Source of the DNA: Sphingomonas sp. Root720
Lineage (GTDB): Bacteria; Pseudomonadota; Alphaproteobacteria; Sphingomonadales; Sphingomonadaceae
Length of the DNA: 64,000 bases
Assembly (NCBI RefSeq): GCF_001428605.1
Contig: NZ_LMID01000001.1
Span: 434,001 to 498,000 of the forward strand
Reading direction: 5' to 3'
The number at the start of each line of letters is the position of its first letter. Within the stretch, counting starts at the first letter, position 1. Both the position numbers and the translations under genes were made by a program. The notes beneath the pieces were generated by a model. It made no database searches. It was not told where the DNA came from and was given only the letters and a program-made list of their open reading frames with translations. Below are positions 1 to 64,000 of this stretch, piece after piece.

Positions 1-283
1 CGCCGCTTTGATCGGCACCTAGACGCCGGCTGCGTGATCGCGCCGCGATTGTACCTCCGAGAAATAATGCCGAGGCTGCTGCAAGACGGTCGGAAGACTG
101 CGCCCTATCGCTTACTCGGTTCCTCCGGGAATTGCTTCCTGCCCAATTTCTGCAGAGCCGCACGATCTCGGCAACTTCTGACGAAACCGCATTCCCGTGA
201 GATTGCCCCCCAACAAAAATTAGATGAATTGTGAACCGAAAATCCGGATCCGGTCAAAGACTCGTCGGTGGAGGGGACACAAA
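1..283. other. Left edge, no recognisable gene
   Basis: No convincing coding sequence was found here. The short open frames show no family features and no good ribosome binding site. The base composition looks less GC-rich and less codon-structured than the genes that follow. Together with the truncated transporter to the right, this suggests a rearranged junction. Confidence 0.4.
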
Positions 284-637
284 CTTCTCATCGCGCCGTC
301 CGTCGGCATCGGGCTGACGCTACTGGCCGTCGCGTTGTTCTTCGCGTCCTTCCCGATGCCGCCGTCGACCGCCGTCATGCAGATCATCGCACCACCCGCC
401 ATGCGGTCGCGGGTCGCAGCGATCTTCCTGTGCAGCAATTCGCTCATCGGCCTGACGCTGGGCTCGCTGCTCGTCGGCCTGCTCAACGATCACATGTTCG
501 GCGGACCGGCCGCGGTGGGAAGCTCGCTTGGCCTCGTCACCGCCGGCGCCTCGATCGCGGCGGTCGCGCTTCTGGCGCTGGGACTCCGGCCTTATGCTGC
601 GGCACTCGCGGAAAACGGGGCTCATGCTGCTGAGTGA
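284..637 (+). pseudogene. C-terminal remnant of an MFS transporter
   Basis: The frame encodes roughly the last three transmembrane helices of a major facilitator transporter. Two long hydrophobic stretches flank a loop with PPSTAVMQIIAP and RSRVAAIFLCSNSLIG, followed by a glycine-rich final helix (GLTLGSLLVGLLND) and a polar tail. A full MFS protein has about 12 helices and 400 or more residues; fewer than 120 remain. The residues before LLIAPSVGIG do not look like MFS sequence, so the 5' part was probably lost by rearrangement. The frame could start at 224, but a functional product is unlikely. Confidence 0.6.
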
Positions 638-677
638 CAAGGATGCAGCAAAGCAATATCAGCCGCCCCGTCATAAG

Positions 678-705
678 TTAGTTGCATTTTCACGTAATAT
701 ATATA
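678..705 (+). promoter_or_regulatory. Candidate promoter for iacA operon
   Basis: An AT-rich island stands out in the GC-rich gap before iacA. It has a weak -35 (TTAGTT, 678-683), a 16-bp spacer and a TATATA -10 (700-705). No copy of the TTGAATATTCAA palindrome found upstream of iacH is present. The assignment rests on composition and spacing only. Confidence 0.3.
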
Positions 706-814
706 GCGTCGGCCGGGAGGAGATTTCGGCGAGGGAAAGATGCTGCGCGGCCGTCGACATCGTCGGCGCGACGCACCACATCCGCCCCCGTCCCACCAGC
801 CAGGAGCATTCGGC

Positions 815-1975
815 ATGGACGCGATGGAGCAAGTGAAGCCCGAACAGACCGATCGGACGGCCGCGCTGGAACAACTGCTGTCGGCGGTGCGCGCGCGCAG
901 CGACGAGTTCACCGGCAATCAGCAGATCAGCACCGACGTCGTCGAGATGATGAAAGCGGCGGGCGTCTATCGCGCGATGGTCGCCAAGCGCTTCGGCGGC
1001 GACGAGAAGTCGCCGGCCGATTTCCTCCGCCTGATCGAGACGATCTCGAAGGCCGACGGGTCGGCCGGCTGGGTCGCCAGCTTCGGCTTCTCGGCGGTCT
1101 ACCTCTCGGCGCTACCGGTCGAGACGCTGCAAGCGATGTACGCCAACGGACCGGACGTCGTCTTCGCGGGCGGCATTTTCCCGCCGCAGAAGGCGATACC
1201 GGTTCCCGGCGGCCTCGAGGTTTCGGGCCGCTGGAGCTGGGGCAGCGGCTGCACCGGTGCCGACGTGATCGGCGTCGGCATCAAGGTCGAGGGCGGCGGC
1301 CCCACCGGGGGCCTGCCGCTGATCGCGGTGATGCCGGCCGAAAAGGTGCGGATCGTTCCCAACTGGGACGTCATCGGCATGAAGGGCACCGGCAGCCACG
1401 ACATGACGATCGACAAGGTCGTCGTGCCCGAGGCGTGGACGTTCGTGCGCGGCGGCAAGTCGAGCCTCGACACGCCGCTCTATCGCTATCCGTCGATGCC
1501 GCTGGCGGCGCAGGTGCTGGCGGTGGTCGGTCTCGGCATCGCGCGCACCGCGCTCGACCAGATGATCGGCCTGGCTGGCGGGCGGACCTCGATCACCGGC
1601 CAGCCGACCCTTGCGGACCGGCCCTATGTCCAGACCGACATCGCCAAGGCCGAGGCCGCGTTGCGGTCGGCACGCGCGTTCTTCTACGAGATCACCGAGG
1701 AAGCCTATGCGACCCTGGTCGCGGGCGACGACCTGTCCGTCGAGACGCGCGCGCTCCTGCGCCTGGCATCGACCAACGCCGCACGCGTCGCGGCCGACAT
1801 CACGCTGGACATCTACCGCATAGGCGGAACGACCGGCGTCTTCGCCGATCACTGGATCGCGCGCCTGATGCAGGATGCGCAGATCATCCCGCAACATGCC
1901 TTCCTGGCGGACACGACCTGGCAGAATGCCGGCAAGGTGCTGCTGGGCCTCGAATCCCCCCCCGGATTTCCCTGA
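815..1975 (+). CDS. iacA: Indole-3-acetate monooxygenase IacA (flavin-dependent, acyl-CoA dehydrogenase fold)
   Basis: This 386-residue protein has the acyl-CoA-dehydrogenase-like fold of group D flavin monooxygenases. Visible features are the N-terminal helical region, the SAGWVASFGFS segment near residue 85, and the NWDVIGMKGTGSHDM segment near residues 183-197 typical of HpaB/HsaA/IacA-type enzymes. IacA hydroxylates the indole ring of indole-3-acetate using reduced flavin from a separate reductase. The ATG at 815 is preferred because AGGAG (802-806) lies 8 bases upstream; an upstream in-frame start at 740 would add an arginine-rich leader. It heads iacA-iacB-iacE-iacR. Identification leans on the neighbourhood, because this fold serves many substrates. 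Confidence 0.85.
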   Translation: MDAMEQVKPEQTDRTAALEQLLSAVRARSDEFTGNQQISTDVVEMMKAAGVYRAMVAKRFGGDEKSPADFLRLIETISKADGSAGWVASFGFSAVYLSALPVETLQAMYANGPDVVFAGGIFPPQKAIPVPGGLEVSGRWSWGSGCTGADVIGVGIKVEGGGPTGGLPLIAVMPAEKVRIVPNWDVIGMKGTGSHDMTIDKVVVPEAWTFVRGGKSSLDTPLYRYPSMPLAAQVLAVVGLGIARTALDQMIGLAGGRTSITGQPTLADRPYVQTDIAKAEAALRSARAFFYEITEEAYATLVAGDDLSVETRALLRLASTNAARVAADITLDIYRIGGTTGVFADHWIARLMQDAQIIPQHAFLADTTWQNAGKVLLGLESPPGFP

Positions 1976-2005
1976 ACCGGAAAGCCTGAACTGAAAGGAT
2001 GAACC

Positions 2006-2368
2006 ATGGCCGATACTGAGAAGCAGCGTCTTCGCGTCCTCTTCTGCGGCGCGGTGCTGCAGAATTTCTTCGATCTTCCCGCCGGCGACATCGGCAAGGT
2101 GTGGGCGGCGACGGGCGAGATGCTCAAGGGCATCCGCGACCTGCCCGGCGTCGAGATCCTCGGCACCATCGACGACGACCAGACGATGGTCGGCACCTCG
2201 CCCACCGGCTGGCCCTGGACCTTCTATATCCTCGCCGAGATTCCCGATCGCGAGACCGCCGTCGCGGCGTGCAACCTGTTCCGCACCATCGAGGTCGGCG
2301 AATATCGGCTGTGGAAATATATGCGCGTCGAAGCGCGCCTCGGCCGCGAGCTGGTGATCCCGGCATGA
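2006..2368 (+). CDS. iacB: IacB-like small protein
   Basis: A 120-residue soluble protein without a signal peptide or membrane segment. It contains a conserved-looking GTIDDDQTMVGTSPTGWPWTFYILAEIPD centre (described by position, residues about 54-82) and a C-terminal helix ending in RLWKYMRVEARLGREL. Size and position between iacA and the SDR gene match IacB of known iac clusters, where it is a small protein of incompletely settled function in the early indole-3-acetate steps. It is translationally coupled to the next gene through an ATGA overlap. No catalytic motif could be recognised. Confidence 0.7.
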   Translation: MADTEKQRLRVLFCGAVLQNFFDLPAGDIGKVWAATGEMLKGIRDLPGVEILGTIDDDQTMVGTSPTGWPWTFYILAEIPDRETAVAACNLFRTIEVGEYRLWKYMRVEARLGRELVIPA

Positions 2369-3120
2369 CCGACGGCATCGGCGGCGACGTCGTCCTCGTC
2401 ACCGGCGGCGCGGGCGGCCTGGGCGCGGCGATCTCCCGCGGCATGCGGCAGCGCGGCTTCCGGGTGGGCATCGGCGATCTCGATGCCGATGCCGCCACGG
2501 CGCTGGCGGCCGAGATCGATCCGACCGGCGCTACCGCCGTCGGCATCGCGCTGGACGTACGCGAGCAGGCCTCGTTCGAAGCCGCCCGCGACGCGCTGGT
2601 CGCACGCTGGGGCTCGGTCGAGGGACTGGTCAACAATGCCGCCGCCACCGCCGCCAAGCCGGTGCTCGACATCACTCCCGACGAATTCGACGCGGTGATG
2701 GCGATCAACGTGCGCGGTACCTTCGTCGGATCGCAGGTCTTCGGTCGCCTGTTCAAGGCGCAGGGCTATGGCCGCATCGTCAACCTCGCCTCGCTGGCGG
2801 GGCAGAATGGCGGCACCGCGACGGGCGCGCATTATGCGGCGTCCAAGGGCGCGATCATCACCCTGACCAAGGTCTTCGCGCGCGACCTGGCCGCCTATGG
2901 CGTCACCGCCAACGCCATCGCGCCGGGGCCCATCGACTCGCCGATGGTCCACCGCACCATCTCCGAGGAGAACATGCCGCGCTTCCTGGAGAATATCCCG
3001 GTCCGCCAGCTCGGCAGCCCGGACTTCGTCGCCGATATCGCCGCGCGCCTGTGCGCCCGCGACGCCGGTTTCGTGAGCGGTGCGACCTGGGACATCAATG
3101 GCGGCCTCTATATGCGTTGA
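2365..3120 (+). CDS. iacE: Short-chain dehydrogenase/reductase IacE
   Basis: A 251-residue classical SDR. The nucleotide-binding motif TGGAGGLG lies at residues 13-20, NNAA near 87-90, and the catalytic Ser143, Tyr157 and Lys161 (YAASK) are all present, followed by APGPIDSPM. In iac clusters IacE is proposed to act on the oxygenated intermediate formed by IacA. The start is the ATG overlapping the iacB stop (ATGA), which indicates coupled translation; longer in-frame extensions run inside iacB. SDR substrates cannot be read from sequence, so the assignment rests on context. Confidence 0.8.
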   Translation: MTDGIGGDVVLVTGGAGGLGAAISRGMRQRGFRVGIGDLDADAATALAAEIDPTGATAVGIALDVREQASFEAARDALVARWGSVEGLVNNAAATAAKPVLDITPDEFDAVMAINVRGTFVGSQVFGRLFKAQGYGRIVNLASLAGQNGGTATGAHYAASKGAIITLTKVFARDLAAYGVTANAIAPGPIDSPMVHRTISEENMPRFLENIPVRQLGSPDFVADIAARLCARDAGFVSGATWDINGGLYMR

Positions 3121-3200
3121 TGGCGTGACGGCGTGCGACACTCGGGCTAGGCGGATGCCGCCATTGCACGCCATCCAGACGGGGGAGAGAGAACGACATC

Positions 3201-3677
3201 ATGATGGACAATGCCGAGCGCGACAGCTCGCCCGACGACGACGCGTCCGGATTCGACCCGCACAACTGGCCGTTCTTCTGGATGACCCAGGCGGTCGGCC
3301 GCTATCTCCAGCGGCTGGAAACGGCGCTGAAGCGGGTCGAGCTGGACGTGTCGCGCTGGCGCGTTCTGATGTGCCTGCAGCAGGACAGGGCGACCAGCGT
3401 CAGCGAAATCGCCGAACTCGCCATCGTAAAGCTGCCGACGATGACCAAGATCGTCCAGCGCATGCAGGCCGACGGCCTCGTCACCTGCGAGGCGCGGGCA
3501 TCGGACGGGCGGGTGACCGAGGTATCGCTGACCAAGCGCGGACTGGAGGCCAAGCAGAATGCCTGGAGCATCGCCAACAAGCTTTATGTCCAGGCGTTCC
3601 GCGATATCGGGGGCGACGACAAGTTGCGGCTCAACCGGCTGATGGAGCAGATCTTCGGCAATCTCAGCGATTGGTAA
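3201..3677 (+). CDS. iacR: MarR-family regulator IacR (copy 1)
   Basis: A 158-residue winged-helix regulator of the MarR family. The central region (SRWRVLMCLQQDRATSVSEI, then KLPTMTKIVQRMQADGLV) is the helix-turn-helix, followed by the charged wing RASDGRVTEVSLT. IacR is a MarR-type regulator whose repression is relieved by the pathway substrate. It is the last gene of the plus-strand iac set, 80 bases after iacE, behind GGGGGAGAGAG. A clear paralogue lies at 9396; both share the W-P-F-Y/F-W, R-W-R-V-L-M and KLPTMT segments. Which copy controls which promoter cannot be decided. Confidence 0.75.
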   Translation: MMDNAERDSSPDDDASGFDPHNWPFFWMTQAVGRYLQRLETALKRVELDVSRWRVLMCLQQDRATSVSEIAELAIVKLPTMTKIVQRMQADGLVTCEARASDGRVTEVSLTKRGLEAKQNAWSIANKLYVQAFRDIGGDDKLRLNRLMEQIFGNLSDW

Positions 3678-3699
3678 GAAGCCGAAGCCGCATTCGGGT

Positions 3700-4944
3700 C
3701 TAGCACAGCCCCCTGCGGAAACAGCTGACATGATGCGCGCTCAGATCGAGATCGATATCGAAGCCATCGATCGTGAATTTGCGGACCAGGTCGGAGATCG
3801 CCCGCTTGCCGGCGGCCCAGTAATGGGTTTCGATGACGATCGTGTCGATCGAACGCAGGTCGGCCTGCAGCAGGAGATCGGCTTCGCCCCCCTCGATGTC
3901 GCACACGAGGAAATTGGCGCGATGCGCTTCGATCGCATCCTCGAGGCTGGCGGTCGGGATGTCGACGACGTCGACGATATCCGGATCGTCGATCGTGGCG
4001 CCGAGCCTGGACGCCCAGAAGTCCCGTGACACGGCGAACGGCATCGTCGGCGGAACGCCCGCCATCTTTGCCCGTGCCTGCAAAACGGCGTTGAAGGACC
4101 GGATTTCGCCCAAGCCGTTGACGCCGAAGTTCCGGCGAGCGTCCTCGAGGATATAAGGGTTTGCCTCGTAGGTGACGACATTCTCCGCCCCGACGATCGA
4201 CGCCGCGGTCATCGAGAGGACGCCGACCGCCGTTCCGATCTCAAGCACGCGATCTTGGGGGCGTAGTGCCGTGTAGAGAATGCTCCGCTCCGGCGCCTCA
4301 TATCCGCCGTCTTCGAGCGACCTGATGATGGGCGGGCTGTATCGCTCTTCGTCGGCGAACACCTTGAGCGCGCCGATGTTGAGCATTCTCCCCGTGCGGC
4401 CGGCGACCGCGGCATCGCGCTCGGCGGAGTGGCTGGCGGCGAACGCGGCGAACGCTTCGCTGTCGCTCCGATCGGGACGATGCCCGAATATCTGGACGGC
4501 CCGCAGGTGCAGGTGACCGAAGCCGTCCATCCGGACGCGGACGTAGCGAGACAGGTTTGGGCGATCGATCGCGATCGTCGCGCCGTCGTCGCCCGCCCCC
4601 AGGATCGAAGTCCCGTCATGCCTGTAGATCGTCATCCAGTTAGACTGGTCGACCGAGGCCAGGATGCTGAAACGGGCGAGCCGCTCGGCACAGGTCCGCC
4701 GGTTGAACAGGCGAACCGTATCGATCCGATAGGCATCGCCCAGATCGACCTGCCACCACGGGAACAGCTCTTCGGCGGTGTGATTGGCATATTCCCGATC
4801 GGGCCGGTCGATAATGCCTTCGACGACGAACGCGGCGTCCGCCCGGGTCGAGCCCGCAGCGGACCACTGACAGGCCGAACTCTGCTCGGCGGGACGGCCG
4901 AGGGCCAGATCGTCAGCGCCGTGATGATGGACCAAGAGCTTCAC
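3700..4944 (-). CDS. Discoidin (F5/8 type C) domain - FkbM methyltransferase fusion
   Basis: A 414-residue two-domain protein with no signal peptide. Residues about 10-155 resemble an F5/8 type C (discoidin, CBM32-like) carbohydrate-binding domain, with PWWQVDLG at 62-69 and a beta-rich pattern ending HLRAVQIFGHR. Residues about 222-410 resemble an FkbM-type SAM-dependent methyltransferase, with motif I LEIGTAVG at 234-241 and VCDIEGGEADLL further on. The start is a GTG behind AAGGAT. It lies 113 bases after the hydratase gene on the same strand. No link to indole-3-acetate breakdown is known; a glycan-modifying role is equally possible. Its codon pattern looks less GC-rich than its neighbours, compatible with acquisition. 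Confidence 0.7.
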   Translation of the reverse strand: MKLLVHHHGADDLALGRPAEQSSACQWSAAGSTRADAAFVVEGIIDRPDREYANHTAEELFPWWQVDLGDAYRIDTVRLFNRRTCAERLARFSILASVDQSNWMTIYRHDGTSILGAGDDGATIAIDRPNLSRYVRVRMDGFGHLHLRAVQIFGHRPDRSDSEAFAAFAASHSAERDAAVAGRTGRMLNIGALKVFADEERYSPPIIRSLEDGGYEAPERSILYTALRPQDRVLEIGTAVGVLSMTAASIVGAENVVTYEANPYILEDARRNFGVNGLGEIRSFNAVLQARAKMAGVPPTMPFAVSRDFWASRLGATIDDPDIVDVVDIPTASLEDAIEAHRANFLVCDIEGGEADLLLQADLRSIDTIVIETHYWAAGKRAISDLVRKFTIDGFDIDLDLSAHHVSCFRRGLC

Positions 4945-5057
4945 CTATCCTTCGATCGTCGATTGCCGGCTTACTAGCGCGGCCGAAGACCCCGGCCAAG
5001 CAGCGGACGCCGCGATCTTCCGGACATTCGCGAAATAGGCGTCGGCGCGCGCGGCCG

Positions 5058-5855
5058 TCAACGTACGGCGGCGGGCCTCGCCTTCACGACCTTGCACGAA
5101 ATCACGCCCGACTCGCCGAAATCGGCCTCGCAGCGCTGGCCGATCCCGACGACGTGAACCCCGGTGATGGCACCGGTCGAGATCAGGTCGCCCTTGCGGA
5201 TCGGAAATCCCATCCGCGCGGCGCGGCCGAGCACGAAGGCGAGCGCGGCAAGCGGCGTACCGGGGATCGCGCTGGCCGCGGCTTGCCCTGCCACGGTCCC
5301 GTCGATCGTGGTGGTGCAACGGATGTCGTCGAACGACCGCGATCGCCAGTCGGCCACCTCGGGCCCCAGGATCAGCCCGTTATTGCCGCCGAAGCTGGCG
5401 ATGGTGGTCAGCGGGCCGAGATCGTTTGCTGCCGCAAAGGGGCCACCCGCGACCTCGACCGCAATGTGCATCGCCCCTGCCAGGGACGCTGCTTCCTCGA
5501 CGGTCCACCGGCTCTTGTCGGCCGGCGCATCGGCGGCGGCCACGATGACCAACTCCGCCTCGAAAGCGGAGAAGCCGTTGGCGATGGCGGGGAAATCATT
5601 GTCCCCGCCGGCCTGCTGGATGCTGGTCGCGAAGATGGGGCCCGCGAAACGGTCTTCACCCAATGTTTCGACGAGCGGCGGCGCGATCCGCCCGACCTTC
5701 CAGCCGGCGATCCGATCGGGCCACAGGCCGATCTCCGCCTGCAGGACCGCATAGGCCTGATCGAGATCGACCGGCAGCGCGCCCGGATAATCGGGGAAAC
5801 CGACCGCCGCGCTACGCGCCTCGACGAACGTCGCCGCCTGTTCTTCGACGCTCAT
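5058..5855 (-). CDS. 2-keto-4-pentenoate hydratase / fumarylacetoacetate hydrolase-family protein
   Basis: A 265-residue protein of the MhpD/FAH superfamily. GWKVGR near residue 51, EAELVIVAA, the IAVEVAGGPF segment and the C-terminal KGDLISTGAITGVHVVGIGQ are typical of 2-keto-4-pentenoate hydratases and 4-oxalocrotonate decarboxylases, which handle meta-cleavage products with a divalent metal. The ATG at 5855 is preferred because AAGGTG stands 6 bases upstream. It follows iacD by 20 bases, so it is probably co-transcribed with iacHICD. Known iac routes lead to catechol by other chemistry, so its role here is open: it may act on a side product or a different ring-opened acid. Confidence 0.7.
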   Translation of the reverse strand: MSVEEQAATFVEARSAAVGFPDYPGALPVDLDQAYAVLQAEIGLWPDRIAGWKVGRIAPPLVETLGEDRFAGPIFATSIQQAGGDNDFPAIANGFSAFEAELVIVAAADAPADKSRWTVEEAASLAGAMHIAVEVAGGPFAAANDLGPLTTIASFGGNNGLILGPEVADWRSRSFDDIRCTTTIDGTVAGQAAASAIPGTPLAALAFVLGRAARMGFPIRKGDLISTGAITGVHVVGIGQRCEADFGESGVISCKVVKARPAAVR

Positions 5856-5875
5856 GAACATCACCTTATACCTGC

Positions 5876-6391
5876 CTACAGAAGATAGCCGATACCATGC
5901 TGGTAATCGTCGCAATTGACCAGCGTGACGATCTTGCGGTCGAGCCGCAGGCCGTCGCCGGTCGCCACGATGCGGTAGTCGACGTCGGCCGCCAGGGTGC
6001 GCATCCGCTCATATTTATATTCGACCAGGATCATCGCGGCGCGCAGCGTGATCGCACCGTCCTCGACCGCGACCGGCACGAAGCGCGAGACGGTGCGCAC
6101 GGTGCGCGCCGGGGGCGCCGACGACATCGAAAAGCCCGACAGCAGGCGCTTGACGCGCGCCTGGCGCATCTCGGCATCGTCGTTCACGATGTTGAGGCGG
6201 TCGTCATAGTCGGCGATGTCGCGTTCGGTCGGTATCACATAGCGGCCGCCCTCGGTCCACAGCGGCAGCCAGGCCCTGTAGTCGAGCCGATCGAGCATGT
6301 CGGCCTCGGCCCAGATGAACTGGATCGCGTCCTGCAGCGACGGCGCGGCGGATGCGGGCGTTTCGGTTCGGGTTTCGGCGAGCGTGCTCAC
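5876..6391 (-). CDS. iacD: Ring-hydroxylating oxygenase small (beta) subunit IacD
   Basis: A 171-residue protein with the NTF2/SnoaL-like profile of Rieske oxygenase beta subunits: an acidic early helix (AIQFIWAEADMLDRLDYRAWLPLW), then YVIPTERD, then the late segment YRIVATGDGLRLDRKIVTLVNCDDY. It partners IacC. The GTG at 6391 overlaps the iacC stop as GTGA, matching the coupling used across this operon; another GTG at 6412 would add seven residues. IacCD are proposed to convert dioxindole-3-acetate to catechol using electrons from a reductase. No such reductase is encoded beside it. Confidence 0.82.
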   Translation of the reverse strand: MSTLAETRTETPASAAPSLQDAIQFIWAEADMLDRLDYRAWLPLWTEGGRYVIPTERDIADYDDRLNIVNDDAEMRQARVKRLLSGFSMSSAPPARTVRTVSRFVPVAVEDGAITLRAAMILVEYKYERMRTLAADVDYRIVATGDGLRLDRKIVTLVNCDDYQHGIGYLL

Positions 6392-7647
6392 GCGGTCATC
6401 ATCCTCTTCCACATCTGATAGGCGGCACGCATGCCGGTCTCGGCGCTGACGTCGCCGGCATTATGCCCCGGCGCAGCGACGCCCGCGGGGGCGTCGACGC
6501 CGCGATTGACCATGATCCACAAATCCTCGCCGGCATTGGCGCCGCGCTGGACGCGTTCCCAGCCTTCGGCGTCGTCCGGTGTGCCGAAGCCCATCGGCCC
6601 CTGGAAATGCTCGTGCAGGCGAAGGCGCATGCGGTTGGCCGGGACCGGACCGCCGTCCATGCCGATCGCGACATGGGTGATCTCGGTCTCGTCCACCGAA
6701 ACCGGGCGCAGCACGCGGAAGAAAGCCATCGAGCAGGCGATGTTCGGGAACATGTTCAGGTTGAAACCCGAACCGCCGACGGCACGCACGACGCGGCGCA
6801 CCTGATCGTCGGGCATGCCTTCGGCAGCCAGTTCGGCCGCCAATTCCTCGAAGCGTTGCGGGATCGGCGCGTCGAGATTGTCCTCGAGGTCGATCAGATC
6901 GGGGATCATCACCATGACGCTGTGGCCATTGCCCAGGTCCTCGACCCAGCCGCCCTGCCCCAGCACGTCGAACACATTCTCCGCCTCGGCGTCGAGCGAG
7001 TCGAGGAAGGTCTTGTGGACGATCGGGAAATGATAGGCGTCGGTGGTGTTCTCGAGCTGGATCTTCCAGTTGCCCGGGAAGCGGAAGCGATGCTCGCCCA
7101 GCGTCTTCACGCCGTAGCCGCCGCCCTGCTTCATGAACAGGTCGATCCATTTCTTCGCCGGGCCGAGGAAATCGACCAGCGGCTCGATATCGTCGCGATA
7201 GGTCGCGAAGATCATGCCGTTATATTCCTCGGTGCGCAGCGACACGAGGCCGAGCTCGTCGGTGTCGAGCCCCTCGCCATAGCCGGCGATATGCGGCACC
7301 TTGCGCAGCTTGCCGTCCACGTCATAGCTCCAGCCATGATAAGGGCAGACGAAGACGCTGGCCTTGCCCTTGCGCTTCTCGCACACCGTGGCGGCGCGGT
7401 GACGACAGCGGTTGAGCAAGGTGTGGATCTGGCCCTGCTTGTCGCGGGTCACGATAACCCGCTCGCGCCCGACATAGGACGTCTTGAAGGTATTGCCGGT
7501 CGGCACGTCGCTGGCATGCGCGACCCAGACCCAGGTGTTCTTGAAGATCCGGTCCATCTCCTCCTCGAAGATGGCCGCATCGGTGTACATCGGCGTCAGG
7601 ACGCGATCGTCCCGCACCAGCGTGGCAAAATCTGTGCTGCTGCTCAT
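6388..7647 (-). CDS. iacC: Rieske oxygenase large (alpha) subunit IacC
   Basis: A 419-residue alpha subunit. The Rieske [2Fe-2S] site is C81-x-H83 and C101-x2-H104. The mononuclear iron site follows NWKIQLENTTDAYHFPIVH with His206 and His211, and bridging Asp203. With IacD it should form the terminal oxygenase that yields catechol from the oxindole intermediate. The start is supported by AAGGAG 5 bases upstream and by an ATGA overlap with the preceding iacI. It sits inside a tightly coupled run iacH-iacI-iacC-iacD. A dedicated ferredoxin or reductase (IacF) is absent from the window. Confidence 0.88.
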   Translation of the reverse strand: MSSSTDFATLVRDDRVLTPMYTDAAIFEEEMDRIFKNTWVWVAHASDVPTGNTFKTSYVGRERVIVTRDKQGQIHTLLNRCRHRAATVCEKRKGKASVFVCPYHGWSYDVDGKLRKVPHIAGYGEGLDTDELGLVSLRTEEYNGMIFATYRDDIEPLVDFLGPAKKWIDLFMKQGGGYGVKTLGEHRFRFPGNWKIQLENTTDAYHFPIVHKTFLDSLDAEAENVFDVLGQGGWVEDLGNGHSVMVMIPDLIDLEDNLDAPIPQRFEELAAELAAEGMPDDQVRRVVRAVGGSGFNLNMFPNIACSMAFFRVLRPVSVDETEITHVAIGMDGGPVPANRMRLRLHEHFQGPMGFGTPDDAEGWERVQRGANAGEDLWIMVNRGVDAPAGVAAPGHNAGDVSAETGMRAAYQMWKRMMTA

Positions 7648-8183
7648 GAGGGCTCCTTTGACGAGCTGTCGGGTACGGAGATAGGGGCGGCATCGGACCA
7701 GTGGTCGACGTCGCGGGCGAAGAGATTCTCGGTGACGAAATGGGCTATGCGCCAGACTCCGTCTTCGACCGCGCACCGGATCGTCAGCGCGGCGGAGCGC
7801 AGGTCGGAACGGCCGTCACGATAGGTCGAGGTCTGCAGCATCGACCATCGGCCGGTCGCGGTATCGGCCCCGTCGAGGGTGATCGTCTCGGTCGAGAGGA
7901 AATGCGCGTTCATCGCGAAATGGGCGACCGGCGCCGCATAGCTGCCGAGCATCGCGGTGATCGCGGCGCGGCCCTCGTGCCGGCCGAACGCCTCGCGGTA
8001 GCGCCCCCGCCCTTCCCACAGCGCGTCGCGGGTGAAGCACAGGCCGACATCCTCCATCGAGGTTTCGGGCCCCAGCGTATCGCACAGCCGGAAATAGCGC
8101 ATCACGACGGCGCGCACTTCGCGCTCGGCGCGCAGGCCGGCGAGTTCGGCGCGGAGGATGGCGATCTCGCTTTCGAGGGTCAC
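7644..8183 (-). CDS. iacI: SnoaL/NTF2-like protein IacI
   Basis: A 179-residue soluble protein with the SnoaL-like pattern: the helix AEREVRAVVMRYFRLCD, the GLCFTRDALWEGRGRY turn, GRAAITAML, then beta strands ending in VWRIAHFVTEN. The size and place next to iacC fit IacI, whose exact step is not established. The GTG start at 8183 overlaps the amidase stop (GTGA) and follows a run that gives coupled translation; the in-frame upstream extension reads arginine-rich sequence inside the amidase gene and is unlikely. It overlaps iacC by 4 bases. Confidence 0.7.
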   Translation of the reverse strand: MTLESEIAILRAELAGLRAEREVRAVVMRYFRLCDTLGPETSMEDVGLCFTRDALWEGRGRYREAFGRHEGRAAITAMLGSYAAPVAHFAMNAHFLSTETITLDGADTATGRWSMLQTSTYRDGRSDLRSAALTIRCAVEDGVWRIAHFVTENLFARDVDHWSDAAPISVPDSSSKEPS

Positions 8184-9292
8184 GCCGCGATCCCCTCGCA
8201 AAGGCGTGCGGCGACCGCGCACAGCGTCTCGTCGTCGTTGCGCCGGCCGACGAGCTGAGTAGCGATCGGCCGGCCCGCGACGGGAATGGTGAGAGCCGGA
8301 TGGCCGGTGACGTTGAACGGCCGGATCAGCGCGGTCAGGCGCAGCATCCGCGCGGCATCGCCGAGATCGTCGAGCGCCGGCGGCAGCGCCGGCAGGGTCG
8401 GAAGGGCGAGCGCGTCCACCCCGGTCAGCGCCTGGTCGACTGCCGCCGTGAAGCGCGTGCGGATCTTCTCCGCCTCGGCGAGCTGCGTGGCCGAGACCTT
8501 GCTGGCGCCGTGCAGCCGGGCGCGGACGTCGGCGCCGAGCCGCGGATCCTCGACGAGGTCGCCGAAGGTCGACCAGGCCTCCCCCGCCATGATGGTGATA
8601 CCCGCCTCGAACGCCTGGTCGAGGCCGGGCAGGTCGACCGGTACGACTTCCGCCCCGCTGCGCCGGATCTCGGCGAGCACGGTGGCCGCGATCTCCGGAT
8701 CGGCCGAGCTTTCGACCCAGCCGATCCTGACCGACGCCGGCCGGCCGGCCGGAACGAAGGTCGGGTCGATCAGCGCCATCGCCGTCTCGAGCCCCGCGAC
8801 GTTACGTGCGAAGGGCCCCACGCAGTCGAGGCTCGAATCGGCAGGAACGCATCCCTCGCGGCTGACCCGGCCAAAGCTGGGCTTCAGGCCGAACACGCCG
8901 CAGCAGGTGGCGGGCATGCGGATCGAACCGCCGGTATCGGTGCCGATCGCGATGTCGGCGAGCCCCGCCGCAACCGCAGCCGCCGAGCCGCTCGACGATC
9001 CGCCGGGGATCAGGTCGGGATAGGCCGGATTGATCGGGGTGCCGAGCCAGCGGTTCACGCCGGTCACGCCATAGGCGAACTCGTGCATATTGGTCTTGCC
9101 GACGATGCGCGCACCGCCGGCGAGAAGCGCCGCGACCACCGCCGCGTGCGCGGCCGCCGGCGGCGCGTCGGCCAGGGCCTCGCTGCCGACGCTGGTGCGC
9201 TTGCCGGCGATGTCGATGCAATCCTTGACCGCAACCGTCGGACCGGTGCCGCCAAGCTCGAATCGTTCGACGAAGATGTTGTCCGACGCCAC
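8180..9292 (-). CDS. iacH: Amidase-signature hydrolase IacH
   Basis: A 370-residue amidase-signature enzyme. The catalytic Lys is in VAVKDCIDIAG near residue 23. The Gly/Ser-rich signature PGGSSSGSAAAVAAGLADIAIGTD carries the cis-Ser and the nucleophilic Ser in GTDTGGSIR. At about 370 residues it is at the short end of the family. In iac clusters IacH is an amidase of unproved step; hydrolysis of indole-acetamide or of a ring-opened amide are both plausible. The GTG at 9292 follows GAGGG. It is the first gene of the minus-strand operon and is transcribed away from two palindromic operators. Confidence 0.78.
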   Translation of the reverse strand: MASDNIFVERFELGGTGPTVAVKDCIDIAGKRTSVGSEALADAPPAAAHAAVVAALLAGGARIVGKTNMHEFAYGVTGVNRWLGTPINPAYPDLIPGGSSSGSAAAVAAGLADIAIGTDTGGSIRMPATCCGVFGLKPSFGRVSREGCVPADSSLDCVGPFARNVAGLETAMALIDPTFVPAGRPASVRIGWVESSADPEIAATVLAEIRRSGAEVVPVDLPGLDQAFEAGITIMAGEAWSTFGDLVEDPRLGADVRARLHGASKVSATQLAEAEKIRTRFTAAVDQALTGVDALALPTLPALPPALDDLGDAARMLRLTALIRPFNVTGHPALTIPVAGRPIATQLVGRRNDDETLCAVAARLCEGIAA

Positions 9293-9307
9293 GCGAGATC
9301 CCTCAGA

Positions 9308-9351
9308 TTGAATATTCAACCTGTTCATATCATGAAGAGTTGAATATTCAA
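9308..9351. promoter_or_regulatory. Paired palindromic operators in the iacH / MarR divergent promoter
   Basis: The perfect palindrome TTGAATATTCAA occurs twice, at 9308-9319 and 9340-9351, with centres 32 bases apart (about three helical turns). Between them lies an imperfect inverted repeat TTCAT-ATC-ATGAA (9324-9336). Each palindrome supplies a TTGAAT -35-like box. Leftward, TTGAAT (complement of 9346-9351) and TATGAA (complement of 9324-9329) are 16 bases apart; rightward, TTGAAT (9308-9313) and CATGAA (9331-9336) are 17 apart. This geometry suits cooperative binding of MarR dimers that blocks both promoters. Confidence 0.75.
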
Positions 9352-9395
9352 CTAGATTGTCGCCGCCGTTCCATCCGGATACAGAAGGTCGGCGC

Positions 9396-9884
9396 ATGGA
9401 GAAACATATGGCCGCGAAGCATGACATGGGGCCCCCCGCCCGGGCCGAGCGGTTCAATTACCGCAGCTGGCCCTTCTACTGGATCGCCCGGGCCAGCGGA
9501 CGCTATCGCGGCAGGATGGAGGAAATGCTGCGCGGCACGAGCCTGGACATGCCGCGCTGGCGGGTACTGATGACTCTGCATCAGGACCGGGTGGCCAGCG
9601 TCAGCGAGATCGCGGCGCATTCGAGCGAGAAGTTGCCGACGATGACCCGGATCATCCAGCGAATGGAGGCAGACGGGCTTGTCCGCCGCCGCCCCCGCCC
9701 CGGTCGCGAACATGTCATGGAGGTGGTGCTGACCGATGCCGGCGAAGTCGCCGGCAACGAAGCCTGGGCCTGCGCCGATTCGATCTACGGCCAGGCGTTC
9801 GCCGGGATGAGCGATGCCGAGCTCGAACAGCTCACCAGCCTGCTCCGGCGGGTCGCGGAAAATCTGAAGGCTTCGGGCGACTGA
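9396..9884 (+). CDS. MarR-family regulator, IacR paralogue (copy 2)
   Basis: A 162-residue MarR-type winged-helix protein. It shares with the product of 3201-3677 the segments SWPFYWIARASGRY, PRWRVLM, SVSEIA, KLPTMTRIIQRMEADGLV and the C-terminal YGQAF region. It diverges from iacH and starts about 45 bases from the second TTGAATATTCAA palindrome, so autoregulation and repression of the iacH operon are likely. The ATG at 9396 has AGAAGG upstream; ATG at 9408 with GGAG is an alternative that removes four residues. The start is not certain. Confidence 0.75.
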   Translation: MEKHMAAKHDMGPPARAERFNYRSWPFYWIARASGRYRGRMEEMLRGTSLDMPRWRVLMTLHQDRVASVSEIAAHSSEKLPTMTRIIQRMEADGLVRRRPRPGREHVMEVVLTDAGEVAGNEAWACADSIYGQAFAGMSDAELEQLTSLLRRVAENLKASGD

Positions 9885-9895
9885 GCGGCGTCATG

Positions 9896-9913
9896 CCGTC
9901 GTCCCGACGACGG
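9896..9913. terminator. Hairpin between convergent genes
   Basis: CCGTCGTC (9896-9903) and GACGACGG (9906-9913) form a perfect 8-bp stem with a 2-base gap, between the convergent MarR and cyclodeaminase genes. There is no T tract, so termination strength is uncertain. Confidence 0.4.
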
Positions 9914-9926
9914 GGAACAATCCGCG

Positions 9927-10895
9927 CTACAGATCGGCCGTCACGCCCCGCCCGGCTCCGGCCGCCGCCTGCACGACATGCTGCGCCGCCGCCAGATCCT
10001 GCACGATGTGCCCGAGCGACTTGTAGATCGTGATTTCGCCATCGTCGCGGCGGCCTTCGCAGCGACCGAGCAGCACTTCGCCGATCTCGCCCAGAAAATG
10101 GTCATCGGTGACGAGGCCCTCGGCGCGGGCGTTGATGAACTCGGCGCCCTGGCTCAGCACCGATTCCCGGCTGTCGCCGAAGAAGCGCGCCATGGCGACG
10201 AGCCGCGTGTCGATCTCGCTCGGCCCCGCCCGGCTCGATCCGACAACGTTGATATGGGTGCCTACCGCGATATCCTCGCTGCGCAGCAGGGGTTCGGCGG
10301 CGGCGGTCGTCGTGCAGAGGATATCGGCGCTCCGCGCGCAATCCGCCGGAGTCGCCGCGACCTCGGCGGCCACGCCCAGCTCCTTGCCCAGCCGCTCCGC
10401 CAGCGCCGCGGCCTTGGCGGCATCGCGGCCCCAGATCCGGATCGTCGCGATCGGACGCACCGCACAGATCGCCTGCGCATGGCCGTGCGCCTGCTCGCCC
10501 GTGCCGAGGATGCCGAGCACGGTCGCATCGCGGCGGGCGAGGACGTCGGTCGCCATCGCGCTCGCCGCCGCGGTGCGGATCGCGGTCACCGATCCCGCCT
10601 CGATCACCGCGCTCGGCTCGCCCGTCGCGGGATCGAACAGCAGCACGACGCCCTGGTGCGACGGTCGCGAGACGCCGTCCGCCGCGGCATGGACCACGCT
10701 GATCAGCTTGGATCCGTAGCTGCCCGGCATCACCCCGCCCATGACGCCGTAGACCCCGCCCGGCGCGGGGAAGATCTGGCGCAGCATCTGGTGCGTGCGC
10801 CCTTCCGAAAGCGCCGTCATCGCTTCGCGCATCAGGCCGATGCAATCGGTCATGGGAAGCAGTTCGCGGACGTCGCGGGCGCTGAGAATGATCAT
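9927..10895 (-). CDS. Ornithine cyclodeaminase / mu-crystallin family protein
   Basis: A 322-residue NAD(P)-binding protein of the OCD/mu-crystallin family. The N-terminal part has LISVVHAAADGVSRPSHQGVVLLFD and GEPSAVIEAGSVTAIRTAAAS. The Rossmann motif GILGTGEQAHGHAQAI follows near residues 129-143, then INVVGSSRAGPSEID. Members act as ornithine or lysine cyclodeaminases, ketimine reductases, alanine dehydrogenases or amino-acid condensing enzymes, and the substrate cannot be told here. The ATG at 10895 opens MIILSARDV, the normal family N-terminus. It points away from paaZ and converges on the second MarR gene. A role in processing amino-acid conjugates is speculative. Confidence 0.75.
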   Translation of the reverse strand: MIILSARDVRELLPMTDCIGLMREAMTALSEGRTHQMLRQIFPAPGGVYGVMGGVMPGSYGSKLISVVHAAADGVSRPSHQGVVLLFDPATGEPSAVIEAGSVTAIRTAAASAMATDVLARRDATVLGILGTGEQAHGHAQAICAVRPIATIRIWGRDAAKAAALAERLGKELGVAAEVAATPADCARSADILCTTTAAAEPLLRSEDIAVGTHINVVGSSRAGPSEIDTRLVAMARFFGDSRESVLSQGAEFINARAEGLVTDDHFLGEIGEVLLGRCEGRRDDGEITIYKSLGHIVQDLAAAQHVVQAAAGAGRGVTADL

Positions 10896-11002
10896 CGGGG
10901 GAGCTCTCGAAAAAGGGGACGATGGTCCATAGGCATGCGCCGTCCGATCGATCAAGCCAGGCCGGGCTCGGGCGGACCCCAGGAGGACCGCCCGCCCCGC
11001 CC

Positions 11003-13030
11003 TCAGATCGCGTTCATCGTCAGCAGGTCGTAGGTCGCGACCAGTTCGTCGGTCGAATCGGTTACCGAGACGGCCCAGCGAACCTCGCCATATTCGTCGT
11101 TGCGCTGCGTCTTGCTGCGGACGGTCAACGCGACCTTGATCGCCTCGCCGGGCGACACCGGCTTCACGAAGCGCAGCCCTTCGAGACCGTAATTGGCCAG
11201 CACGGGGCCCGGCGCCGGGTCGACGAACAGGCCTGCCGCGAACGACAGGATCAGGTAGCCGTGCGCCACCCGGCCCGGGAAGAAGGGATTGGCCGCGGCC
11301 GCCTCCTCGTCCATGTGCGCGTAGAAGGTGTCGCCGGTGAAGTTGGCAAAATGCTCGATATCCTCGAGCGTGATCGTGCGCGACGCGGTGCGCAGCGTAT
11401 AGCCGATCTCGAGCTCGCCGAAGCGCTGGCGGAACGGATGGACCGCCCCCTCGGGCTGCGGCGCCCCTGCCAGCCAGCGGCCGGCGACGACGCTCAGACT
11501 GCGCGGATGTCCCTGGAGGGCGCTGCGCTGCATATAATGCTTCACGCCGCGCACGCCGCCCATTTCCTCGCCGCCACCGGCGCGGCCGGGGCCGCCATGG
11601 ACCAGCATGGGAAGCGGCGAGCCATGACCGGTCGATTCCTTCGCACTGTCCCGATCGAGGATGACGATGCGGCCATGATAGGCGGCCGCGCCGATCACGA
11701 ACCGTCGCGCGACCTGCGGGTCATAGGTGAACAGCGAAACCGCGAGCGAGCCGAGACCGCGATTGGCGAGCGCGATCGCGTCCTCGAAATCCGTATACGG
11801 CATCAGCGTCGACACCGGGCCGAACGCCTCGACGTCATGGACGAGCTTGGCGGTCCAGGGGTCGTCGCGGCGGAACAGCAGCGGCGAGACGAACGCGCCC
11901 TTGGTACCGTCGGCGCCCTGCACTGCGACCGTGTCGATGTCGCCGAAGACCAGCGTCGCCTCGGTCGCCAATTCCCGCGCCTTGGCACGAAGGTCGTTGA
12001 GCTGGGTCATGCCGGCGAGCGGCCCCATGGTAACGCCTTCCTGCGCAGGATCGCCGACGACGACCTTGGCGAGACGGCCCTTCAGCGCTTCCTCGGCGGC
12101 GTCGAGCCACTGGGCCGGCACGAACGCACGGCGGATCGCGGTGCACTTCTGCCCCGCCTTCACCGTCATTTCGCGCGCGACCTCCTTGACGAACAGGTCG
12201 AACTCGGGGGTACCCGGCGCCGCATCGGGACCGAGGATCGAGGCGTTGAGCGAATCGCGCTCGGCCACGAAGCGCACCGATTCCCGCGCGATGACGGGGT
12301 GGGTCTGGAGCTTCATCGCGGTCGCCGCCGATCCGGTGAAGGAGACGACGTCCTGGCAGGTCAGATGGTCGAGCAGGTCGCCGACGCCGCCGACGATCAG
12401 CTGGAGCGCGCCCGGCGGCAGCACGTCGGCCTCGATCATGATGCGGACGGCATGTTCGGTGACCTGGCAGGTCGCGGTGCCCGGCTTGACGATCGCCGGC
12501 ACGCCCGCGAGCAGCGTCGGCCCGAGCTTCTCGAGCATGCCCCAGACCGGGAAGTTGAAGGCGTTGATGTGGACCGCGACGCCCTGGAGCGAGGTGTAGA
12601 CATGCTGGCCGACGAAGCTGCCGGTCTTGCCGATCGGCTCGAGGTCGCCATCGGTCAGGATGACGTCGTCGGGCAGCTCGCGGCGGCCGCGCGACGACAT
12701 GGTGAACAGCGTGCCCGCCCCGCCCTCGATGTCGATCCAGCCATCGACGCGCGTCGCGCCGGTCGAAGCCGACAGGGCGTACAGCTCTTCCTTGCGGGCC
12801 ATGATCGCCTGCGCCAGCGCCTTGAGCGCGCGGGCACGGGCGTGGAAGGTCATCTTGCGCAACGCCGGGCCGCCGACCTCTCGGGCGTGGCGCAGCATCG
12901 CCGCGAAATCAAGTCCTTTGCTGCCCGCCTCGGCGACCAGCGACCCGTCGATCGCCGACAGGACAGGCAGCTTCTCGGTGGTGCTCGCGACCCACTGGTC
13001 GACGGCATAGTTGTTGAGCGTCTTGGTCAT
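11003..13030 (-). CDS. paaZ: Bifunctional oxepin-CoA hydrolase / 3-oxo-5,6-dehydrosuberyl-CoA semialdehyde dehydrogenase PaaZ
   Basis: A 675-residue fusion that opens the oxepin ring and oxidises the aldehyde formed. Residues 1-515 or so are an aldehyde dehydrogenase domain with Glu257 (FVAERDS) and nucleophile Cys296 (KAGQKC). Residues about 535-675 are an R-hydratase/MaoC-type domain with FTGDTFYAHMDE and PGRVAHGYL. The length and the positions of Glu and Cys agree closely with known PaaZ. The stop of the co-oriented paaG lies 25 bases upstream, so the two are probably transcribed together as paaG-paaZ. Confidence 0.93.
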   Translation of the reverse strand: MTKTLNNYAVDQWVASTTEKLPVLSAIDGSLVAEAGSKGLDFAAMLRHAREVGGPALRKMTFHARARALKALAQAIMARKEELYALSASTGATRVDGWIDIEGGAGTLFTMSSRGRRELPDDVILTDGDLEPIGKTGSFVGQHVYTSLQGVAVHINAFNFPVWGMLEKLGPTLLAGVPAIVKPGTATCQVTEHAVRIMIEADVLPPGALQLIVGGVGDLLDHLTCQDVVSFTGSAATAMKLQTHPVIARESVRFVAERDSLNASILGPDAAPGTPEFDLFVKEVAREMTVKAGQKCTAIRRAFVPAQWLDAAEEALKGRLAKVVVGDPAQEGVTMGPLAGMTQLNDLRAKARELATEATLVFGDIDTVAVQGADGTKGAFVSPLLFRRDDPWTAKLVHDVEAFGPVSTLMPYTDFEDAIALANRGLGSLAVSLFTYDPQVARRFVIGAAAYHGRIVILDRDSAKESTGHGSPLPMLVHGGPGRAGGGEEMGGVRGVKHYMQRSALQGHPRSLSVVAGRWLAGAPQPEGAVHPFRQRFGELEIGYTLRTASRTITLEDIEHFANFTGDTFYAHMDEEAAAANPFFPGRVAHGYLILSFAAGLFVDPAPGPVLANYGLEGLRFVKPVSPGEAIKVALTVRSKTQRNDEYGEVRWAVSVTDSTDELVATYDLLTMNAI

Positions 13031-13055
13031 GGCTTCCTCAATCTGGGAACGGGCG

Positions 13056-13847
13056 TCAGCGCCCGGTGAACCTGGGGGCCCGCTTCTCGGTGAAAGCGCT
13101 CACGCCCTCGCGATAGTCGTCGCTGAAGCCGAGATCGCGCATCCAGCGGCCTTCGATGACGAGTTCCTCGTCGAGCGTCTTCATCATCGAGCCGCGGATC
13201 AGATGCTTGGTCGCGACCAGGCCGCGCGTCGGGCCGCTGGCGAACTTGCGGGCGAGCTTCATGCTCTCCTCCGCCAGCGCCTCGTCGTCGACGCACTTCC
13301 AGATCAGGCCCCACTCCTCGGCCTTCTCGGCGGGCAGCGGATCGCCGGTCATCGCAAGCCCCAGCGCGCGCGCTTGCCCCGCGAGACGCGGCAGCACCCA
13401 GGTGCCGCCCGAGTCGGGAATCAGGCCGATATTGGCGAAGGACTGGATGAACTTGGCGCTGCGCGCCGCGAAGACGATGTCGCAGGCGAAGGCAATGTTG
13501 GCGCCGGCACCGGCGGCAACACCGTTGACCGCGCAGATCACCGGCTTGTCCATCCCCGCGAGGCGGCGGACGAGCGGCGCGTAATATTTCTCGACCGAGG
13601 CGCCGAGATCGACCGCCTCCCCGCCGGGCGCCACCGCCCGGTCGGCAAGATCCTGCCCAGCGCAGAAACCACGCCCCGCGCCGGTCAGCAGCATTGCGCG
13701 GATCGCGGGATCGCTCTCGATCGTGCCGAGCGCGGAGGCGACCTCCTCGTGCATCGCCACGGTGAAGCTGTTCAACCGGTCCGGCCGGTTCAACGTCAGA
13801 CGGGCTACGCCGTCCTCGACGACGAGCTCAATCGTTTCATAGGCCAT
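13056..13847 (-). CDS. paaG: Ring-1,2-epoxyphenylacetyl-CoA isomerase PaaG
   Basis: A 263-residue crotonase-fold enzyme. It carries GFCAGQDL (residues 60-67), the oxyanion-hole segment VNGVAAGAGANIAFACD and Asp145 in IGLIPDSGG, the pattern of Delta3,Delta2-enoyl-CoA isomerase-like PaaG rather than of a plain hydratase, which has Glu at both sites. PaaG converts the epoxide of phenylacetyl-CoA to oxepin-CoA. It diverges from paaH, with a candidate PaaR operator in the 105-base gap, and precedes paaZ on the same strand. Confidence 0.9.
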   Translation of the reverse strand: MAYETIELVVEDGVARLTLNRPDRLNSFTVAMHEEVASALGTIESDPAIRAMLLTGAGRGFCAGQDLADRAVAPGGEAVDLGASVEKYYAPLVRRLAGMDKPVICAVNGVAAGAGANIAFACDIVFAARSAKFIQSFANIGLIPDSGGTWVLPRLAGQARALGLAMTGDPLPAEKAEEWGLIWKCVDDEALAEESMKLARKFASGPTRGLVATKHLIRGSMMKTLDEELVIEGRWMRDLGFSDDYREGVSAFTEKRAPRFTGR

Positions 13848-13867
13848 AGACGATCCTCGACTTCCTT

Positions 13868-13887
13868 TTAATAGACTGCCCGGTCAG
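13868..13887. promoter_or_regulatory. Candidate PaaR (TetR-type) operator in paaG / paaH divergent promoter
   Basis: On the complementary strand this reads CTGACCGGGCAGTCTATTAA. It matches the site before paaA (17131-17150) at 15 of 20 positions and shares the half-site pair GAC(C)...GTC. A TetR-family gene lies at the far end of the locus. Rightward, a weak promoter is possible: TTGGCA (13895-13900) with TAGATA (13918-13923) 17 bases away. Confidence 0.55.
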
Positions 13888-13952
13888 ACAATTATTGGCA
13901 AGGGATAATTTGGAGACTAGATACATCTTATCTGATGCCGCAGAGAGAGTTT

Positions 13953-15422
13953 ATGACGATCGGAACGGAAAGCATCATCGCCGTGGTCGGCGCGGGCACG
14001 ATGGGCGCGGGAATCGCGCTGGTCGCGGCGCAGGCAGGCCACTCGGTTCGGGTAATCGACACCCAGGAAGCCGCGCTGGAGCGCGGGCGGCAGGGTATCG
14101 CCAGGTCGCTGGCCTCGCTGGTGAAGCGCGGCACCGTCGACGAGGCCGCCGCCGCCGCGATCGCCGACCGGATCGGCTGGAGCACCGACGTCGCCAGCGC
14201 CGCGCCGGCGGCATTGGCGGTCGAAGCGGTCGTCGAGCGGATGGACGTCAAGACCGGCCTGTTCCGCGCGCTCGCCGAGCATGTCGCGCCCGACGCGATC
14301 CTCGCCAGCAACACGTCCTCGCTGTCGATCGAGGCGATGGCGGAGGGTGTTCCGGGGCCGGAACGCTTCGCCGGCCTCCATTTCTTCAACCCCGTCCCCG
14401 CGATGAAGCTGGTCGAGCTGATCGCCTCCTCGCGCACCGCGCCCGGCGTGATCGACACGCTCGAAGCATTGATGCGCAGCTGGAAGAAGCTTCCCGTTCG
14501 CGTCCGCGACGTGCCGGGCTTCATCGTCAACCGCGTCGCCCGTCCCTATTATGGCGAAGGCTTCGCCGCCCTCGGAGAGGGGATCGACCCGGCCCTGATC
14601 GACCATGCGCTGGAAAGCGCGGGCGGCTTCCGCATGGGCCCGCTCGTGCTCGCCGACCTGATCGGCCACGACATCAACTACACCGTCGCCTGCCAGGTGT
14701 TCGAGGGCTATGCCGGCAAGACCCGCTTCCGCACGCACGCAAGCCAGAAGGCGATCTACGATTCCGGCCAGTTCGGCCGCAAGAGCGGCAAGGGCGTCTA
14801 TGATTACGCCGCCGACCTCCCCGCCCCACCCTTCGTCGCACCCGGCGCGGTGCCCGGCAGCATCGAGGCCGGCCCTGATGCGGGCGAGATCGAGCCGCTG
14901 ATCGCGCTGGCCGAGGCAGCCGGCGGCACCGTGGCCCGCTCCGCCGACATCGAACCCGGAGCGCTTCGCATCGATGGCAAGCTGCTGGCGATGGGCGACG
15001 GCCGCCGCCTCGCCGACCGCGCGGATGTGGATATCCTGCTCGACGCCGCCCGCGACCTCGCCGCCACCCCGACCCTGATCGTCACCACGCGCGACGCGGA
15101 GGCGCTGGCGCTGGCCGCCGGTTTCGCGAAGCTGGTCGGCAAGCAGCTGCTGGCGCTGCCCGACCGGCCGGGCCAGGTCGTGCTGCGCACGCTCGCCCAG
15201 CTGGCCAATTCGGGCTTCGACGCGCTCGCCGACGACATCGCCGACGCGGCCGGGGTCGATACCGCGATGCGTTTCGGCGCCAACCATCCCCAGGGTCCGC
15301 TGGACTGGGCGCGGGGTTTCGGCACCGCCCGGCTCGGCTCGGTGCTGTCGAACATCGCCGCCGCGACCGGCGATGCGATCTACGCGCCTTCCCCCGCCAT
15401 CGGCATGTCGGAGCCCGCATGA
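13953..15422 (+). CDS. paaH: 3-hydroxyadipyl-CoA dehydrogenase PaaH
   Basis: A 489-residue 3-hydroxyacyl-CoA dehydrogenase. The NAD-binding motif VVGAGTMGAG lies near residues 11-20, then NTSSLSI, GLHFFNPVPAMKLVE and the C-terminal domain entry DVPGFIVNRVARPYYGE. The length, roughly 200 residues beyond the basic fold, is normal for PaaH, which has a second C-terminal domain (DYAADLPA onward, with LDWARGFG near the end). It oxidises 3-hydroxyadipyl-CoA to 3-oxoadipyl-CoA. The ATG at 13953 follows AGAGAG by a short spacer; ATG at 13935 is a poorer alternative. The ATGA overlap couples it to paaI. Confidence 0.92.
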   Translation: MTIGTESIIAVVGAGTMGAGIALVAAQAGHSVRVIDTQEAALERGRQGIARSLASLVKRGTVDEAAAAAIADRIGWSTDVASAAPAALAVEAVVERMDVKTGLFRALAEHVAPDAILASNTSSLSIEAMAEGVPGPERFAGLHFFNPVPAMKLVELIASSRTAPGVIDTLEALMRSWKKLPVRVRDVPGFIVNRVARPYYGEGFAALGEGIDPALIDHALESAGGFRMGPLVLADLIGHDINYTVACQVFEGYAGKTRFRTHASQKAIYDSGQFGRKSGKGVYDYAADLPAPPFVAPGAVPGSIEAGPDAGEIEPLIALAEAAGGTVARSADIEPGALRIDGKLLAMGDGRRLADRADVDILLDAARDLAATPTLIVTTRDAEALALAAGFAKLVGKQLLALPDRPGQVVLRTLAQLANSGFDALADDIADAAGVDTAMRFGANHPQGPLDWARGFGTARLGSVLSNIAAATGDAIYAPSPAIGMSEPA

Positions 15423-15854
15423 GCGACGCCCTAGCTTACCGCGTCGCCGAACGTCTGCTCGCGCAGGAGGGAACGGCGCCGGTCTGGAATATCGTGCTGG
15501 AGGAGGCGCGGGTCGGCTATGCCCGCATCGCGATGAAAATCCGGCCGGACATGACCAACGGCCTCGGCTCGATCCATGGCGGCATGATCTTCGCACTGGC
15601 CGACACCGCCTTCGCCTATGCCTGCAACAGCCGCAACGTGGCGACGGTCGCGCAGGGCGCCTCGATCCTGTTCCTGTCCCCGGCCCATCCCGGCGAGGAG
15701 CTGGTTGCCGAAGCGAGTGAAGCCGCTATGGCCGGCCGCAGCGGCGCCTACGGCGTCGCCATCCGCACCCGCGACGGTCGTGCGGTCGCCCAGTTCCAGG
15801 GCCACTCCCGCACGGTAGGCGGCCCGATCATCGACGATTCCGAAGGAGATTCCC

Positions 15855-15862
<8 letters not shown>
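15419..15862 (+). CDS. paaI: Hotdog-fold phenylacetyl-CoA pathway thioesterase PaaI
   Basis: A 147-residue hotdog thioesterase. The family signature is seen in GLGSIHGGMIFALADTAFAYACNS near residues 43-66, including the HGG turn and the catalytic Asp. PaaI hydrolyses stalled CoA intermediates such as ring-hydroxylated phenylacetyl-CoA, protecting the CoA pool. It overlaps paaH by ATGA and runs 8 bases into the thiolase gene, so the three are translated together. Confidence 0.92.
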
Positions 15863-17054
<1,192 letters not shown>

Positions 17055-17062
17055 AAGCTCGG

Positions 17063-17104
17063 CCCTCGATCGCCGCGGTCCAAGCCGTCCGGGGCGATCG
17101 AGGG
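17063..17104 (+). terminator. Strong hairpin after paaJ
   Basis: CCCTCGATCGCC (17063-17074) and GGCGATCGAGGG (17093-17104) form a perfect 12-bp stem with an 18-base loop directly after the thiolase stop. No T run follows, so it may be a factor-assisted terminator or an RNA-stabilising hairpin. It separates paaHIJ from the paaA promoter. Confidence 0.6.
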
Positions 17105-17130
17105 TCCGCAATCGGCCCCGGGAAAATTGA

Positions 17131-17159
17131 TTGACCGGGTGGTCGGTTAATTATATAGT
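17131..17159 (+). promoter_or_regulatory. paaA promoter overlapped by PaaR-type operator
   Basis: TTGACC (-35, 17131-17136) and TATAGT (-10, 17154-17159) are 17 bases apart, 24 bases before paaA. The sequence TTGACCGGGTGGTCGGTTAA (17131-17150) covers the -35 and most of the spacer. It contains the inverted pair GACC...GGTC and resembles the site between paaG and paaH. A repressor bound here would block RNA polymerase, as expected for a TetR-type PaaR released by phenylacetyl-CoA. Confidence 0.65.
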
Positions 17160-17183
17160 GCAGGTCATCAAGGAGATTCGCCC

Positions 17184-18179
17184 ATGTACACGACGGAACT
17201 CGACAAGACGGCCACTGCCCCCACGCCGATCGGCGGCGAGGACCCTGCGCTGATCGCGGCCTTCGAGGCGCGCGTCGCGGCCGACGAATTCATCGAGCCG
17301 AAGGACTGGATGCCCGAGGCCTATCGGCGGACGTTGACCCGCCAGATTTCCCAGCACGCGCATAGCGAGATCGTCGGCATGCTGCCCGAGGGCAACTGGC
17401 TGACCCGCGCGCCGAGCCTGAAGCGCAAGGCGATCCTCCTCGCCAAGATCCAGGACGAGGGCGGCCACGGCCTCTATCTTTACTGCGCGGCGGAGACGCT
17501 GGGCACGAGCCGCCAGCAGATGATCGAGGCGCTCCACAGCGGTCGCGCCAAATATTCGACCATCTTCAACTATCCGACGCTCAACTGGGCGGACATCGGT
17601 GCGGTCGGCTGGCTGGTCGACGGTGCCGCGATCATGAACCAGGTGCCGCTGCAGCGGACCAGCTACGGCCCTTATGCCCGGGCGATGGTCCGCGTCTGCA
17701 AGGAAGAGAGCTTCCACCAGCGGCAGGGCTTCGACATCATGCTGACGATGGCCAACGGCTCGCCCGAGCAGAAGGCGATGGCGCAGGACGCGCTGAACCG
17801 CTGGTGGTGGCCGTCGCTGATGATGTTCGGCCCGTCCGACGACAATTCGCCGAACACGGCGCAGTCGATCCGCTGGCGCATCAAGCGCGAGACCAACGAC
17901 GAGCTGCGCCAGAAGTTCGTCGACGCCACCGTGCCGCAGGCCGAACTGCTCGGCCTGACCATCCCCGATCCCGACCTGAAGTGGAACGAGGAGCGCGGCC
18001 ATTATGATTTCGGCGCGATCGAGTGGGACGAGTTCTACGCCGTCGTGCGCGGCGAGGGAGCGACCGCCAAGGAGCGCCTGAAGGCGCGTCGTGCCGCCTG
18101 GGACGACGGTGCGTGGGTGCGCGCCGCGGCCGATGCCCATGAAGCGAAGCGTGCCGCCCGCTCGGCCGTCGCGGCCTAA
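17184..18179 (+). CDS. paaA: Phenylacetyl-CoA 1,2-epoxidase catalytic subunit PaaA
   Basis: A 331-residue bacterial multicomponent di-iron oxygenase subunit. Iron ligands are visible in [13 protein letters not shown] (residues 89-101) and [12 protein letters not shown] (about 171-182). PaaA with PaaC and PaaB forms the epoxidase that attacks the ring of phenylacetyl-CoA using electrons from PaaE. The start ATG follows AAGGAG. It leads the tight run paaABCDEF and has its own promoter, with an operator directly upstream. Confidence 0.95.
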
Positions 18180-18194
18180 GGAAGGATAGAGAAG

Positions 18195-18479
18195 ATGAGC
18201 AAGGATTGGCCACTTTGGGAAGTGTTCGTCCGCGCGCGCGGCGGGCTCGATCATCGTCATGCGGGTTCGGTCCACGCGCCGGATGCGGAGATGGCACTGC
18301 GCCATGCGCGCGATACCTATACGCGACGGATGGAGGGCGTGAGCCTGTGGGTCGTCAAGTCGACCGACATCGCCGCGTCCGACCCCGACCAGGCGGGCGA
18401 GCTGTTCGAGCCGGCGGCGACCAAGATCTATCGCCATCCGACCTTCTACGAACTGCCCGACGCCATAAAGCACATGTGA
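18195..18479 (+). CDS. paaB: Phenylacetyl-CoA epoxidase subunit PaaB
   Basis: A 94-residue subunit beginning WPLWEVFVRARGGLDHRHAG, the typical PaaB start, followed by APDAEMALRHARDTYTRR and SLWVVKSTDI. PaaB links the PaaAC heterodimers of the epoxidase complex and has no active site of its own. The spacing of 15 bases to paaA and 7 bases to paaC indicates one transcript. Confidence 0.95.
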   Translation: MSKDWPLWEVFVRARGGLDHRHAGSVHAPDAEMALRHARDTYTRRMEGVSLWVVKSTDIAASDPDQAGELFEPAATKIYRHPTFYELPDAIKHM

Positions 18480-18486
18480 GGCAGCG

Positions 18487-19239
18487 ATGAGCGACATTCT
18501 CTTCCGAAGCCTGCTCGAGCTGGGCGACGACAGCCTGATCCTCGGGCAGCGCCTCTGCGAATGGTGCGGCAAGGCTCCCTCGGTCGAAGTCGACCTGAGC
18601 CTGTCGAACCTCGGGCTCGACCTCATCGGTCAGGCGACCCTGTTCCTCAACTATGCCGGCGAGGTCGAGGGCAAGGGCCGCGACGGCGACCGCCTCGCCT
18701 TCCATCGCGGCGGCGAGCAGTTCCGCAACAGCCTGCTGGTCGAACAGCCGAACGGCGACTTCGGCCAGACCATGGCACGCCAGTTCCTCTTCTCGACCTA
18801 TCAGCTCGCCCTGTTCGAACAGCTCGTGAAGTCGACCGATCCGCGCATCGCCGAGATCGCCGCCAAGGCGGTCAAGGAAGTGCGCTACCATGCCGACATC
18901 GCGGCCGACTGGGTGATCCGTCTCGGCGACGGCACCGAGGAAAGCCATGAGCGCATGGTCGAGGGCTTCGACTGGTTCTGGCGGTTCATCGACGACATGT
19001 TCGCGATGGACGACGATCAGCGCGCTTTGGTCGACCAGGGCATCCTCGCCGACAAGGCGGCGCTGCGCCCGGCGTTCGACGCCCATGTCGCCGCCGTGCT
19101 CGCCGAGGCCACCCTGCCCGCCGCACCCACCGTATGGCAGGTCGGCTCGGGCCGCCAGGGCCGGCACAGCGAGCATCTGTCGCACCTGCTCGCCGAGATG
19201 CAGCAGCTGCCGCGCGCCCATCCGGAAGCTACCTGGTAA
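18487..19239 (+). CDS. paaC: Phenylacetyl-CoA epoxidase structural subunit PaaC
   Basis: A 250-residue ferritin-like helical protein homologous to PaaA. It shows LGDDSLILGQRLCEWCGKAP near the N-terminus, DLIGQATLFLNYAGEVEGKG, and AVKEVRYHADIAADWVIRLGDG in the second half. PaaC is the non-catalytic partner of PaaA needed for complex stability and substrate placement. It is the usual 250 residues long and ends 4 bases before paaD. Confidence 0.94.
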   Translation: MSDILFRSLLELGDDSLILGQRLCEWCGKAPSVEVDLSLSNLGLDLIGQATLFLNYAGEVEGKGRDGDRLAFHRGGEQFRNSLLVEQPNGDFGQTMARQFLFSTYQLALFEQLVKSTDPRIAEIAAKAVKEVRYHADIAADWVIRLGDGTEESHERMVEGFDWFWRFIDDMFAMDDDQRALVDQGILADKAALRPAFDAHVAAVLAEATLPAAPTVWQVGSGRQGRHSEHLSHLLAEMQQLPRAHPEATW

Positions 19240-19243
19240 GATC

Positions 19244-19753
19244 ATGTCCACCGGAGCAGCCCTGTCGGAAAAAGCGCTGCGGGACCGGATCGACACGGTG
19301 CTCGCCGAGGTGCCCGATCCCGAGATCCCGGCCGTGTCGGTCGTCGATCTGGGCATCGTGCGCGGCGTGGAGTCCGAGGGAGCGGGCGGGCCGAGCGTGA
19401 TCATCACGCCGACCTATACCGGTTGCCCGGCGACGATCGCGATCGAGCTGGCGATCCGCGTCGCGCTCGACGAGGCGGGGCTGGCGGATGTCGGCATCAA
19501 GACGGTTCTGTCGCCGCCGTGGAGCACCGACATGATCAGCGATGCCGGGCGCGACAAGCTGCGCGCCTATGGCATCGCGCCGCCGCCGAAGGGCGCCGAA
19601 GGGCGCTCCTTGCGCGGGACGGACATCGTCGAATGCCCACAATGTGGATCGACCCGCACGCATGAGGTGAGTCGCTTCGGCTCCACCCCCTGCAAGGCGC
19701 TCTGGCAATGTTCCGACTGCCATGAGCCGTTCGACCGGTTCAAATGTCACTGA
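19244..19753 (+). CDS. paaD: Phenylacetyl-CoA epoxidase maturation protein PaaD
   Basis: A 169-residue MIP18/DUF59-type protein. The N-terminal part has DPEIPAVSVVDLGIVR and the TYTGCPAT loop with a conserved Cys. The C-terminal 35 residues form a metal-binding knuckle, CPQCGS...CKALWQCSDCHEPF...CH. PaaD is thought to help insert or repair the metal cofactors of the epoxidase or PaaE. The start ATG lies 4 bases after the paaC stop; longer frames to the left lie within paaC. Confidence 0.92.
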   Translation: MSTGAALSEKALRDRIDTVLAEVPDPEIPAVSVVDLGIVRGVESEGAGGPSVIITPTYTGCPATIAIELAIRVALDEAGLADVGIKTVLSPPWSTDMISDAGRDKLRAYGIAPPPKGAEGRSLRGTDIVECPQCGSTRTHEVSRFGSTPCKALWQCSDCHEPFDRFKCH

Positions 19754-19815
19754 AGTCTATGGGTCGGCCGGCGCGCCCGAAGCGCGGCCTCACCCGGGGG
19801 AAAAGGAAGTAGATC

Positions 19816-20892
19816 ATGTCCAGCGGCTTTCACGCCCTCCAGATCGCCGAGGTCCGGCGCGAGATCGACGACGCGGTCTCGCTGCGCTTCACCGTGCCGG
19901 AGGAACTGCGCGACGCCTTCCGCTTCACCCCCGGCCAGCACCTGACGCTGCGCACCGACATGGACGGCGAGGATCTTCGCCGCAACTATTCGATCTGCGC
20001 CGCACCGCATGAGGGCGAGCTGCGGGTCGCGATCAAGCAGGTCAACGGCGGCCGCTTCTCGACCTGGGCGAACAAGGCGCTCGCCGCCGGCCAGACGATG
20101 GAGGTCATGCCCCCGCACGGCAGCTTCACCTGGACCTTCGATCCCGATCGCCAGGCGGTCTATGCGGGCTTTGCCGGCGGATCGGGGATCACGCCGATCC
20201 TCTCGCTGCTCAAGACCGCGCTGCGCGAGGAGCCCAAGAGCCGCTTCGTGCTGTTCTACGGCAACCGGGCGAGCGGCAGCATCATGTTCCTCGAAGAGAT
20301 AGCGGCGATGAAGAACCGCTTCCTCGGCCGCCTCGAGGTCTATCATTTCCTCGAGGACGAGGAAGACGACATCACCCTGTTCAACGGCCGGCTCGACACC
20401 GCCAAGACCGCCGAGATCTTCGGCCCGCTGATCGATCCCTCGAGCATTGACGCGGCCTTCATCTGCGGGCCTGGGCCGATGATGGACGCGGTCGAGGCGG
20501 GCCTGAAGAAAGCCGGCGTTCCCGGCGACCGCATCCTGATCGAGCGCTTCACCGTCGGTGAGATGACCGGCGAACAGCTTGCCGCCGCCCGCGAACTGGA
20601 GCGCAAGGCCGAGGGCCTCAAGGTCAAGCTGACCCTCGACGGCCGCCGCCGCACCGTCACCTTCGACGCCGAAAAGGGCTCGATTCTCGAAAATGCCCGC
20701 GCCGCCGGCATGCCCGCCCCCTTCGCCTGCAAGGCTGGCGTCTGTGCCACCTGCCGTGCAAAGGTGGTGTCGGGAGAAGTGACGATGAAGCAGAATTACG
20801 GCCTCGCGCCCGAGGAAGTTGCGGCGGGCTACGTGCTCACCTGCCAGGCGGTACCGCTGACCGACGACGTCGAGCTCAATTTCGATGCCTGA
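19816..20892 (+). CDS. paaE: Phenylacetyl-CoA epoxidase reductase PaaE
   Basis: A 358-residue ferredoxin-NADP reductase type protein fused to a C-terminal plant-type [2Fe-2S] domain. FAD binding is shown by RRNYSICAAP near residue 56, NADPH binding by GFAGGSGITPILSLL near 117-131, and the cluster by C-x4-C-x2-C in CKAGVCATCRAKV with a fourth Cys in VLTCQAV. It passes electrons from NADPH to PaaA. The gene starts 62 bases after paaD and overlaps paaF. Confidence 0.94.
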   Translation: MSSGFHALQIAEVRREIDDAVSLRFTVPEELRDAFRFTPGQHLTLRTDMDGEDLRRNYSICAAPHEGELRVAIKQVNGGRFSTWANKALAAGQTMEVMPPHGSFTWTFDPDRQAVYAGFAGGSGITPILSLLKTALREEPKSRFVLFYGNRASGSIMFLEEIAAMKNRFLGRLEVYHFLEDEEDDITLFNGRLDTAKTAEIFGPLIDPSSIDAAFICGPGPMMDAVEAGLKKAGVPGDRILIERFTVGEMTGEQLAAARELERKAEGLKVKLTLDGRRRTVTFDAEKGSILENARAAGMPAPFACKAGVCATCRAKVVSGEVTMKQNYGLAPEEVAAGYVLTCQAVPLTDDVELNFDA

Positions 20893-21664
20893 GCCGCAGG
20901 ACCTGATCGCCGAGCGCCCCGCCGAGGGCGTCCTGCTCCTCCGCCTCAACCGCCCCGAGCGGCGCAACGCACTGGCGACGCCGCTGCTCTGCGCGCTCGC
21001 CGAGGCGATCGAGGCCGCCGACGGCGACGACGCGGTGCGCCTAGTGGTTCTCACCGGCAGCGACAAGGTCTTCGCGGCTGGCGCCGACATCAACGAACTG
21101 GCGGTGAGCGGCCCCGACGATCCGATCGACACGCCCCGCTTCCGCGCCTGGGCGGCGATCCGCGCCTTCACCAAGCCGCTGATCGCCGCGGTCGAAGGCT
21201 GGTGCCTCGGCGCCGGGGCCGAGTTGATGATGTGCACCGACATCGTCGTCGCCGGCAAGGGCGCGAAGATCGGTCTGCCCGAGACCAATCTCGGCATCAT
21301 TCCAGGTGCCGGGGGCACCGCCACCCTGCCCCGCCGCGTCGGTCAGGCGCGGGCGCTCGACATGGTGCTGACGGGCGAACCCATCGGGGCGGAGCAGGCG
21401 CAGGCGATCGGCCTGATCGCGCGGCTCGCCGAGCAGGGCGAGGCGCTTGCCGACGCGCTGGCACTGGCCGAAAAGCTGGCCGCCCGCGCGCCGCTCGCCC
21501 TGCGCGCCGCGAAGTCCAGTATCCGAGCGGCGGCAGATCTCGACGAGGATGCCCATCTGCGTGCCGAACGCGTCCACTTCATCCGGCTGCTCGGCACCGC
21601 GGACAAGGCCGAGGGCATCGCCGCCTTCCAGGAAAAGCGCGCGCCCGTCTGGCAAGGGCGTTAG
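20885..21664 (+). CDS. paaF: 2,3-dehydroadipyl-CoA hydratase PaaF
   Basis: A 259-residue crotonase-family hydratase. RPERRNAL and FAAGADINEL (near residues 59-68) give the first oxyanion-hole part, and EGWCLGAGAELMMCTD the second; glutamate occurs in GLPETNLGIIPGAGG, as expected for true hydratases. It hydrates 2,3-dehydroadipyl-CoA in the beta-oxidation-like tail of the pathway. It overlaps paaE by 8 bases and is the last gene of the plus-strand paa operon. Confidence 0.88.
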   Translation: MPEPQDLIAERPAEGVLLLRLNRPERRNALATPLLCALAEAIEAADGDDAVRLVVLTGSDKVFAAGADINELAVSGPDDPIDTPRFRAWAAIRAFTKPLIAAVEGWCLGAGAELMMCTDIVVAGKGAKIGLPETNLGIIPGAGGTATLPRRVGQARALDMVLTGEPIGAEQAQAIGLIARLAEQGEALADALALAEKLAARAPLALRAAKSSIRAAADLDEDAHLRAERVHFIRLLGTADKAEGIAAFQEKRAPVWQGR

Positions 21665-21675
21665 GCCGACAAAGC

Positions 21676-21709
21676 CCGTTCGTCCTTGGACTTCGCTCGG
21701 GGCGAACGG
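21676..21709. terminator. Hairpin between convergent paaF and paaR
   Basis: CCGTTCG (21676-21682) and CGAACGG (21703-21709) form a 7-bp stem with a 20-base loop between the convergent paaF and TetR genes. No T tract follows, so it is only a candidate bidirectional terminator. Confidence 0.35.
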
Positions 21710-21727
21710 TGCTGCTCCTGCGCGATC

Positions 21728-22306
21728 TCAGCCCGCGATCAGGTCGAAGGCCCGGTCGGCGATCGCCTCGGGCTTGAGCGGGCCGGCCGGATCGTACCAG
21801 TTGCCGGTCCAGTTGATCATGCCGAACAGCAACATCGTCCGCGCCCGCGCTTCGCCCTTGTCCTTGCCGAGCGCGGGATCGATCTCGACCAGCAGGCCCT
21901 GTACGGCATCGACGATGCGGCGCTGCTTGGCGATGATCGCCAGGCGGCGTTCGGGCGGCAGGTTGTCGAGTTCGTTCAGCAGAACCTTCTGCCGCGACGC
22001 CGCCCCCACATAATCGGACATGAACAGGCGAAGCAGGCGGTGCAGCCGGTCGCGCGCGGTGCCCTGCTCGGCCATCGCCGCCTCGACGCTCTCGACCAGC
22101 CCGTCGACATGCGAGGCCATGACCGCGTAGAGCACGTCCTCCTTCGACGGATAATAGTGGTAGAGCAACGACTTGGAAGTCCTGCAGGCCTTGGCGATGT
22201 CGGACACCGAGGCGCCCAGGAAGCCGCGCTCGGCAAACAGCTCCGCCGCCTTCTCGACAATCGCCTCGCGTCGTTCCTCGTAATCGGCCGCCTGCGTCCG
22301 CGCCAT
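21728..22306 (-). CDS. paaR: TetR-family regulator, probable PaaR
   Basis: A 192-residue TetR repressor. The N-terminal DNA-binding domain shows YEERREAIVEKAAELFAERGF and SVSDIAKACRTSKSLLYHYYPSKEDVL, with a longer variable ligand-binding domain after it. It converges with paaF and lies last in the minus-strand set aminotransferase-E1-E2-EthD-paaR. TetR-type PaaR proteins repress paa genes and respond to phenylacetyl-CoA. Two GACC...GTC sites at 13868 and 17131 are its likely targets. The 97-base gap upstream may hold a separate promoter. Confidence 0.8.
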   Translation of the reverse strand: MARTQAADYEERREAIVEKAAELFAERGFLGASVSDIAKACRTSKSLLYHYYPSKEDVLYAVMASHVDGLVESVEAAMAEQGTARDRLHRLLRLFMSDYVGAASRQKVLLNELDNLPPERRLAIIAKQRRIVDAVQGLLVEIDPALGKDKGEARARTMLLFGMINWTGNWYDPAGPLKPEAIADRAFDLIAG

Positions 22307-22403
22307 TATAGCCCCGTTACCACTCTCGATATGACAAAATGGACTAACGGGTGCTGGCGGCGCGTCAACCGCGCTGATGCGTCAGGCGTGCCGCCGGTCG
22401 AAA

Positions 22404-22706
22404 TCAATCTTCCTCGGCGACGACGAGGGTCACCAGGTGGCGGGCGAAGCCCATCAGGTCCTTGCCGGCGGCACGGTTCTCGGGCGATGCCATCGCCGCG
22501 TCGAAACATGCGCGATCCGGGAAGTGCATCTCCGCGATCAGGAAATAGGGAGCCTCCCCCATCGGCGATCCGGTGATCCGGTTGACGACCGCTTTCTGGA
22601 GATGCGGCGTCTTCGCCACCAGCGGCATGTGGACGTCGTGATAGTGCGACAGGAATGCCGCTTCATCCTCGGGCTGCTTGTACAAGGCGATCAGCTTGAC
22701 GGTCAT
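22404..22706 (-). CDS. EthD-like small protein
   Basis: A 100-residue ferredoxin-like-fold protein of the EthD/dimeric alpha-beta barrel type, opening MTVKLIALYKQPEDEAAF followed by HYHDVHMPLVAKTP. It has a typical R-x-T-G-S-P-x-G loop and a late FMD/HLVTLVVAEE strand. EthD relatives accompany oxygenases or polyketide cyclases; the role is unknown. It follows the E2 gene by 16 bases, so it is probably part of the aminotransferase-dehydrogenase operon. The ATG at 22706 fits GGAG upstream and the family's N-terminus. Confidence 0.7.
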   Translation of the reverse strand: MTVKLIALYKQPEDEAAFLSHYHDVHMPLVAKTPHLQKAVVNRITGSPMGEAPYFLIAEMHFPDRACFDAAMASPENRAAGKDLMGFARHLVTLVVAEED

Positions 22707-22722
22707 GGGAATCGGCTCTCCT

Positions 22723-23979
22723 TCAAAGCGGCCAGTTTTCCAATGTCTCGACAAAAGTCGAGAGCCAGCCGTTGGTTTGATGCCCGTCTACCACGCGGTG
22801 GTCGATCGTCAGAGAGACATAGGCGAGCGGACGGATCTGGATGGTGTCGACGCCGTCGACCTCGCGTACCACGACGCGCTTCTCGGTCTTGCCGATCCCC
22901 AGGATCGCGGATTGCGGCTGGCTGATGATGATCGGCGTCGCGAACAGCGATCCCGACACGCCGTGGTTGGAGATGGTGAAGGTGCCGCCGCGCATGTCGG
23001 CGGGGGTCAGCTTGTTGGCGCGGGCGCGCTCGACCATGTCGGTCAGCCGCCTGGCGATGCCGAGCAGCGACAGTTCCTGGCACTTCGCCACGACCGGCAC
23101 AACCAGTCCCTTGTCGCCCAGCGCGGTGCCGATACCGACATTGACGTCGTCGAAAATGTCGAGCCGGTCGTCGTACCAGCGGCTGTTGATCGCCGGGGCC
23201 GCCTTCATCGCCGCGACGCTGGCCGCGATGAAATAGGCCGTGAAGGTCAGGTTGGCGCCTTCCTGGGCGAAGGCGGCCTTGTGCTTGCGGCGGTGCGCCA
23301 TGATCGCGCTGAAGTCGCATTCGAACATCGCGGTGACGTGCGGCGCCACCGTCACGCTGTTGAGCATGTTCTGCGCGATCGCCAGGCGCATCCGGTCGTG
23401 CGGGATCGATCGCACGCCGCCGCTCGGCACAGGCACGTCCGACGGCGCCGCGACGGGGGCCGGCTTCGACGCGGCCATTGCCGCGACAGGGGCCGCGACG
23501 CGCTCGGCCACCGCCTTGTCGACATCGGCGCGGGTGATCCGCCCCGCCCTGCCCGTGCCGGTGATCGTCGCGGGATCGATATTATGGGTCTTCACCGCGC
23601 GCCGGACGGCGGGCGACAGCGCGAGCGCCATGCTCCCGGACGAAGGAGAGGATGCCGGAGCCGGAGCAGGCTCCGCCTCCCCAGGCGTGGCCCCGGCATC
23701 CCCGGCCGCGGCGGGAACCTCGACGGTTTCCGCCACGTCGCCACCGATCCGCAGACGGCCGAGCAAAGCGCCAGGCTCGGCCTCCGCGTCGGATTGCAGC
23801 AGGATCTCGGCGACCACGCCCGATGCCGGCGCGGGAACCTCCTGCGTCACCTTGTCGGTTTCGAGTTCGACCAGCGGGTCGTTTTCCTCGACCCGCTCGC
23901 CGACCTGCCGGAGCCAGCTCCGGACGATCGCCTTGGTGCCCTCCTGCTCGGCGGGCACGAATATGTCGATATAGCCCAT
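22723..23979 (-). CDS. 2-oxoacid dehydrogenase E2 (dihydrolipoamide acyltransferase)
   Basis: A 418-residue E2 with one lipoyl domain (lipoylated Lys43 in ELETDKVTQE), an Ala/Pro-rich linker, a peripheral subunit-binding domain (SPAVRRAVKTHNIDPATITGTG, about 125-165) and a catalytic domain ending in DHRVVDG with His394 and Asp398. It transfers the acyl group from lipoamide to CoA. The E1 stop is 10 bases upstream. The complex E3 (lipoamide dehydrogenase) is not encoded here. The substrate may be branched-chain 2-oxoacids or, given the neighbours, phenylpyruvate. Confidence 0.88.
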   Translation of the reverse strand: MGYIDIFVPAEQEGTKAIVRSWLRQVGERVEENDPLVELETDKVTQEVPAPASGVVAEILLQSDAEAEPGALLGRLRIGGDVAETVEVPAAAGDAGATPGEAEPAPAPASSPSSGSMALALSPAVRRAVKTHNIDPATITGTGRAGRITRADVDKAVAERVAAPVAAMAASKPAPVAAPSDVPVPSGGVRSIPHDRMRLAIAQNMLNSVTVAPHVTAMFECDFSAIMAHRRKHKAAFAQEGANLTFTAYFIAASVAAMKAAPAINSRWYDDRLDIFDDVNVGIGTALGDKGLVVPVVAKCQELSLLGIARRLTDMVERARANKLTPADMRGGTFTISNHGVSGSLFATPIIISQPQSAILGIGKTEKRVVVREVDGVDTIQIRPLAYVSLTIDHRVVDGHQTNGWLSTFVETLENWPL

Positions 23980-23989
23980 GGTGCCCCCG

Positions 23990-26068
23990 TCAGAATGCAA
24001 TGAGTTCGTCGATCTTGGCGCGGATGCGCTCGACCGACGGCACCGCCCAATCGAGCAGCAGCGGATTATGCGGACTCGGGATGTCGGGCATGGTCACCCG
24101 CGCGACCGGCGCGTCGAGATCCATGAACGCCTCGTCCGCGACCACCGCCGCGATCTCGGCGCCGAAGCCGGCGGTCTGCAGATCCTCATGCACGATCAGG
24201 CAGCGGCGGGTGCGGCGGACCGAATCCAGCACCGCCTCGCGGTCCCACGGCATCAAGGTGCGCAGGTCGATGACGTCGGCGGAGACATGCGCGGCCGCAT
24301 CCTCGCAGCGCGGCACCATCGCGCCCCAGGTGACTATGGTGATGTCGCTGCCCTGGCGGGTCAGCTTCGCCTTGCCGAACGGCAGGACGAAATCATCCCC
24401 CGGATAGGGGCGACGCGCCCAGGCGAGGTCGAGCAGGTTGCGATGCTCGAAGAAGATCACCGGATCGTTGCCGCGCAGCGAGGCGCGCAGCAGGCCGACC
24501 GCGTCCTCGGCGTTCGACGGCACCGCGACCTTCCAGCCCGGATTGTGGACGAAGGCCACCTCGTTGGTCTGGCTGTGCCACGGGTCGCCGCACTTGAAGA
24601 AGCCGCCGGGGATGCGGACGACCATCGGCGCCGCGAAGCGGTTGTTGGTGCGCCAGCGCATCGTCCCGCAGTCGTTGATCTGCTCGGTCGCGGGCTCGGC
24701 ATATTTGCGGAACTGGATTTCCGGCACCGGCATCAGCCCGGCCAGCGCCATGCCGACCGCGCGGCCGATGATGCCCTCCTCCGACAGCGAGGTGTCGAAG
24801 ACACGGCTCGTGCCGTATTTCTCCTGAAGGCCCAGCGTCACCGCATGGACGCCGCCCTTGGGACCGATGTCCTCACCGAACAGCACGACCTTGTCGTTGA
24901 TCGACAGTTCGTGGTCGAGGGTGCGGCGGATCGCGGTCACCATGTTGATGCGCTGCCCCTCGGGCTTCGCTGCCTCGGTCGACGCGGGGGCGACATAGCC
25001 GTGCAGCGCCATCCCGCCCTCGGCTTGCAGTTCGCCCTCGAAGAACACGTTCTTCATCACGCTTTCGGGCAGCGAAACCGGGCGCGCCTTTGCTTCCTCG
25101 CAGGCGGCTTCGGCCGCGGCCTGCGCCTCGCCCTCGAGAGCCGTCCACTCATCCTCGCCAAGCACGGCGGGAACCAGGTAGGACTTCAGCTTGGGCAGCG
25201 GATCGCGCGCCCATTCGGCCTCGACGATATTGGCCGACTTGTAGGTCTGGGTGTCCTGGAAGCTGTGGCCCTGGAGCCGGGGCACGGTCAGGCGCAGCAT
25301 GGCCGGCGCCCGTTCGTCGCGGACATAGGCGGTCGCCTCGTCGACGAGGCGCGCGGCCTCGGCGGGATCGGTGCCGTCGCCGGAGAATATCTTCAGCCCC
25401 TGCCAGCTCGCCAGGTTGGCGGCGATGTTGCCGCCCGGCGTCTGGAAGGTCGACGGGACCGAGATGCCGAAGCCGTTGTCCTCGATGTAGAAGAGCATCG
25501 GCAGCGTCTGCGTCGTCGCGATCGTCAGCGCGGCCCAAAAACCGTTCGACGCGACCGATCCGTCGCCGCCCAGCACGACCGCGAGCGCCTTGTCATAGGC
25601 GGGGTCCTTTACGACCGTCCGGTAATATTCGATCGCCTGCGCCCAGCCGGCGGTCGGCGTGTACTGCGCACCGACTCCGCCGCACATCGGCAGGGCCGAG
25701 GCGCCGTTCGGATTGGGGAAGTTGAACACCACGCCGATGTCGCGGCCGTCCGAATAGCCGCCGGCACGCCCCATCGCCGAACCGAGCGCGTCGGCGACGT
25801 CGACGCCGAGCGCGAGCAGCAGCGGGCGCGAGCGATAATAGCCGCAGCTGGCGTCCTGCGGATTGTCGAGCCGGCAGCCGAGCAAGATCTGCCCCATGTC
25901 ATGGCCCCGCGCCGAGAATTGGTAGAGCACCTCCTTCTCCGGGACGAGGCGGGTTTCCTCCATCTTGTCGAGCGCGCGCGACAGATGGACGAGATAGGCG
26001 ACGCGCTTCCAGTCGACGGTATCGTCGGGCGCGTTGCGGAGCGGCGGCTGGATCGCGGCGGTGGCCAT
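23990..26068 (-). CDS. 2-oxoacid dehydrogenase E1, fused alpha-beta subunits
   Basis: A 692-residue fusion of the E1 alpha and beta chains of a branched-chain-type 2-oxoacid dehydrogenase. The alpha half (to about 340) holds the thiamine diphosphate motif GGDGSVASNGFW...IEDNGFG. The beta half begins near NMVTAIRRTLDHELSIND and contains VVLFGEDIGPKGGVHAVT and the QIND/GMR region. It decarboxylates a 2-oxoacid and acylates the E2 lipoyl group. The aromatic aminotransferase 21 bases upstream and paaR downstream make phenylpyruvate a strong candidate substrate, with phenylacetyl-CoA as product. This substrate is inferred. Confidence 0.85.
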   Translation of the reverse strand: MATAAIQPPLRNAPDDTVDWKRVAYLVHLSRALDKMEETRLVPEKEVLYQFSARGHDMGQILLGCRLDNPQDASCGYYRSRPLLLALGVDVADALGSAMGRAGGYSDGRDIGVVFNFPNPNGASALPMCGGVGAQYTPTAGWAQAIEYYRTVVKDPAYDKALAVVLGGDGSVASNGFWAALTIATTQTLPMLFYIEDNGFGISVPSTFQTPGGNIAANLASWQGLKIFSGDGTDPAEAARLVDEATAYVRDERAPAMLRLTVPRLQGHSFQDTQTYKSANIVEAEWARDPLPKLKSYLVPAVLGEDEWTALEGEAQAAAEAACEEAKARPVSLPESVMKNVFFEGELQAEGGMALHGYVAPASTEAAKPEGQRINMVTAIRRTLDHELSINDKVVLFGEDIGPKGGVHAVTLGLQEKYGTSRVFDTSLSEEGIIGRAVGMALAGLMPVPEIQFRKYAEPATEQINDCGTMRWRTNNRFAAPMVVRIPGGFFKCGDPWHSQTNEVAFVHNPGWKVAVPSNAEDAVGLLRASLRGNDPVIFFEHRNLLDLAWARRPYPGDDFVLPFGKAKLTRQGSDITIVTWGAMVPRCEDAAAHVSADVIDLRTLMPWDREAVLDSVRRTRRCLIVHEDLQTAGFGAEIAAVVADEAFMDLDAPVARVTMPDIPSPHNPLLLDWAVPSVERIRAKIDELIAF

Positions 26069-26089
26069 CGGGGAAACTCCGTCTATCGG

Positions 26090-27295
26090 TCAGCGGACCG
26101 CCGCGAAGGCGGCGGCGAGCGGGGCGAGCTTGGCGGGGGTGAGCCCCGCTATGTTGATGCGGCCGGACCCGGCCATGTAGATGGCGTGATCCTCGCGCAT
26201 CGCCTTCACCTGGTCGGGCGCCAGCGGCAGGGTCGAGAACATGCCCTTCTGCCGGGCGATGAAGGCGAGCGCCGGATCGAGCGCGGCCAGCCCCTGCCGC
26301 ATCGCGACGATCCGGCTACGGACCTCGTCGACCTCGGCGAGCCACTGCGCGCGCAGATCGGCGCCTTCGAGAATCAGACGCACGACCGCCGCGCCATGAT
26401 CCGGCGGCATCGACCAGTTGGCGCGCGCGAGGCTCAGTAGGTTCGACTGCACCACCGCCGCGGCCTGGGGGTCCGGCGTCAGGAGGAACAGCGCCCCGAC
26501 CCGTTCGCGGTAGAGGCCGAAATTCTTGTCGCAGCTATAGGCGACCAGCATTTCCGGGCAGTGGCGCGCAACGATGCGGACACCGGCGGCATCATCGTCC
26601 ATCGAATCGCCGAGCCCCTGATAGGCGAGATCGATGAAGGGCAGCAGGCCACGCTTCGCCATCAGAGCGCCCAGCGCCTCCCACTGCTCGACGGTGAAAT
26701 CGGCGCCAGTCGGATTGTGGCAGCAGCCATGGAGCAGCACGGCATCGCCGGGCACGGCCCCGTGCAGCGCCGCTAGGATGTCGTCGAAGCACAGCTCCTG
26801 CGTCGACAGGTCGATATGGCGATGCTGGCGAAGGGGGAGACCCGCCGCCGCGAAGATCGGCGCATGATTGGGCCAGGTCGGGCCGCCGACATGGACGACG
26901 GCGTCGGGATTGTTGCGGGCGATCAGTTCGGCGCCGAGGCGCAGCGCACCGGTGCCCCCCGGGGTCTGGAGACCGGCGAGACGGGCCCGCAGCGAGGAAT
27001 CGCCGAACACGACCGGCACCAGCCCCGCGAAAAAGCCGACATCGCCCTCGGGGCCGACATAGGCCTTGGTCGGCTGTTCGGCGAGCAGCTTCGCCTCGGC
27101 CGCCTTCACCGCGGCGAACACCGGTGTGTGGCCGGCCTCGTCCTTGTAGACGCCGACGCCAAGGTCGATCTTGTGGGCGCGGGGATCGGCCGCATACAGG
27201 CCGATCAGCGCCAGCAGCGCGTCCGAGGGCTGGAGTTCGAGCCGACCGAGCAGCGAGCGCTGCGCCGCCACGGGCTTCTCATCCAGGGTAATCAT
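26090..27295 (-). CDS. Aromatic amino acid aminotransferase
   Basis: A 401-residue class I aminotransferase of the aspartate/tyrosine branch. Pyridoxal phosphate contacts include GGTGALRLGAEL, HNPTGADF (Asn194), IDLAYQGLG (Asp222), Lys257 in SCDKNFGLYRERVGAL, and a final GRINIAGL. The substrate is inferred to be phenylalanine or tyrosine. Its placement at the head of an operon with a 2-oxoacid dehydrogenase and paaR implies conversion of phenylalanine to phenylpyruvate. The ATG at 27295 has GAGGAG 9 bases upstream. An Lrp-type gene diverges from it. Confidence 0.82.
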   Translation of the reverse strand: MITLDEKPVAAQRSLLGRLELQPSDALLALIGLYAADPRAHKIDLGVGVYKDEAGHTPVFAAVKAAEAKLLAEQPTKAYVGPEGDVGFFAGLVPVVFGDSSLRARLAGLQTPGGTGALRLGAELIARNNPDAVVHVGGPTWPNHAPIFAAAGLPLRQHRHIDLSTQELCFDDILAALHGAVPGDAVLLHGCCHNPTGADFTVEQWEALGALMAKRGLLPFIDLAYQGLGDSMDDDAAGVRIVARHCPEMLVAYSCDKNFGLYRERVGALFLLTPDPQAAAVVQSNLLSLARANWSMPPDHGAAVVRLILEGADLRAQWLAEVDEVRSRIVAMRQGLAALDPALAFIARQKGMFSTLPLAPDQVKAMREDHAIYMAGSGRINIAGLTPAKLAPLAAAFAAVR

Positions 27296-27422
27296 CGACG
27301 GCCGCTCCTCACACAAGCATTTCTTGTGGATTTTTTATAGCATGCGAGCGAAAGATACCGTTCAAACTTCGGCACGAAACCGCCATATATGAAATCAGCG
27401 CTTCAGATTATCGGATTTTGTG

Positions 27423-27890
27423 ATGGAAAACGTTCAGCTCGATTCGATCGACCGCAAGCTGCTGCGGGTGTTGCAGCGGCGCGCCGACATCAGCCAGGCC
27501 GCGCTGGCCGAGGAAGTGGGCTCCTCTCCCGCTTCGTGCTGGCGGCGGCTGAAGGCGCTGGAGGAGGCCGGCGTGCTCGGCCCGACGGTCCGGCTGCTCA
27601 ACCCGCAGGCGGTCGGAAAGACGCTCGACGTGGTGTGCCAGGTGCGGATGAAGGCACATGACGTCGAGAGCCGGTCGGCCTTCGAGTCCTTCATCGTCGG
27701 CCGCGAGGAGGTAATGGAGTGTCTCTCAATGTCGGGCGAGTGGGACTATCAGATCCGGGTCACCGTCAGCGACATGGCCGAATATGAGGAGTTCCTGATG
27801 CGACGCCTGCTCGCCCAGCCCGCGGTGGCGCATTCTGCATCGCATTTCGCGCTGAAGCGGATCAAGTCGACGACGGCGATCGCGGTGTGA
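27423..27890 (+). CDS. Lrp/AsnC-family transcriptional regulator
   Basis: A 155-residue Lrp/AsnC protein. The N-terminal helix-turn-helix reads LDSIDRKLLRVLQRRADISQAALAEEVGSS, then a RAM-type ligand domain with MECLSMSGEWDYQIRVTVSDMAEYEEF. Such proteins sense amino acids, and this one diverges from the aromatic aminotransferase operon, so it probably controls that operon in response to phenylalanine or tyrosine. Start choice: ATG at 27423; GTG directly before it (27420) is possible. A hairpin followed by T residues lies downstream. Confidence 0.85.
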   Translation: MENVQLDSIDRKLLRVLQRRADISQAALAEEVGSSPASCWRRLKALEEAGVLGPTVRLLNPQAVGKTLDVVCQVRMKAHDVESRSAFESFIVGREEVMECLSMSGEWDYQIRVTVSDMAEYEEFLMRRLLAQPAVAHSASHFALKRIKSTTAIAV

Positions 27891-27940
27891 TGGCTGGTAT
27901 TGGGGCAAGGCCTGCCCCTACCCCGTCATTCCGCCGGAGG

Positions 27941-27962
27941 CCCACAGCTGTGCGGGATTTTT
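27941..27962 (+). terminator. Rho-independent terminator after lrp
   Basis: CCCACAGCTGTGCGGG (27941-27956) forms a bulged hairpin followed by ATTTTT (27957-27962), downstream of the Lrp gene. A second smaller hairpin GGGGCA-N5-TGCCCC precedes it at 27902-27918. The next gene converges. Confidence 0.6.
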
Positions 27963-27982
27963 GATCTGGGGACGACGAGAGC

Positions 27983-28933
27983 CTAGCGGGCCGGCTCGAC
28001 CAGTCCACGTAGCGCTTCCGCGACCGCCCGCACCGCGCGATCGGCCTCTGCGCTGACAGCGTCGAGCAGGTTGAAGCCGTGGACAAGGCTGGGGAAATGG
28101 AGATGCTCGACCGCCGTGCCGGCGCGCTCCAGCGCCTCGGCGTAGAGGACCCCGTCGTCGCTGATCGGATCATAGCCGGCGGTGGCGACGATCGCCGGCG
28201 CGAGGCCGGCCAGTTCCCCCAGCAAAGGCGAGGCGCGCGGATCGGTGCGATCCACGCCGGCCGGCAGATATTGGTCGGCATACCAGCATATCTCGGGATC
28301 GGTCAGCAGATAGCCGGTGGCCAGCCGCTCGCGCGAGCCGCCCGGCCGCGGCGGGCTGGCGAGGTCGGTCGACGGACAGATCAGCAATTGCCCGGCGAGC
28401 GCGAGCCCCGCCTTCGCCGCCGCCTGGGCCGCGACCGCCGCGAGCGAGCCGCCCGCCGAATCCCCGCCGACGACTATCCGGCCGGGATCGATCCCCAGTT
28501 CTCCCGCCCGCGCCAGGACCGCCTCGACGGCGGCGACCGCATCGTCCACCGCCGCCGGGAAGACATGTTCGGGGGCCAGCCGGTAATCGACCGAGATCAC
28601 CGCGCATTCCACCAGCGCCGCGATGCGCCGGCAGAAGACGTCGTGGGTCTCGAGGTCGCCGACCACCCAGCCGCCGCCATGAAAGAAGACGAGGACCGCC
28701 GACGGACCCGACAGCGCATCCGGCCGGTAAAGCCGGGCGGGCAGCGGCGGCGCAGCGCGGAGCGATATGTCCCGCGCCGAGACCCCTTCGACCGGCGGCC
28801 GTCCGGCATTGAACGACGCCAGCATCCCGTTGATCCCGACGCGCATGTCTGCCGCGGTGAGCCGCCCGAAATCGGGCGGCCCGGCCGCTGCGGCCTGGTC
28901 GAGCAGCGGCTGGATCTGGGCGTCGACCGTCAT
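27983..28933 (-). CDS. Alpha/beta hydrolase, hormone-sensitive-lipase family
   Basis: A 316-residue esterase of the HSL family. The oxyanion motif HGGGW lies near residues 84-88, the nucleophile in GGDSAGGSLA near 158, the acid in YDPISDDG and the base in HGFNLLD. It probably cleaves a small ester or lactone. It follows the TonB receptor gene on the same strand with a 22-base gap, so the two are likely co-transcribed; an ester imported by the receptor is a possible substrate, but this is unproved. Confidence 0.85.
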   Translation of the reverse strand: MTVDAQIQPLLDQAAAAGPPDFGRLTAADMRVGINGMLASFNAGRPPVEGVSARDISLRAAPPLPARLYRPDALSGPSAVLVFFHGGGWVVGDLETHDVFCRRIAALVECAVISVDYRLAPEHVFPAAVDDAVAAVEAVLARAGELGIDPGRIVVGGDSAGGSLAAVAAQAAAKAGLALAGQLLICPSTDLASPPRPGGSRERLATGYLLTDPEICWYADQYLPAGVDRTDPRASPLLGELAGLAPAIVATAGYDPISDDGVLYAEALERAGTAVEHLHFPSLVHGFNLLDAVSAEADRAVRAVAEALRGLVEPAR

Positions 28934-28955
28934 GCTATGTCCCCGGGACCGCGCT

Positions 28956-31292
28956 TCAGAAACGGTAGCGCGCGGTGATCCCCCATTCGCGCGGCCGGTT
29001 GTAGCTGGTGTTGTAGAAGCCCAGCGCCTCGACCGTAAAGCCGTCGGTAACGACCCGCTTGTCGGTCAGGTTGTTGACGAACCCGGCCAGGCTCCACTGA
29101 CCGAAATCCGCCGTCAGCCGGGCATTGAACAGGCTGTAGGCTCCCTGCGACAGGATGCGGGTGTTGACCGCGTCGTTGAAGGTGCGGGTGCGGTAGCTCC
29201 AGTCGCCGAAGAAGACCAGCGCGCCGAAGCCGGTCGGCAGGCTGTACTGGCCGCTGGCATAGGTCGTCCATTCGGGGGTCTTGAGCGGCTTCGACGCGAA
29301 GGTCAGCCCGGGCACGTCGCCGAGTTCGCGATAGTCGAAGTCGGTGTGGCCGACCGACGCGGTCAGCTCGATCTCGGGCACCGGCTTGGCGGTCAGTTCG
29401 GCCTCGAAGCCCCGGATGCGCGCCTTGCCGGCATTCTCGGTCGCGACGACGAGGATGCCGTTGGACACGGTGTTGGTGCGCAGCTGGATGTCCTTGTAGT
29501 CGCTGTAATAGGCATCGGCATTGAAGCGCAGCCGCCGGTCGAACAAGGTGGCCTTGAAGCCGAGCTCATAAGAAGTGAGCTGTTCTGGCTTGAAACTGTG
29601 GAGCCCCTCTGCCTCCGATGTCGGCCGGCCGTCGAACCCGCCTGCGCGGAAGCCTTCCGAATAGACGAAATAGGTGAAGAGGTTGTCGGTGACCTTGTAG
29701 TCGAGGCTCGCGCGCGGCGAGAAGTCCGAATAGGATTGGCCGACCTTCGAGCCCGGTGCGATCACATAGCTGTTCGACTGGACGCGCAGCACGCTCAGCT
29801 CGGACTTCTTGGTCTCGTCGGTGTAGCGCGCGCCGAGGGTCAGCGAGAGCCGGTCCGAGATATCGAAGCTCGCCTGCCCGAACGCCGCATAGCTCGTCGT
29901 CCGGTAGGTCGTGTCGAGATCGAGGTTGAGGTCGAGCCCGAGATTGGCGGGATTGCCCGGGCCGCCCGGCGCGGTCGGTGCCGACAGCGGCGACCCGTCG
30001 AGCGGCCCCGGCAGCGCCTCGAGCGCCGGATAGAGTCCGGTCAGCAGCCGCGCCTGGTTGAAGTCGTTCGTCCGTTCCTTGAAGTAGAAGCCGCCGACGA
30101 CCCATTTCAGCCGCTTGTCGAAGCCGGTGCCCGAAATCTGGGCCTCCTCGCTGAACTGGCGCTGATGATCGCGATTGCGTGTCGAGGCATAGTCGAGCGG
30201 CGAGCCGTCCTGATCGACCCCGAACAGGGAGAAGATCTTGCGATAGGCGGTGATCGACTTGACCTCCACCGCGCCCAGATCGACCGACACGATTGCCGAG
30301 GCGCCCCAGGCGTCGAGCCGGTTGTCGGTCAGGCCGGTGCCGTAGATGGTGTCGGGATCGGTCGACGTATAGCGCTGATCCCACGGCGTCCCCGCCGGGC
30401 CACCGACCAGCGCGTTCCACAGCGGCGCGGCGCTGTTCACCGTGTCGATGAAGGCGTTGACGACCGGCGGCGATTCCTGACGCTCGCGGGTCTTGTCGTA
30501 GCTCAGCAGGATGTCGACGCGGTCGCTGGGCTTGAGGTCGAGCGAACCGCGGAAGGTGAAGCTGTCCTGGTCGCCGGGGTTGCGGCCGATCGACTGCCCG
30601 GTGACCACATCGACCCGCCGGCCATAGGCGTCGGCATTCTTCGACGAGAAAGCGATGCGCGCCGCCGCCTTGTCCTCGACGATCGGCAGGTTGATCGCGC
30701 CGCGCAGGTTGATCCGGTCGTAGCGGCCGAAGGTTCCCTCGATCGTGCCGCCAAAGTCGTTGCTCGGCTTGGCGGTGATGAACTGGAGCGCGCCGCCCAG
30801 CGCGTTCTTCCCGAACAACGTGCCCTGCGGACCGCGCAGGATCTCGACCCGCTCGATGTCGAGCAGGTCGAACACGCCGCCCAGCGCCCGGGCATAATAG
30901 ACACCGTCGATATAGACGCCGACCCCGGGATCGGACGCCGCCAGGAAGTCGAACTGACCGATGCCGCGGATATAGAGCTGGATGTTGCTGGTGCCGCCGC
31001 TGCCCGCGCCGCCGCTGGTCGTGGACAGGTTGGGAGTCGCGCCGCCGATCGCGGCGACATCGGCGATGCCGCGCTGGTCGAGCGCGTCGCCGGTCAGCGC
31101 CGAGATCGAGATCGGGGTTTCCTGCAGGTTGGTCGCGCGGCGCTGCGCCGTCACGGTGATCTCGGCGATGCCCTCCACCGGGGCGGCGGCCCCGTGCGCT
31201 TCCTGTGCCCGTACGGGAGTCGCCGCCAGGGCGACGCAGGCCGTGCCCAGCATCAGCAGCGTGCGGTTCGAAGAGACGGACAAATGCAACAT
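28956..31292 (-). CDS. TonB-dependent receptor (copy 1)
   Basis: A 778-residue outer-membrane receptor. A signal peptide (MLHLSVSSNRTLLMLGTA, ending ATPVRA-QE) is followed by a plug domain with ITVTAQRRATNLQETPISIS and VEILRGPQGTLFGKNALGG, and a 22-strand-type barrel ending in YNRPREWGITARYRF with C-terminal Phe. Family members in sphingomonads import aromatic or plant-derived compounds rather than only siderophores. The open frame runs far upstream, but the start at 31292 is fixed by the signal peptide and GGGGG ahead of it. It diverges from an FmdA-like gene. Confidence 0.9.
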   Translation of the reverse strand: MLHLSVSSNRTLLMLGTACVALAATPVRAQEAHGAAAPVEGIAEITVTAQRRATNLQETPISISALTGDALDQRGIADVAAIGGATPNLSTTSGGAGSGGTSNIQLYIRGIGQFDFLAASDPGVGVYIDGVYYARALGGVFDLLDIERVEILRGPQGTLFGKNALGGALQFITAKPSNDFGGTIEGTFGRYDRINLRGAINLPIVEDKAAARIAFSSKNADAYGRRVDVVTGQSIGRNPGDQDSFTFRGSLDLKPSDRVDILLSYDKTRERQESPPVVNAFIDTVNSAAPLWNALVGGPAGTPWDQRYTSTDPDTIYGTGLTDNRLDAWGASAIVSVDLGAVEVKSITAYRKIFSLFGVDQDGSPLDYASTRNRDHQRQFSEEAQISGTGFDKRLKWVVGGFYFKERTNDFNQARLLTGLYPALEALPGPLDGSPLSAPTAPGGPGNPANLGLDLNLDLDTTYRTTSYAAFGQASFDISDRLSLTLGARYTDETKKSELSVLRVQSNSYVIAPGSKVGQSYSDFSPRASLDYKVTDNLFTYFVYSEGFRAGGFDGRPTSEAEGLHSFKPEQLTSYELGFKATLFDRRLRFNADAYYSDYKDIQLRTNTVSNGILVVATENAGKARIRGFEAELTAKPVPEIELTASVGHTDFDYRELGDVPGLTFASKPLKTPEWTTYASGQYSLPTGFGALVFFGDWSYRTRTFNDAVNTRILSQGAYSLFNARLTADFGQWSLAGFVNNLTDKRVVTDGFTVEALGFYNTSYNRPREWGITARYRF

Positions 31293-31463
31293 GAGGAGCC
31301 CCCTTTTGGTTATCTCGGGCAACGCTATGCCTTTTTGGCCGGCCATGTTTTGGCACAGCGGACAAAAAACTATCGCCAGCCCGCCGCCGGTACGGTTGCG
31401 GGGTGCGGAGCGCCGCCGGGCGGGTAGAGATCGCCCCATCCAATCGTGCCGGGAGACGATCAT

Positions 31464-32573
31464 ATGTCGCATCACATCATTTCCGTCGATCACGGACACA
31501 GCATCTGCGACGCCCCCGGTTGTTCGCACAATCGCTGGCATCCGTTGATCGAACCAGCCCTGCGCATCGCCGCCGGGGACACGGTGGAGATCGAGACCCG
31601 CGACTCGCTCGACGGACAGATCCGCCCCGCCATGAAGGCCGGCGAGATGGCCGATGTGGTGCTTGATCGCGCGCATGTGCTGACCGGCCCGGTCTTCGTC
31701 GAAGGCGCGGAGCCCGGCGACCTCCTCGTCGTCGAGATCATGGAGATCGTCACCCCCGATTACGGCTTCACCGCGCTCTTCCCCGGCCTCGGCCTGTTGC
31801 AGGATCGCTATCCGGGGCCCTTCCTGCTGCACTGGGAGCTGGGAAAGGGCTTCGCGACCTGCGCCGACCTGCCCGGCATCCGCATCCCCGCCGCGCCCTT
31901 CATGGGGGTGATGGGGCTCGCCCCCAGCCTCGCGCGGCTGCGCGCGGTCAACCGGCGCGAGGCGGACATCGCCGGGCGGGCACTGGTGCTGCCGCCCGAG
32001 CCCCGCTTCGCCGTTCCCTCCGAACCCGCGATCGCCGGGGAGGCCTGGCGCACCGTCGCGGCGCATGAGAGCGGCGGCAACATGGACGTCCGCCAGCTCG
32101 TGGCGGGGTCGACGCTCTATCTGCCGGTCGAGGTGCCCGGCGCGCTCTTCTCGGTCGGCGACGCCCATTTCGCCCAGGGCGACGGCGAGAGCTGCGGCAC
32201 AGCGATCGAGACGTCGGCGACGATCACGGCGCGTTTCGGCCTGCTCAAGGGCGAGGCCGCTCGCCGGAACCAGCACAGCCCGAGCTATCGCTGCGCCGCG
32301 ACCGAGACGCCCGGCATCGGTTCCGCCGGGTGGTTCGCCACCACCGGCCTGCCGATCGACGCCGGGGGCGCGGTCAGCCCGATCGACAGCACGCTGGCGG
32401 CACGCAACGCCGCGGCGGCGATGGTCGACGCGCTGGTGATCGAGCGCGGCCTGACGCCCGAACAGGCCTATTGCCTGTTCAGTGTCGCCGGCGACCTGCG
32501 GATCAGCTCGATCGTCAACACGCCGCACGCGCTGGTTTCGGCGCTGCTGCCCCAGAGCATATTCCAGCCTTGA
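31464..32573 (+). CDS. Acetamidase/formamidase family protein (FmdA/AmdA, copy 1)
   Basis: A 369-residue FmdA/AmdA-type hydrolase. It shows GAEPGDLLVVEIMEI, a SGGNMD segment, and the conserved HFAQGDGESCGTAIE region near residue 240. The family hydrolyses short amides such as formamide; this copy may act on an aromatic or N-formyl amide. It diverges from TonB copy 1 across 171 bases and is followed by an AraC regulator on the same strand. A second homologue lies at 39564. The ATG at 31464 has GGGAGA upstream. Confidence 0.82.
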   Translation: MSHHIISVDHGHSICDAPGCSHNRWHPLIEPALRIAAGDTVEIETRDSLDGQIRPAMKAGEMADVVLDRAHVLTGPVFVEGAEPGDLLVVEIMEIVTPDYGFTALFPGLGLLQDRYPGPFLLHWELGKGFATCADLPGIRIPAAPFMGVMGLAPSLARLRAVNRREADIAGRALVLPPEPRFAVPSEPAIAGEAWRTVAAHESGGNMDVRQLVAGSTLYLPVEVPGALFSVGDAHFAQGDGESCGTAIETSATITARFGLLKGEAARRNQHSPSYRCAATETPGIGSAGWFATTGLPIDAGGAVSPIDSTLAARNAAAAMVDALVIERGLTPEQAYCLFSVAGDLRISSIVNTPHALVSALLPQSIFQP

Positions 32574-32592
32574 TCCGCCGTTGCGATCATGA

Positions 32593-32606
32593 GACAAGTT
32601 GTTGTC
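32593..32606. promoter_or_regulatory. Palindrome GACAA-N4-TTGTC before AraC gene
   Basis: A perfect inverted repeat GACAA-GTTG-TTGTC lies about 90 bases before the AraC-type gene and 19 bases after the FmdA stop. It could be an operator for the AraC protein or another dimeric regulator. No second copy with the same spacing was found in the window. Confidence 0.35.
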
Positions 32607-32694
32607 CACCGGCTGTAATGCCATGGGCCGATGGCGACGATCCCCGAAGATCGCCACGCGAAGCGGGGAGGCACGTTCGCAGGGGGACAGCCGG

Positions 32695-33639
32695 ATGATC
32701 CACAGCGCGTCGTCAGTAGCAGCCACGATCGAGAGCCATGGCCTCGACCATTGGCACGAGGTCGTCTGCCGCAAGCTGATCGGCATCGAGGTGGTGCCCG
32801 AGAAATCGGCGAGCTTCGACGGCCGCTTCATGATGATGCCGATGGGCGACGCGGCCCTCGCGCATGTCGAGGCGACGGCGCTCGTCGCGCACCGGTCCGA
32901 ACGCCGCATCGCCGACGACAAGGAACCCGGCTTCCTGATCAACGTGCTGCTGTCCGGCCATGGCCGCTCGACCCAGTGCGGCAACCAGTCGGAGTTGCGC
33001 GCGGGCGACATCTTCATGCAGGATACCGCTCTGCCCTACAGCCTCGAGCTGGGATCGCGGGCCGCTCTGCTCACCTTGCGCGCGCCGCGCCCGCTGATCC
33101 TGCGCCACCTCACCCCGTCGGAGCGGATGTGCGGCGTCCCGCTCGCCCGCGACGGCATGGCACGGGTCGCCGTGGCGTCGCTGATCAGCCTGGCGGATGT
33201 CGCGCCGATGATCAGCAACAGCGAGCGGGAGATCGCCCTGGGCAGCATCCTGCCGTTGCTCGCGGCTGCATCGAGCGGCTTGTCGTCGCGGGCGAGCACG
33301 CCGTCGCACATGGGCTATGCGCGGGCGAACCGCTTCATCGAAACCCGCATCAAGGATCCCGCACTCGGCACCGCCATGGTCGCGGCCGCCTGCGGCATGT
33401 CCGCCCGCCAGCTGACCCGGCTGTTCGAGGCGGAGGGCGAGACCGTCTCGCGCGTGATCCTGCGCCGTCGGCTCGAACGCTGCCGGCTCGACCTCTTGTC
33501 GCCAACCCTCGCGCACCGGACGATCGGCGAGATCGCCTTCGCCTGGGGCTTCAACAACCTCTCGCATTTCAGCGAGAGCTTCCGCCGCGCCTATGGCTGC
33601 TCGCCGCGCGCCTATCGCCAGGGCGGCGGCGCGCGCTGA
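32695..33639 (+). CDS. AraC-family regulator (copy 1)
   Basis: A 314-residue AraC/XylS-type activator. An N-terminal sensor region (VLLSGHGRSTQCGNQSEL) resembles the AraC-binding-like cupin domain, and the C-terminal two helix-turn-helix motifs are in GTAMVAAACGMSARQLTRLFEAEG and RTIGEIAFAWGFNNLSHFSESF, ending in the usual YGCSPRAYRQ. It follows FmdA copy 1 and probably regulates the FmdA/TonB pair or the nearby oxygenase genes. Start chosen at 32695 with AGGGGG; upstream frames are longer but unlike the family. Confidence 0.85.
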   Translation: MIHSASSVAATIESHGLDHWHEVVCRKLIGIEVVPEKSASFDGRFMMMPMGDAALAHVEATALVAHRSERRIADDKEPGFLINVLLSGHGRSTQCGNQSELRAGDIFMQDTALPYSLELGSRAALLTLRAPRPLILRHLTPSERMCGVPLARDGMARVAVASLISLADVAPMISNSEREIALGSILPLLAAASSGLSSRASTPSHMGYARANRFIETRIKDPALGTAMVAAACGMSARQLTRLFEAEGETVSRVILRRRLERCRLDLLSPTLAHRTIGEIAFAWGFNNLSHFSESFRRAYGCSPRAYRQGGGAR

Positions 33640-33843
33640 TCGAAATATGGCCGGCGGATCGCTCCACCGGCCGTTCCCATCCCACGCCACGACCAGCCGC
33701 CCCCTAGGGCAACATGTTGTTTTATATGACGTGCGTCTTGATCCCGCTCGGCGCCAACGGCGGCGGGGCAGCGCCTATCGGCGAACCAGCGGGGCTGACC
33801 GGCCAGTCCGTTCATGGCATTTCCGGGGGTATCGCTTCCGCGA
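33640..33843. other. Intergenic region between convergent genes with palindrome
   Basis: No convincing gene was found. The perfect palindrome CAACATGTTG occurs at 33710-33719, next to an AT-rich stretch (TTTTATATGACG). A short frame from 33726 lacks any ribosome site and any family resemblance. The region is unusual because an operator-like element lies between convergent genes. Confidence 0.35.
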
Positions 33844-34467
33844 TCAATCTTCGGAGCGGGTCGAGAGATCCTGCGCGATGATCACCAGCGCGCGCGCCTT
33901 GGCGCGGCCGACCTGGCGGATGTCGTGGCGCAAATGGCCGTCGAAATGGACGCAGTCCCCCTCGCGCAGCTCGACGCTACGGTCGGGAAAGTCGATCACG
34001 AGCGCGCCGGACAGGACATAGACGGTCTCGTCGCCGGGATGATCGGCGGCGCGGCTGTTCACCTCCTGGCCGGGCTCGATCATGAACAGGCTCAGGCGGC
34101 GCCGGTTGCTCGCCGGGAGGATCGCCTGGAGCAGGCCCATGCCAGGCTGCTCGTCCGATTTCATGTCGATATGCTCGTCGCGGCGGATGACGAGAATAGC
34201 CTCCTCGCTCGTCGTCTCGCCGAACAGCTGGCCCACCTGGACGCCCAGCGCCTCGGCGATCTTGAGCAGGGTGCTGATCGACGGCGATTTCTGACCGCGT
34301 TCGACCCGCGACAGATAGCCCTTGTCGAGATCGGTCGCGCCGGCAAGCTGGGCAAGCGTCAGCCCGCGCCGGCGGCGCGCACTGTAGATGCTGTTGGCGA
34401 TCATCATATGGCTCGGCAGCGCGGTCGTCCCCGCCGCCGCCGCCCGCTTGCCAGTCGCTCTCGGCAT
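33844..34467 (-). CDS. XRE-family regulator with cupin domain
   Basis: A 207-residue regulator with an N-terminal Cro/CI-type helix-turn-helix (RRRRGLTLAQLAGATDLDKGYLSRVERGQKSPSISTLLKIAEAL) and a C-terminal cupin (PGDETVYVLSGALVIDFPD...LREGDCVHFDGHLRHDIRQ). Similar proteins sense small ligands through the cupin, for example PuuR-type regulators of amine and aromatic catabolism. Start at 34467 is preferred because AGAGGG is 5 bases upstream; ATG at 34491 or 34497 are possible. It precedes no co-oriented gene within 140 bases and probably controls the oxygenase operon upstream of it. Confidence 0.8.
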   Translation of the reverse strand: MPRATGKRAAAAGTTALPSHMMIANSIYSARRRRGLTLAQLAGATDLDKGYLSRVERGQKSPSISTLLKIAEALGVQVGQLFGETTSEEAILVIRRDEHIDMKSDEQPGMGLLQAILPASNRRRLSLFMIEPGQEVNSRAADHPGDETVYVLSGALVIDFPDRSVELREGDCVHFDGHLRHDIRQVGRAKARALVIIAQDLSTRSED

Positions 34468-34613
34468 CGACGCCCTCTTCTCACCCGCCATGCGCATGAG
34501 ATTGCCGCGCGGTGCGGTTTAGGCAAGCGCCAATTGCGCACGGCTGACGGCGAAGACCGCCCTGCCGCTCGATTGTTCTGGGCGATCCCCGACCAGCCGG
34601 TGGAACTCCGGGA

Positions 34614-34979
34614 TCAGCGAATTTCGGGGCTGATGCTTGGCCGGTCGCGATGCGCCGGCACGAAGCGTTGCGCGGAGAAGCTGTGCGGCACCGCCGCGCT
34701 GCCGCCATAAAGCTCGTGGTGCGGCGCCGCTTCGGCAAAGGCGCAGACCAGCTCGAACAGATTGCGCGGCGGCCCCTCCAGTCCCTCCAGGGGATATCCG
34801 GCCAGCAGGCGTAGCGCATCGTCGAGCCTGGGCATGAATGCCGAATAGAAGTCGGCGAAATCCTGCTTCGATGCGGCCCAGCGGATAAGGCTGCGCTCGC
34901 CCTCGGTAGGCCGCGCCCAGCGTGCGGCGAGATCGGCGAACGGCTCGAAACCATGGGGAAGATTGTTGTCGGTGGTCAT
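34614..34979 (-). CDS. Small Rieske-oxygenase companion protein (copy A)
   Basis: A 121-residue soluble protein of no family I recognise. It is homologous to the products at 41970-42341 and 45486-45842. Shared features are an N-terminal W-A-x-P/S-T-x-x-E-R patch, an FY motif (DFYSAFMPRL), a PL-x-x-L stretch, the AE-x-A-P-H-x-E-L-Y segment near residues 86-95, and an F-x-x-x-R-F-x-x-x-H ending. It lies 11 bases after the Rieske gene, as a likely partner. It has no cysteine ladder, so a ferredoxin is ruled out. The pairing suggests a small subunit, chaperone or assembly factor. Confidence 0.7.
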   Translation of the reverse strand: MTTDNNLPHGFEPFADLAARWARPTEGERSLIRWAASKQDFADFYSAFMPRLDDALRLLAGYPLEGLEGPPRNLFELVCAFAEAAPHHELYGGSAAVPHSFSAQRFVPAHRDRPSISPEIR

Positions 34980-34990
34980 GATCGAAATCC

Positions 34991-36220
34991 TCAGGCGGCG
35001 AGAAAGCGTTCGTGCACGAGCGCGGCGTGGCGGATCAGGAATTCCTGGTCCATCAGCTGCATCGTATCGATCGCCCCCGAACGAATACCGGTGAAGGTGT
35101 CCTCCATGGTCGCGGTGTCCTCCAGCCAGGCATTGCGATGGAGCGCGTTGACATGGAGCTGCGCCGCCCGCTCGGCGGCGTTCCGGGCCGGCCGGAAATA
35201 GTTGATCCCCTCCCACAGGGTCCGACCATGGTCGAGCGGCCAGAACTGGTGGGTGAAGAAGGACATGCCCGGATAGCCACAGCCCGACGCGAGATGGATG
35301 ATGAAGTTCGGGAAGATGTTGGGCAGCTCGAACTGGAAGTCGGTGCGCCGCGTCGGATTGATCCCCGGCGGCAGCTGGTCGGGGCGCGGGCGGTGCGGCT
35401 CGGCCGAATGGAGCACACCGGCAAAAGCCGCGGTCGACGCGGCCGTATCCATGCCCGCGCCGTAGATGGTCGAGGAGGCGTGCGGGCCAATCAGCTTGAA
35501 ATCGCTATGCTCGACGCCGCGGAAGCCCGGCAGCGAGCCGGCGTGGATGGTCGGCACATGATAGCCTTCGGAAAAGGCGTAATGGGCGACCTTCCAATTG
35601 CATTCGAGTACGGTCGAATAGCGGAAGATGGTGGTCGATTCCGCATAGGGATAGCCGCCGAACAACGTGGCGAAGTCGCCCAGATAATCGAGCAGGCTCT
35701 GCTCCGGCGGATCGGCGAAGTTGATGAAGACGAAGCCTTCCCAGATGTCGCAGGCGATCTCGCGCAGTCCGAGGCAGCTCTTGTCGAGCTTGCCGAACCC
35801 CTCCTCCACCGGCACCGATTTCAGCGGGCCGTCGGTGCCGAACACCCAGCCGTGGAAGCGGCAAGTGACGACGCCGGCGCGCGAGCGGCCATAGCTTTCG
35901 AAATCGCTGTTCGGCACCACCTTGTTGCCGCGATGGGTGCAGACATTGTGGAAGGCGCGGATGCGACCGTCCTTGCCGCGCACGATCAGCACCGAGGTAT
36001 CGGCGACCGGCATCTCCTTGACCTTATAGTCGCCGATCTCCGGGATCTCCCAGGCGACAGCGACTTTCAGCCAGGCACGGCGGAAGATCTTCTCGCGTTC
36101 GAGTTCATAGACCGCCGGGTCGCGGATCGCGTCCACCGATACCGGATCGATACCCAGTTCGGCCCGGATTTCCGCGATCGAGCGGCCGAGGTGGCCCAGC
36201 GCCCTGTCCTGCACGTTCAT
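34991..36220 (-). CDS. Rieske oxygenase alpha subunit (copy A)
   Basis: A 409-residue alpha subunit. The Rieske site is C94-x-H96 and C120-x2-H123 (CRFHGW). The mononuclear iron site follows ECNWKVAHYAFSEGYHVPTIH with His221 and His226; the bridging position is Glu218 instead of the usual Asp. The substrate is unknown, and the sequence does not match biphenyl, naphthalene or benzoate enzymes clearly. AAGGAG precedes the ATG. It lies in the order SnoaL-Rieske-companion, so the three probably form one operon. Confidence 0.85.
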   Translation of the reverse strand: MNVQDRALGHLGRSIAEIRAELGIDPVSVDAIRDPAVYELEREKIFRRAWLKVAVAWEIPEIGDYKVKEMPVADTSVLIVRGKDGRIRAFHNVCTHRGNKVVPNSDFESYGRSRAGVVTCRFHGWVFGTDGPLKSVPVEEGFGKLDKSCLGLREIACDIWEGFVFINFADPPEQSLLDYLGDFATLFGGYPYAESTTIFRYSTVLECNWKVAHYAFSEGYHVPTIHAGSLPGFRGVEHSDFKLIGPHASSTIYGAGMDTAASTAAFAGVLHSAEPHRPRPDQLPPGINPTRRTDFQFELPNIFPNFIIHLASGCGYPGMSFFTHQFWPLDHGRTLWEGINYFRPARNAAERAAQLHVNALHRNAWLEDTATMEDTFTGIRSGAIDTMQLMDQEFLIRHAALVHERFLAA

Positions 36221-36240
36221 TGCTGCTCTCCTTGCGTAAA

Positions 36241-36717
36241 TCAGGCGTCGGCCAGGGCCGCCGGCTTGGGCGACCAGCCGTCGGGATAGTGCGAGATCAG
36301 GTCGGCCTTGAGCTCGAGCCGGCGGAACCGCCAGCGAGCCCCGTCGACCCGCGCTTCGGCGGCATAGCGCCCGCCGATCCAGTAGGCGCGCCCGCTCGCG
36401 GCGGTGGCGACTTCCCACAGGTAGAATTCGATATCGGCCGACCGCATGTCGGCGCTCAGCCCGACCTTGGGCGAAACCAGATAATGGAGAGTCCAGCGGA
36501 AACCCTGGTCGGCATTGCCGGCGACCCCGTCCGCGATCGTATCGCGGCCGCGCAATTCGCCATAGCGGTCGATCAGAAAGGCCGCATCGGCCACGAACAG
36601 GTCGCGCAGGCCCTCCGCCGACGGTCCGCCGTCGAAGGCCCGCCCCAGGTCGGCGATCAGGTCGTCGATCGCGCGAAGGGCCTCGAGACGGATGACCCGT
36701 TGTTCCAGCGATTCCAT
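36241..36717 (-). CDS. SnoaL/NTF2-like protein, possible oxygenase beta subunit (copy A)
   Basis: A 158-residue NTF2-fold protein: the helix LEALRAIDDLIADLGRAFD, then FVADAAFLIDRYGELRG, RWTLHYLVSP, IEFYLWEVATA and WRFRRLELKADLIS. It is homologous to the product at 42338. Oxygenase beta subunits share this fold, so it may be the beta subunit for the adjacent alpha subunit; a hydratase/isomerase is an alternative. It is 20 bases upstream of the Rieske gene on the same strand. Start chosen at 36717 behind GGAG. Confidence 0.72.
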   Translation of the reverse strand: MESLEQRVIRLEALRAIDDLIADLGRAFDGGPSAEGLRDLFVADAAFLIDRYGELRGRDTIADGVAGNADQGFRWTLHYLVSPKVGLSADMRSADIEFYLWEVATAASGRAYWIGGRYAAEARVDGARWRFRRLELKADLISHYPDGWSPKPAALADA

Positions 36718-36769
36718 ATTCGCTCCGCAAAAGCTGGGGGCGGCCAGACTGGGCCGCCCCCTGTCACGA

Positions 36770-39160
36770 TCAGAAGGAATAGCGCGCGGTGAGGTACCAT
36801 TCGCGCGGGCGACCGAAGACCCCCTCGACGATGCCGCCGAAGGAGTCGGCATAGCCCGAGCCGAGATAGACCTCCTTGGTCAGGTTCTTGACGCCCGCGG
36901 TGATGCCCCAGCGCTTGTCCTCGTCATTATAGGCGATCGACGCGTTGACGAGGTGATAGCCGTCCTGGACCAGCAGCGGATTGTTGACGGCGTCGTTGTA
37001 GACCCGCGACCGGTAGGACCAGTCGACCCGCGGCTGGAAGCTGCCGATCCCGTCTACCGCGATATTATAGGCGACGCCCGCGCTGAGCGTCCATTTCGGA
37101 GCGTTCTGAAGCTTGGTCGCAGTGGTCACGCCCGCGTTGAGCGCGCGGATGTCGACCCGGCGATATTTGGCGTCGAGATAGCCCAGACCCGCGTCGATCT
37201 GCAGCCCGCCCACCGGACGCGCCTGCATCTCGAGTTCGAACCCCTTGATCCGTGCCTTCGCCGCATTCTGGATGATCGGCGCGAAGCCCAGGGTCGGGTC
37301 GTTCACGGTGATCTGCAGGTCATCATAATCGTTGAGGAAGGCCGCCCCGTTCAGCCGCAGCCTGCGGTCGAACAGGTCCGACTTGAAGCCGACTTCGTAG
37401 GTGGTACTGGTCTCCGGCTTGAACGACGGGATGAAGGCGAACGGCGGGAAGACGCGCTGGGTGAAGCCGCCGCCCTTGAAGCCCTCGGAGTAGGAGGCAT
37501 AGGCCAGCAGCTCGGGGCTGAAGCGATAGGCCAGGCTGACCATCGGGGTCCAGGCCGTGTCCTTCACCGTCGCCCTCTGGCCCAGCGGCCCCATCAGCGG
37601 ATCGCCGTCCTGCAGGCCCGAGCCGTCCGGATTGAAGGGCGAACCGGTCAGGAAGCCCGCTTCGACGACATATTGGTTCGCGTTGCCGAAGGTCTTCTTG
37701 TCCTCGGTCCAGCGGAGACCGGCGGTGAGGTTGAGGTTGTCGACGATCTCGTAGGTACCCTGCCCGAAGAAGGCGAGGCTCTTGCCGTCGAGGACCGCGC
37801 CGCTCAGGAACACCGCATCGACGATGTTGACCAGGTCCCGGTGATTGCCGCTCTCGCTCGAATAATAGCCGCCGACGACCCAGTTGAAGCGGCCGTTGGC
37901 GACGTCGCCCTGGAGCTGGACCTCTTCGGAGAACTGATCCTGCTTCCAGTCGCTGTTCGTCTGGATGATCGACGCCGGGCTATGATCGGAGTCGCGGGTC
38001 CAGAAGCCGGTCACCTTGCGATAGGCGGTGATCGACTTGACCGAGATGCCATCGGCGATCTTCCACTCGATCGTGCCCGACGCCCCCCAGATGTTCAGAT
38101 CCGAGCCCGACTGGTAGCGCTTGGGATTGCCGTTGGTGAAGATATCCGAGATGGCCGAAAAGGTGCCGCCATGGCGATAGGGCGCGAGCGCCCACTGGCT
38201 GTTGAAGCAGCGCTGGTCGGTGAAGCGACCCGCTGCCGCCGGATTGGCACAAATGCCGGGCGCACCCGAATAGACGGCGTTCCACACCTGAGCGGCCGGC
38301 GCATTCTCGTCGATTGCGATCGCTACGTTCGGCGCCGACTGCTCGCGCGCGCGCGATCCGTCGACGGCCAGGTCGATGGTGACGTCGCTCGACGGTTCGA
38401 GCCGCAGCGCGAAGCGACCAGCGAGCTGATCGGTGTCGCCCAGGTCGGGCGCACCGGCGACCACGCCTTTCACATAGCCATCGCGCTTGTGGTAGAAACC
38501 GGCGATGCTCGAATAGACCCCCTCCGCCAGCGGCAGGTCGATCGAACCCTTGGCCTGGATGCGGTTGAAGCGGCCGGTGGTCAGCTCGAGCGAGCCGGCC
38601 AGCTTGTCGCCGGGCTTCTTGGTGACGACGCTGACCGCGCCGCCGATCGTGTTGCGGCCGAACAGCGTGCCCTGGGGACCGCGCAGCACCTCGATCCGTT
38701 CGACGTTGAGCACGTCGAGGACATTGCCGACGCCGCGCGAGATATAGACCCCGTCGAGATAGAGGCCGACGCCGGGATCGGCCGAGAGCTGATAATCGTT
38801 CTGGCCGATGCCGCGGATGAAGATGGCGGCGGTCGCATTGCTCGCCGAGACCGGCACCGAGCTGTTGAACTTCACGTTCGGGGTGAAGTCGCCGATCTGC
38901 GTGACATTGTCGATGCCGCGCGCGGTCAGGCCCTCGGCCGTGACGGCGGAGATGGCGATCGGCGTATCCTGCAGCGATTCCGCCCGGCGGCGCGCCGTGA
39001 CGGTGATGATCTCCACACCGCCATCGTCGGCCGTCTCGGCCGATGCGGCATCCGCCGGCGCCTGCTGTGCGCTGGCCATGCCGGCCGGCGCCGCAAGCCC
39101 GATCAGCGAGGCGCCGATCAGCAGCCCGCGCCGCAGCATATTCTGGTTCATCACGTTCAT
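36770..39160 (-). CDS. TonB-dependent receptor (copy 2)
   Basis: A 796-residue outer-membrane receptor with a signal peptide (MNVMNQNMLRRGLLIGASL..., ending GMASA-QQ), a plug with IITVTARRRAESLQDTPIAIS and VEVLRGPQGTLFGRNTIGG (read as RIEVLRGPQGTLFGRN), and a barrel ending FGRPREWYLTARYSF. It is related to copy 1 across its length. It is the first gene of the minus-strand TonB-SnoaL-Rieske-companion set, with a 52-base gap to SnoaL. It likely imports the oxygenase substrate. Its start is supported by the signal peptide and GGAGG. Confidence 0.9.
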   Translation of the reverse strand: MNVMNQNMLRRGLLIGASLIGLAAPAGMASAQQAPADAASAETADDGGVEIITVTARRRAESLQDTPIAISAVTAEGLTARGIDNVTQIGDFTPNVKFNSSVPVSASNATAAIFIRGIGQNDYQLSADPGVGLYLDGVYISRGVGNVLDVLNVERIEVLRGPQGTLFGRNTIGGAVSVVTKKPGDKLAGSLELTTGRFNRIQAKGSIDLPLAEGVYSSIAGFYHKRDGYVKGVVAGAPDLGDTDQLAGRFALRLEPSSDVTIDLAVDGSRAREQSAPNVAIAIDENAPAAQVWNAVYSGAPGICANPAAAGRFTDQRCFNSQWALAPYRHGGTFSAISDIFTNGNPKRYQSGSDLNIWGASGTIEWKIADGISVKSITAYRKVTGFWTRDSDHSPASIIQTNSDWKQDQFSEEVQLQGDVANGRFNWVVGGYYSSESGNHRDLVNIVDAVFLSGAVLDGKSLAFFGQGTYEIVDNLNLTAGLRWTEDKKTFGNANQYVVEAGFLTGSPFNPDGSGLQDGDPLMGPLGQRATVKDTAWTPMVSLAYRFSPELLAYASYSEGFKGGGFTQRVFPPFAFIPSFKPETSTTYEVGFKSDLFDRRLRLNGAAFLNDYDDLQITVNDPTLGFAPIIQNAAKARIKGFELEMQARPVGGLQIDAGLGYLDAKYRRVDIRALNAGVTTATKLQNAPKWTLSAGVAYNIAVDGIGSFQPRVDWSYRSRVYNDAVNNPLLVQDGYHLVNASIAYNDEDKRWGITAGVKNLTKEVYLGSGYADSFGGIVEGVFGRPREWYLTARYSF

Positions 39161-39563
39161 CGTCCCTTTTCCTCCCGATTGCACCCGGCACGGCGCCGGT
39201 TCGTCGGACACCCGGAGGTGTCCATCCGGGTCGCGCCCCCGCGCGCCCACCGATCACGAACCCCACGGCTGGTGACAGATGCATGCAACACCGTCGGGGG
39301 CCTGATGCGCTAGCCTCAGGGCGCGAGAAGCAGCACCACAGCGCGATCGAATGGGACATCGCCGAAACGCCCATTTTTCGGGCTTCCCGCCGCTCATACG
39401 CGCGCGAACGCGCGGTCATGTCGCCATTTCGGGGCGCATGACGGCCGCTTTGATGCGGTGACCGGCTACTAGGCTCGGCAGAGGGATAGCCGTCCGACGG
39501 CCCCTCCGATCATCATCTCCCCACGGTCCGGCATCGGACATCTGGAACAGCGCGAGGAAGCAG
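39161..39563. other. Divergent regulatory region between TonB copy 2 and FmdA copy 2
   Basis: A 403-base gap between two divergent operons and the largest such gap here. A perfect hairpin, GGACACC-CGGA-GGTGTCC, lies at 39206-39223 on the TonB side and would be in its mRNA leader. CGCGCG-AA-CGCGCG follows at 39401-39414. AT-rich spots such as CCATTTTTCGGG (39371-39382) may mark promoters. No protein gene was found. Confidence 0.5.
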
Positions 39564-40730
39564 ATGGCGAACACAGTGGAAGTCAAGCGCAGCGGGACGA
39601 CGGCCAAGGACGACCCCAACTGCTTCAACCGCCTGCATTGGGCGATCGAGCCGGTCATGCGCGCCAAGGCCGGCGACTATATCGTCTACGAGACGCGCGA
39701 CGCCTTCGACGACCAGTTCGATTGGTCGAGCACGCCGGCCGACGTCGCCGCCTGCGATCTGAACCGCGTCCATCCGATGACCGGCCCGGTCTTCATCGAG
39801 GGCGCCGAGCGCGGCGACGCGCTGGCGGTGACGATCGTCGACATCGCGCCGAGCGACTATGGCTATACCGTCATCGTCCCCGGCTTCGGCTTCCTGCGCG
39901 ACGTGATCCCGGGACCGTTCATCGCCAACTGGAAGCTCGACCGGCTCTGCGCCGTGTCGGATCAGATTCCGGGCGTCCGCGTGCCGATGTGCGCCTTCCC
40001 CGGCTCGATCGGCGTCCTCCCCGGCGAGCCCGAGGTCGCCGCCGCGCTCGAACGCGAAGGCGCCCTGGCGGCGGCGGGCGGCTTCGCGCTGATGCCCGAT
40101 CCGGGCCGGGCGCTCCCCGCCAGGCTGTTCGGCGAAGGCGCCCCCTATGCCGCCGAGGGCCTGCGCACCGTGGCGCCGCGCGAGAATGGTGGCAATATGG
40201 ACATCAAGGCGATGCAGGTCGGCACCACGGTGATCTTCCCCGTCCTCGTCGACGGTGCCGGCCTGTGGACCGGTGACATCCACTTCGCCCAGGGCGATGG
40301 CGAGGTGTGCGGCACCGCGGTCGAGATGGCGGCGAAGGTCACGCTGAAATGCGAGGTGATCAAGGGCGGCGGCAAGAACATCGTCTTCCCCCACGTCACC
40401 GGCGGCGGCCAGCTCCGCAACACCGAGCCGAGCCGTTTCCACGCGATCGTCGGCATGCCGGTGAAGAAGGCGGGCGAGGTCCCTCCCCACCTCGCCTATC
40501 TCGACAGCCCCAAGGTCGCCGCGCTGACCAACCTGTCGGAGGACCTGACCCTCGCGGCGCGCGACGCGCTGCTGCGGATGATCGACTGGATCGCCGAGAC
40601 CAAGGGCTACAGCCGCGAGCAGGCCTATGCGATCTGCGCCGCCGCGGTAGATCTGCGCATCGGCCAGCTCGTCGACGTCCCCAACATCATCGTGTCCGCC
40701 ATCATCCCGCTCGACATCTTCGTCGAGTGA
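39564..40730 (+). CDS. Acetamidase/formamidase family protein (FmdA/AmdA, copy 2)
   Basis: A 388-residue FmdA/AmdA-type hydrolase homologous to the 31464 product, with GAERGDALAVTIVDI, an ENGGNMD segment and the conserved HFAQGDGEVCGTAVE region. It has about 20 residues more at the N-terminus. It leads a plus-strand operon with a Rieske oxygenase, the companion protein, a SnoaL protein and a ferredoxin, so its amide substrate may belong to the same pathway. GAGGAAG precedes the ATG by a proper spacer. Confidence 0.85.
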   Translation: MANTVEVKRSGTTAKDDPNCFNRLHWAIEPVMRAKAGDYIVYETRDAFDDQFDWSSTPADVAACDLNRVHPMTGPVFIEGAERGDALAVTIVDIAPSDYGYTVIVPGFGFLRDVIPGPFIANWKLDRLCAVSDQIPGVRVPMCAFPGSIGVLPGEPEVAAALEREGALAAAGGFALMPDPGRALPARLFGEGAPYAAEGLRTVAPRENGGNMDIKAMQVGTTVIFPVLVDGAGLWTGDIHFAQGDGEVCGTAVEMAAKVTLKCEVIKGGGKNIVFPHVTGGGQLRNTEPSRFHAIVGMPVKKAGEVPPHLAYLDSPKVAALTNLSEDLTLAARDALLRMIDWIAETKGYSREQAYAICAAAVDLRIGQLVDVPNIIVSAIIPLDIFVE

Positions 40731-40759
40731 GCACGACCGGCAGCATCGGAGATACGACA

Positions 40760-41953
40760 ATGAACGCTGAACATCGCTGGCTCGAAGCCTATCCCGAACT
40801 CGGCTCGGGCCCGATCTCGACCGAGCCGTACATCTCGCCCGAATGGTATGAAAAGGAGAAGGAGAAGATTTTCCGCAAGGTGTGGCTATGCGTCGGCCGG
40901 GCCAACGAATTGCCGAGGGCGGGCGACTACAAGGTCAAGCGGATCGAGGCGGCGGGCACGTCGGCTATCGTCATCCGCGGCAAGGACGGCGAGATCCGTG
41001 CCTTCCACAACATGTGCGCGCATCGCGGCAACACCGTAGTGACCGAGAGCGGCGACGAAAGCTACGGCAGCAGCCGGGCGGCGGTGCTCACCTGCCGTTT
41101 CCACGGCTGGGTTTACGGCGCCGACGGGTCGCTGAAGAGCGTGCCCAGCGAGAACCGCTTCTATGATTGCTTCGACAAGGGGCATAACGGCCTCGCGCCG
41201 ATCCATGTCGGCCTGTGGGAAGGCTTCATCTTCATCAACGTCGCCGAGACTCCGGACAACAGTCTCGAAGCGTTTCTCGGCGACTATGCCGAGCATTTCC
41301 GGGGTTTTCCCTTCGACGAGCTCGACTTCGGCTTCACCTACCGGACCGAGGTCGACTGCAACTGGAAGGTCGCGCACGACGCCTTCGCCGAAGCCTATCA
41401 TGTCGACACCATCCATGCCGGTTCCTTCCCCAACGTCTTTTCGACCGGCCTCCAGAACGTGAAACTGATGGGACCGCACCGAACCTGCGCGGTCTGCCTG
41501 ACACTCGACGCCAAGCCCACGCCCGTCGCCGGAATCGCCAATGCGATCGCCGGGGCCAGCCTGGTCTCGCGGCGTGGGGAATCGATGCTGCCGCCGCTGA
41601 TCAACCCCGATCATCGTTCCGACTTCGCGTTCGAGCTGAGCGTGCTGTTCCCCAACACCCTGCTTCACGTCTCGGAAGGCATCTGGTTCACCCACCAGTT
41701 CTGGCCGCTCGCGCACAACCGGACGCTGTGGGAAGGTCGCTATTATGTGAAGGCGCCGACCAGCAACGCCCAGCGCTGGGCGATCGAGCATGCGATGACG
41801 CTCCAGCGCAACGCCTGGCTCGAGGATACCGCGACGATGGAGGACACCCAGCGGGCGATGCAGTCGCGCGCCAAGTCGCTCCAGCACCTCCAGGACGACG
41901 AGATACTGATCCGCCACGGCGCGATCGTCGTCGACCGATATGTGAACGCCTGA
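40760..41953 (+). CDS. Rieske oxygenase alpha subunit (copy B)
   Basis: A 397-residue alpha subunit clearly related to copy A. The Rieske ligands are C86-x-H88 and C112-x2-H115. The mononuclear site (VDCNWKVAHDAFAEAYHVDTIH) has His214 and His219, with Glu211 in the bridging position. It shares with copy A the sequences NWKVAH, FTHQFWPL, LWEG and RNAWLEDTATMEDT. It sits 29 bases after FmdA copy 2, behind GGAGA. The substrate is unknown; a carboxylated aromatic or an amide-derived acid is possible. Confidence 0.87.
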   Translation: MNAEHRWLEAYPELGSGPISTEPYISPEWYEKEKEKIFRKVWLCVGRANELPRAGDYKVKRIEAAGTSAIVIRGKDGEIRAFHNMCAHRGNTVVTESGDESYGSSRAAVLTCRFHGWVYGADGSLKSVPSENRFYDCFDKGHNGLAPIHVGLWEGFIFINVAETPDNSLEAFLGDYAEHFRGFPFDELDFGFTYRTEVDCNWKVAHDAFAEAYHVDTIHAGSFPNVFSTGLQNVKLMGPHRTCAVCLTLDAKPTPVAGIANAIAGASLVSRRGESMLPPLINPDHRSDFAFELSVLFPNTLLHVSEGIWFTHQFWPLAHNRTLWEGRYYVKAPTSNAQRWAIEHAMTLQRNAWLEDTATMEDTQRAMQSRAKSLQHLQDDEILIRHGAIVVDRYVNA

Positions 41954-41969
41954 CGAAAGACCCGATAGA

Positions 41970-42341
41970 ATGACCCTATCCCCCTTGCCGGCCGCGTTCG
42001 CCGACCTGGCGCCCTGGCTCGACTGGGCCCTCCCCACCGCGGACGAGCGGCAGGCCAGGCGTCTCGCCTCGACCTCCGCTGAGCTCCGTCAATTCTATGA
42101 CGGCGTGCTGCCCCGCCTGGAAGCGATCCTGGCGGAGGTCGACAGGCACCCGCTGGGCGCGCTGCCGGCGGAGCTGCAACCGATCTACAACATGGCGCTG
42201 TCGCTGGCCGAAGTCGCCCCGCATATCGAATTGTACAATGGCGCGGTGGGCGTACCCTATGCCTTCGAGGAAGGGCGCTTCATCGCCGTCCATGGCGATC
42301 AACCGACCTGGGAATGCCGACAGCCGATGGGTTTCCGGTGA
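41970..42341 (+). CDS. Small Rieske-oxygenase companion protein (copy B)
   Basis: A 123-residue protein homologous to copies A and C. It has LDWALPTADERQARRLAS, the FYDGVLPRLEAIL stretch, LAEVAPHIELYNG near residues 79-91 and a YAFEEGRF ending. It directly follows Rieske copy B (16 bases) and its stop overlaps the SnoaL start (GTGA). This is the second of three independent Rieske-companion pairs. Function unknown; no catalytic or metal-binding motif is evident. Confidence 0.7.
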   Translation: MTLSPLPAAFADLAPWLDWALPTADERQARRLASTSAELRQFYDGVLPRLEAILAEVDRHPLGALPAELQPIYNMALSLAEVAPHIELYNGAVGVPYAFEEGRFIAVHGDQPTWECRQPMGFR

Positions 42342-42835
42342 CCGCCGAGGGCGGTTTCTCCACGGAGGAACGGCTCGCCCGGCTCGAGGCGCGCGCCGAG
42401 ATTTCGGATCTCGTCGCGCGCTACGCCCAGGGTGCCGATCGCAAGAATGATCCCGCCATATTGGGCCCATTGTTCGCCGACGACGCGACATGGTCGGCCG
42501 AAGGCTTCGGCACGCTGGTCGGTCGCGACGCCATCGCCGCCGGGCTCGCCGCGGTCGCGGCGGAGCGCGTGCTCTGGTCGATCCATTACATGGTCTCGCC
42601 ACTGGTCGAGCTGGCGGAGGACGGGCTCACCGCCCGCTGCCACTGGTATCTGTGGGAGCTGTGCACGATGGCGGGGGAAGGAACGGCTGCGACCGACAGC
42701 TGGTTCGGCGGCTGGTATGACAGCGAATTGGCGAAGACCGACCGGGGCTGGCGCTTCACGCGCGTGACCCTCGACGTCCGCCTTCAGGGAGAAGCGAATC
42801 CACCATGGCAACTCAAGAAACCGGTGCGGATGTGA
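42338..42835 (+). CDS. SnoaL/NTF2-like protein, possible oxygenase beta subunit (copy B)
   Basis: A 165-residue NTF2-fold protein homologous to the product at 36241: the helix RLEARAEISDLVARYAQGADRKNDP, then LFADDATWSAEGFG, WSIHYMVSPLVELAEDG, CHWYLWELCTMAGEG and WRFTRVTLDVRL. The HYMVSP and YLWE segments match copy A. The GTG at 42338 overlaps the companion stop as GTGA; ATG at 42314 would add eight residues. It also overlaps the ferredoxin gene by 31 bases, so the genes are tightly coupled. Beta-subunit role is inferred. Confidence 0.72.
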   Translation: MTAEGGFSTEERLARLEARAEISDLVARYAQGADRKNDPAILGPLFADDATWSAEGFGTLVGRDAIAAGLAAVAAERVLWSIHYMVSPLVELAEDGLTARCHWYLWELCTMAGEGTAATDSWFGGWYDSELAKTDRGWRFTRVTLDVRLQGEANPPWQLKKPVRM

Positions 42836-43137
42836 CGATCAGGCTTTGCGCGACCCATGACATTCCCGAGGGCGAGGTCCGCCAGGTCGAGTTGGACGAC
42901 GGGCGAATGCTCGCCGTCTATCACCTCGACGGCGAGTTTTTCGCGACCGACGACCTGTGCACCCATGGCGACGCGTCGCTGTCGGAAGGCGAGATCGAGG
43001 ATGGCAAGATCCTCTGCCCCTATCATATGGGAAGCTTCGACATCCGTACCGGCGAGGCTTGCGCCGCCCCCTGCTCGATCGCGATCAGGACCTACCGGCT
43101 GAGGATCGACCAGGACGACGTCCTGCTCGCCGACTGA
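42805..43137 (+). CDS. Rieske-type [2Fe-2S] ferredoxin
   Basis: A 110-residue Rieske ferredoxin. The cluster motif C-x-H-x17-C-x2-H is read from DDLCTHGDASLSEGEIEDGKILCPYHMGSFD, near residues 51-75. Such proteins pass electrons from a reductase to Rieske oxygenases. It is the last gene of the FmdA-Rieske-companion-SnoaL-ferredoxin operon, and may serve copies A and C as well because no other Rieske ferredoxin lies near. A matching reductase is not seen in this window. Confidence 0.9.
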   Translation: MATQETGADVTIRLCATHDIPEGEVRQVELDDGRMLAVYHLDGEFFATDDLCTHGDASLSEGEIEDGKILCPYHMGSFDIRTGEACAAPCSIAIRTYRLRIDQDDVLLAD

Positions 43138-43270
43138 CCGTCCGCTACTGCCCCGCACCCCGGCCGGACCGCCCGGAGCGATTTCGCAGCGGATGGAAAC
43201 ATCCGTCGCCTCGGAAGCCGCGGTAAAACAAGGGTATGATCTCATTTGGCGGACGAAACGCTGCCCACTG

Positions 43271-43410
43271 CCGTCGCCCCGGGCTTGACCCGGGGTCCCG
43301 CTTCCCTTCTATTCCGTCGAATGGAGCAGAGCGCCGATTGGGCACCACTCTGCAGGACAGACTGACCTGAAGCAAAGAAGTGGGACCCCGGGTCAAGCCC
43401 GGGGTGACGG
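43271..43410. repeat. Inverted pair of REP-like palindromes
   Basis: Each arm contains the perfect dyad CCCCGGG-CTTGA-CCCGGGG. One lies at 43277-43295, the other inverted at 43386-43404. The full arms, 43271-43299 and 43382-43410, match as inverted repeats with one mismatch and enclose 82 bases. This fills most of the 311-base gap between the ferredoxin and convergent AraC genes. Such elements are typical intergenic repeats in sphingomonads and could fold as a long stem that ends both transcripts. Confidence 0.75.
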
Positions 43411-43448
43411 GCGCGTGGTGGCGAACCGCCTCAGCTTCGACCGGGGTT

Positions 43449-44474
43449 TCAGTTCATCCGCTTGAGCGTGGCCGAGGGGCGTTCCCCGAAGCGGTCGAGA
43501 TAGTCGCGCGCGAATTTCGAGAGATGGGTGAAACCGCAGGCAAGCGCGACCTCGGTCACCGACAGCCCCTCGTCGGCCGCCACCTTCAGCTGGCGATGCG
43601 CCAGGTCGAGCCGGTGGTTCTTCAGATAGACCATCGGGGTCGTGTCGCGGAAACGGCGGAAACCGGCGTGCAGCGAACGGGCGCTGACCCCCGACACCGC
43701 GATCATCTCCTCCAGCGTAATCGGATCGCGCGAATGCTCGTGGATATAATCCTCGACCCGCCGGACATAATAGGGCGCCGGGCTCGACGGCGGCGCGTCG
43801 AACAGGTCCGAATAGGTGTGGGGCACCGCCGCGAGCAGCAGCCGCTGCAGCGCCTCCTCGACCGTGCCGCGCGCGCGCACATGGTTGAAGCCGGCGATGC
43901 CGCAGTCGAGATCGTCGCAGATCGTGCGGACGAGATGGGCGAAGGCCGCCGCCGCGCCCTGGAGCCGAACCGGGTTGGACGAGAAGTGCAGCGCGCGCGG
44001 GCGAAAGCCCAGTTCCTGCGCCAGCACCGCCTCGAGCCCGCTCTTGGATATCTTGACGGTGAAATGCTTATATCCCTCGCCGAAGGTCTGCTTCACCTGT
44101 GCGTCCGGATCGAGCACGCACATCTGCCCGGGAAGCAGATCGATGGTGGTGTTCTGCTGCGCGATCTGGGCGACGCCCGACAGCGAGAACTGCACCAGGT
44201 AGAGCGCGTTGGTCGGCGGGATGTTGACGACGACCCGGCCATAGGGATTGCCATAGTCGGTGGCGTTGAAGGTCACCGACTTGAGCGACGCCTGGTGATG
44301 GCGGAAGGCGATCGGCGGGTTGCCGCCCTCGATCCGCAGATCGTGCGGGCAGAACATCCTGCTCATATGATCGTGGACTTCGTCGATGTCGTTCGTCACG
44401 AGCCGCGCCAGCCTCGACAGCGGCATGCCGGTCCCGTCCCAATTGCGGGGCGCATCCAGGTTGGTGATCATCAT
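43449..44474 (-). CDS. AraC-family regulator (copy 2)
   Basis: A 341-residue AraC/XylS-type activator. The N-terminal part (GRVVVNIPPTNALYLVQFSLSG...DLLPGQMCVLDPDA) matches the AraC-binding-like domain of regulators of anthranilate and benzoate dioxygenases. The C-terminal motifs are in PITLEEMIAVSGVSARSLHAGFRRFRD and LSVTEVALACGFTHLSKFARDYLDRFGERPS. It follows the racemase-like gene by 31 bases on the same strand and diverges, through that gene, from companion-Rieske copy C, which it probably activates. Confidence 0.87.
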   Translation of the reverse strand: MMITNLDAPRNWDGTGMPLSRLARLVTNDIDEVHDHMSRMFCPHDLRIEGGNPPIAFRHHQASLKSVTFNATDYGNPYGRVVVNIPPTNALYLVQFSLSGVAQIAQQNTTIDLLPGQMCVLDPDAQVKQTFGEGYKHFTVKISKSGLEAVLAQELGFRPRALHFSSNPVRLQGAAAAFAHLVRTICDDLDCGIAGFNHVRARGTVEEALQRLLLAAVPHTYSDLFDAPPSSPAPYYVRRVEDYIHEHSRDPITLEEMIAVSGVSARSLHAGFRRFRDTTPMVYLKNHRLDLAHRQLKVAADEGLSVTEVALACGFTHLSKFARDYLDRFGERPSATLKRMN

Positions 44475-44505
44475 AACCTAACCTCCACGTTCCGGTTAGA
44501 TCCCC

Positions 44506-45246
44506 TCATCGCCCTTGGAAAATCCCGTCGGCCGTCCGTTCCGGACTCGGATAGCGACGCTTGCTATGGGCAAGATCCAGGTCGAGCAGCATTTCACAAG
44601 TTTTGAACGCCACCAAGCCCGGATTGAGAACCGGTACGGCAAGGCGGTCCTTCAGGAAGACATGCGACTGGTGCATCGTGGTCGATCCCAGGATCAGCAC
44701 GTCGGCGCCGTCCTCTTCTACCGCGGCGCGCGCGGCGTCGAGGAGCAGCGGAAAGACGCTGTCCTCCTTGCCGGCCAGAAGCTCGGCGGTATCGGGCCGC
44801 ACGCCGATCGAGCGGATCGATGCCAGCCGGTCGCCCAGCCCCTGTTCGACCAGAACCTTCTCGTACAGCCAGCGCCAGCGGTCCCACATGCTGATGATCG
44901 AGAAGCGCCGGCCGAGCTGGCAGGCGAGGAGATAGGTCGCTTGCGCCGTTCCGACGACCGGGATCGACAACCGCGACCGCAGTGCCGCGACGCCGGAGTC
45001 GCTCATCGAATTGACGCAGACCGCATGGAAGCCCTCGGCTTCGGCGCGCGCGCCTGCCTCCAGGCAGAAGGCGTCGGCGATCGTGCCTTCGTAGGACGAG
45101 TCGAGCGTTGCCCCGCCGCGCGCCGCGCAGGCGAACTCGACCGAGATGTCGGGGCGCAACAGATGCTCGGGTATCTGGCTCGCAAAGGCCGCGAGCGCGG
45201 CTTCGGGCACCGGCACCGGCACGATCATCCTGATCCGCTTGTTCAT
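44506..45246 (-). CDS. Asp/Glu/hydantoin racemase-like protein lacking both catalytic cysteines
   Basis: A 246-residue protein of the Asp/Glu/hydantoin racemase superfamily, with IRMIVPVPVPE at the N-terminus, AVCVNSMSDSGVAALR near residues 74-89 and ADVLILGSTTMHQ near residue 180. At the two catalytic positions, where active racemases have Cys (ACFGDPG and LGCAGM), serine appears to stand instead. It may therefore be a decarboxylase, lyase or isomerase, or be inactive. It pairs with AraC copy 2 and diverges from the companion-Rieske copy C operon. Start at 45246 is one of two possible ATGs (the other at 45258). Confidence 0.75.
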   Translation of the reverse strand: MNKRIRMIVPVPVPEAALAAFASQIPEHLLRPDISVEFACAARGGATLDSSYEGTIADAFCLEAGARAEAEGFHAVCVNSMSDSGVAALRSRLSIPVVGTAQATYLLACQLGRRFSIISMWDRWRWLYEKVLVEQGLGDRLASIRSIGVRPDTAELLAGKEDSVFPLLLDAARAAVEEDGADVLILGSTTMHQSHVFLKDRLAVPVLNPGLVAFKTCEMLLDLDLAHSKRRYPSPERTADGIFQGR

Positions 45247-45485
45247 CGGCCCGTCCATCCCCGCAGGGCCGGGCCTAGCTTCCGATCGCCGTTCGCCACG
45301 AAGTCCAACCCTGAAAATATCATTGTCCATGACAAGGCTTATCAGCGGTCATCCGCGCGACAAGCCGTGCTTGCCGGTCCACCGCCCTATTCCGCAGTGA
45401 GCGGTCAGCGCCTGCACAGGGAGGATAGCCGCTGCGGCCGTCGGCGACGCAGGCTCCATGCGAACAGGGCGATGAAGAGGTTGCG

Positions 45486-45842
45486 ATGGCCGATATGCTA
45501 CCCCCGGGATTCGAGGATCTGCTTCCCTTCATCGACTGGGCGCGGTCGACCGAACTCGAGCGCAACGACAAGCGCTGGTCCTCCTCGCTGGCGGAGAGCC
45601 AGGCCTTTTACGACCGGATGATCGAACGGGGGGCGGCCGCGCTCGAATATCTCCAGCCCCTCGAACTGTCGGCGATCGAGGGGCCAGACCGCAGGCTGCT
45701 CGACATGTGCCTCGCCCTCGCCGAATGCGCCGCGACCATCGAGATGTACGGCGAGCCGCGGCCCAAATATGTCTTCCCGATCGCCCGCTTCGTGCCGACC
45801 CACGACGCCTGGCCGCTCGCCGGCCTGGGAGCACGCGCATGA
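45486..45842 (+). CDS. Small Rieske-oxygenase companion protein (copy C)
   Basis: A 118-residue protein homologous to copies A and B. It has FIDWARSTELERNDKRWSSS, the FYDRMIERGAAAL stretch, LAECAATIEMYGE near residues 80-92 and the ending FPIARFVPTHDAWP. It precedes Rieske copy C, reversed in order with respect to copy B, and overlaps it by ATGA. GAAGAGG lies upstream of the ATG. Finding it before the Rieske gene here and after it elsewhere argues that the pairing is functional. Confidence 0.7.
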   Translation: MADMLPPGFEDLLPFIDWARSTELERNDKRWSSSLAESQAFYDRMIERGAAALEYLQPLELSAIEGPDRRLLDMCLALAECAATIEMYGEPRPKYVFPIARFVPTHDAWPLAGLGARA

Positions 45843-47029
45843 CCACCGAACCCTGCCGCTTCATGAACCGCTATCCCGAGGAGGGCCGCGATCCGATCCC
45901 GGTCGAGCGCTACACCTCGCCCGACTATTTCAATCTCGAACGCGATCGGGTGTTCCGTCGCAAATGGCTGAATGTCGGTCATATTCTCCAGGCACCGAAG
46001 CCGAACGACTATTTCGTCGCCGACCTCAAGATCCTCGACACGTCGCTGCTCGTGATCCACGGCAAGGACGGGCAATATCGCGCCTTCCACAATATGTGCT
46101 CGCATCGCGGCGCGCCGGTCGCCTGGGATGCCCAGGGTTCCTGTCGCGGCTATCTGGCGTGCCGTTTCCACGGCTGGGTCTACGACACCACGGGCAAGCT
46201 CGTGCAGATCAGCGACGCCGCCAACTTCCCCGGCGTGAAGGCCGAGGAGAATGGCCTGACCCCGGTGCACTGCGCGGTGTGGAAGGGCTTCATCTTCGTC
46301 AACATGGCGGCCGAGCCCGAGGAGACGCTGCTCGAACATCTCGGCCCCGTCGCCGACGAGATCGGCCGGTTCGACTTCGACGGCTTCAGCCCGGCCTTCT
46401 CCTACCGGATCGACGAGAATGTGAACTGGAAGACCCTGCAGGAGGCGCAGCTGGAAGGCTGGCACCTGCCCTATCTGCATGAAAAGACGCTGGCCCGCGC
46501 GGTGAAGATCGACGGCAACCAGTATCGCCACGCCGCGATAGAACTTCATGGGATGCACGGCGTGCTCGGCTCGCCGCCGCCCGACAGCTTCGTCCCGCCG
46601 CCCACCGCGATGCTCGCCAGCCGCTTCGGCACCGGCACCGTCCAGGCGTTCGGCGCGAAGCCGGTCGCGGATGGCGAGGGCTATCGCTTCAGGGGCTCGT
46701 TCGACTTCTGGCACATCTTCCCGAACTTCTTCGTCGGGCTGCTCAACGGGCTGTTCTTCACCTTCAACATCTGGCCGATCGCAGTCGACCGCAGCCTGTG
46801 GGAGATCAAGGGCTATTATCCTCCGGTGAAGACCGCCGGCGAGCTGTTCGCCCGCGAATATTCGAAGGTCGGCCTGCGCGATCCGATGATGGAGGACTGT
46901 TTCACCCACGAGCTGATCTGCGCCCAGCTCAAGTCGGGCGCCAAGCAGCACATATTCTTCCAGGACGAGGAGATGCTGGCCCGGCACCTCAGCAACGGCG
47001 TCGATCGCTGCGTGCGCGGTCTGGCTTGA
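45839..47029 (+). CDS. Rieske oxygenase alpha subunit (copy C)
   Basis: A 396-residue alpha subunit, more distant from copies A and B. The Rieske ligands are C87-x-H89 and C108-x2-H111. The mononuclear site NVNWKTLQEAQLEGWHLPYLH has His209 and His214, with Glu206 in the bridging position. It lacks a neighbouring SnoaL or ferredoxin gene, unlike the other copies. It is followed by the convergent catR. The substrate is unknown; a product of catechol type would feed the adjacent cat operon. Confidence 0.85.
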   Translation: MTTEPCRFMNRYPEEGRDPIPVERYTSPDYFNLERDRVFRRKWLNVGHILQAPKPNDYFVADLKILDTSLLVIHGKDGQYRAFHNMCSHRGAPVAWDAQGSCRGYLACRFHGWVYDTTGKLVQISDAANFPGVKAEENGLTPVHCAVWKGFIFVNMAAEPEETLLEHLGPVADEIGRFDFDGFSPAFSYRIDENVNWKTLQEAQLEGWHLPYLHEKTLARAVKIDGNQYRHAAIELHGMHGVLGSPPPDSFVPPPTAMLASRFGTGTVQAFGAKPVADGEGYRFRGSFDFWHIFPNFFVGLLNGLFFTFNIWPIAVDRSLWEIKGYYPPVKTAGELFAREYSKVGLRDPMMEDCFTHELICAQLKSGAKQHIFFQDEEMLARHLSNGVDRCVRGLA

Positions 47030-47050
47030 ACTTTCCCCTGCGCTCGACCC

Positions 47051-47950
47051 CTAATCGCCCATGTCGCTGGCGTGGACTTCGCAGCCGATCTCGATCAGCC
47101 GGGCGAGCTCGCTGGAGATATCGCCCGCGCGGTGGATCATCATGATCGGCGACCGGGCCGCCTTGTCGGCGATCGGCAGATAGGCGACGTCGTCGCGCTT
47201 CAGCCGCTGGACCGATTCCGGGACGATGCTGAGCCCGGTATGCGCAGCGACGAGGCCGATCGCGGTCTGCAGCTCGCGCACCTCCTGCACCAGCTCCGGC
47301 TGGAGGCCCAGGTCGTGGAAGATGCTCAATATCTGGTCGGCATAGCTGGGCCGCGCGGGACGGGGATAGATGATCAGCGGTTCGTCGAGCAGTTCGGCCA
47401 GATGCACGGGACGGCCCAGCGCCGTCAGCGGATGATCGACCGGGACCACCGCCACGAGCGCCTCCTCCGCGAGCACGATCCGTCGGATCGCCGCGTCCTC
47501 GAAGCGCAGCCGGCCGAAACCGACGTCGATGCGCCCTTCCTTGAGCGCGGCGATCTGCTCGACGGTCGAGCATTCGATCACCGACACCTCGACATGGTCG
47601 GCATAGGCACGGAAGCGGCGGATCACCTCGGGCAGCAGCCCGAACAGGGTCGATCCGACGAAGCCGATGACGAAGCGGCGGCGGCCCTTGCCGGCAAGCT
47701 CGCGCATCATGCCGCGCAGCTGGTCGACCCCCGCCAGCACGTGCACCGCGTGTTCGTAGAGCAACCGCCCCGCCTCGGTCAGCCGCAGCGGCCGGGCATC
47801 GCGGTCGAACAGCGCGGCGCCGACCTCCTCCTCGAGCTGGCGGATCTGCCGGCTCAGCGGAGGCTGGGCGATGTTCAGCACCTCCGCCGCGCGCGTGAAG
47901 TTCCGTTCATTGGCGACCGCGACGAAATAGCGAAGATGACGCAATTCCAT
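47051..47950 (-). CDS. catR: LysR-family regulator of catechol catabolism (CatR/CatM-like)
   Basis: A 299-residue LysR protein of the CatM/BenM/CatR branch. The N-terminal helix-turn-helix reads MELRHLRYFVAVANERNFTRAAEVLNIAQPPLSRQI and the rest is the LysR substrate-binding domain. Such proteins respond to cis,cis-muconate and activate cat genes. It diverges from catB across a 102-base gap containing the ATAC-N7-GTAT site. The ATG at 47950 is the standard LysR start; an upstream in-frame start adds seven residues. Confidence 0.88.
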   Translation of the reverse strand: MELRHLRYFVAVANERNFTRAAEVLNIAQPPLSRQIRQLEEEVGAALFDRDARPLRLTEAGRLLYEHAVHVLAGVDQLRGMMRELAGKGRRRFVIGFVGSTLFGLLPEVIRRFRAYADHVEVSVIECSTVEQIAALKEGRIDVGFGRLRFEDAAIRRIVLAEEALVAVVPVDHPLTALGRPVHLAELLDEPLIIYPRPARPSYADQILSIFHDLGLQPELVQEVRELQTAIGLVAAHTGLSIVPESVQRLKRDDVAYLPIADKAARSPIMMIHRAGDISSELARLIEIGCEVHASDMGD

Positions 47951-47953
47951 ATC

Positions 47954-47968
47954 ATACCTGACAAGTAT
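47954..47968. promoter_or_regulatory. CatM/BenM-type operator ATAC-N7-GTAT
   Basis: The palindrome ATAC-CTGACAA-GTAT fits the ATAC-N7-GTAT recognition site described for the LysR regulators BenM and CatM. It sits immediately upstream of catR, 85 bases before catB. Occupancy would allow muconate-dependent activation of catB and autorepression of catR. Confidence 0.75.
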
Positions 47969-48052
47969 CAAACCGGACCGAAACAGTCCTGTGCTACAGC
48001 ATGGGGCCGGCTTAGGAAATCATGGCATTCGCCGCGAACCATAAGAGAGAGC

Positions 48053-49216
48053 ATGCCCTTCAAGGTCGAGAAGATTGATACCTGGATCGTCGACATCCCG
48101 ACGATCCGGCCGCATGTCCTGTCCATGATCGCGATCAACAAGCAGGTCATGGTGATCGTGCGCGTCCATTGCTCCGACGGAGTCGTCGGCATGGGCGAGG
48201 GCACGACGATCGGCGGACTCAGCTATGGCGACGAGAGCCCCGAGGGCATGAAGCTGGCGATCGACACCTATGTCGCGCCGCTGCTGATCGGCCGCGAGGC
48301 CGCCAACACGGCCTCGGCGATGGCGCTGATCCGCCAATATGTCGTCGGCAACCATTTCGCGAAGAACGCGATCGAGACCGCGCTGCTCGATGCCGAGGCG
48401 CAGCGCGCGGGCCTGCCGCTCAGCGAACTGCTCGGCGGGCGGCTGCGCGATCGCCTGCCGGTGCTGTGGACGCTCGCCAGCGGCGACACCGGCCGCGACA
48501 TCGAGGAAGCCGAGGACATGCTGGCGCAGCGCCGGCACAATGTCTTCAAGCTCAAGATCGGCAAGCGCGCCCTGGCCGACGACGTCGCCCATGTCGGCGC
48601 GATCAAGCGGGCGATGGGCGCCCGCGCGTCGGTCCGCGTCGACGTCAACCAGGCCTGGGACGAACCGACCGCGCGCCGCGGGGCCCGGATGCTCGCCGAT
48701 GCCGGGGTCGATCTGATCGAGCAGCCCCTGCCCCGCGACGATCGCGAAGGCATGCGCCGGCTGACCGCCTATTCGCCGATCGCGATCATGGCCGACGAAG
48801 CGCTTCGCGGCCCATCCGACGCGCTCGATTTCGCGCGGAACCGGGGGGCTGACGCCTTCTCGATCAAGCCGCCCCAGGCCGGCGGCCTGTTCGCGGGCGG
48901 TCAGCTCGCGGCGATCGCCACGGCGGCGCATATCGGCATCTATGGCGGCACGATGCTCGAGGGCAGCGTCGGTACCATCGCCTGCGCCCATCTCTACGCG
49001 ACCTTCGCCAAGCTCGAATGGGGCACCGAACTGTTCGGCCCACTCCTGCAGACCGAAGAGATCCTGACCGAGCGCCCTGTGTTCCGGGAGTTCGGGCTCG
49101 ACCTGCCGACAGGTCCCGGCCTGGGCGTTGCGCTCGACATGGACAAGGTGCACCATTTCCGCCGCGACGGGCCCAGCCGCACCGTCGTCGCCCAGTCTTT
49201 CGAGGAGTCCGCCTGA
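48053..49216 (+). CDS. catB: Muconate cycloisomerase CatB
   Basis: A 387-residue enolase-superfamily enzyme. The conserved acid/base Lys lies in HNVFKLKIGKRA (residues about 162-173). Metal ligands are expected in VRVDVNQAWDEP, in DLIEQPLPRDD and in MADEAL. It cyclises cis,cis-muconate to muconolactone. It is the first gene after the CatR operator and ends in a TGATG overlap with catC. AGAGAGA precedes the ATG. Confidence 0.92.
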   Translation: MPFKVEKIDTWIVDIPTIRPHVLSMIAINKQVMVIVRVHCSDGVVGMGEGTTIGGLSYGDESPEGMKLAIDTYVAPLLIGREAANTASAMALIRQYVVGNHFAKNAIETALLDAEAQRAGLPLSELLGGRLRDRLPVLWTLASGDTGRDIEEAEDMLAQRRHNVFKLKIGKRALADDVAHVGAIKRAMGARASVRVDVNQAWDEPTARRGARMLADAGVDLIEQPLPRDDREGMRRLTAYSPIAIMADEALRGPSDALDFARNRGADAFSIKPPQAGGLFAGGQLAAIATAAHIGIYGGTMLEGSVGTIACAHLYATFAKLEWGTELFGPLLQTEEILTERPVFREFGLDLPTGPGLGVALDMDKVHHFRRDGPSRTVVAQSFEESA

Positions 49217-49506
49217 TGCTCTTTCAGGTCCATATGCAGGTCAACGTCCCCGACAATATCGAACCGGCCGTATTCGACGAGATCAAGGCGCGCGAGAAAG
49301 CCTATGCAGCGGAACTGCAGAAGCAGGGAACGTGGCGCCATCTGTGGCGGCATGTCGGCCAATATTCGAACACGAGCATCTTCGACGTGGAGAGCAACGA
49401 AGCGCTCCACGACCTGCTTACGGGACTTCCCCTATTCCCTTTCATGGACATCGAAGTGATCCCGCTGTGTCGGCATCCCTCGTCGATCCATGACGGCGAC
49501 CGCTGA
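49216..49506 (+). CDS. catC: Muconolactone isomerase CatC
   Basis: A 96-residue protein of muconolactone delta-isomerase size. It opens MLFQVHMQVNVPDNI and contains EKAYAAELQKQGTWRHLWRHVGQYSNTSIFDV and FPFMDIEVIPL. It converts muconolactone to 3-oxoadipate enol-lactone. Its start shares bases with the catB stop, so translation is coupled, and 25 bases separate it from the catA start. Confidence 0.93.
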   Translation: MLFQVHMQVNVPDNIEPAVFDEIKAREKAYAAELQKQGTWRHLWRHVGQYSNTSIFDVESNEALHDLLTGLPLFPFMDIEVIPLCRHPSSIHDGDR

Positions 49507-49531
49507 AACAAAACCCTTCCCAAGGAGAGAC

Positions 49532-50464
49532 ATGATGGCATCCGAACTGGTGCAGAGCCCTGAAATCCAAGCCTATCTCGATCGCATTTCCGGCCTCGAC
49601 CAGGACGGCGGCGACCAGCGCATGAAGAAGATCGTCCGCCGCGTCGTGTCGGACCTGTTCACCACGATCGACGATTTCGACGTGAGCGCCGAGGAATTCT
49701 GGGCGGCCCTCCACTTCCTGCAGCAGGGCGCACCTGAGTTCGGCCTGATCGCACCGGGCCTCGGCTTCGACCATTTCCTGGACGTCCGCATGGATCTCGC
49801 CGACAAGAAGGCTGGTCTCACCGGCGGCACGCCGCGCACGATCGAGGGGCCGCTGTACATCCCGGGCGCCCCGATCGAGAAGGGCCGCGCCCGCCTGGAC
49901 GATGGCGAGGACACCGGCGAGGTGCTGATCATGCGCGGCACCGTGAAGGACCTGAACGGAAAGCCGATCGCCGGCGCGATCGTCGACGTGTGGCATGCCA
50001 ACACCATGGGTGCCTATTCGGGCTTCGACCCCGCGCAGAAGCCCTATAACAACCGTCGCCGCATCGAGACCGGCGCCGACGGCAGCTATGTTTTCCGCAG
50101 CGTCGTCCCCTCGGGCTATTCGGTTCCGCCGCAGGGCAGCACCGACAAGCTGCTCCAGAGCGTCGGCCGCCACGGCAACCGCCCGGCGCATATCCACTTC
50201 TTCGTCTCGGCCGACGGCTATCGCCACCTGACGACGCAGATCAACATCGACGGCGATCCCTATCTGCACGACGATTTCGCCTTCGCGACCCATGACGACC
50301 TGATTCCCGAGGTCGTCCGCCAGGAGGATCCCGAGCAGATCCGCGCCGAGCAGCTCAACGGGCCGTTCAGCCAGATCGACTTCGACTTCACCCTGCAGAA
50401 GGCCGCGGACCCGACCGAAGCCGAACTGATGGCCCGCAGCCGGGCTCCGGCGCCGGCGGTCTGA
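49532..50464 (+). CDS. catA: Catechol 1,2-dioxygenase CatA
   Basis: A 310-residue intradiol dioxygenase. Iron(III) ligands are Tyr162 (GAYSG), Tyr196 (SGYSVP), His220 and His222 (RPAHIHFF). The N-terminal helical domain serves for dimerisation. It cleaves catechol to cis,cis-muconate, the inducer expected for CatR. AAGGAG stands 5 bases before the ATG at 49532 (a second ATG follows at 49535). The stop overlaps the pcaI start by TGATG. Substrate range among substituted catechols cannot be judged. Confidence 0.94.
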   Translation: MMASELVQSPEIQAYLDRISGLDQDGGDQRMKKIVRRVVSDLFTTIDDFDVSAEEFWAALHFLQQGAPEFGLIAPGLGFDHFLDVRMDLADKKAGLTGGTPRTIEGPLYIPGAPIEKGRARLDDGEDTGEVLIMRGTVKDLNGKPIAGAIVDVWHANTMGAYSGFDPAQKPYNNRRRIETGADGSYVFRSVVPSGYSVPPQGSTDKLLQSVGRHGNRPAHIHFFVSADGYRHLTTQINIDGDPYLHDDFAFATHDDLIPEVVRQEDPEQIRAEQLNGPFSQIDFDFTLQKAADPTEAELMARSRAPAPAV

Positions 50465-51180
50465 TGGCGGACAAGATCTACGCCAGCCCCGAAGCCGCGC
50501 TCGACGGTCTGCTGTTTGACGGCATGACCATCATGTCGGGCGGCTTCGGCCTGACCGGCAATCCCGAGACCCTGATCCCCGCGATCAAGGCCTCGGGGGT
50601 GCGGGACCTGACCGTCATCTCGAACAATTGCGGAGCCGACGGCTACGGGCTCTGGACGCTCCTCGCGAACGGCCAGATCAAGAAGATGGTGTCCTCCTAT
50701 ATCGGCGAGAACAAATTGTTCGAGCAGCTCTACCTCGAGGGCAAGCTCGAGCTGGAACTGGTGCCGCAGGGCACCCTCGCCGAACGGATTCGCGCGGGTG
50801 GGGCCGGTATCCCGGCCTTCTACACGCCGACCGGGGTGGGAACGGTCGTCGCCGAGGGCAAGCCGGTCGAGGAGTTCGACGGGCGACGCTATGTACGCGA
50901 ACGCTGGCTGCGCGCGGATCTGTCGATCATCAAGGCCTGGAAGGCCGATAGCGAGGGCAACCTCGTCTTTCGCAAGACTTCGCGGAATTTCAATCCGGTG
51001 ATGGCGACCGCCGGCAAGGTGACGGTCGTGGAGGTCGAGGAGATCGTGCCCGACGGCGCGCTCGATGCCGACCACATCCACACCCCCGGCATCTTCGTCG
51101 ATCGCATCGTCAAGGGCGAGGGCTATGCGCGGCTGATCGAGAAACGCACCACCCGCCCCCGTCCGGTGGAGACCGTCTGA
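50464..51180 (+). CDS. pcaI: 3-oxoadipate CoA-transferase subunit A (PcaI)
   Basis: A 238-residue alpha subunit of a class I CoA-transferase, with [22 protein letters not shown] near residue 25, [11 protein letters not shown] and FYTPTGVGT. Together with PcaJ it activates 3-oxoadipate with CoA from succinyl-CoA. It lies between catA and pcaJ with one- to few-base overlaps on both sides. An acetoacetyl-CoA transferase is the alternative, but catA next to it favours PcaI. Confidence 0.9.
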
Positions 51181-51827
51181 TGCCGTGGACCCGCGACGAA
51201 ATGGCTGCGCGCGCCGCGCGCGAGCTGGAAGACGGCTATTATGTCAACCTCGGCATCGGTATCCCGACCCTGGTGGCGAACCACATCCCGCCCGGGGTGA
51301 AGGTCACGCTCCAGAGCGAGAACGGCATGCTCGGCATGGGACCCTACCCCTATGAGGGCGAAGAGGATGCCGACCTCGTCAATGCCGGCAAGGAGACGAT
51401 CACCGAGCTTCCGACGTCGAGCTATTTCTCCTCGGCCGACAGCTTCGGCATGATCCGCGGCGGCCATATCGACCTGGCGGTGCTCGGCGCGATGGAGGTC
51501 AGCGCGAAGGGCGACATCGCCAATTGGACGATCCCGGGCAAGATGCTGAAGGGCATGGGCGGCGCGATGGATCTCGTCGCCGGCGTCCGCAGGGTCGTCG
51601 TGGTGATGGAGCATGTCAGCCGCAACGGCACGCCGAAGATCCTGCCCGAATGCACGCTGCCGCTGACCGGCGAAGCCGTGGTCGACCTGATCGTCACCGA
51701 CCTGTGCGTGCTCGCCTGCGACAAGCGGGCGGGTGGGCTCACCCTGATCGAATGCGCCCCCGGCGTCACGGTCGACGAGGTCGTCGCCAAGACCGGCGCA
51801 CCCCTGAAGATCGCGGAGGGACTATGA
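51180..51827 (+). CDS. pcaJ: 3-oxoadipate CoA-transferase subunit B (PcaJ)
   Basis: A 215-residue beta subunit. The catalytic glutamate is Glu47 in [12 protein letters not shown], preceded by [16 protein letters not shown]. It forms the CoA thioester intermediate with PcaI. ATG at 51180 overlaps the pcaI stop, and the gene overlaps pcaD by ATGA, showing coupled translation. Confidence 0.92.
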
Positions 51828-52612
51828 CCGACCAGGGTTTCGCGACCGTCGGCGACGGCTGCCGCATCGCCTGGCGCATCGACGGCCCCGAAGGCGCGCC
51901 GGTGCTCATGCTGTCCAACTCGCTCGGCACTGCCATGGACATGTGGCTGGCGCAGCTTCCCGCGCTGACCGGGCGCTTCCGCGTGCTGCGCTACGACCAA
52001 CGCGGCCACGGCGCCTCGGACTCCCCGGAAGGCGCCTACGGCCTCGACCGGCTCGGCCGCGACGCGGTCGAGCTGCTCGACGCGCTGGGGCTGGACAAGG
52101 TCCATTTCTGCGGCCTCTCGCTGGGCGGCATGACCGGCCAGTGGCTGGGCGTCCACGCGCCGGAACGCTTCGACCGCATCGTCCTCGCCAACACCGCCGC
52201 CTATATGGGCCCGCCTTCGGGCTGGCAGGGCCGGATCGGCGTGGTGCTCGACAAGGGCGTGTCGGCGATCGCCCCGGCCGTGCTCGACCGCTGGTTCACC
52301 CCCGAGTTTCTGAGTGGATCGCCCGAGGCGGTGGCCAGGGTCGGCGCCTTCCTGAACGCCACCAGCGCGGTCGGCTATGCCGGCTGCTGCGCCGCCATCC
52401 GCGACATGGACATGCGCCCGGTGATCGGCCTGATCCGCAACCCGGTGCTGGTGATCATCGGCGGCCGCGACCCCGCGACCCCGCCCGCGCAGGGGCAGGA
52501 GATCGTCGAGGCGATCCCGGGTGCCCGGAGCGTGACGTTCGACGCGGCGCACCTGTCCAATGTCGAGCAACCCGAGCGGTTCACGGCGGCCCTGTCGGAG
52601 TTTCTGGGCTGA
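51824..52612 (+). CDS. pcaD: 3-oxoadipate enol-lactonase PcaD
   Basis: A 262-residue alpha/beta hydrolase. Nucleophile Ser99 is in [11 protein letters not shown], the acid is likely in GGRDPATPP, and the base His in [10 protein letters not shown]. The residues SNSLGT, YDQRGHG and CGLSLGG match known PcaD. It hydrolyses 3-oxoadipate enol-lactone to 3-oxoadipate. It is the last gene of the catBCA-pcaIJD run, with only 40 bases to the convergent next gene. Confidence 0.92.
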
Positions 52613-52652
52613 GCCCAACCCCAGCCCGCCCCTTCAGGGCATGGGTGATAAG

Positions 52653-53906
52653 CTACTCCGCGTCCTCCACCAGCCCTTCGACTGCGTTCATATGCGCGGC
52701 GATCGGCTCGGCGGCGGCGGGCGGTCCGCCGATGCTCGTCTCGACCCGCGCCGTGTTCTCAAGGGTGCGGTGCACCGGGCAGCGATCGGCGATCTCCAGC
52801 AACCGCGCCCGCCGCTCGGCGTCGACCGCGCCATCGAAGTCGATCCGCCGGGTGAACAGGTCCGCCGGGGCTTCGCTCTTGCGCTTGGCGTGGCCGACGG
52901 CGGTGCGGATGCGGCCAATCTCCCAGCCCTTCTGGTCGGCATAGAGGCGCAGCGTCATCGTCGTGCAGGCAGCTAGGCCCGCCGACAGCAAGTGGTAAGG
53001 CGTCGGTCCCGAACCCAGCCCGCCCACCGCCGCCGGCTCGTCGGCCAGGAAGCGGATGCCGCCCGCCTGGATCGCGACCTGGAAGCGGCCGGCGCCGGTT
53101 TCCTCGGCGACCACATCGGCATCGCCCTGGTCGCGGGTCGGCTCGGATCGGGGCAGATACGGCGCGGCCCAGGCTGCGATCAGCCGCGCGACATGCTCGG
53201 CCTCCCCCGGCCCGGTCAGCAGATGATCGGCCTTGTCGAGCGAGACGAAGCTTTTCGGGTGCCGCGCGGCGAGGAAGATGCTGGTGGCGTTCTCGATGTC
53301 CACCACCTCGTCGAACGGACCGTGAAGGATCATCAGCGGCCGGTGCAGCACCGCGATGCGCGCGCCCAGGTCATGACGGCGCAAGTCGTCGAGGAAAGGC
53401 TTGCCGATCCGGAAGGTCCGCCCGGCGAGCATGACGTCCGCCTCGCCGTCGCGCTCGATCGCGTCGACCGAGGCTTCGTCGAAATGGCGCAGGACATGCG
53501 CCACGTCGAACGGCGCGGCGATCGTCGCGACCGCCTTGATCGAGGGGATGTCACCCGCCGCGGCCAGCGCCGCCGCCCCGCCCAGGCTGTGTCCGACCAG
53601 CAGCGCCGGCGCATGCCCCGCCGCCGCCATCGCCTCGGCGGCGGCGATCAGGTCACGCCGGTCGGCGGCGAAGCTGCTGCCGGCGAGCGTTCCCTCGCTG
53701 GCGCCGATCCCGGCGAAGTCGAAGCGCAGGGTGCCGATGCCGATCGCGGCCAACGCCCGCGCGATCCGGACGGCGACCCACTGATCCTTGCCGCAGGTGA
53801 AGCAGTGCGCGAACAATGCCCAGCCACGCGGCGTCCCTTCGGGCAGCTCGAGCCGGCCCGACAGCCGGTGGCTGCCGCCGTCGAAATCGAAGACTTGGGT
53901 CGGCAC
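52653..53906 (-). CDS. Alpha/beta hydrolase - OsmC fusion protein
   Basis: A 417-residue fusion. Residues 1-255 or so are an alpha/beta hydrolase with GHSLGGAAALAA near residue 102, HGPFDEVVDIEN and DKADHLLTGP. Residues about 280-417 are an OsmC-type domain with both usual cysteines, in AACTTMTLRLYADQKGW and DRCPVHRTLE. OsmC proteins reduce organic hydroperoxides; the hydrolase half may supply a substrate. The GTG start at 53906 follows GGGAGA. The stand-alone OsmC gene 14 bases upstream is homologous to its second half. Confidence 0.85.
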   Translation of the reverse strand: MPTQVFDFDGGSHRLSGRLELPEGTPRGWALFAHCFTCGKDQWVAVRIARALAAIGIGTLRFDFAGIGASEGTLAGSSFAADRRDLIAAAEAMAAAGHAPALLVGHSLGGAAALAAAGDIPSIKAVATIAAPFDVAHVLRHFDEASVDAIERDGEADVMLAGRTFRIGKPFLDDLRRHDLGARIAVLHRPLMILHGPFDEVVDIENATSIFLAARHPKSFVSLDKADHLLTGPGEAEHVARLIAAWAAPYLPRSEPTRDQGDADVVAEETGAGRFQVAIQAGGIRFLADEPAAVGGLGSGPTPYHLLSAGLAACTTMTLRLYADQKGWEIGRIRTAVGHAKRKSEAPADLFTRRIDFDGAVDAERRARLLEIADRCPVHRTLENTARVETSIGGPPAAAEPIAAHMNAVEGLVEDAE

Positions 53907-53920
53907 GGTTCTGTCTCCCG

Positions 53921-54304
53921 TCAGGCGAGGCTGGTGGCGATCGCGATACCCGATTTGAGCGTCAATGTGACCGGGGTTCGTTCTGCGATGTCGGCGAGGC
54001 GGGCGGCCTGTTCGGCATCGACGCCCTTGGGCGCGATCGTCCGGACGATACGGCGATCCTCGGCCGTGCCGGTCAGGCGCAGCGACACCTCGACCGACTC
54101 GAGCGGCCACTGCTTGCGGTCGGCATACATGCGCAGGGTGATAGCGGTGCAGGCGCCGAGACTGGCGAGCAGCAGATCATAGGGTGCCGGGCCGGCATCC
54201 GCGCCGCCCAGCGTCTCCGGCTCGTCGGCGGTGAGGACGTGGCCGCTCGCGTCGATATGGGTGGCATAGCGGTCGCGGCCGATGGTGGCGGTGGCGTGGG
54301 TCAT
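53921..54304 (-). CDS. Stand-alone OsmC-like protein
   Basis: A 127-residue OsmC/Ohr-type protein homologous to the fused OsmC domain. The first conserved Cys is Cys52 (LGACTAITLRMY), but the second position carries Thr110 (AERTPVT) where the fused copy has Cys (DRCPVH). Loss of a redox Cys suggests no peroxidase turnover, perhaps a partner role. It lies between the pirin gene and the hydrolase-OsmC gene, in one minus-strand run. Confidence 0.8.
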   Translation of the reverse strand: MTHATATIGRDRYATHIDASGHVLTADEPETLGGADAGPAPYDLLLASLGACTAITLRMYADRKQWPLESVEVSLRLTGTAEDRRIVRTIAPKGVDAEQAARLADIAERTPVTLTLKSGIAIATSLA

Positions 54305-54318
54305 CTGGGCAACCTCCC

Positions 54319-55239
54319 TTATGGGTAGCGGACGGGCTTGGGCTCCTCGGGGAGCGGGATGAATTCGTCTTCGCCGGGCACCGGGGCGAAGCGCCGTTCG
54401 CGCCAGTCCTCCTTCGCCTGCTCGATCCGGTCGCGCGACGAGGAGACGAAGTTCCAGTAGATGTTGCGCCCTTCGGGGAAAGGTTCGCCGCCGATCAGCA
54501 TCAGCCGGGCCGCGCCCTTGGCCTTCAGCACGATTTCGGCCCCCGGCTTGAAGACGACCAGTTCGCCGGTCGCGAAGCCGCCGGTCTGGCCGGCCACCTC
54601 GATCTCGCCCTCGACGACATAGACAGCGCGTTCGACATGCTCGGCCTTGAGCTGGTAGCGCGCGCCGTCGGCCAGGACGATATCGGCATAGACCATGTCG
54701 GACAGCGTCCTGACCGGCGAGCGCAGCCCGTCCGAGGTACCGACGATCAGAGTCAGCGTCGTGCCGTCGGCCTCGATGCTGGGGATTTCGTGCGCCTTGT
54801 GGTGGACGAAGGACGGATCGATCTCCTCCTTGTCGGTCGGCAGCGCGATCCAGGTCTGAAGGCCGAACAGCTTGCCGCCGGTGGGACGAAGCTCGTCGGG
54901 GGTGCGTTCCGAATGGGCGATGCCCGATCCGGCGGTCATCCAGTTCACCTCGCCGGGACGGATCGCCTGCACGCTGCCGACCGAGTCGCGGTGCATGATC
55001 TCGCCGTCGAGCAGATAGGTTATCGTCGCCAGGCCGATATGCGGGTGCGGGCGGACATCGAGCCCCTCGCCGCCGCGAAAGGCGGCAGGGCCCATCTGGT
55101 CGAAGAAGATGAAGGGGCCGACCATCCGGCGGTGCGCCGACGGTAGCGCCCGGCGGACCGAGAAGCCGTCGCCCAGGTCGCGAACCGGGGGCAGGATCAC
55201 CATGTCGACGCCGTCGACCTCGCTCGTGCGCATGCTCAT
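54319..55239 (-). CDS. Pirin-family protein (copy 1, longer)
   Basis: A 306-residue bicupin protein of the pirin family. Metal-binding residues are seen in DVRPHPHIGLATITYLLDGEIMHRDS (the H-x-H pair near residue 66) and in WMTAGSGIAHSE. Pirins bind a metal; several show quercetin dioxygenase-like activity or regulate enzymes. It is separated by 131 bases from pirin copy 2. Not linked to the catechol path by any direct evidence. Confidence 0.85.
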   Translation of the reverse strand: MSMRTSEVDGVDMVILPPVRDLGDGFSVRRALPSAHRRMVGPFIFFDQMGPAAFRGGEGLDVRPHPHIGLATITYLLDGEIMHRDSVGSVQAIRPGEVNWMTAGSGIAHSERTPDELRPTGGKLFGLQTWIALPTDKEEIDPSFVHHKAHEIPSIEADGTTLTLIVGTSDGLRSPVRTLSDMVYADIVLADGARYQLKAEHVERAVYVVEGEIEVAGQTGGFATGELVVFKPGAEIVLKAKGAARLMLIGGEPFPEGRNIYWNFVSSSRDRIEQAKEDWRERRFAPVPGEDEFIPLPEEPKPVRYP

Positions 55240-55370
55240 CTCACTTCCTTCACGAAGGGGTGCCGCCGGACCCCGCGGAGGGGGAATGAGGCCCGGCGGC
55301 GGACCGGTCAGGATCAGGGGGCGATCCTCCTACGACCGGCCTTGGGGTTCAAGGGGTAGCGTTGGGGAGA

Positions 55371-56069
55371 TCAGGCGGCGTCGACCAGCACGATCTCGCT
55401 GTCCTCGATCGCGGTCACCCGGATCGTTTCGAGGTCGCTGATCGCGGCGCCGTCACGGGCGCCGACCCGCACGCCGTCTATCTTCACCGCACCGGTCGCG
55501 GGCACGAGATAGCCGCGCCGATCTTTGCCGATCGGATAGTCGGCAGTCTCGCCGGCCTTCAGCGTCGCCCCGACCACCCTGGCCTCGGCGCGGATCGGCA
55601 GCGCGTCGTCGTCATTGGCGAAGCCGCTCGCCAGCACCACGAACCGTCCGCCACGATCGCCCTTGGGGAAGGGTCTGGCGCCCCAGCTGGGTGCGCCCCC
55701 GGTCTGCGAGGGCAGGATCCAGATCTGGAAGATGCGGGTCGTCACGTCCTCCAGATTATATTCGGCATGCTGGATGCCCGTGCCTGCCGACATCACCTGG
55801 ACGTCGCCAGCCTCGGTGCGGCCCTTGTTGCCCAGATTGTCCTGATGCGAGATCGCGCCTTCGCGGACATAGGTGATGATCTCCATGTCGCGATGCGGAT
55901 GCGGCGGGAAGCCGGTCTTCGGCGCGATCGTGTCGTCGTTCCACACGCGCAGGTCGCCCCAGTTGGTCCGAGCGTCGTCATGATAGCTGGCGAACGAGAA
56001 ATGATGCTTGGCGTCGAGCCAGCCATGGTTGGCGCCGCCGAGGCTGTCATAGGGTCGAAGGTCGATCAT
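55371..56069 (-). CDS. Pirin-family protein (copy 2, YhhW-like)
   Basis: A 232-residue pirin of the YhhW type, opening MIDLRPYDSLGGANHGWLDAKHHFSF. Metal-site residues include FPPHPHRDMEIITYV and the MSAGTGIQHAEYN segment. It is shorter than copy 1 and only related in the first cupin. It follows a small unknown gene by 17 bases and sits beside the LysR at 56487, which may control it. Confidence 0.85.
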   Translation of the reverse strand: MIDLRPYDSLGGANHGWLDAKHHFSFASYHDDARTNWGDLRVWNDDTIAPKTGFPPHPHRDMEIITYVREGAISHQDNLGNKGRTEAGDVQVMSAGTGIQHAEYNLEDVTTRIFQIWILPSQTGGAPSWGARPFPKGDRGGRFVVLASGFANDDDALPIRAEARVVGATLKAGETADYPIGKDRRGYLVPATGAVKIDGVRVGARDGAAISDLETIRVTAIEDSEIVLVDAA

Positions 56070-56086
56070 CGTTGTATCTCCAGTGC

Positions 56087-56395
56087 TTAGGCGGAAAGAA
56101 GGGCGAGCGCGTCGACCTGCGAACGGTTGAGGCCGAGCGCGATCAGCTCGGGCACCAGTCGCTCGTCGGGCCGGCGGGTGCGCCGCACGGTGCAGACGAA
56201 GCGGCGCAGCGCCTCGCGCCGGGGATCGGCAGCGGGAAGCGCGGGCCGATGGCCGGTAAGCCTGCCGATCGCCGTCCGGACCAGCGAAGGCCGGGCCGGT
56301 GCGAAGCGGTAGGTCTCCGCATCCTCATAGGCCGCTGCGACGACCTTCCATTCGGTGTTGCTGAGGCGGGGTGCGCTGTTCCGGTCGGTCGTCAT
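56087..56395 (-). CDS. Small hypothetical protein
   Basis: A 102-residue protein of no recognised family. It has many Arg and Ala residues, an amphipathic helix in WKVVAAAYEDAETYRFA, and a C-terminal GLNRSQVDALALLSA. It is the first gene of the minus-strand pirin set and diverges from the LysR gene. The open frame is bounded well and is 17 bases from the pirin gene, so it is probably real. Confidence 0.6.
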   Translation of the reverse strand: MTTDRNSAPRLSNTEWKVVAAAYEDAETYRFAPARPSLVRTAIGRLTGHRPALPAADPRREALRRFVCTVRRTRRPDERLVPELIALGLNRSQVDALALLSA

Positions 56396-56437
56396 ATCGT
56401 CCTCCTTCCTGTTGAAGACGATATAGGGCGGCTCGAC

Positions 56438-56457
56438 TTATCCGATCAGATAGATAA
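56438..56457. promoter_or_regulatory. Palindromic element in LysR / pirin divergent promoter
   Basis: TTATC (56438-56442) and GATAA (56453-56457) form an inverted repeat with a 10-base centre. An inner TATC-CGATCA-GATA (56439-56452) is perfect too. The element lies about 30 bases before LysR and 43 bases before the small hypothetical gene, the right place for a LysR operator. The AT-rich run that follows may include promoter boxes. Confidence 0.5.
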
Positions 56458-56486
56458 AATCGGCCGAAACGTTCGAGGAAGTTGAA

Positions 56487-57416
56487 ATGTCAAATCCTGG
56501 TACGCCGACCTTCGACCAGCTCCGCATCTTCCTCGCGATCGTCGAGACCGGCAGCTTCGCGGCGGCGGGCCGCAAGCTCAACCGGGCGGTGTCGGTGATC
56601 AGCTACGGCATCGGCAATCTCGAGGCCCAGCTCGGCCTCTCGCTGTTCGACCGCGAGGGCACCCGCAAGCCGCAGCTCACGACCGCGGGCCGCGCCGTGC
56701 TGGCCGAGGCGCGCATGGTGTCGCAGGGGATCGACGGACTGCGCGCCAAGGTCAAGGGCCTGCTCGACGGGCTGGAGGCCGAGGTCGACCTCGCCGTGGA
56801 CGTGATGCTGCCCGCCGAGCGGCTCGGGCGGGTGCTGCGCGCCTTTGCCGAGCGCTTCCCGACCGTGGCGCTGCGCCTCCACGTCGAGGCGCTCGGCGCG
56901 GTGACGGCGATGGTGCTCGACGGGGTCGCGGCGATCGGCATCTCCGGTCCGCTGGCGGCGGGCGTCACCGGGATCGAGCTGGTCTCGGCCGGATCGGTAC
57001 CGATGGTCCCCGTCGCCGCGCCCGACCATCCCCTCGGCCGTACCGCGAAGATCCCGCCCGGCATGGGCCGCGAGCATGTGCAGATCGTCCTGACCGATCG
57101 CTCGCGCTTCACCGACGGCAAGGACTTCTCGGTGCTGAGCCCGCGAACCTGGCGTCTCGCCGACCTCGGCGCCAAGCACCAGCTGCTCCGCCAGGGCATC
57201 GGCTGGGGGAACATGCCCTTGCCCATGATCGAGCCCGATCTGGTGGCGGGCACCCTCGTCCGCCTCCACATGCCCGACCATATCGGCGGCACCTACCGCT
57301 TCAACGGCATCTGGCGGAGCGATACTCCGCCCGGCCCGGCGGGGTCATGGCTGCTCGAACAGTTCGTGGCGCTGGGCGCCGAGGATGCGGAGGTGGAGGG
57401 GTTCGGGGATATCTAG
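56487..57416 (+). CDS. LysR-family transcriptional regulator
   Basis: A 309-residue LysR protein. The N-terminal helix-turn-helix (FDQLRIFLAIVETGSFAAAGRKLNRAVSVISYGIGNLE) is followed by the LysR substrate-binding domain. Unlike the cat regulator it does not belong to the CatM branch by sequence feel. It diverges from the small protein and pirin genes, which it likely regulates. No effector can be predicted. Confidence 0.88.
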   Translation: MSNPGTPTFDQLRIFLAIVETGSFAAAGRKLNRAVSVISYGIGNLEAQLGLSLFDREGTRKPQLTTAGRAVLAEARMVSQGIDGLRAKVKGLLDGLEAEVDLAVDVMLPAERLGRVLRAFAERFPTVALRLHVEALGAVTAMVLDGVAAIGISGPLAAGVTGIELVSAGSVPMVPVAAPDHPLGRTAKIPPGMGREHVQIVLTDRSRFTDGKDFSVLSPRTWRLADLGAKHQLLRQGIGWGNMPLPMIEPDLVAGTLVRLHMPDHIGGTYRFNGIWRSDTPPGPAGSWLLEQFVALGAEDAEVEGFGDI

Positions 57417-57446
57417 ACGCTACCAACCCACGACTGGCCCGACAGC

Positions 57447-58082
57447 CTAAGCCTTCGCCGCCACCGCTCCCGCGCACTTCTCGTTCGTCTCCTTCGCGCC
57501 GCCGCCCAGCAGCGCGATCGCCAGGAACCCCGCCACGACGAGCACCGCGAAGGCGGCGGTCACCTTGCCCAGATGCTGGTCGATCACGCCCTTGATCCGG
57601 GCACCGAACAGCCGGAACAGGACGCCGACGATCATGAAGCTGATCGATCGCGACACGATCGAGGCGCCGATGAAGACCCAAAGGTTCATGCCGATGAAGC
57701 CAGCGGTGATCGTCAGCAGCTTGAAGGGGATCGGCGTCGCCCCCTTCACGACGATGATCTCCGCGCCATAGTCGCGCAGGTAGCAGGCCGCCCGGGGGAA
57801 ACTCTCGGCCAGGCCCAGCGCCCGCAGCAACGCCTCGCCGAACGCCTCATAGGCGAAATGGCCGATAGCATAGCCGAGCAGGCCCCCTGCCACCGAGGCG
57901 AGTGTCGCGATCGCGGCGAAGCGGATCGCCTTCTTCGGCTCGGCCAGGCACATCAGGCCGAGCAGCGGATGTGGCGGCACCGGGAAGAAGCTCGCTTCCA
58001 TGAAGGCGAAGGCGGCAAGCCAGCCCTCGGCATGGCGGTGCGCCGCCTTGGCCATCGTCCAGTCGTACAGGCGGCGCAGCAT
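57447..58082 (-). CDS. YqaA/DedA-related (SNARE-associated type) membrane protein
   Basis: A 211-residue integral membrane protein. Segments include EGWLAAFAFMEASFFPVPPHPLLGLMC, a glycine-rich TM helix (LASVAGGLLGYAIGHFAY) and VKGATPIPFKLLTITAGFIG, the last being a diagnostic PxP/K motif of YqaA-DedA proteins. These proteins move lipids between membrane leaflets. It follows LysR convergently. Not evidently linked to aromatics. Confidence 0.85.
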   Translation of the reverse strand: MLRRLYDWTMAKAAHRHAEGWLAAFAFMEASFFPVPPHPLLGLMCLAEPKKAIRFAAIATLASVAGGLLGYAIGHFAYEAFGEALLRALGLAESFPRAACYLRDYGAEIIVVKGATPIPFKLLTITAGFIGMNLWVFIGASIVSRSISFMIVGVLFRLFGARIKGVIDQHLGKVTAAFAVLVVAGFLAIALLGGGAKETNEKCAGAVAAKA

Positions 58083-58156
58083 GGAGTCCCCTCGGCAAGA
58101 TCGCATCCCGATTAGTGACCGCACCGGGGAACGGCAATCACATCCGTCGAAACCAG

Positions 58157-58870
58157 CTATTCGATCGGTGCGGCCGATTGCGGATGGAACGCGCACGCCA
58201 CCGTCCCGGCCAGTATCAGCAGGCCCGCGACGATCAGTGGCGCGACCAGTCCGATATGGACGACCATCGCCGCACCTACCGCGGCACCGGCGAAGATCGC
58301 CGCCACGCCACCGACGCGCCGCGCCCAATTGGGGTTGGTGCCGCCGGCCCAGCGCGAATCCGCGGCGAGGCCGGTCAGCGTCAGGGTCAGGACGGTGGTG
58401 GTCAGGTCGGGGACCTTGAGCTGCCGGATCGTCGCGTTGCGGAAGCCCATGGCGAGCCCGGTCAGCGCGATGATCCCGAACAGTCCGGCCGACGGAGACT
58501 GGGTCGCGACGTCGAAGCCCGCCGCGACGATCGCGGCGATCCACAGCAGCGCCGCCTCGATTACCGCCGCCGTCATCAGCCAGCGCCGCAGCGGCCGGCC
58601 GCGGTGCATCTTGCCGGTTCGGCCCGCGACCAGTGCGCCGAGGAGGAAGGCGAGCATCGCGACCAGATAGGGGACCGCCGCGAAGCCCGGCACCCCCGCC
58701 GCGGCGAAGCCCAGGAATACGATATTGCCGGTCATGTTGGCGGTGAAGACCTTGCCGAGCCCGAGCACGCTGATCGCATCGACCAGGCCGGTGGTCACCG
58801 ACAGCAGCAGCAACAGCCAGGGCAAAGGCGCGGCACTTTTGGATTGGGGGGCGGCTTCGGAGGCGGTCAT
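58157..58870 (-). CDS. YoaK/DUF1275-family membrane protein
   Basis: A 237-residue membrane protein with about six hydrophobic helices. The family pattern TTGLVDAISVLGLGKVFTANMTGNIVFLG is at residues 26-54, and MGFRNATIRQLKVPDLTTTVLTLTLTGLAADS is near 140-171. Function of YoaK proteins is unknown. It is separated by 74 bases from the YqaA gene and by 99 bases from the porin gene on the same strand. Confidence 0.87.
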   Translation of the reverse strand: MTASEAAPQSKSAAPLPWLLLLLSVTTGLVDAISVLGLGKVFTANMTGNIVFLGFAAAGVPGFAAVPYLVAMLAFLLGALVAGRTGKMHRGRPLRRWLMTAAVIEAALLWIAAIVAAGFDVATQSPSAGLFGIIALTGLAMGFRNATIRQLKVPDLTTTVLTLTLTGLAADSRWAGGTNPNWARRVGGVAAIFAGAAVGAAMVVHIGLVAPLIVAGLLILAGTVACAFHPQSAAPIE

Positions 58871-58969
58871 CGATGGTCTCCCGGTGGATATAGCGGATCG
58901 GTCGAGGCGATCGCATTGGGTGCAGGCATTGGAATAAGATCGTGCGCGCCCGTCCGGAGGGCGGAATGT

Positions 58970-60373
58970 TCAGATCCGGAAATTGGCCTCGAGGCCGAGC
59001 ATCCCGATCGTGCGGGCCGGCCCGCTCTGCCGGATGAAGCCGCCCGCCTGGAAGGCCGAGAGCGAGGCCGACAGCTCCAGCTCGGGCGTCGCCTGCCAGC
59101 TCAAGCTCGCCTCGGCCTCCTTGCCGATGAAGCGGCTGCGCGCATTGCCCCCGGTGGAGGCCGTCGCCGGACGGATCAGGTTGCCCGGGATGTCGTAGAT
59201 GCCGTCGGCGCGGGAATAGCGCCAATAGGCCATGGCGGCGATGCCGAGCGACAGGTCGCGGGCGACGGCGAGCGACAGCGAAGGGTTGAGGCTGACGATG
59301 TTGTAGGGCCCGACCGGCGACAGTTCGCCGAAATATTTGCCCTTGGGAAACAGCGCGTTGAACGTACCGAGCGTGTCGTCGGACGCGCTCTTGTCGCCGC
59401 TGACGACGTTGAAGCGGACCACGGCATGCGGCGCGAGCGGCATATCGGGAAAGTGGCGCCCCACCTCGCTGCCGACCGTCCAGGCCGAGATGCGCTGCTC
59501 CGCGAAATGGCCGAACTGATAGACGCCTTCGACATTCCAGTGCCATTCGCCCGCCGTGCCGTGACTACGCAGGCCGAGACTGTGGCGGCGCTCTTGGCCG
59601 GTCAGCCCGGCGAAGCTGGCATCGCGGTTGCGATAGCCAAGATAATAGAGGTCGAGGCCGGGCAGCCGGGCATAGCCTCCCCACAGTTTCTTCGTCGGCG
59701 ACGAGCGATCGTCGAACGAGCCGGTGCCGGGCCGGACCGGCTGCACCATGAACAGGCTGACCGTCACCGCGCCATGGACGATGTCGGCGCGCGCGCCGTC
59801 GAAGGCGAGCGGGACATTGGGGCCGTAGCGGGTGCCGATCAGCCGCTCGGTACCGAGCGACAGCATCTGCCGGCCGCCGCGCAGCGTGACTTCGGTGTCG
59901 CCGCCGATCGGCAGCGAGACCTCGGCAAAGCCCTGCAGCAGGTCGACCCGCGTCTGGTCGATCGGTCCCGCGCTCGGTGCCACGCCCCGGGTGAAGGCGG
60001 CGACCGGCTGGACGAAGGCGCGCACCCGGCCGACATGGAGATCGGCATAGGGCAGCGCCCGGCTCCACAGATAGCCGTCGTCGGGCGCGGCCGCCCCGCC
60101 CCACAGATTGTCGTCGAAGCTTTCCGACCGCAGCCGCAGCTCGATGCCCGTGGTCAGCCAGGTCGAGCCGCTCCGATCGAGCGGGACATATTTGAAGGCC
60201 TCGGTCCAGTGGCCGGTGCGGGCGGCCGGATCGCCGAGCTTCGACCAGTCCTCGTCGTAGCGGGTGTTGGTCAGCGTCGGCGGCTGCCACGCCTCTCGGC
60301 CCTGCGCAAGCGCGGGGGCGGCGACCGCGAACTGACACAGGCCCGCGGCGGCGGCGACCCTATGCCGGATCAT
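58970..60373 (-). CDS. Alginate-export-like outer-membrane porin
   Basis: A 467-residue beta-barrel protein of the alginate_exp type. A signal peptide (MIRHRVAAAAGLCQF..., to PALAQ) precedes a barrel with alternating strands, for example DLLQGFAEVSLPIGGDTEVTLRGGRQMLSLG and LELSASLSAFQAGGFIRQSG, and an aromatic C-terminal FRI. The start at 60373 overlaps the DoxX stop by 14 bases. It probably lets small organic molecules across the outer membrane; the substrate is unknown. Confidence 0.82.
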   Translation of the reverse strand: MIRHRVAAAAGLCQFAVAAPALAQGREAWQPPTLTNTRYDEDWSKLGDPAARTGHWTEAFKYVPLDRSGSTWLTTGIELRLRSESFDDNLWGGAAAPDDGYLWSRALPYADLHVGRVRAFVQPVAAFTRGVAPSAGPIDQTRVDLLQGFAEVSLPIGGDTEVTLRGGRQMLSLGTERLIGTRYGPNVPLAFDGARADIVHGAVTVSLFMVQPVRPGTGSFDDRSSPTKKLWGGYARLPGLDLYYLGYRNRDASFAGLTGQERRHSLGLRSHGTAGEWHWNVEGVYQFGHFAEQRISAWTVGSEVGRHFPDMPLAPHAVVRFNVVSGDKSASDDTLGTFNALFPKGKYFGELSPVGPYNIVSLNPSLSLAVARDLSLGIAAMAYWRYSRADGIYDIPGNLIRPATASTGGNARSRFIGKEAEASLSWQATPELELSASLSAFQAGGFIRQSGPARTIGMLGLEANFRI

Positions 60374-60797
60374 CGGAGGTCCGCCGCCGGGCCGACAGCA
60401 TCGCCACGAGGACGAAGCCGCCGACAAGCCCGAGATGCTCGAAGAAGGCGTTGGTCGCCACGAACCGGTCGGTGCCGGTCATCGTCCAGAAGGCGTTGGC
60501 GAGGATCGCTGCGAACAGGGTGAAGCCCCCGAGCATCCCTGCCCCCAGCCAGGCGAGCCGATCGGCGAGGATCAAGGCTGGGCCGACCAGCTCGACGAGG
60601 ATGGTGATCGCGGCGAACAGCGCGGCAGGCTGGATCCCGAAATGCGCCTGCTCCGCAACCGCCCCCTGCCAGTCGGCGAGCTTGGCGAGCCCGCCGACCA
60701 GATAGGGTCCCACCAGGGCCAACCGCGCGACGTGCACGGTCGCCGGCCAGTCGAGGATCGCGGCGACGAAGCGGGGATTTTCGAGGGACTGGGGCAT
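60360..60797 (-). CDS. DoxX-family membrane protein
   Basis: A 145-residue membrane protein with four hydrophobic helices: HVARLALVGPYLVGGLAKLADW, FAAITILVELVGPALIL, GAGMLGGFTLFAAILANAFW and HLGLVGGFVLVAMLSA. This is the DoxX/DoxD pattern of small quinone-related or redox membrane proteins. It is joined by a 14-base overlap to the porin gene. AAAAGGGA precedes the ATG at 60797. Confidence 0.85.
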   Translation of the reverse strand: MPQSLENPRFVAAILDWPATVHVARLALVGPYLVGGLAKLADWQGAVAEQAHFGIQPAALFAAITILVELVGPALILADRLAWLGAGMLGGFTLFAAILANAFWTMTGTDRFVATNAFFEHLGLVGGFVLVAMLSARRRTSDDPA

Positions 60798-60821
60798 CGC
60801 AATATTCTTTTCCCTTTTCGC

Positions 60822-60905
60822 CATGCCAGCGCAGGCTGGCATCTCGGAAGATGAGAGACGAGGTCGAGGCAGGCGCCGCCTGAGATGCCGGCCTTCGCTG
60901 GCATG
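60822..60905. repeat. REP-like inverted repeat
   Basis: Two 23-base arms, 60822-60844 and 60883-60905, are inverted copies with a few mismatches. Each carries its own dyad (GCCAGC...GCTGGC or similar) and starts with CATGCCAGCG. The enclosed loop is 38 bases. It fills the 151-base gap between the DoxX and amidohydrolase genes. A common intergenic repeat form in sphingomonads, unrelated in sequence to the 43271 pair. Confidence 0.65.
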
Positions 60906-60948
60906 ACGCTGTTGGGATGAGGGACGACCCGCTCCCCCCCGAACAAAC

Positions 60949-62871
60949 TCACACCGCCCAGCAGCCGCAACCCATCGTGCCCCAGAAGCTCTGGACGTCA
61001 GCCGCCGGAACGCTCGCGCCCAGGGCCGCAGCATGGTCGTGCCCATGGACGTTGCACGACGATGCGCAACCGCAGGCCGAAGCCATCTTCGCGCGGGCCT
61101 CGGGCGCCCGCCAATAGCCCCCGAAGGTCGCGACCGGCGACCAGTCGGGCATCGCCCTGGGCGCTTCGGGCGCCAGCCGGGCGAAGTCGCCCTCCCCGAA
61201 CACCACCTTGCCGCCGAGCATGGTCAGTACCGAGCGCAGTGCGACGATCCGATCCTCGGGCACCGAGAAATAATCGTCGGACAGCAGGGCCAGGTCGGCC
61301 AGTTGCCCGGCCTTGATCTGCCCCTTCTTGCCCTGTTCGTTCGAGAACCAGGTGTTGGCCTCGGTCCACAGCCGCAGCGCGGTCTCGCGATCGAGCCGGT
61401 TGGCGACCGGATAGAGCCGCAGGCCGCCGACGGTCTTCGCGGTCACAAGCCAGGACAGCGACACCCAGGGGTTGTAACTGGCGACGCGGGTCGCGTCGGT
61501 GCCGGCGCCGACGGGCAGGCCGGCAGCCATCATCCGCTTGATCGGCGGCGTCCGCTCGGCGGCCTTGGCGCCGTAGCGCTCGACGAAATACTCGCCCTGA
61601 TAGGCCATGCGATGCTGGACGGCGATGCCACCACCGAGCGCCGCGATCCGATCGATGTTCCGATCACTGATCGTCTCGGCATGATCGAAGAACCAGTTGA
61701 GCCCCTGGAGCGGGATGTCGCGGTTCACCTTCTCGAACACGGTCAGGGCGCGGTCGATCGTCTGGTCGTAGGTGGCGTGCAGCCGCCAGGGCCAGCGCCG
61801 CTCGGCGAGCAGGCGGATGACGGGTTCGAGATCGGCTTCCATAGTGGCCGGCATGTCGGGCCGCTCGACGCGGAAATCCTCGAAATCGGCGGCCGAATAG
61901 ACCAGCATCTCGCCCGCGCCGTTGTGGCGGTAGCTGTCGTCGCCATCGCCGGGCTTCACCTGGGTCGACCAGGTAGCGAAGTCCTTCAACTCTTCCTTCG
62001 GCTTCTGGGTGAAGAGGTTATAGGCGATGCGCAGGGTGAGTTGGTCGTCCCGATGCAGCTTCTCGACGATCTCATAGTCGTCGGGATAATTCTGGTAGCC
62101 GCCGCCCGCGTCGATCACGCTGGTGACCCCGAGGCTGTTGAGCTCTCGCATGAAATGGCGGGTCGAATTGAGCTGATATTCGGGCGGCAGCTTCGGCCCC
62201 TTGGCCAGCGTCGCGTAGAGGATGGTGGCGTTGGGCTGGGCCAGCAGCAGCCCGGTCGGGTTTCCGGAAGCGTCGCGGACGATTTCGCCGCCCGGCGGAT
62301 TGGGCGTGTCCTTCGTATAGCCCACGGCGCGGAGGGCCGCGGCATTGAGCAGGGCGCGATCGTAGAGATGGAGGATGAACACCGGCGTGTCGGGTGCGGC
62401 GGCGTTGATCTCCTCGATCGTCGGCAGGCGCTTCTCGGCGAACTGGTGTTCGGTGAAGCCGCCGACGACGCGCACCCATTGCGGCGGCGGCGTGTTCTCG
62501 GCCTGCCGCTTCAGCATCGCCATCGCGTCGGAAAGGGTCGGCACGCCTTCCCAGCGCAGCTCCATATTATAGTTCAGCCCGCCGCGGATGACGTGGATGT
62601 GGCTGTCGATCAGGCCGGGGATCAGGCGGCGGCCCTTCGCGTCGATCATCGTCGCGTTCGGTGCGGCCGCACGGACCTCGGCCTCGCCGCCGACCGCCAG
62701 GAACCGGCCGTCGCGGATCGCGACCGCCTGGGCTACCGGGTTGGCGCGGTCGAGGGTCGTGATCCTGGCATTGGTGATGATGATGTCCTGGGGAGTCATG
62801 GCGAAGGCCTCCATGGGCGTGGCAGTCAGGGCGGCGGCGCTGGCGAGCGCCTGGCGGCGGGTGAGGTTCAT
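60949..62871 (-). CDS. YtcJ-like metal-dependent amidohydrolase
   Basis: A 640-residue amidohydrolase of the amidohydrolase_3/YtcJ family. A Tat-like N-terminus (NLTRRQALASAAALTATP) precedes the metal pair IDSHIHVIRGG near residue 90, then RLHATYDQTI, FDHAETIS, and the late Asp in VGAGTDATR. The final 45 residues hold a Cys/His-rich tail (CGCASSC, VHGHDH, GCGCW). The substrate is unknown. It overlaps XapX by 4 bases (ATGA) and is co-oriented with the DoxX and porin genes. Confidence 0.85.
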   Translation of the reverse strand: MNLTRRQALASAAALTATPMEAFAMTPQDIIITNARITTLDRANPVAQAVAIRDGRFLAVGGEAEVRAAAPNATMIDAKGRRLIPGLIDSHIHVIRGGLNYNMELRWEGVPTLSDAMAMLKRQAENTPPPQWVRVVGGFTEHQFAEKRLPTIEEINAAAPDTPVFILHLYDRALLNAAALRAVGYTKDTPNPPGGEIVRDASGNPTGLLLAQPNATILYATLAKGPKLPPEYQLNSTRHFMRELNSLGVTSVIDAGGGYQNYPDDYEIVEKLHRDDQLTLRIAYNLFTQKPKEELKDFATWSTQVKPGDGDDSYRHNGAGEMLVYSAADFEDFRVERPDMPATMEADLEPVIRLLAERRWPWRLHATYDQTIDRALTVFEKVNRDIPLQGLNWFFDHAETISDRNIDRIAALGGGIAVQHRMAYQGEYFVERYGAKAAERTPPIKRMMAAGLPVGAGTDATRVASYNPWVSLSWLVTAKTVGGLRLYPVANRLDRETALRLWTEANTWFSNEQGKKGQIKAGQLADLALLSDDYFSVPEDRIVALRSVLTMLGGKVVFGEGDFARLAPEAPRAMPDWSPVATFGGYWRAPEARAKMASACGCASSCNVHGHDHAAALGASVPAADVQSFWGTMGCGCWAV

Positions 62872-63101
62872 GCGTCGCGGTCCCTGTCCTGGTCATTGGC
62901 CGCGAGGTGGCTGCGCACGACCGAAAGTATGTCGGGGTCGGCGACGAACCGCCTGGCGACCGGCAGCATCTGTTCGCCCAGCAGGATGCCGAGCAGTCCG
63001 ACCAGGGCCACGGCCGGAGGTGCCGGGGAACGGACGCCGATCAGGCTGTAGAGCAGGCCGGCAAGGAGCCCGGCCCCCATCGAAAGCAGATAGATCTTCA
63101 T
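62868..63101 (-). CDS. XapX-domain (DUF1427) membrane protein
   Basis: A 77-residue protein with two hydrophobic segments: MKIYLLSMGAGLLAGLLYSLIGV and PAVALVGLLGILLGEQMLPVA. The motif VRSPAPPAVALVGLLGILLGEQ is the XapX signature. Function unknown. XapX genes often sit next to LysR-regulated hydrolases, as here. It is coupled to the amidohydrolase by ATGA. Confidence 0.85.
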   Translation of the reverse strand: MKIYLLSMGAGLLAGLLYSLIGVRSPAPPAVALVGLLGILLGEQMLPVARRFVADPDILSVVRSHLAANDQDRDRDA

Positions 63102-63127
63102 GGCGCCCGTTCCTCCGTCGCTGGTGC

Positions 63128-63967
63128 TCAGGCCTGGATGAAGGCGAGGATGTCGGCGTTCAGCACGTCGGCATTCACCGTCAGCATGCCGTGCGGATAG
63201 CCCTCGTAGACCTTGAGGGTGGCGTCAGGCAGCAATGCCGCCTGGTTCAGCGCGGCGTTCTTGTAGGGAACGACCTGATCGTCGTCGCCGTGGAGGACCA
63301 GCGTGGGTACGGTGATCGCCTTCAGGTCGTCGGTCTGGTCGGTTTCGGAAAAGGCCTTGATGCCTTCATAATGGGCCAGGGCGCTGCCCATCATCCCCTG
63401 GCGCCACCAATTGTCGATGACGGCGGGTTTCACGTCGGCACCGTCGCGGTTGAAGCCGTAGAAGGGGCCGGCGGCGACATCGCGGAAGAACTGCGATCGG
63501 TTGGCGGCCAGGCCGGCGCGCAAGCCGTCGAATACCTCGATCGGCAGGCCGTCCGGATAACGCTCGGTCTTCAGCATGATCGGCGGGACCGCGCTCACCA
63601 GCACCGCCTTGGCGACGCGTCCCTGCGGGATACCGTGGCGGGCGACATAGGCCGCGACTTCGCCGCCGCCCGTCGAGTGGCCGATATGGATGGCGTTGCG
63701 CAGATCGAGATGCTCGGCCACCGCCGCCGCATCGGCCGCATAATGAGCCATATCATGCCCGACGTCGACCTGGGCCGAGCGGCCATGGCCGCGACGGTCA
63801 TGGGCAACGACGCGGTAGCCCTTCGCCAGGAAGAACAGCATCTGCGCATCCCAATCGTCGGAGGACAGCGGCCAGCCATGGTGGAACATGATCGGCTGCG
63901 CGTCCTTGGCGCCCCAGTCCTTGTAGAAGATCTCGACGCCGTCGGTGGTGGTCACGAAGTTGCTCAT
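63128..63967 (-). CDS. Alpha/beta hydrolase, non-heme haloperoxidase-like
   Basis: A 279-residue alpha/beta hydrolase of the cofactor-free haloperoxidase/arylesterase type. HHGWPLSSDDWD gives the oxyanion region, HDRRGHGRS follows, the nucleophile is Ser in GHSTGGGEVA near residue 97, the acid in LHGDDDQVVP and the base in GYPHGML. It leads the co-oriented run hydrolase-XapX-amidohydrolase-DoxX-porin. Real reaction in the cell is probably ester or peracid chemistry. A few bases remain to the right edge. Confidence 0.87.
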   Translation of the reverse strand: MSNFVTTTDGVEIFYKDWGAKDAQPIMFHHGWPLSSDDWDAQMLFFLAKGYRVVAHDRRGHGRSAQVDVGHDMAHYAADAAAVAEHLDLRNAIHIGHSTGGGEVAAYVARHGIPQGRVAKAVLVSAVPPIMLKTERYPDGLPIEVFDGLRAGLAANRSQFFRDVAAGPFYGFNRDGADVKPAVIDNWWRQGMMGSALAHYEGIKAFSETDQTDDLKAITVPTLVLHGDDDQVVPYKNAALNQAALLPDATLKVYEGYPHGMLTVNADVLNADILAFIQA

Positions 63968-64000
63968 GGGTGGATCCTTTCGGTTCGGGAATATCAGGAT

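Follow-up and report, generated by a model that had tools for sequence, protein, structure and literature searches.

Three companion genes beside Rieske oxygenase genes

Rieske oxygenases help degrade aromatic compounds; the usual description is of a terminal oxygenase with one or two kinds of subunit, served by electron carriers. In the window (the whole analysed stretch of 64,000 nucleotides from Sphingomonas sp. Root720) three clusters, A, B and C, each contain a Rieske oxygenase alpha gene directly adjoining a short gene, here called the companion:

34614..34979, minus strand: companion A (121 aa); BLASTP against B and C; family profile 141 bits (the profile includes companion A itself)
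34991..36220, minus strand: Rieske oxygenase alpha A (start approximate); PF00848 3.7e-23, PF00355 6.3e-15; gap to companion A 11 nt
36241..36852, minus strand: NTF2-like (SnoaL_4) protein, cluster A (start uncertain); PF13577 1.1e-17
36770..39250, minus strand: TonB-dependent receptor, cluster A; homologue so annotated; profile match (the gene is one of the profile seeds)
39564..40730, plus strand: acetamidase/formamidase, cluster B; PF03069 2.1e-95
40760..41953, plus strand: Rieske oxygenase alpha B (start approximate); PF00848 1e-28, PF00355 4.5e-17, both on 40790-41953; gap to companion B 16 nt
41970..42341, plus strand: companion B (123 aa); BLASTP against A and C; profile match
42314..42835, plus strand: NTF2-like (SnoaL_4) protein, cluster B; PF13577 8.2e-26; start uncertain, first ATG overlaps companion B
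42805..43137, plus strand: Rieske-type ferredoxin, cluster B; PF00355 1.6e-18
45486..45842, plus strand: companion C (118 aa); BLASTP against A and B; profile match
45839..47029, plus strand: Rieske oxygenase alpha C; PF00848 2e-23, PF00355 3.6e-16; start overlaps companion C stop by 4 nt (45839-45842)

The three companion ORFs were confirmed at these lengths; copy A is coded on the minus strand, and the plus-strand reading of 34614-34979 is interrupted by a stop. The window alphas match PF00355 and PF00848 well above the cut-offs and carry the cluster and 2-His-1-carboxylate ligands of Rieske oxygenase alpha subunits. As described in the initial annotation, the companion lies after the alpha gene in clusters A and B, and before it in cluster C. 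The homology of the three products, proposed there as well, was borne out by BLASTP, which gave 38% identity for A and B (E 9e-23), 37% for B and C (E 2e-18) and 39% for A and C (E 1e-18), each E-value applying to a single comparison; at the sequence level this likeness is far beyond chance and the three are homologous. No further companion copies were found in the same genome by sequence search, and the profile returned the same three. Novosphingobium sp. EMRT-2 has a locus with the same three clusters.

The W patch reads WARPTEGER (A), WALPTADER (B) and WARSTELER (C), and the C-terminal patch RFVPAH, RFIAVH and RFVPTH, respectively. Of the motifs listed initially, the W patch, the F-Y segment and the R-F ending stood in all three copies, while the expected LAE is FAE in copy A. 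Across the wider family, ~115 residues in length, the only fully invariant positions in these patches are W19, R27 and R31, while F42 and E87 are nearly invariant (companion B numbering throughout). An alignment of 74 companion sequences shows no Cys or His in any invariant or nearly invariant column, so that the CxH...CxxH ligands of Rieske ferredoxins are not conserved in the family; Asp and Ser are likewise absent from the invariant columns. The hydropathy period is 100-110 degrees, as in amphipathic helices, and conservation in the third predicted helix has no helical period (peak 155 degrees).

For the three window companions, Pfam gave zero matches at E<=10, NCBIfam nothing credible and PHROGs, searched with these three only, no credible match. 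When 83 companion members were searched against Pfam at E<=0.5, 28 families matched weakly, and PF00866/SnoaL was not among the 25 of them that were listed; the best listed Pfam value was 0.0063 and the best NCBIfam value 0.016, both single chance matches, and the two runs gave no match to Fe-S or chaperone families. Sequence profile searches of the PDB reached E 0.007 and 0.25, both with unrelated proteins; the former, Abl interactor 2, weakened to 0.26 with a deeper profile and was taken as helical noise. These results for Pfam, NCBIfam (3 + 83 proteins) and PDB sequences agree with the initial remark that no named family was known for the products, and no description of the family was found in the PMC papers searched.

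Conserved adjacency across genomes and plasmids

Relatives were gathered using only the companion sequence as query, and they were detected in Pseudomonadota and Actinomycetota, with Myxococcota represented by a single MAG. Neighbouring alphas were detected with a profile built from 11 paired alphas. For 143 of the 148 companion copies an alpha gene lies on the same strand no more than 250 bp away (alpha first in 127, companion first in 16; 5/148 have none inside this distance), including two copies whose neighbour is a broken (L006) or remnant (L114) alpha. These two and the short companion of L119 fall outside the 140 full-length pairs, in which the gap is 30 nt or less in 132 and the genes overlap in 57, by exactly 4 nt in 35, with gene starts picked by a simple score. 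Judging from these gene starts, translation of the companion appears to be coupled to that of the catalytic alpha.

The 148 copies contain near relatives, and a limit of <70% alpha identity leaves 50 pairs. Loci L094, L095, L096 and L236 were removed as duplicates, L096 carrying one copy not covered elsewhere. The contig scan was run with a single motif characteristic of type B, so that the named set leans toward that type. Genome-scan tallies count the centre genome too, and the large scans scored part of the first-look candidates (best 9 to 24 per genome), so absences in them are not proof. No gene fusion that would show contact was found; one apparent companion-SDR reading frame in L114 falls within a tandem duplication that also holds a remnant of an alpha gene, and was treated as chance.

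Among ten further plasmid loci, eight have an adjacent alpha, and the other two represent an IS6100-bounded piece of lindane plasmids, on which the companion is retained without an adjacent intact alpha. Companion matches were detected in 23 plasmid records; 15 of the 18 examined have the adjacent alpha (broken in L006, split in L311), the other three being the lindane piece, and four of the 5 further records score identically to that piece. Orphan companions are seen in L101/L303 and, on the IS6100-bounded piece, in L007. The initial annotation had proposed a companion-alpha partnership, to be checked by a profile search for Rieske neighbours. Since no known family matched and homologues lie mostly beside Rieske genes, in both gene orders, the partnership is strongly supported at the genetic level.

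The genes around the pair vary. An NTF2-like gene was detected within 5 kb of 72/148 copies, and 71/148 have the alpha without one; nearby electron donors are a ferredoxin (55/148), a VanB-type reductase (12/148) or neither (81/148). The settings include amidase, cupin/asparaginase, EthD/SDR, 2,5-dihydroxypyridine and VanB-reductase clusters. Gene content indicates that the companion is kept whatever NTF2-like gene, electron donor or pathway is nearby.

Alphas paired with the companion form one clade

In the first tree a single branch (SH-aLRT 84) sets the 50 paired alphas apart. For the second tree one very long row was left out, and the alpha of genome G118 was added together with four clade alphas that have no companion beside them; the branch between the 54 clade members and the 16 others then reaches SH-aLRT 99. 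The companion-free comparison set is small, consisting of 14 alphas of the window's own genome (one scored under the Pfam cut-off and was subsequently removed), two iac alphas and that of G118. By these trees the paired alphas are one clade, and both iac alphas fall outside it. The own genome has 16 alphas above the Pfam cut-off, and the companion lies beside 3 only.

In the window's family the companion is present in 15/199 genomes (best <=23 candidates scored per genome), and a clade alpha at >=372 bits was detected in the identical 15/199 (best <=9 scored per genome). The G118 alpha scores 278 bits, lies outside the clade and is found in a genome with no companion match. The 15 genomes hold 36 clade alphas, four of them without an adjacent companion: two in G172, one at a contig start in G049 and one in G094 with the companion 4.5 kb off; each of these genomes has a companion elsewhere. 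Companion and alpha distances correlate (r 0.54; permutation maximum 0.22), and within-genome swaps reached the observed correlation in 3/2000 cases. Simple linkage would likewise make the two sets of distances mirror each other.

The Rieske and iron ligands C86, H88, C112, H115, H214, H219 and D356 are invariant in 49 clade alphas. With all these ligands kept, catalysis itself would lie with the alpha, and the part of the companion would be a supporting one. An invariant Glu, E211, precedes the iron-binding His in the same 49 alphas and is likened to the bridging Glu of the carnitine monooxygenase CntA. CntA (6y8j, 6y9c) is the solved alpha closest to the clade profile, at 206 bits against at least 372 for clade members in the family genomes, and the clade accordingly seems to be without a solved structure. 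CntA and the glycine betaine monooxygenase GbcA are not known to need a companion. A search for clade-specific docking residues on the alphas gave just six positions, which are scattered, and no docking tail was seen; the idea was rejected.

Proposed role of the companion and the substrate of cluster B

We suggest, with a probability of about 0.6, that the companion serves this one Rieske oxygenase clade as a dedicated third component; that it is in some way a dedicated functional partner of the alpha is very probable from the gene associations. That it is a physical, stoichiometric subunit appears slightly favoured. In such an arrangement the companion would be made in amounts roughly equal to the alpha and would act as a 'gamma' subunit, small and helical, binding the alpha trimer through a contact surface that may include W19, R27, R31, F42 and E87; the alpha would depend on it for folding, for keeping its metal centres or for turnover. 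Weighing against this reading are the four clade alphas and five companions that have no close partner, the broken or remnant alphas beside two further companions, the lindane-plasmid companions retained with no intact alpha next to them, and the missing helical period in the third predicted helix.

The RHO beta subunit (PF00866, NTF2-like fold) is, like the companion, a small protein encoded beside a Rieske alpha; the companion differs in having no PF00866/SnoaL match, in coexisting with an NTF2-like gene in about half of its loci and in accompanying alphas that have none. Small effector or gamma subunits (MmoB/DmpM, MmoZ type) are coupled to the oxygenase alpha in diiron monooxygenases; the analogy to them is functional only, as they belong to another oxygenase class and the companion has no such Pfam match. 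IacB of the iac pathway (~125 aa, no assigned function) clusters with a Rieske alpha and with NTF2-like, amidase and SDR genes (PMC7225977). IacB was rejected as a relative (hhalign probability ~0.1%, profile E 0.04-0.7 for four IacB sequences); these sequences came from Paraburkholderia iac loci found via PF00866 and gene order, and were picked by position and length rather than by record name.

A subunit role is the most likely, and a maturation or assembly factor, which would help transiently in folding, trimerising, or Rieske cluster or iron loading and be absent from the finished enzyme, is less likely and on balance doubtful. Such a factor could serve several alphas, and it would be expected, as observed, to be retained in all pathway and electron-donor settings; the orphan companions fit it too. 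G172 carries two companions for its three clade alphas, with one of the two orphaned among dehydrogenase genes; a trans-acting helper would account for this no less well than a strict subunit. Against a maturation factor stand the tight gene coupling typical of subunits, the fact that each companion tracks the alpha beside it even when one genome holds several paralogues (subject to the linkage caveat), the lack of conserved Cys and the absence of matches to Fe-S or chaperone families.

A separate small enzyme acting on the oxygenase product, for instance in diol opening or dehydration, and adjacent only through a common pathway, is improbable. Catabolic operons commonly place the next enzyme beside the oxygenase, and the invariant R27 and R31 with the near-invariant E87 could bind an acid; yet the companion is found in unrelated cluster settings and follows the alpha clade, not the pathway, with the remaining 13 alphas of the own genome lacking it. 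Nor did the companion turn up in seven Paraburkholderia loci that carry iac or other Rieske genes, and the invariant columns hold no His, Asp, Cys or Ser. Least probable is an adaptor for electron transfer between alpha and ferredoxin or reductase, or a substrate gatekeeper: adjacency to the alpha in every cluster type seen would suit both, but either would be expected to vary with the donor or the substrate, and the companion is kept with a ferredoxin, a VanB-type reductase or neither. Its persistence across different pathways argues against the substrate-specific gatekeeper offered as one option in the initial annotation.

Returning to the subunit reading, its strongest form is that this unsolved Rieske clade, spread over at least two phyla and one Myxococcota MAG, has an obligatory, probably three-helix gamma subunit without which the alpha cannot assemble or turn over; from sequence evidence we hold this tentatively, at somewhat under even odds. 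If true, it could help explain why the clade enzymes remain uncharacterised. The companion gene is a near-constant genetic partner, which suggests that these oxygenases may have an overlooked third part; a co-inherited third gene would mean that expression of clade alphas without it could fail for a trivial reason. It would also give a common identity to 'hypothetical proteins' beside clade alphas, including those in indole/skatole-linked clusters and on lindane-degradation plasmids.

In Acinetobacter piscicola p38, gene1684 (alpha) is listed as raised by indole and by skatole, and gene1687 and gene1690 by skatole (PMC11434297); we matched these gene numbers to the cluster by comparing gene order. 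The Acinetobacter indole/skatole monooxygenase had no match in the own genome, in a search run without a positive control, so only later pathway steps are proposed here, and skatole as the window's own substrate is unlikely by that route. The cat genes lie just downstream of cluster B in the window. Cluster B (the amidase, alpha B, companion B, the NTF2-like protein and the ferredoxin) possibly oxygenates an N-substituted aromatic compound (e.g., oxindole or an anilide) toward catechol, which the cat genes would use, the substrate class being a tentative assignment.

Three companion genes in the window

The three small proteins that the initial annotation held to be homologous are indeed related (37-39% identity), and alpha subunits of Rieske oxygenases were identified as neighbours of each of them, as had been claimed. 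The genes of these companions are complete ORFs of 118-123 codons, arranged in clusters A, B and C.

34614-34979, minus strand: companion A; cluster order TonB receptor, NTF2-like, alpha A, companion A
41970-42341, plus strand: companion B; cluster order acetamidase/formamidase, alpha B, companion B, NTF2-like, Rieske ferredoxin
45486-45842, plus strand: companion C; cluster order companion C, alpha C, with a 4-nt overlap
downstream of the clusters: LysR gene (minus strand); muconate-cycloisomerase-type, muconolactone isomerase, catechol 1,2-dioxygenase and CoA-transferase genes

The genome-wide search found these three companions only, and 16 Rieske alphas above the PF00848 cut-off, so that 13 alphas of the source genome have no companion. 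An Asp/Glu racemase-family gene (44506-45330) is divergent to companion C, and it recurs in this neighbourhood in the related sphingomonad loci L004, L042-L046 and L048.

Companions A, B and C had no match in Pfam and a single chance-level match in NCBIfam; 83 relatives gave only scattered chance-level matches to both, and profile searches of PDB sequences with the family gave nothing convincing. The earlier view that the companion belongs to no named family thus held in the libraries searched. Rieske oxygenases are known as a kind; in the PMC literature searched we found no description of the companion family or of how consistently it is paired with one alpha clade.

Residues W19, R27 and R31 (companion B numbering) are invariant in 74 sequences, and L6, P7, F10, L13, F42 and E87 nearly so. 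Cysteine, histidine and aspartate are absent from the invariant and nearly invariant columns of this alignment, so catalysis or metal binding by the companion itself is not suggested. Hydropathy has the period of amphipathic helices, 100-110 degrees, across residues 8-22, 22-62 and 66-92, and conservation has periods of 115 and 95 degrees in the first two segments and a non-helical 155 in the third. The companion probably consists of three helices and a short tail.

Pairing with one clade of Rieske alphas

We built neighbour profiles and located every companion relative to an alpha. An alpha was found within 250 bp on the same strand for 103 of 107 companion copies, and for 143 of 148 after addition of Actinomycetota, Myxococcota and more sphingomonad loci. 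The pairing proposed to persist despite changed gene order was confirmed by this profile-based count, with 127 copies alpha-first and 16 companion-first. In two of the 143 (loci L006 and L114) the adjacent alpha is broken or a remnant. The five exceptions are:

L007: IS6100-bounded piece of a lindane plasmid
L098: companion 4.5 kb from its alpha
L101: orphan companion amid dehydrogenase genes
L108: second companion of a tandem pair
L238: contig that stops about 645 bp upstream and whose visible part holds no alpha

Plasmid loci added later have an adjacent alpha in 8 of 10 (at one of these the alpha is split over two frames, and at another the gene order is reversed); the other two, L304 and L305, carry the same lindane piece as L007. 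With gene starts set by a simple start/ribosome-site score, alpha and companion genes overlap in 57 of 140 pairs (by exactly 4 nt in 35 of the 57), and the spacing is 30 nt or less in 132.

The first alpha tree comprised 50 paired alphas (<70% identical), 14 companion-free alphas of the source genome and two alphas of the indole-3-acetate (iac) pathway. A single branch set all paired alphas apart from the rest (SH-aLRT 84, quick method), and the pairing state changed once, versus 14.6 times in shuffles. The revised tree, with one very long row removed and with the G118 alpha and four clade alphas that have no companion next to them included, separated 54 clade members from 16 others (SH-aLRT 99). 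Among 199 genomes of the family scanned, the alpha-clade profile reached at least 372 bits in exactly the 15 companion-bearing genomes. The sole further match (278 bits) was in genome G118, which has no companion match and whose alpha is outside the clade. In the 15 genomes, 32 of 36 clade alphas have an adjacent companion (a short fragment in G049), and each genome holding one of the remaining four has a companion elsewhere. The best PDB match to the profile, carnitine monooxygenase, scored 206 bits versus the 372 that mark clade alphas in genomes, and the clade seems, from sequence, to be without a solved structure.

Companion and alpha distances were correlated (r 0.54; permutation maximum 0.22), and within-genome paralogue swaps reached the observed correlation in 3 of 2000 trials; linkage alone can yield such a correlation, which is therefore evidence of co-inheritance, not of contact.

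Possible role of the companion

The Rieske and iron ligands are all conserved in the clade alphas. An invariant glutamate, E211, lies ahead of the iron-binding histidines, and Glu is also present at this position in several companion-free alphas of the source genome. An NTF2-like gene lies within 5 kb of 72 of the 148 companions, and 71 have an alpha and no NTF2-like gene; the electron donors within 5 kb are a ferredoxin for 55, a VanB-type reductase for 12 and neither for 81. The clusters vary as well, containing amidases, cupins with asparaginase, EthD with SDR genes, or 2,5-dihydroxypyridine dioxygenase. Since the companion is kept across these settings, its role seems tied to the alpha rather than to a single substrate or electron donor.

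The best reading is that the companion would be a stoichiometric third subunit of the oxygenase, with a contact to the alpha that we infer. The main rival is a maturation factor for the alpha, which is favoured by genome G172, where three clade alphas accompany two companions, one of them an orphan; this genome is a natural test of companion action in trans. The G172 orphan (L303 9651-9980) lies amid SDR genes, and the clade alphas at L299 5825-6973 and L300 5793-6920 have no neighbouring companion.

Distribution and pathway context

The distribution searches used companion sequences alone, and no step selected for alpha adjacency. We detected 20 plasmid records with a companion match and 51 named contigs (scanned with one type-B motif) from sphingomonads, Acinetobacter, Zoogloea, Pandoraea, Burkholderia, Ideonella, Cupriavidus, Rhodobacterales, a Myxococcota MAG, an Acidimicrobiaceae MAG and others. 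Counting the genome taken as centre, companions were found in 15 of 199 genomes of the window's family, in the source genome only of 398 in the phylum sample, in 13 of 396 from the phylum of the Acidimicrobiaceae MAG, and in the Myxococcota MAG only (seven copies) of 188 from its phylum. The reach of the family is two phyla and one MAG; several genomes have multiple copies. The family is sharply bounded, since in 22 named genomes true companions scored E <1e-29 and the next best match 0.028.

In lindane degraders, IS6100 copies flank a piece that holds linC, an EthD gene and a companion, and no intact alpha adjoins the companion:

L007 4508-6327, lindane plasmid
L304 7508-9330, lindane plasmid
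L305 7508-9330, lindane plasmid

In another sphingomonad (L097 7971-11132) a Rieske alpha is clustered with counterparts of all three, an SDR that shares 72% identity with LinC, an EthD protein with 72% and a companion with 68% identity, which suggests, on sequence grounds, that linC was recruited out of a companion-Rieske pathway. In Variovorax sp. WDL1 (L306 5706-10791), an alpha and companion stand beside genes for an ester cyclase, which we take to be SnoaL-like, a ferredoxin-domain protein, 2,5-dihydroxypyridine 5,6-dioxygenase and isochorismatase, suggesting that this pair acts on a pyridine substrate. A pair of small cupin genes comes after the companion at L010 6371-7080 and L011 6356-7047, and also at L083, L084, L086-L090 and L092. 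The first is near 11 companion copies and the second near 10; the first cupin of L010 had no NCBIfam match. They are possibly another component.

The gene order of cluster B, together with an indole/styrene-type monooxygenase, flavin reductase, SDR and ferredoxin reductase, is found in Acinetobacter, Zoogloea and others. In a study of A. piscicola p38, skatole is listed as up-regulating the alpha (gene1684), the monooxygenase (gene1687) and the ferredoxin (gene1690), and indole as up-regulating gene1684 (PMC11434297); from the numbering and order, we infer that these genes are the Acinetobacter cluster-B-like locus. The iac pathway, in which a flavin oxygenase, SDR, Rieske oxygenase and amidase act in order before catechol, is an analogue, and cluster B may likewise oxygenate oxindole- or anilide-like compounds. 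A search of the source genome, run without a positive control, gave no match to the Acinetobacter monooxygenase, so the entry step of the cluster B pathway probably differs.

The most attractive known relative was IacB, the iac protein of about 125 aa without assigned function, which proved unrelated to the companion on comparison. We found iac loci in Paraburkholderia, where IacB was assigned by position and length. One of them, L182, has a Rieske alpha, small subunit, transporter-sized ORF, 125-aa ORF, NTF2-like gene and SDR, resembling the LB400 iac order (PMC11676955) but with extra ORFs between. A protein of 124-128 aa with an apparent internal repeat, unnamed in the passages of the iac literature consulted, adjoins an iacD-like gene in Paraburkholderia (L183 7446-7829, L184 7243-7626 and L187 7900-8271).
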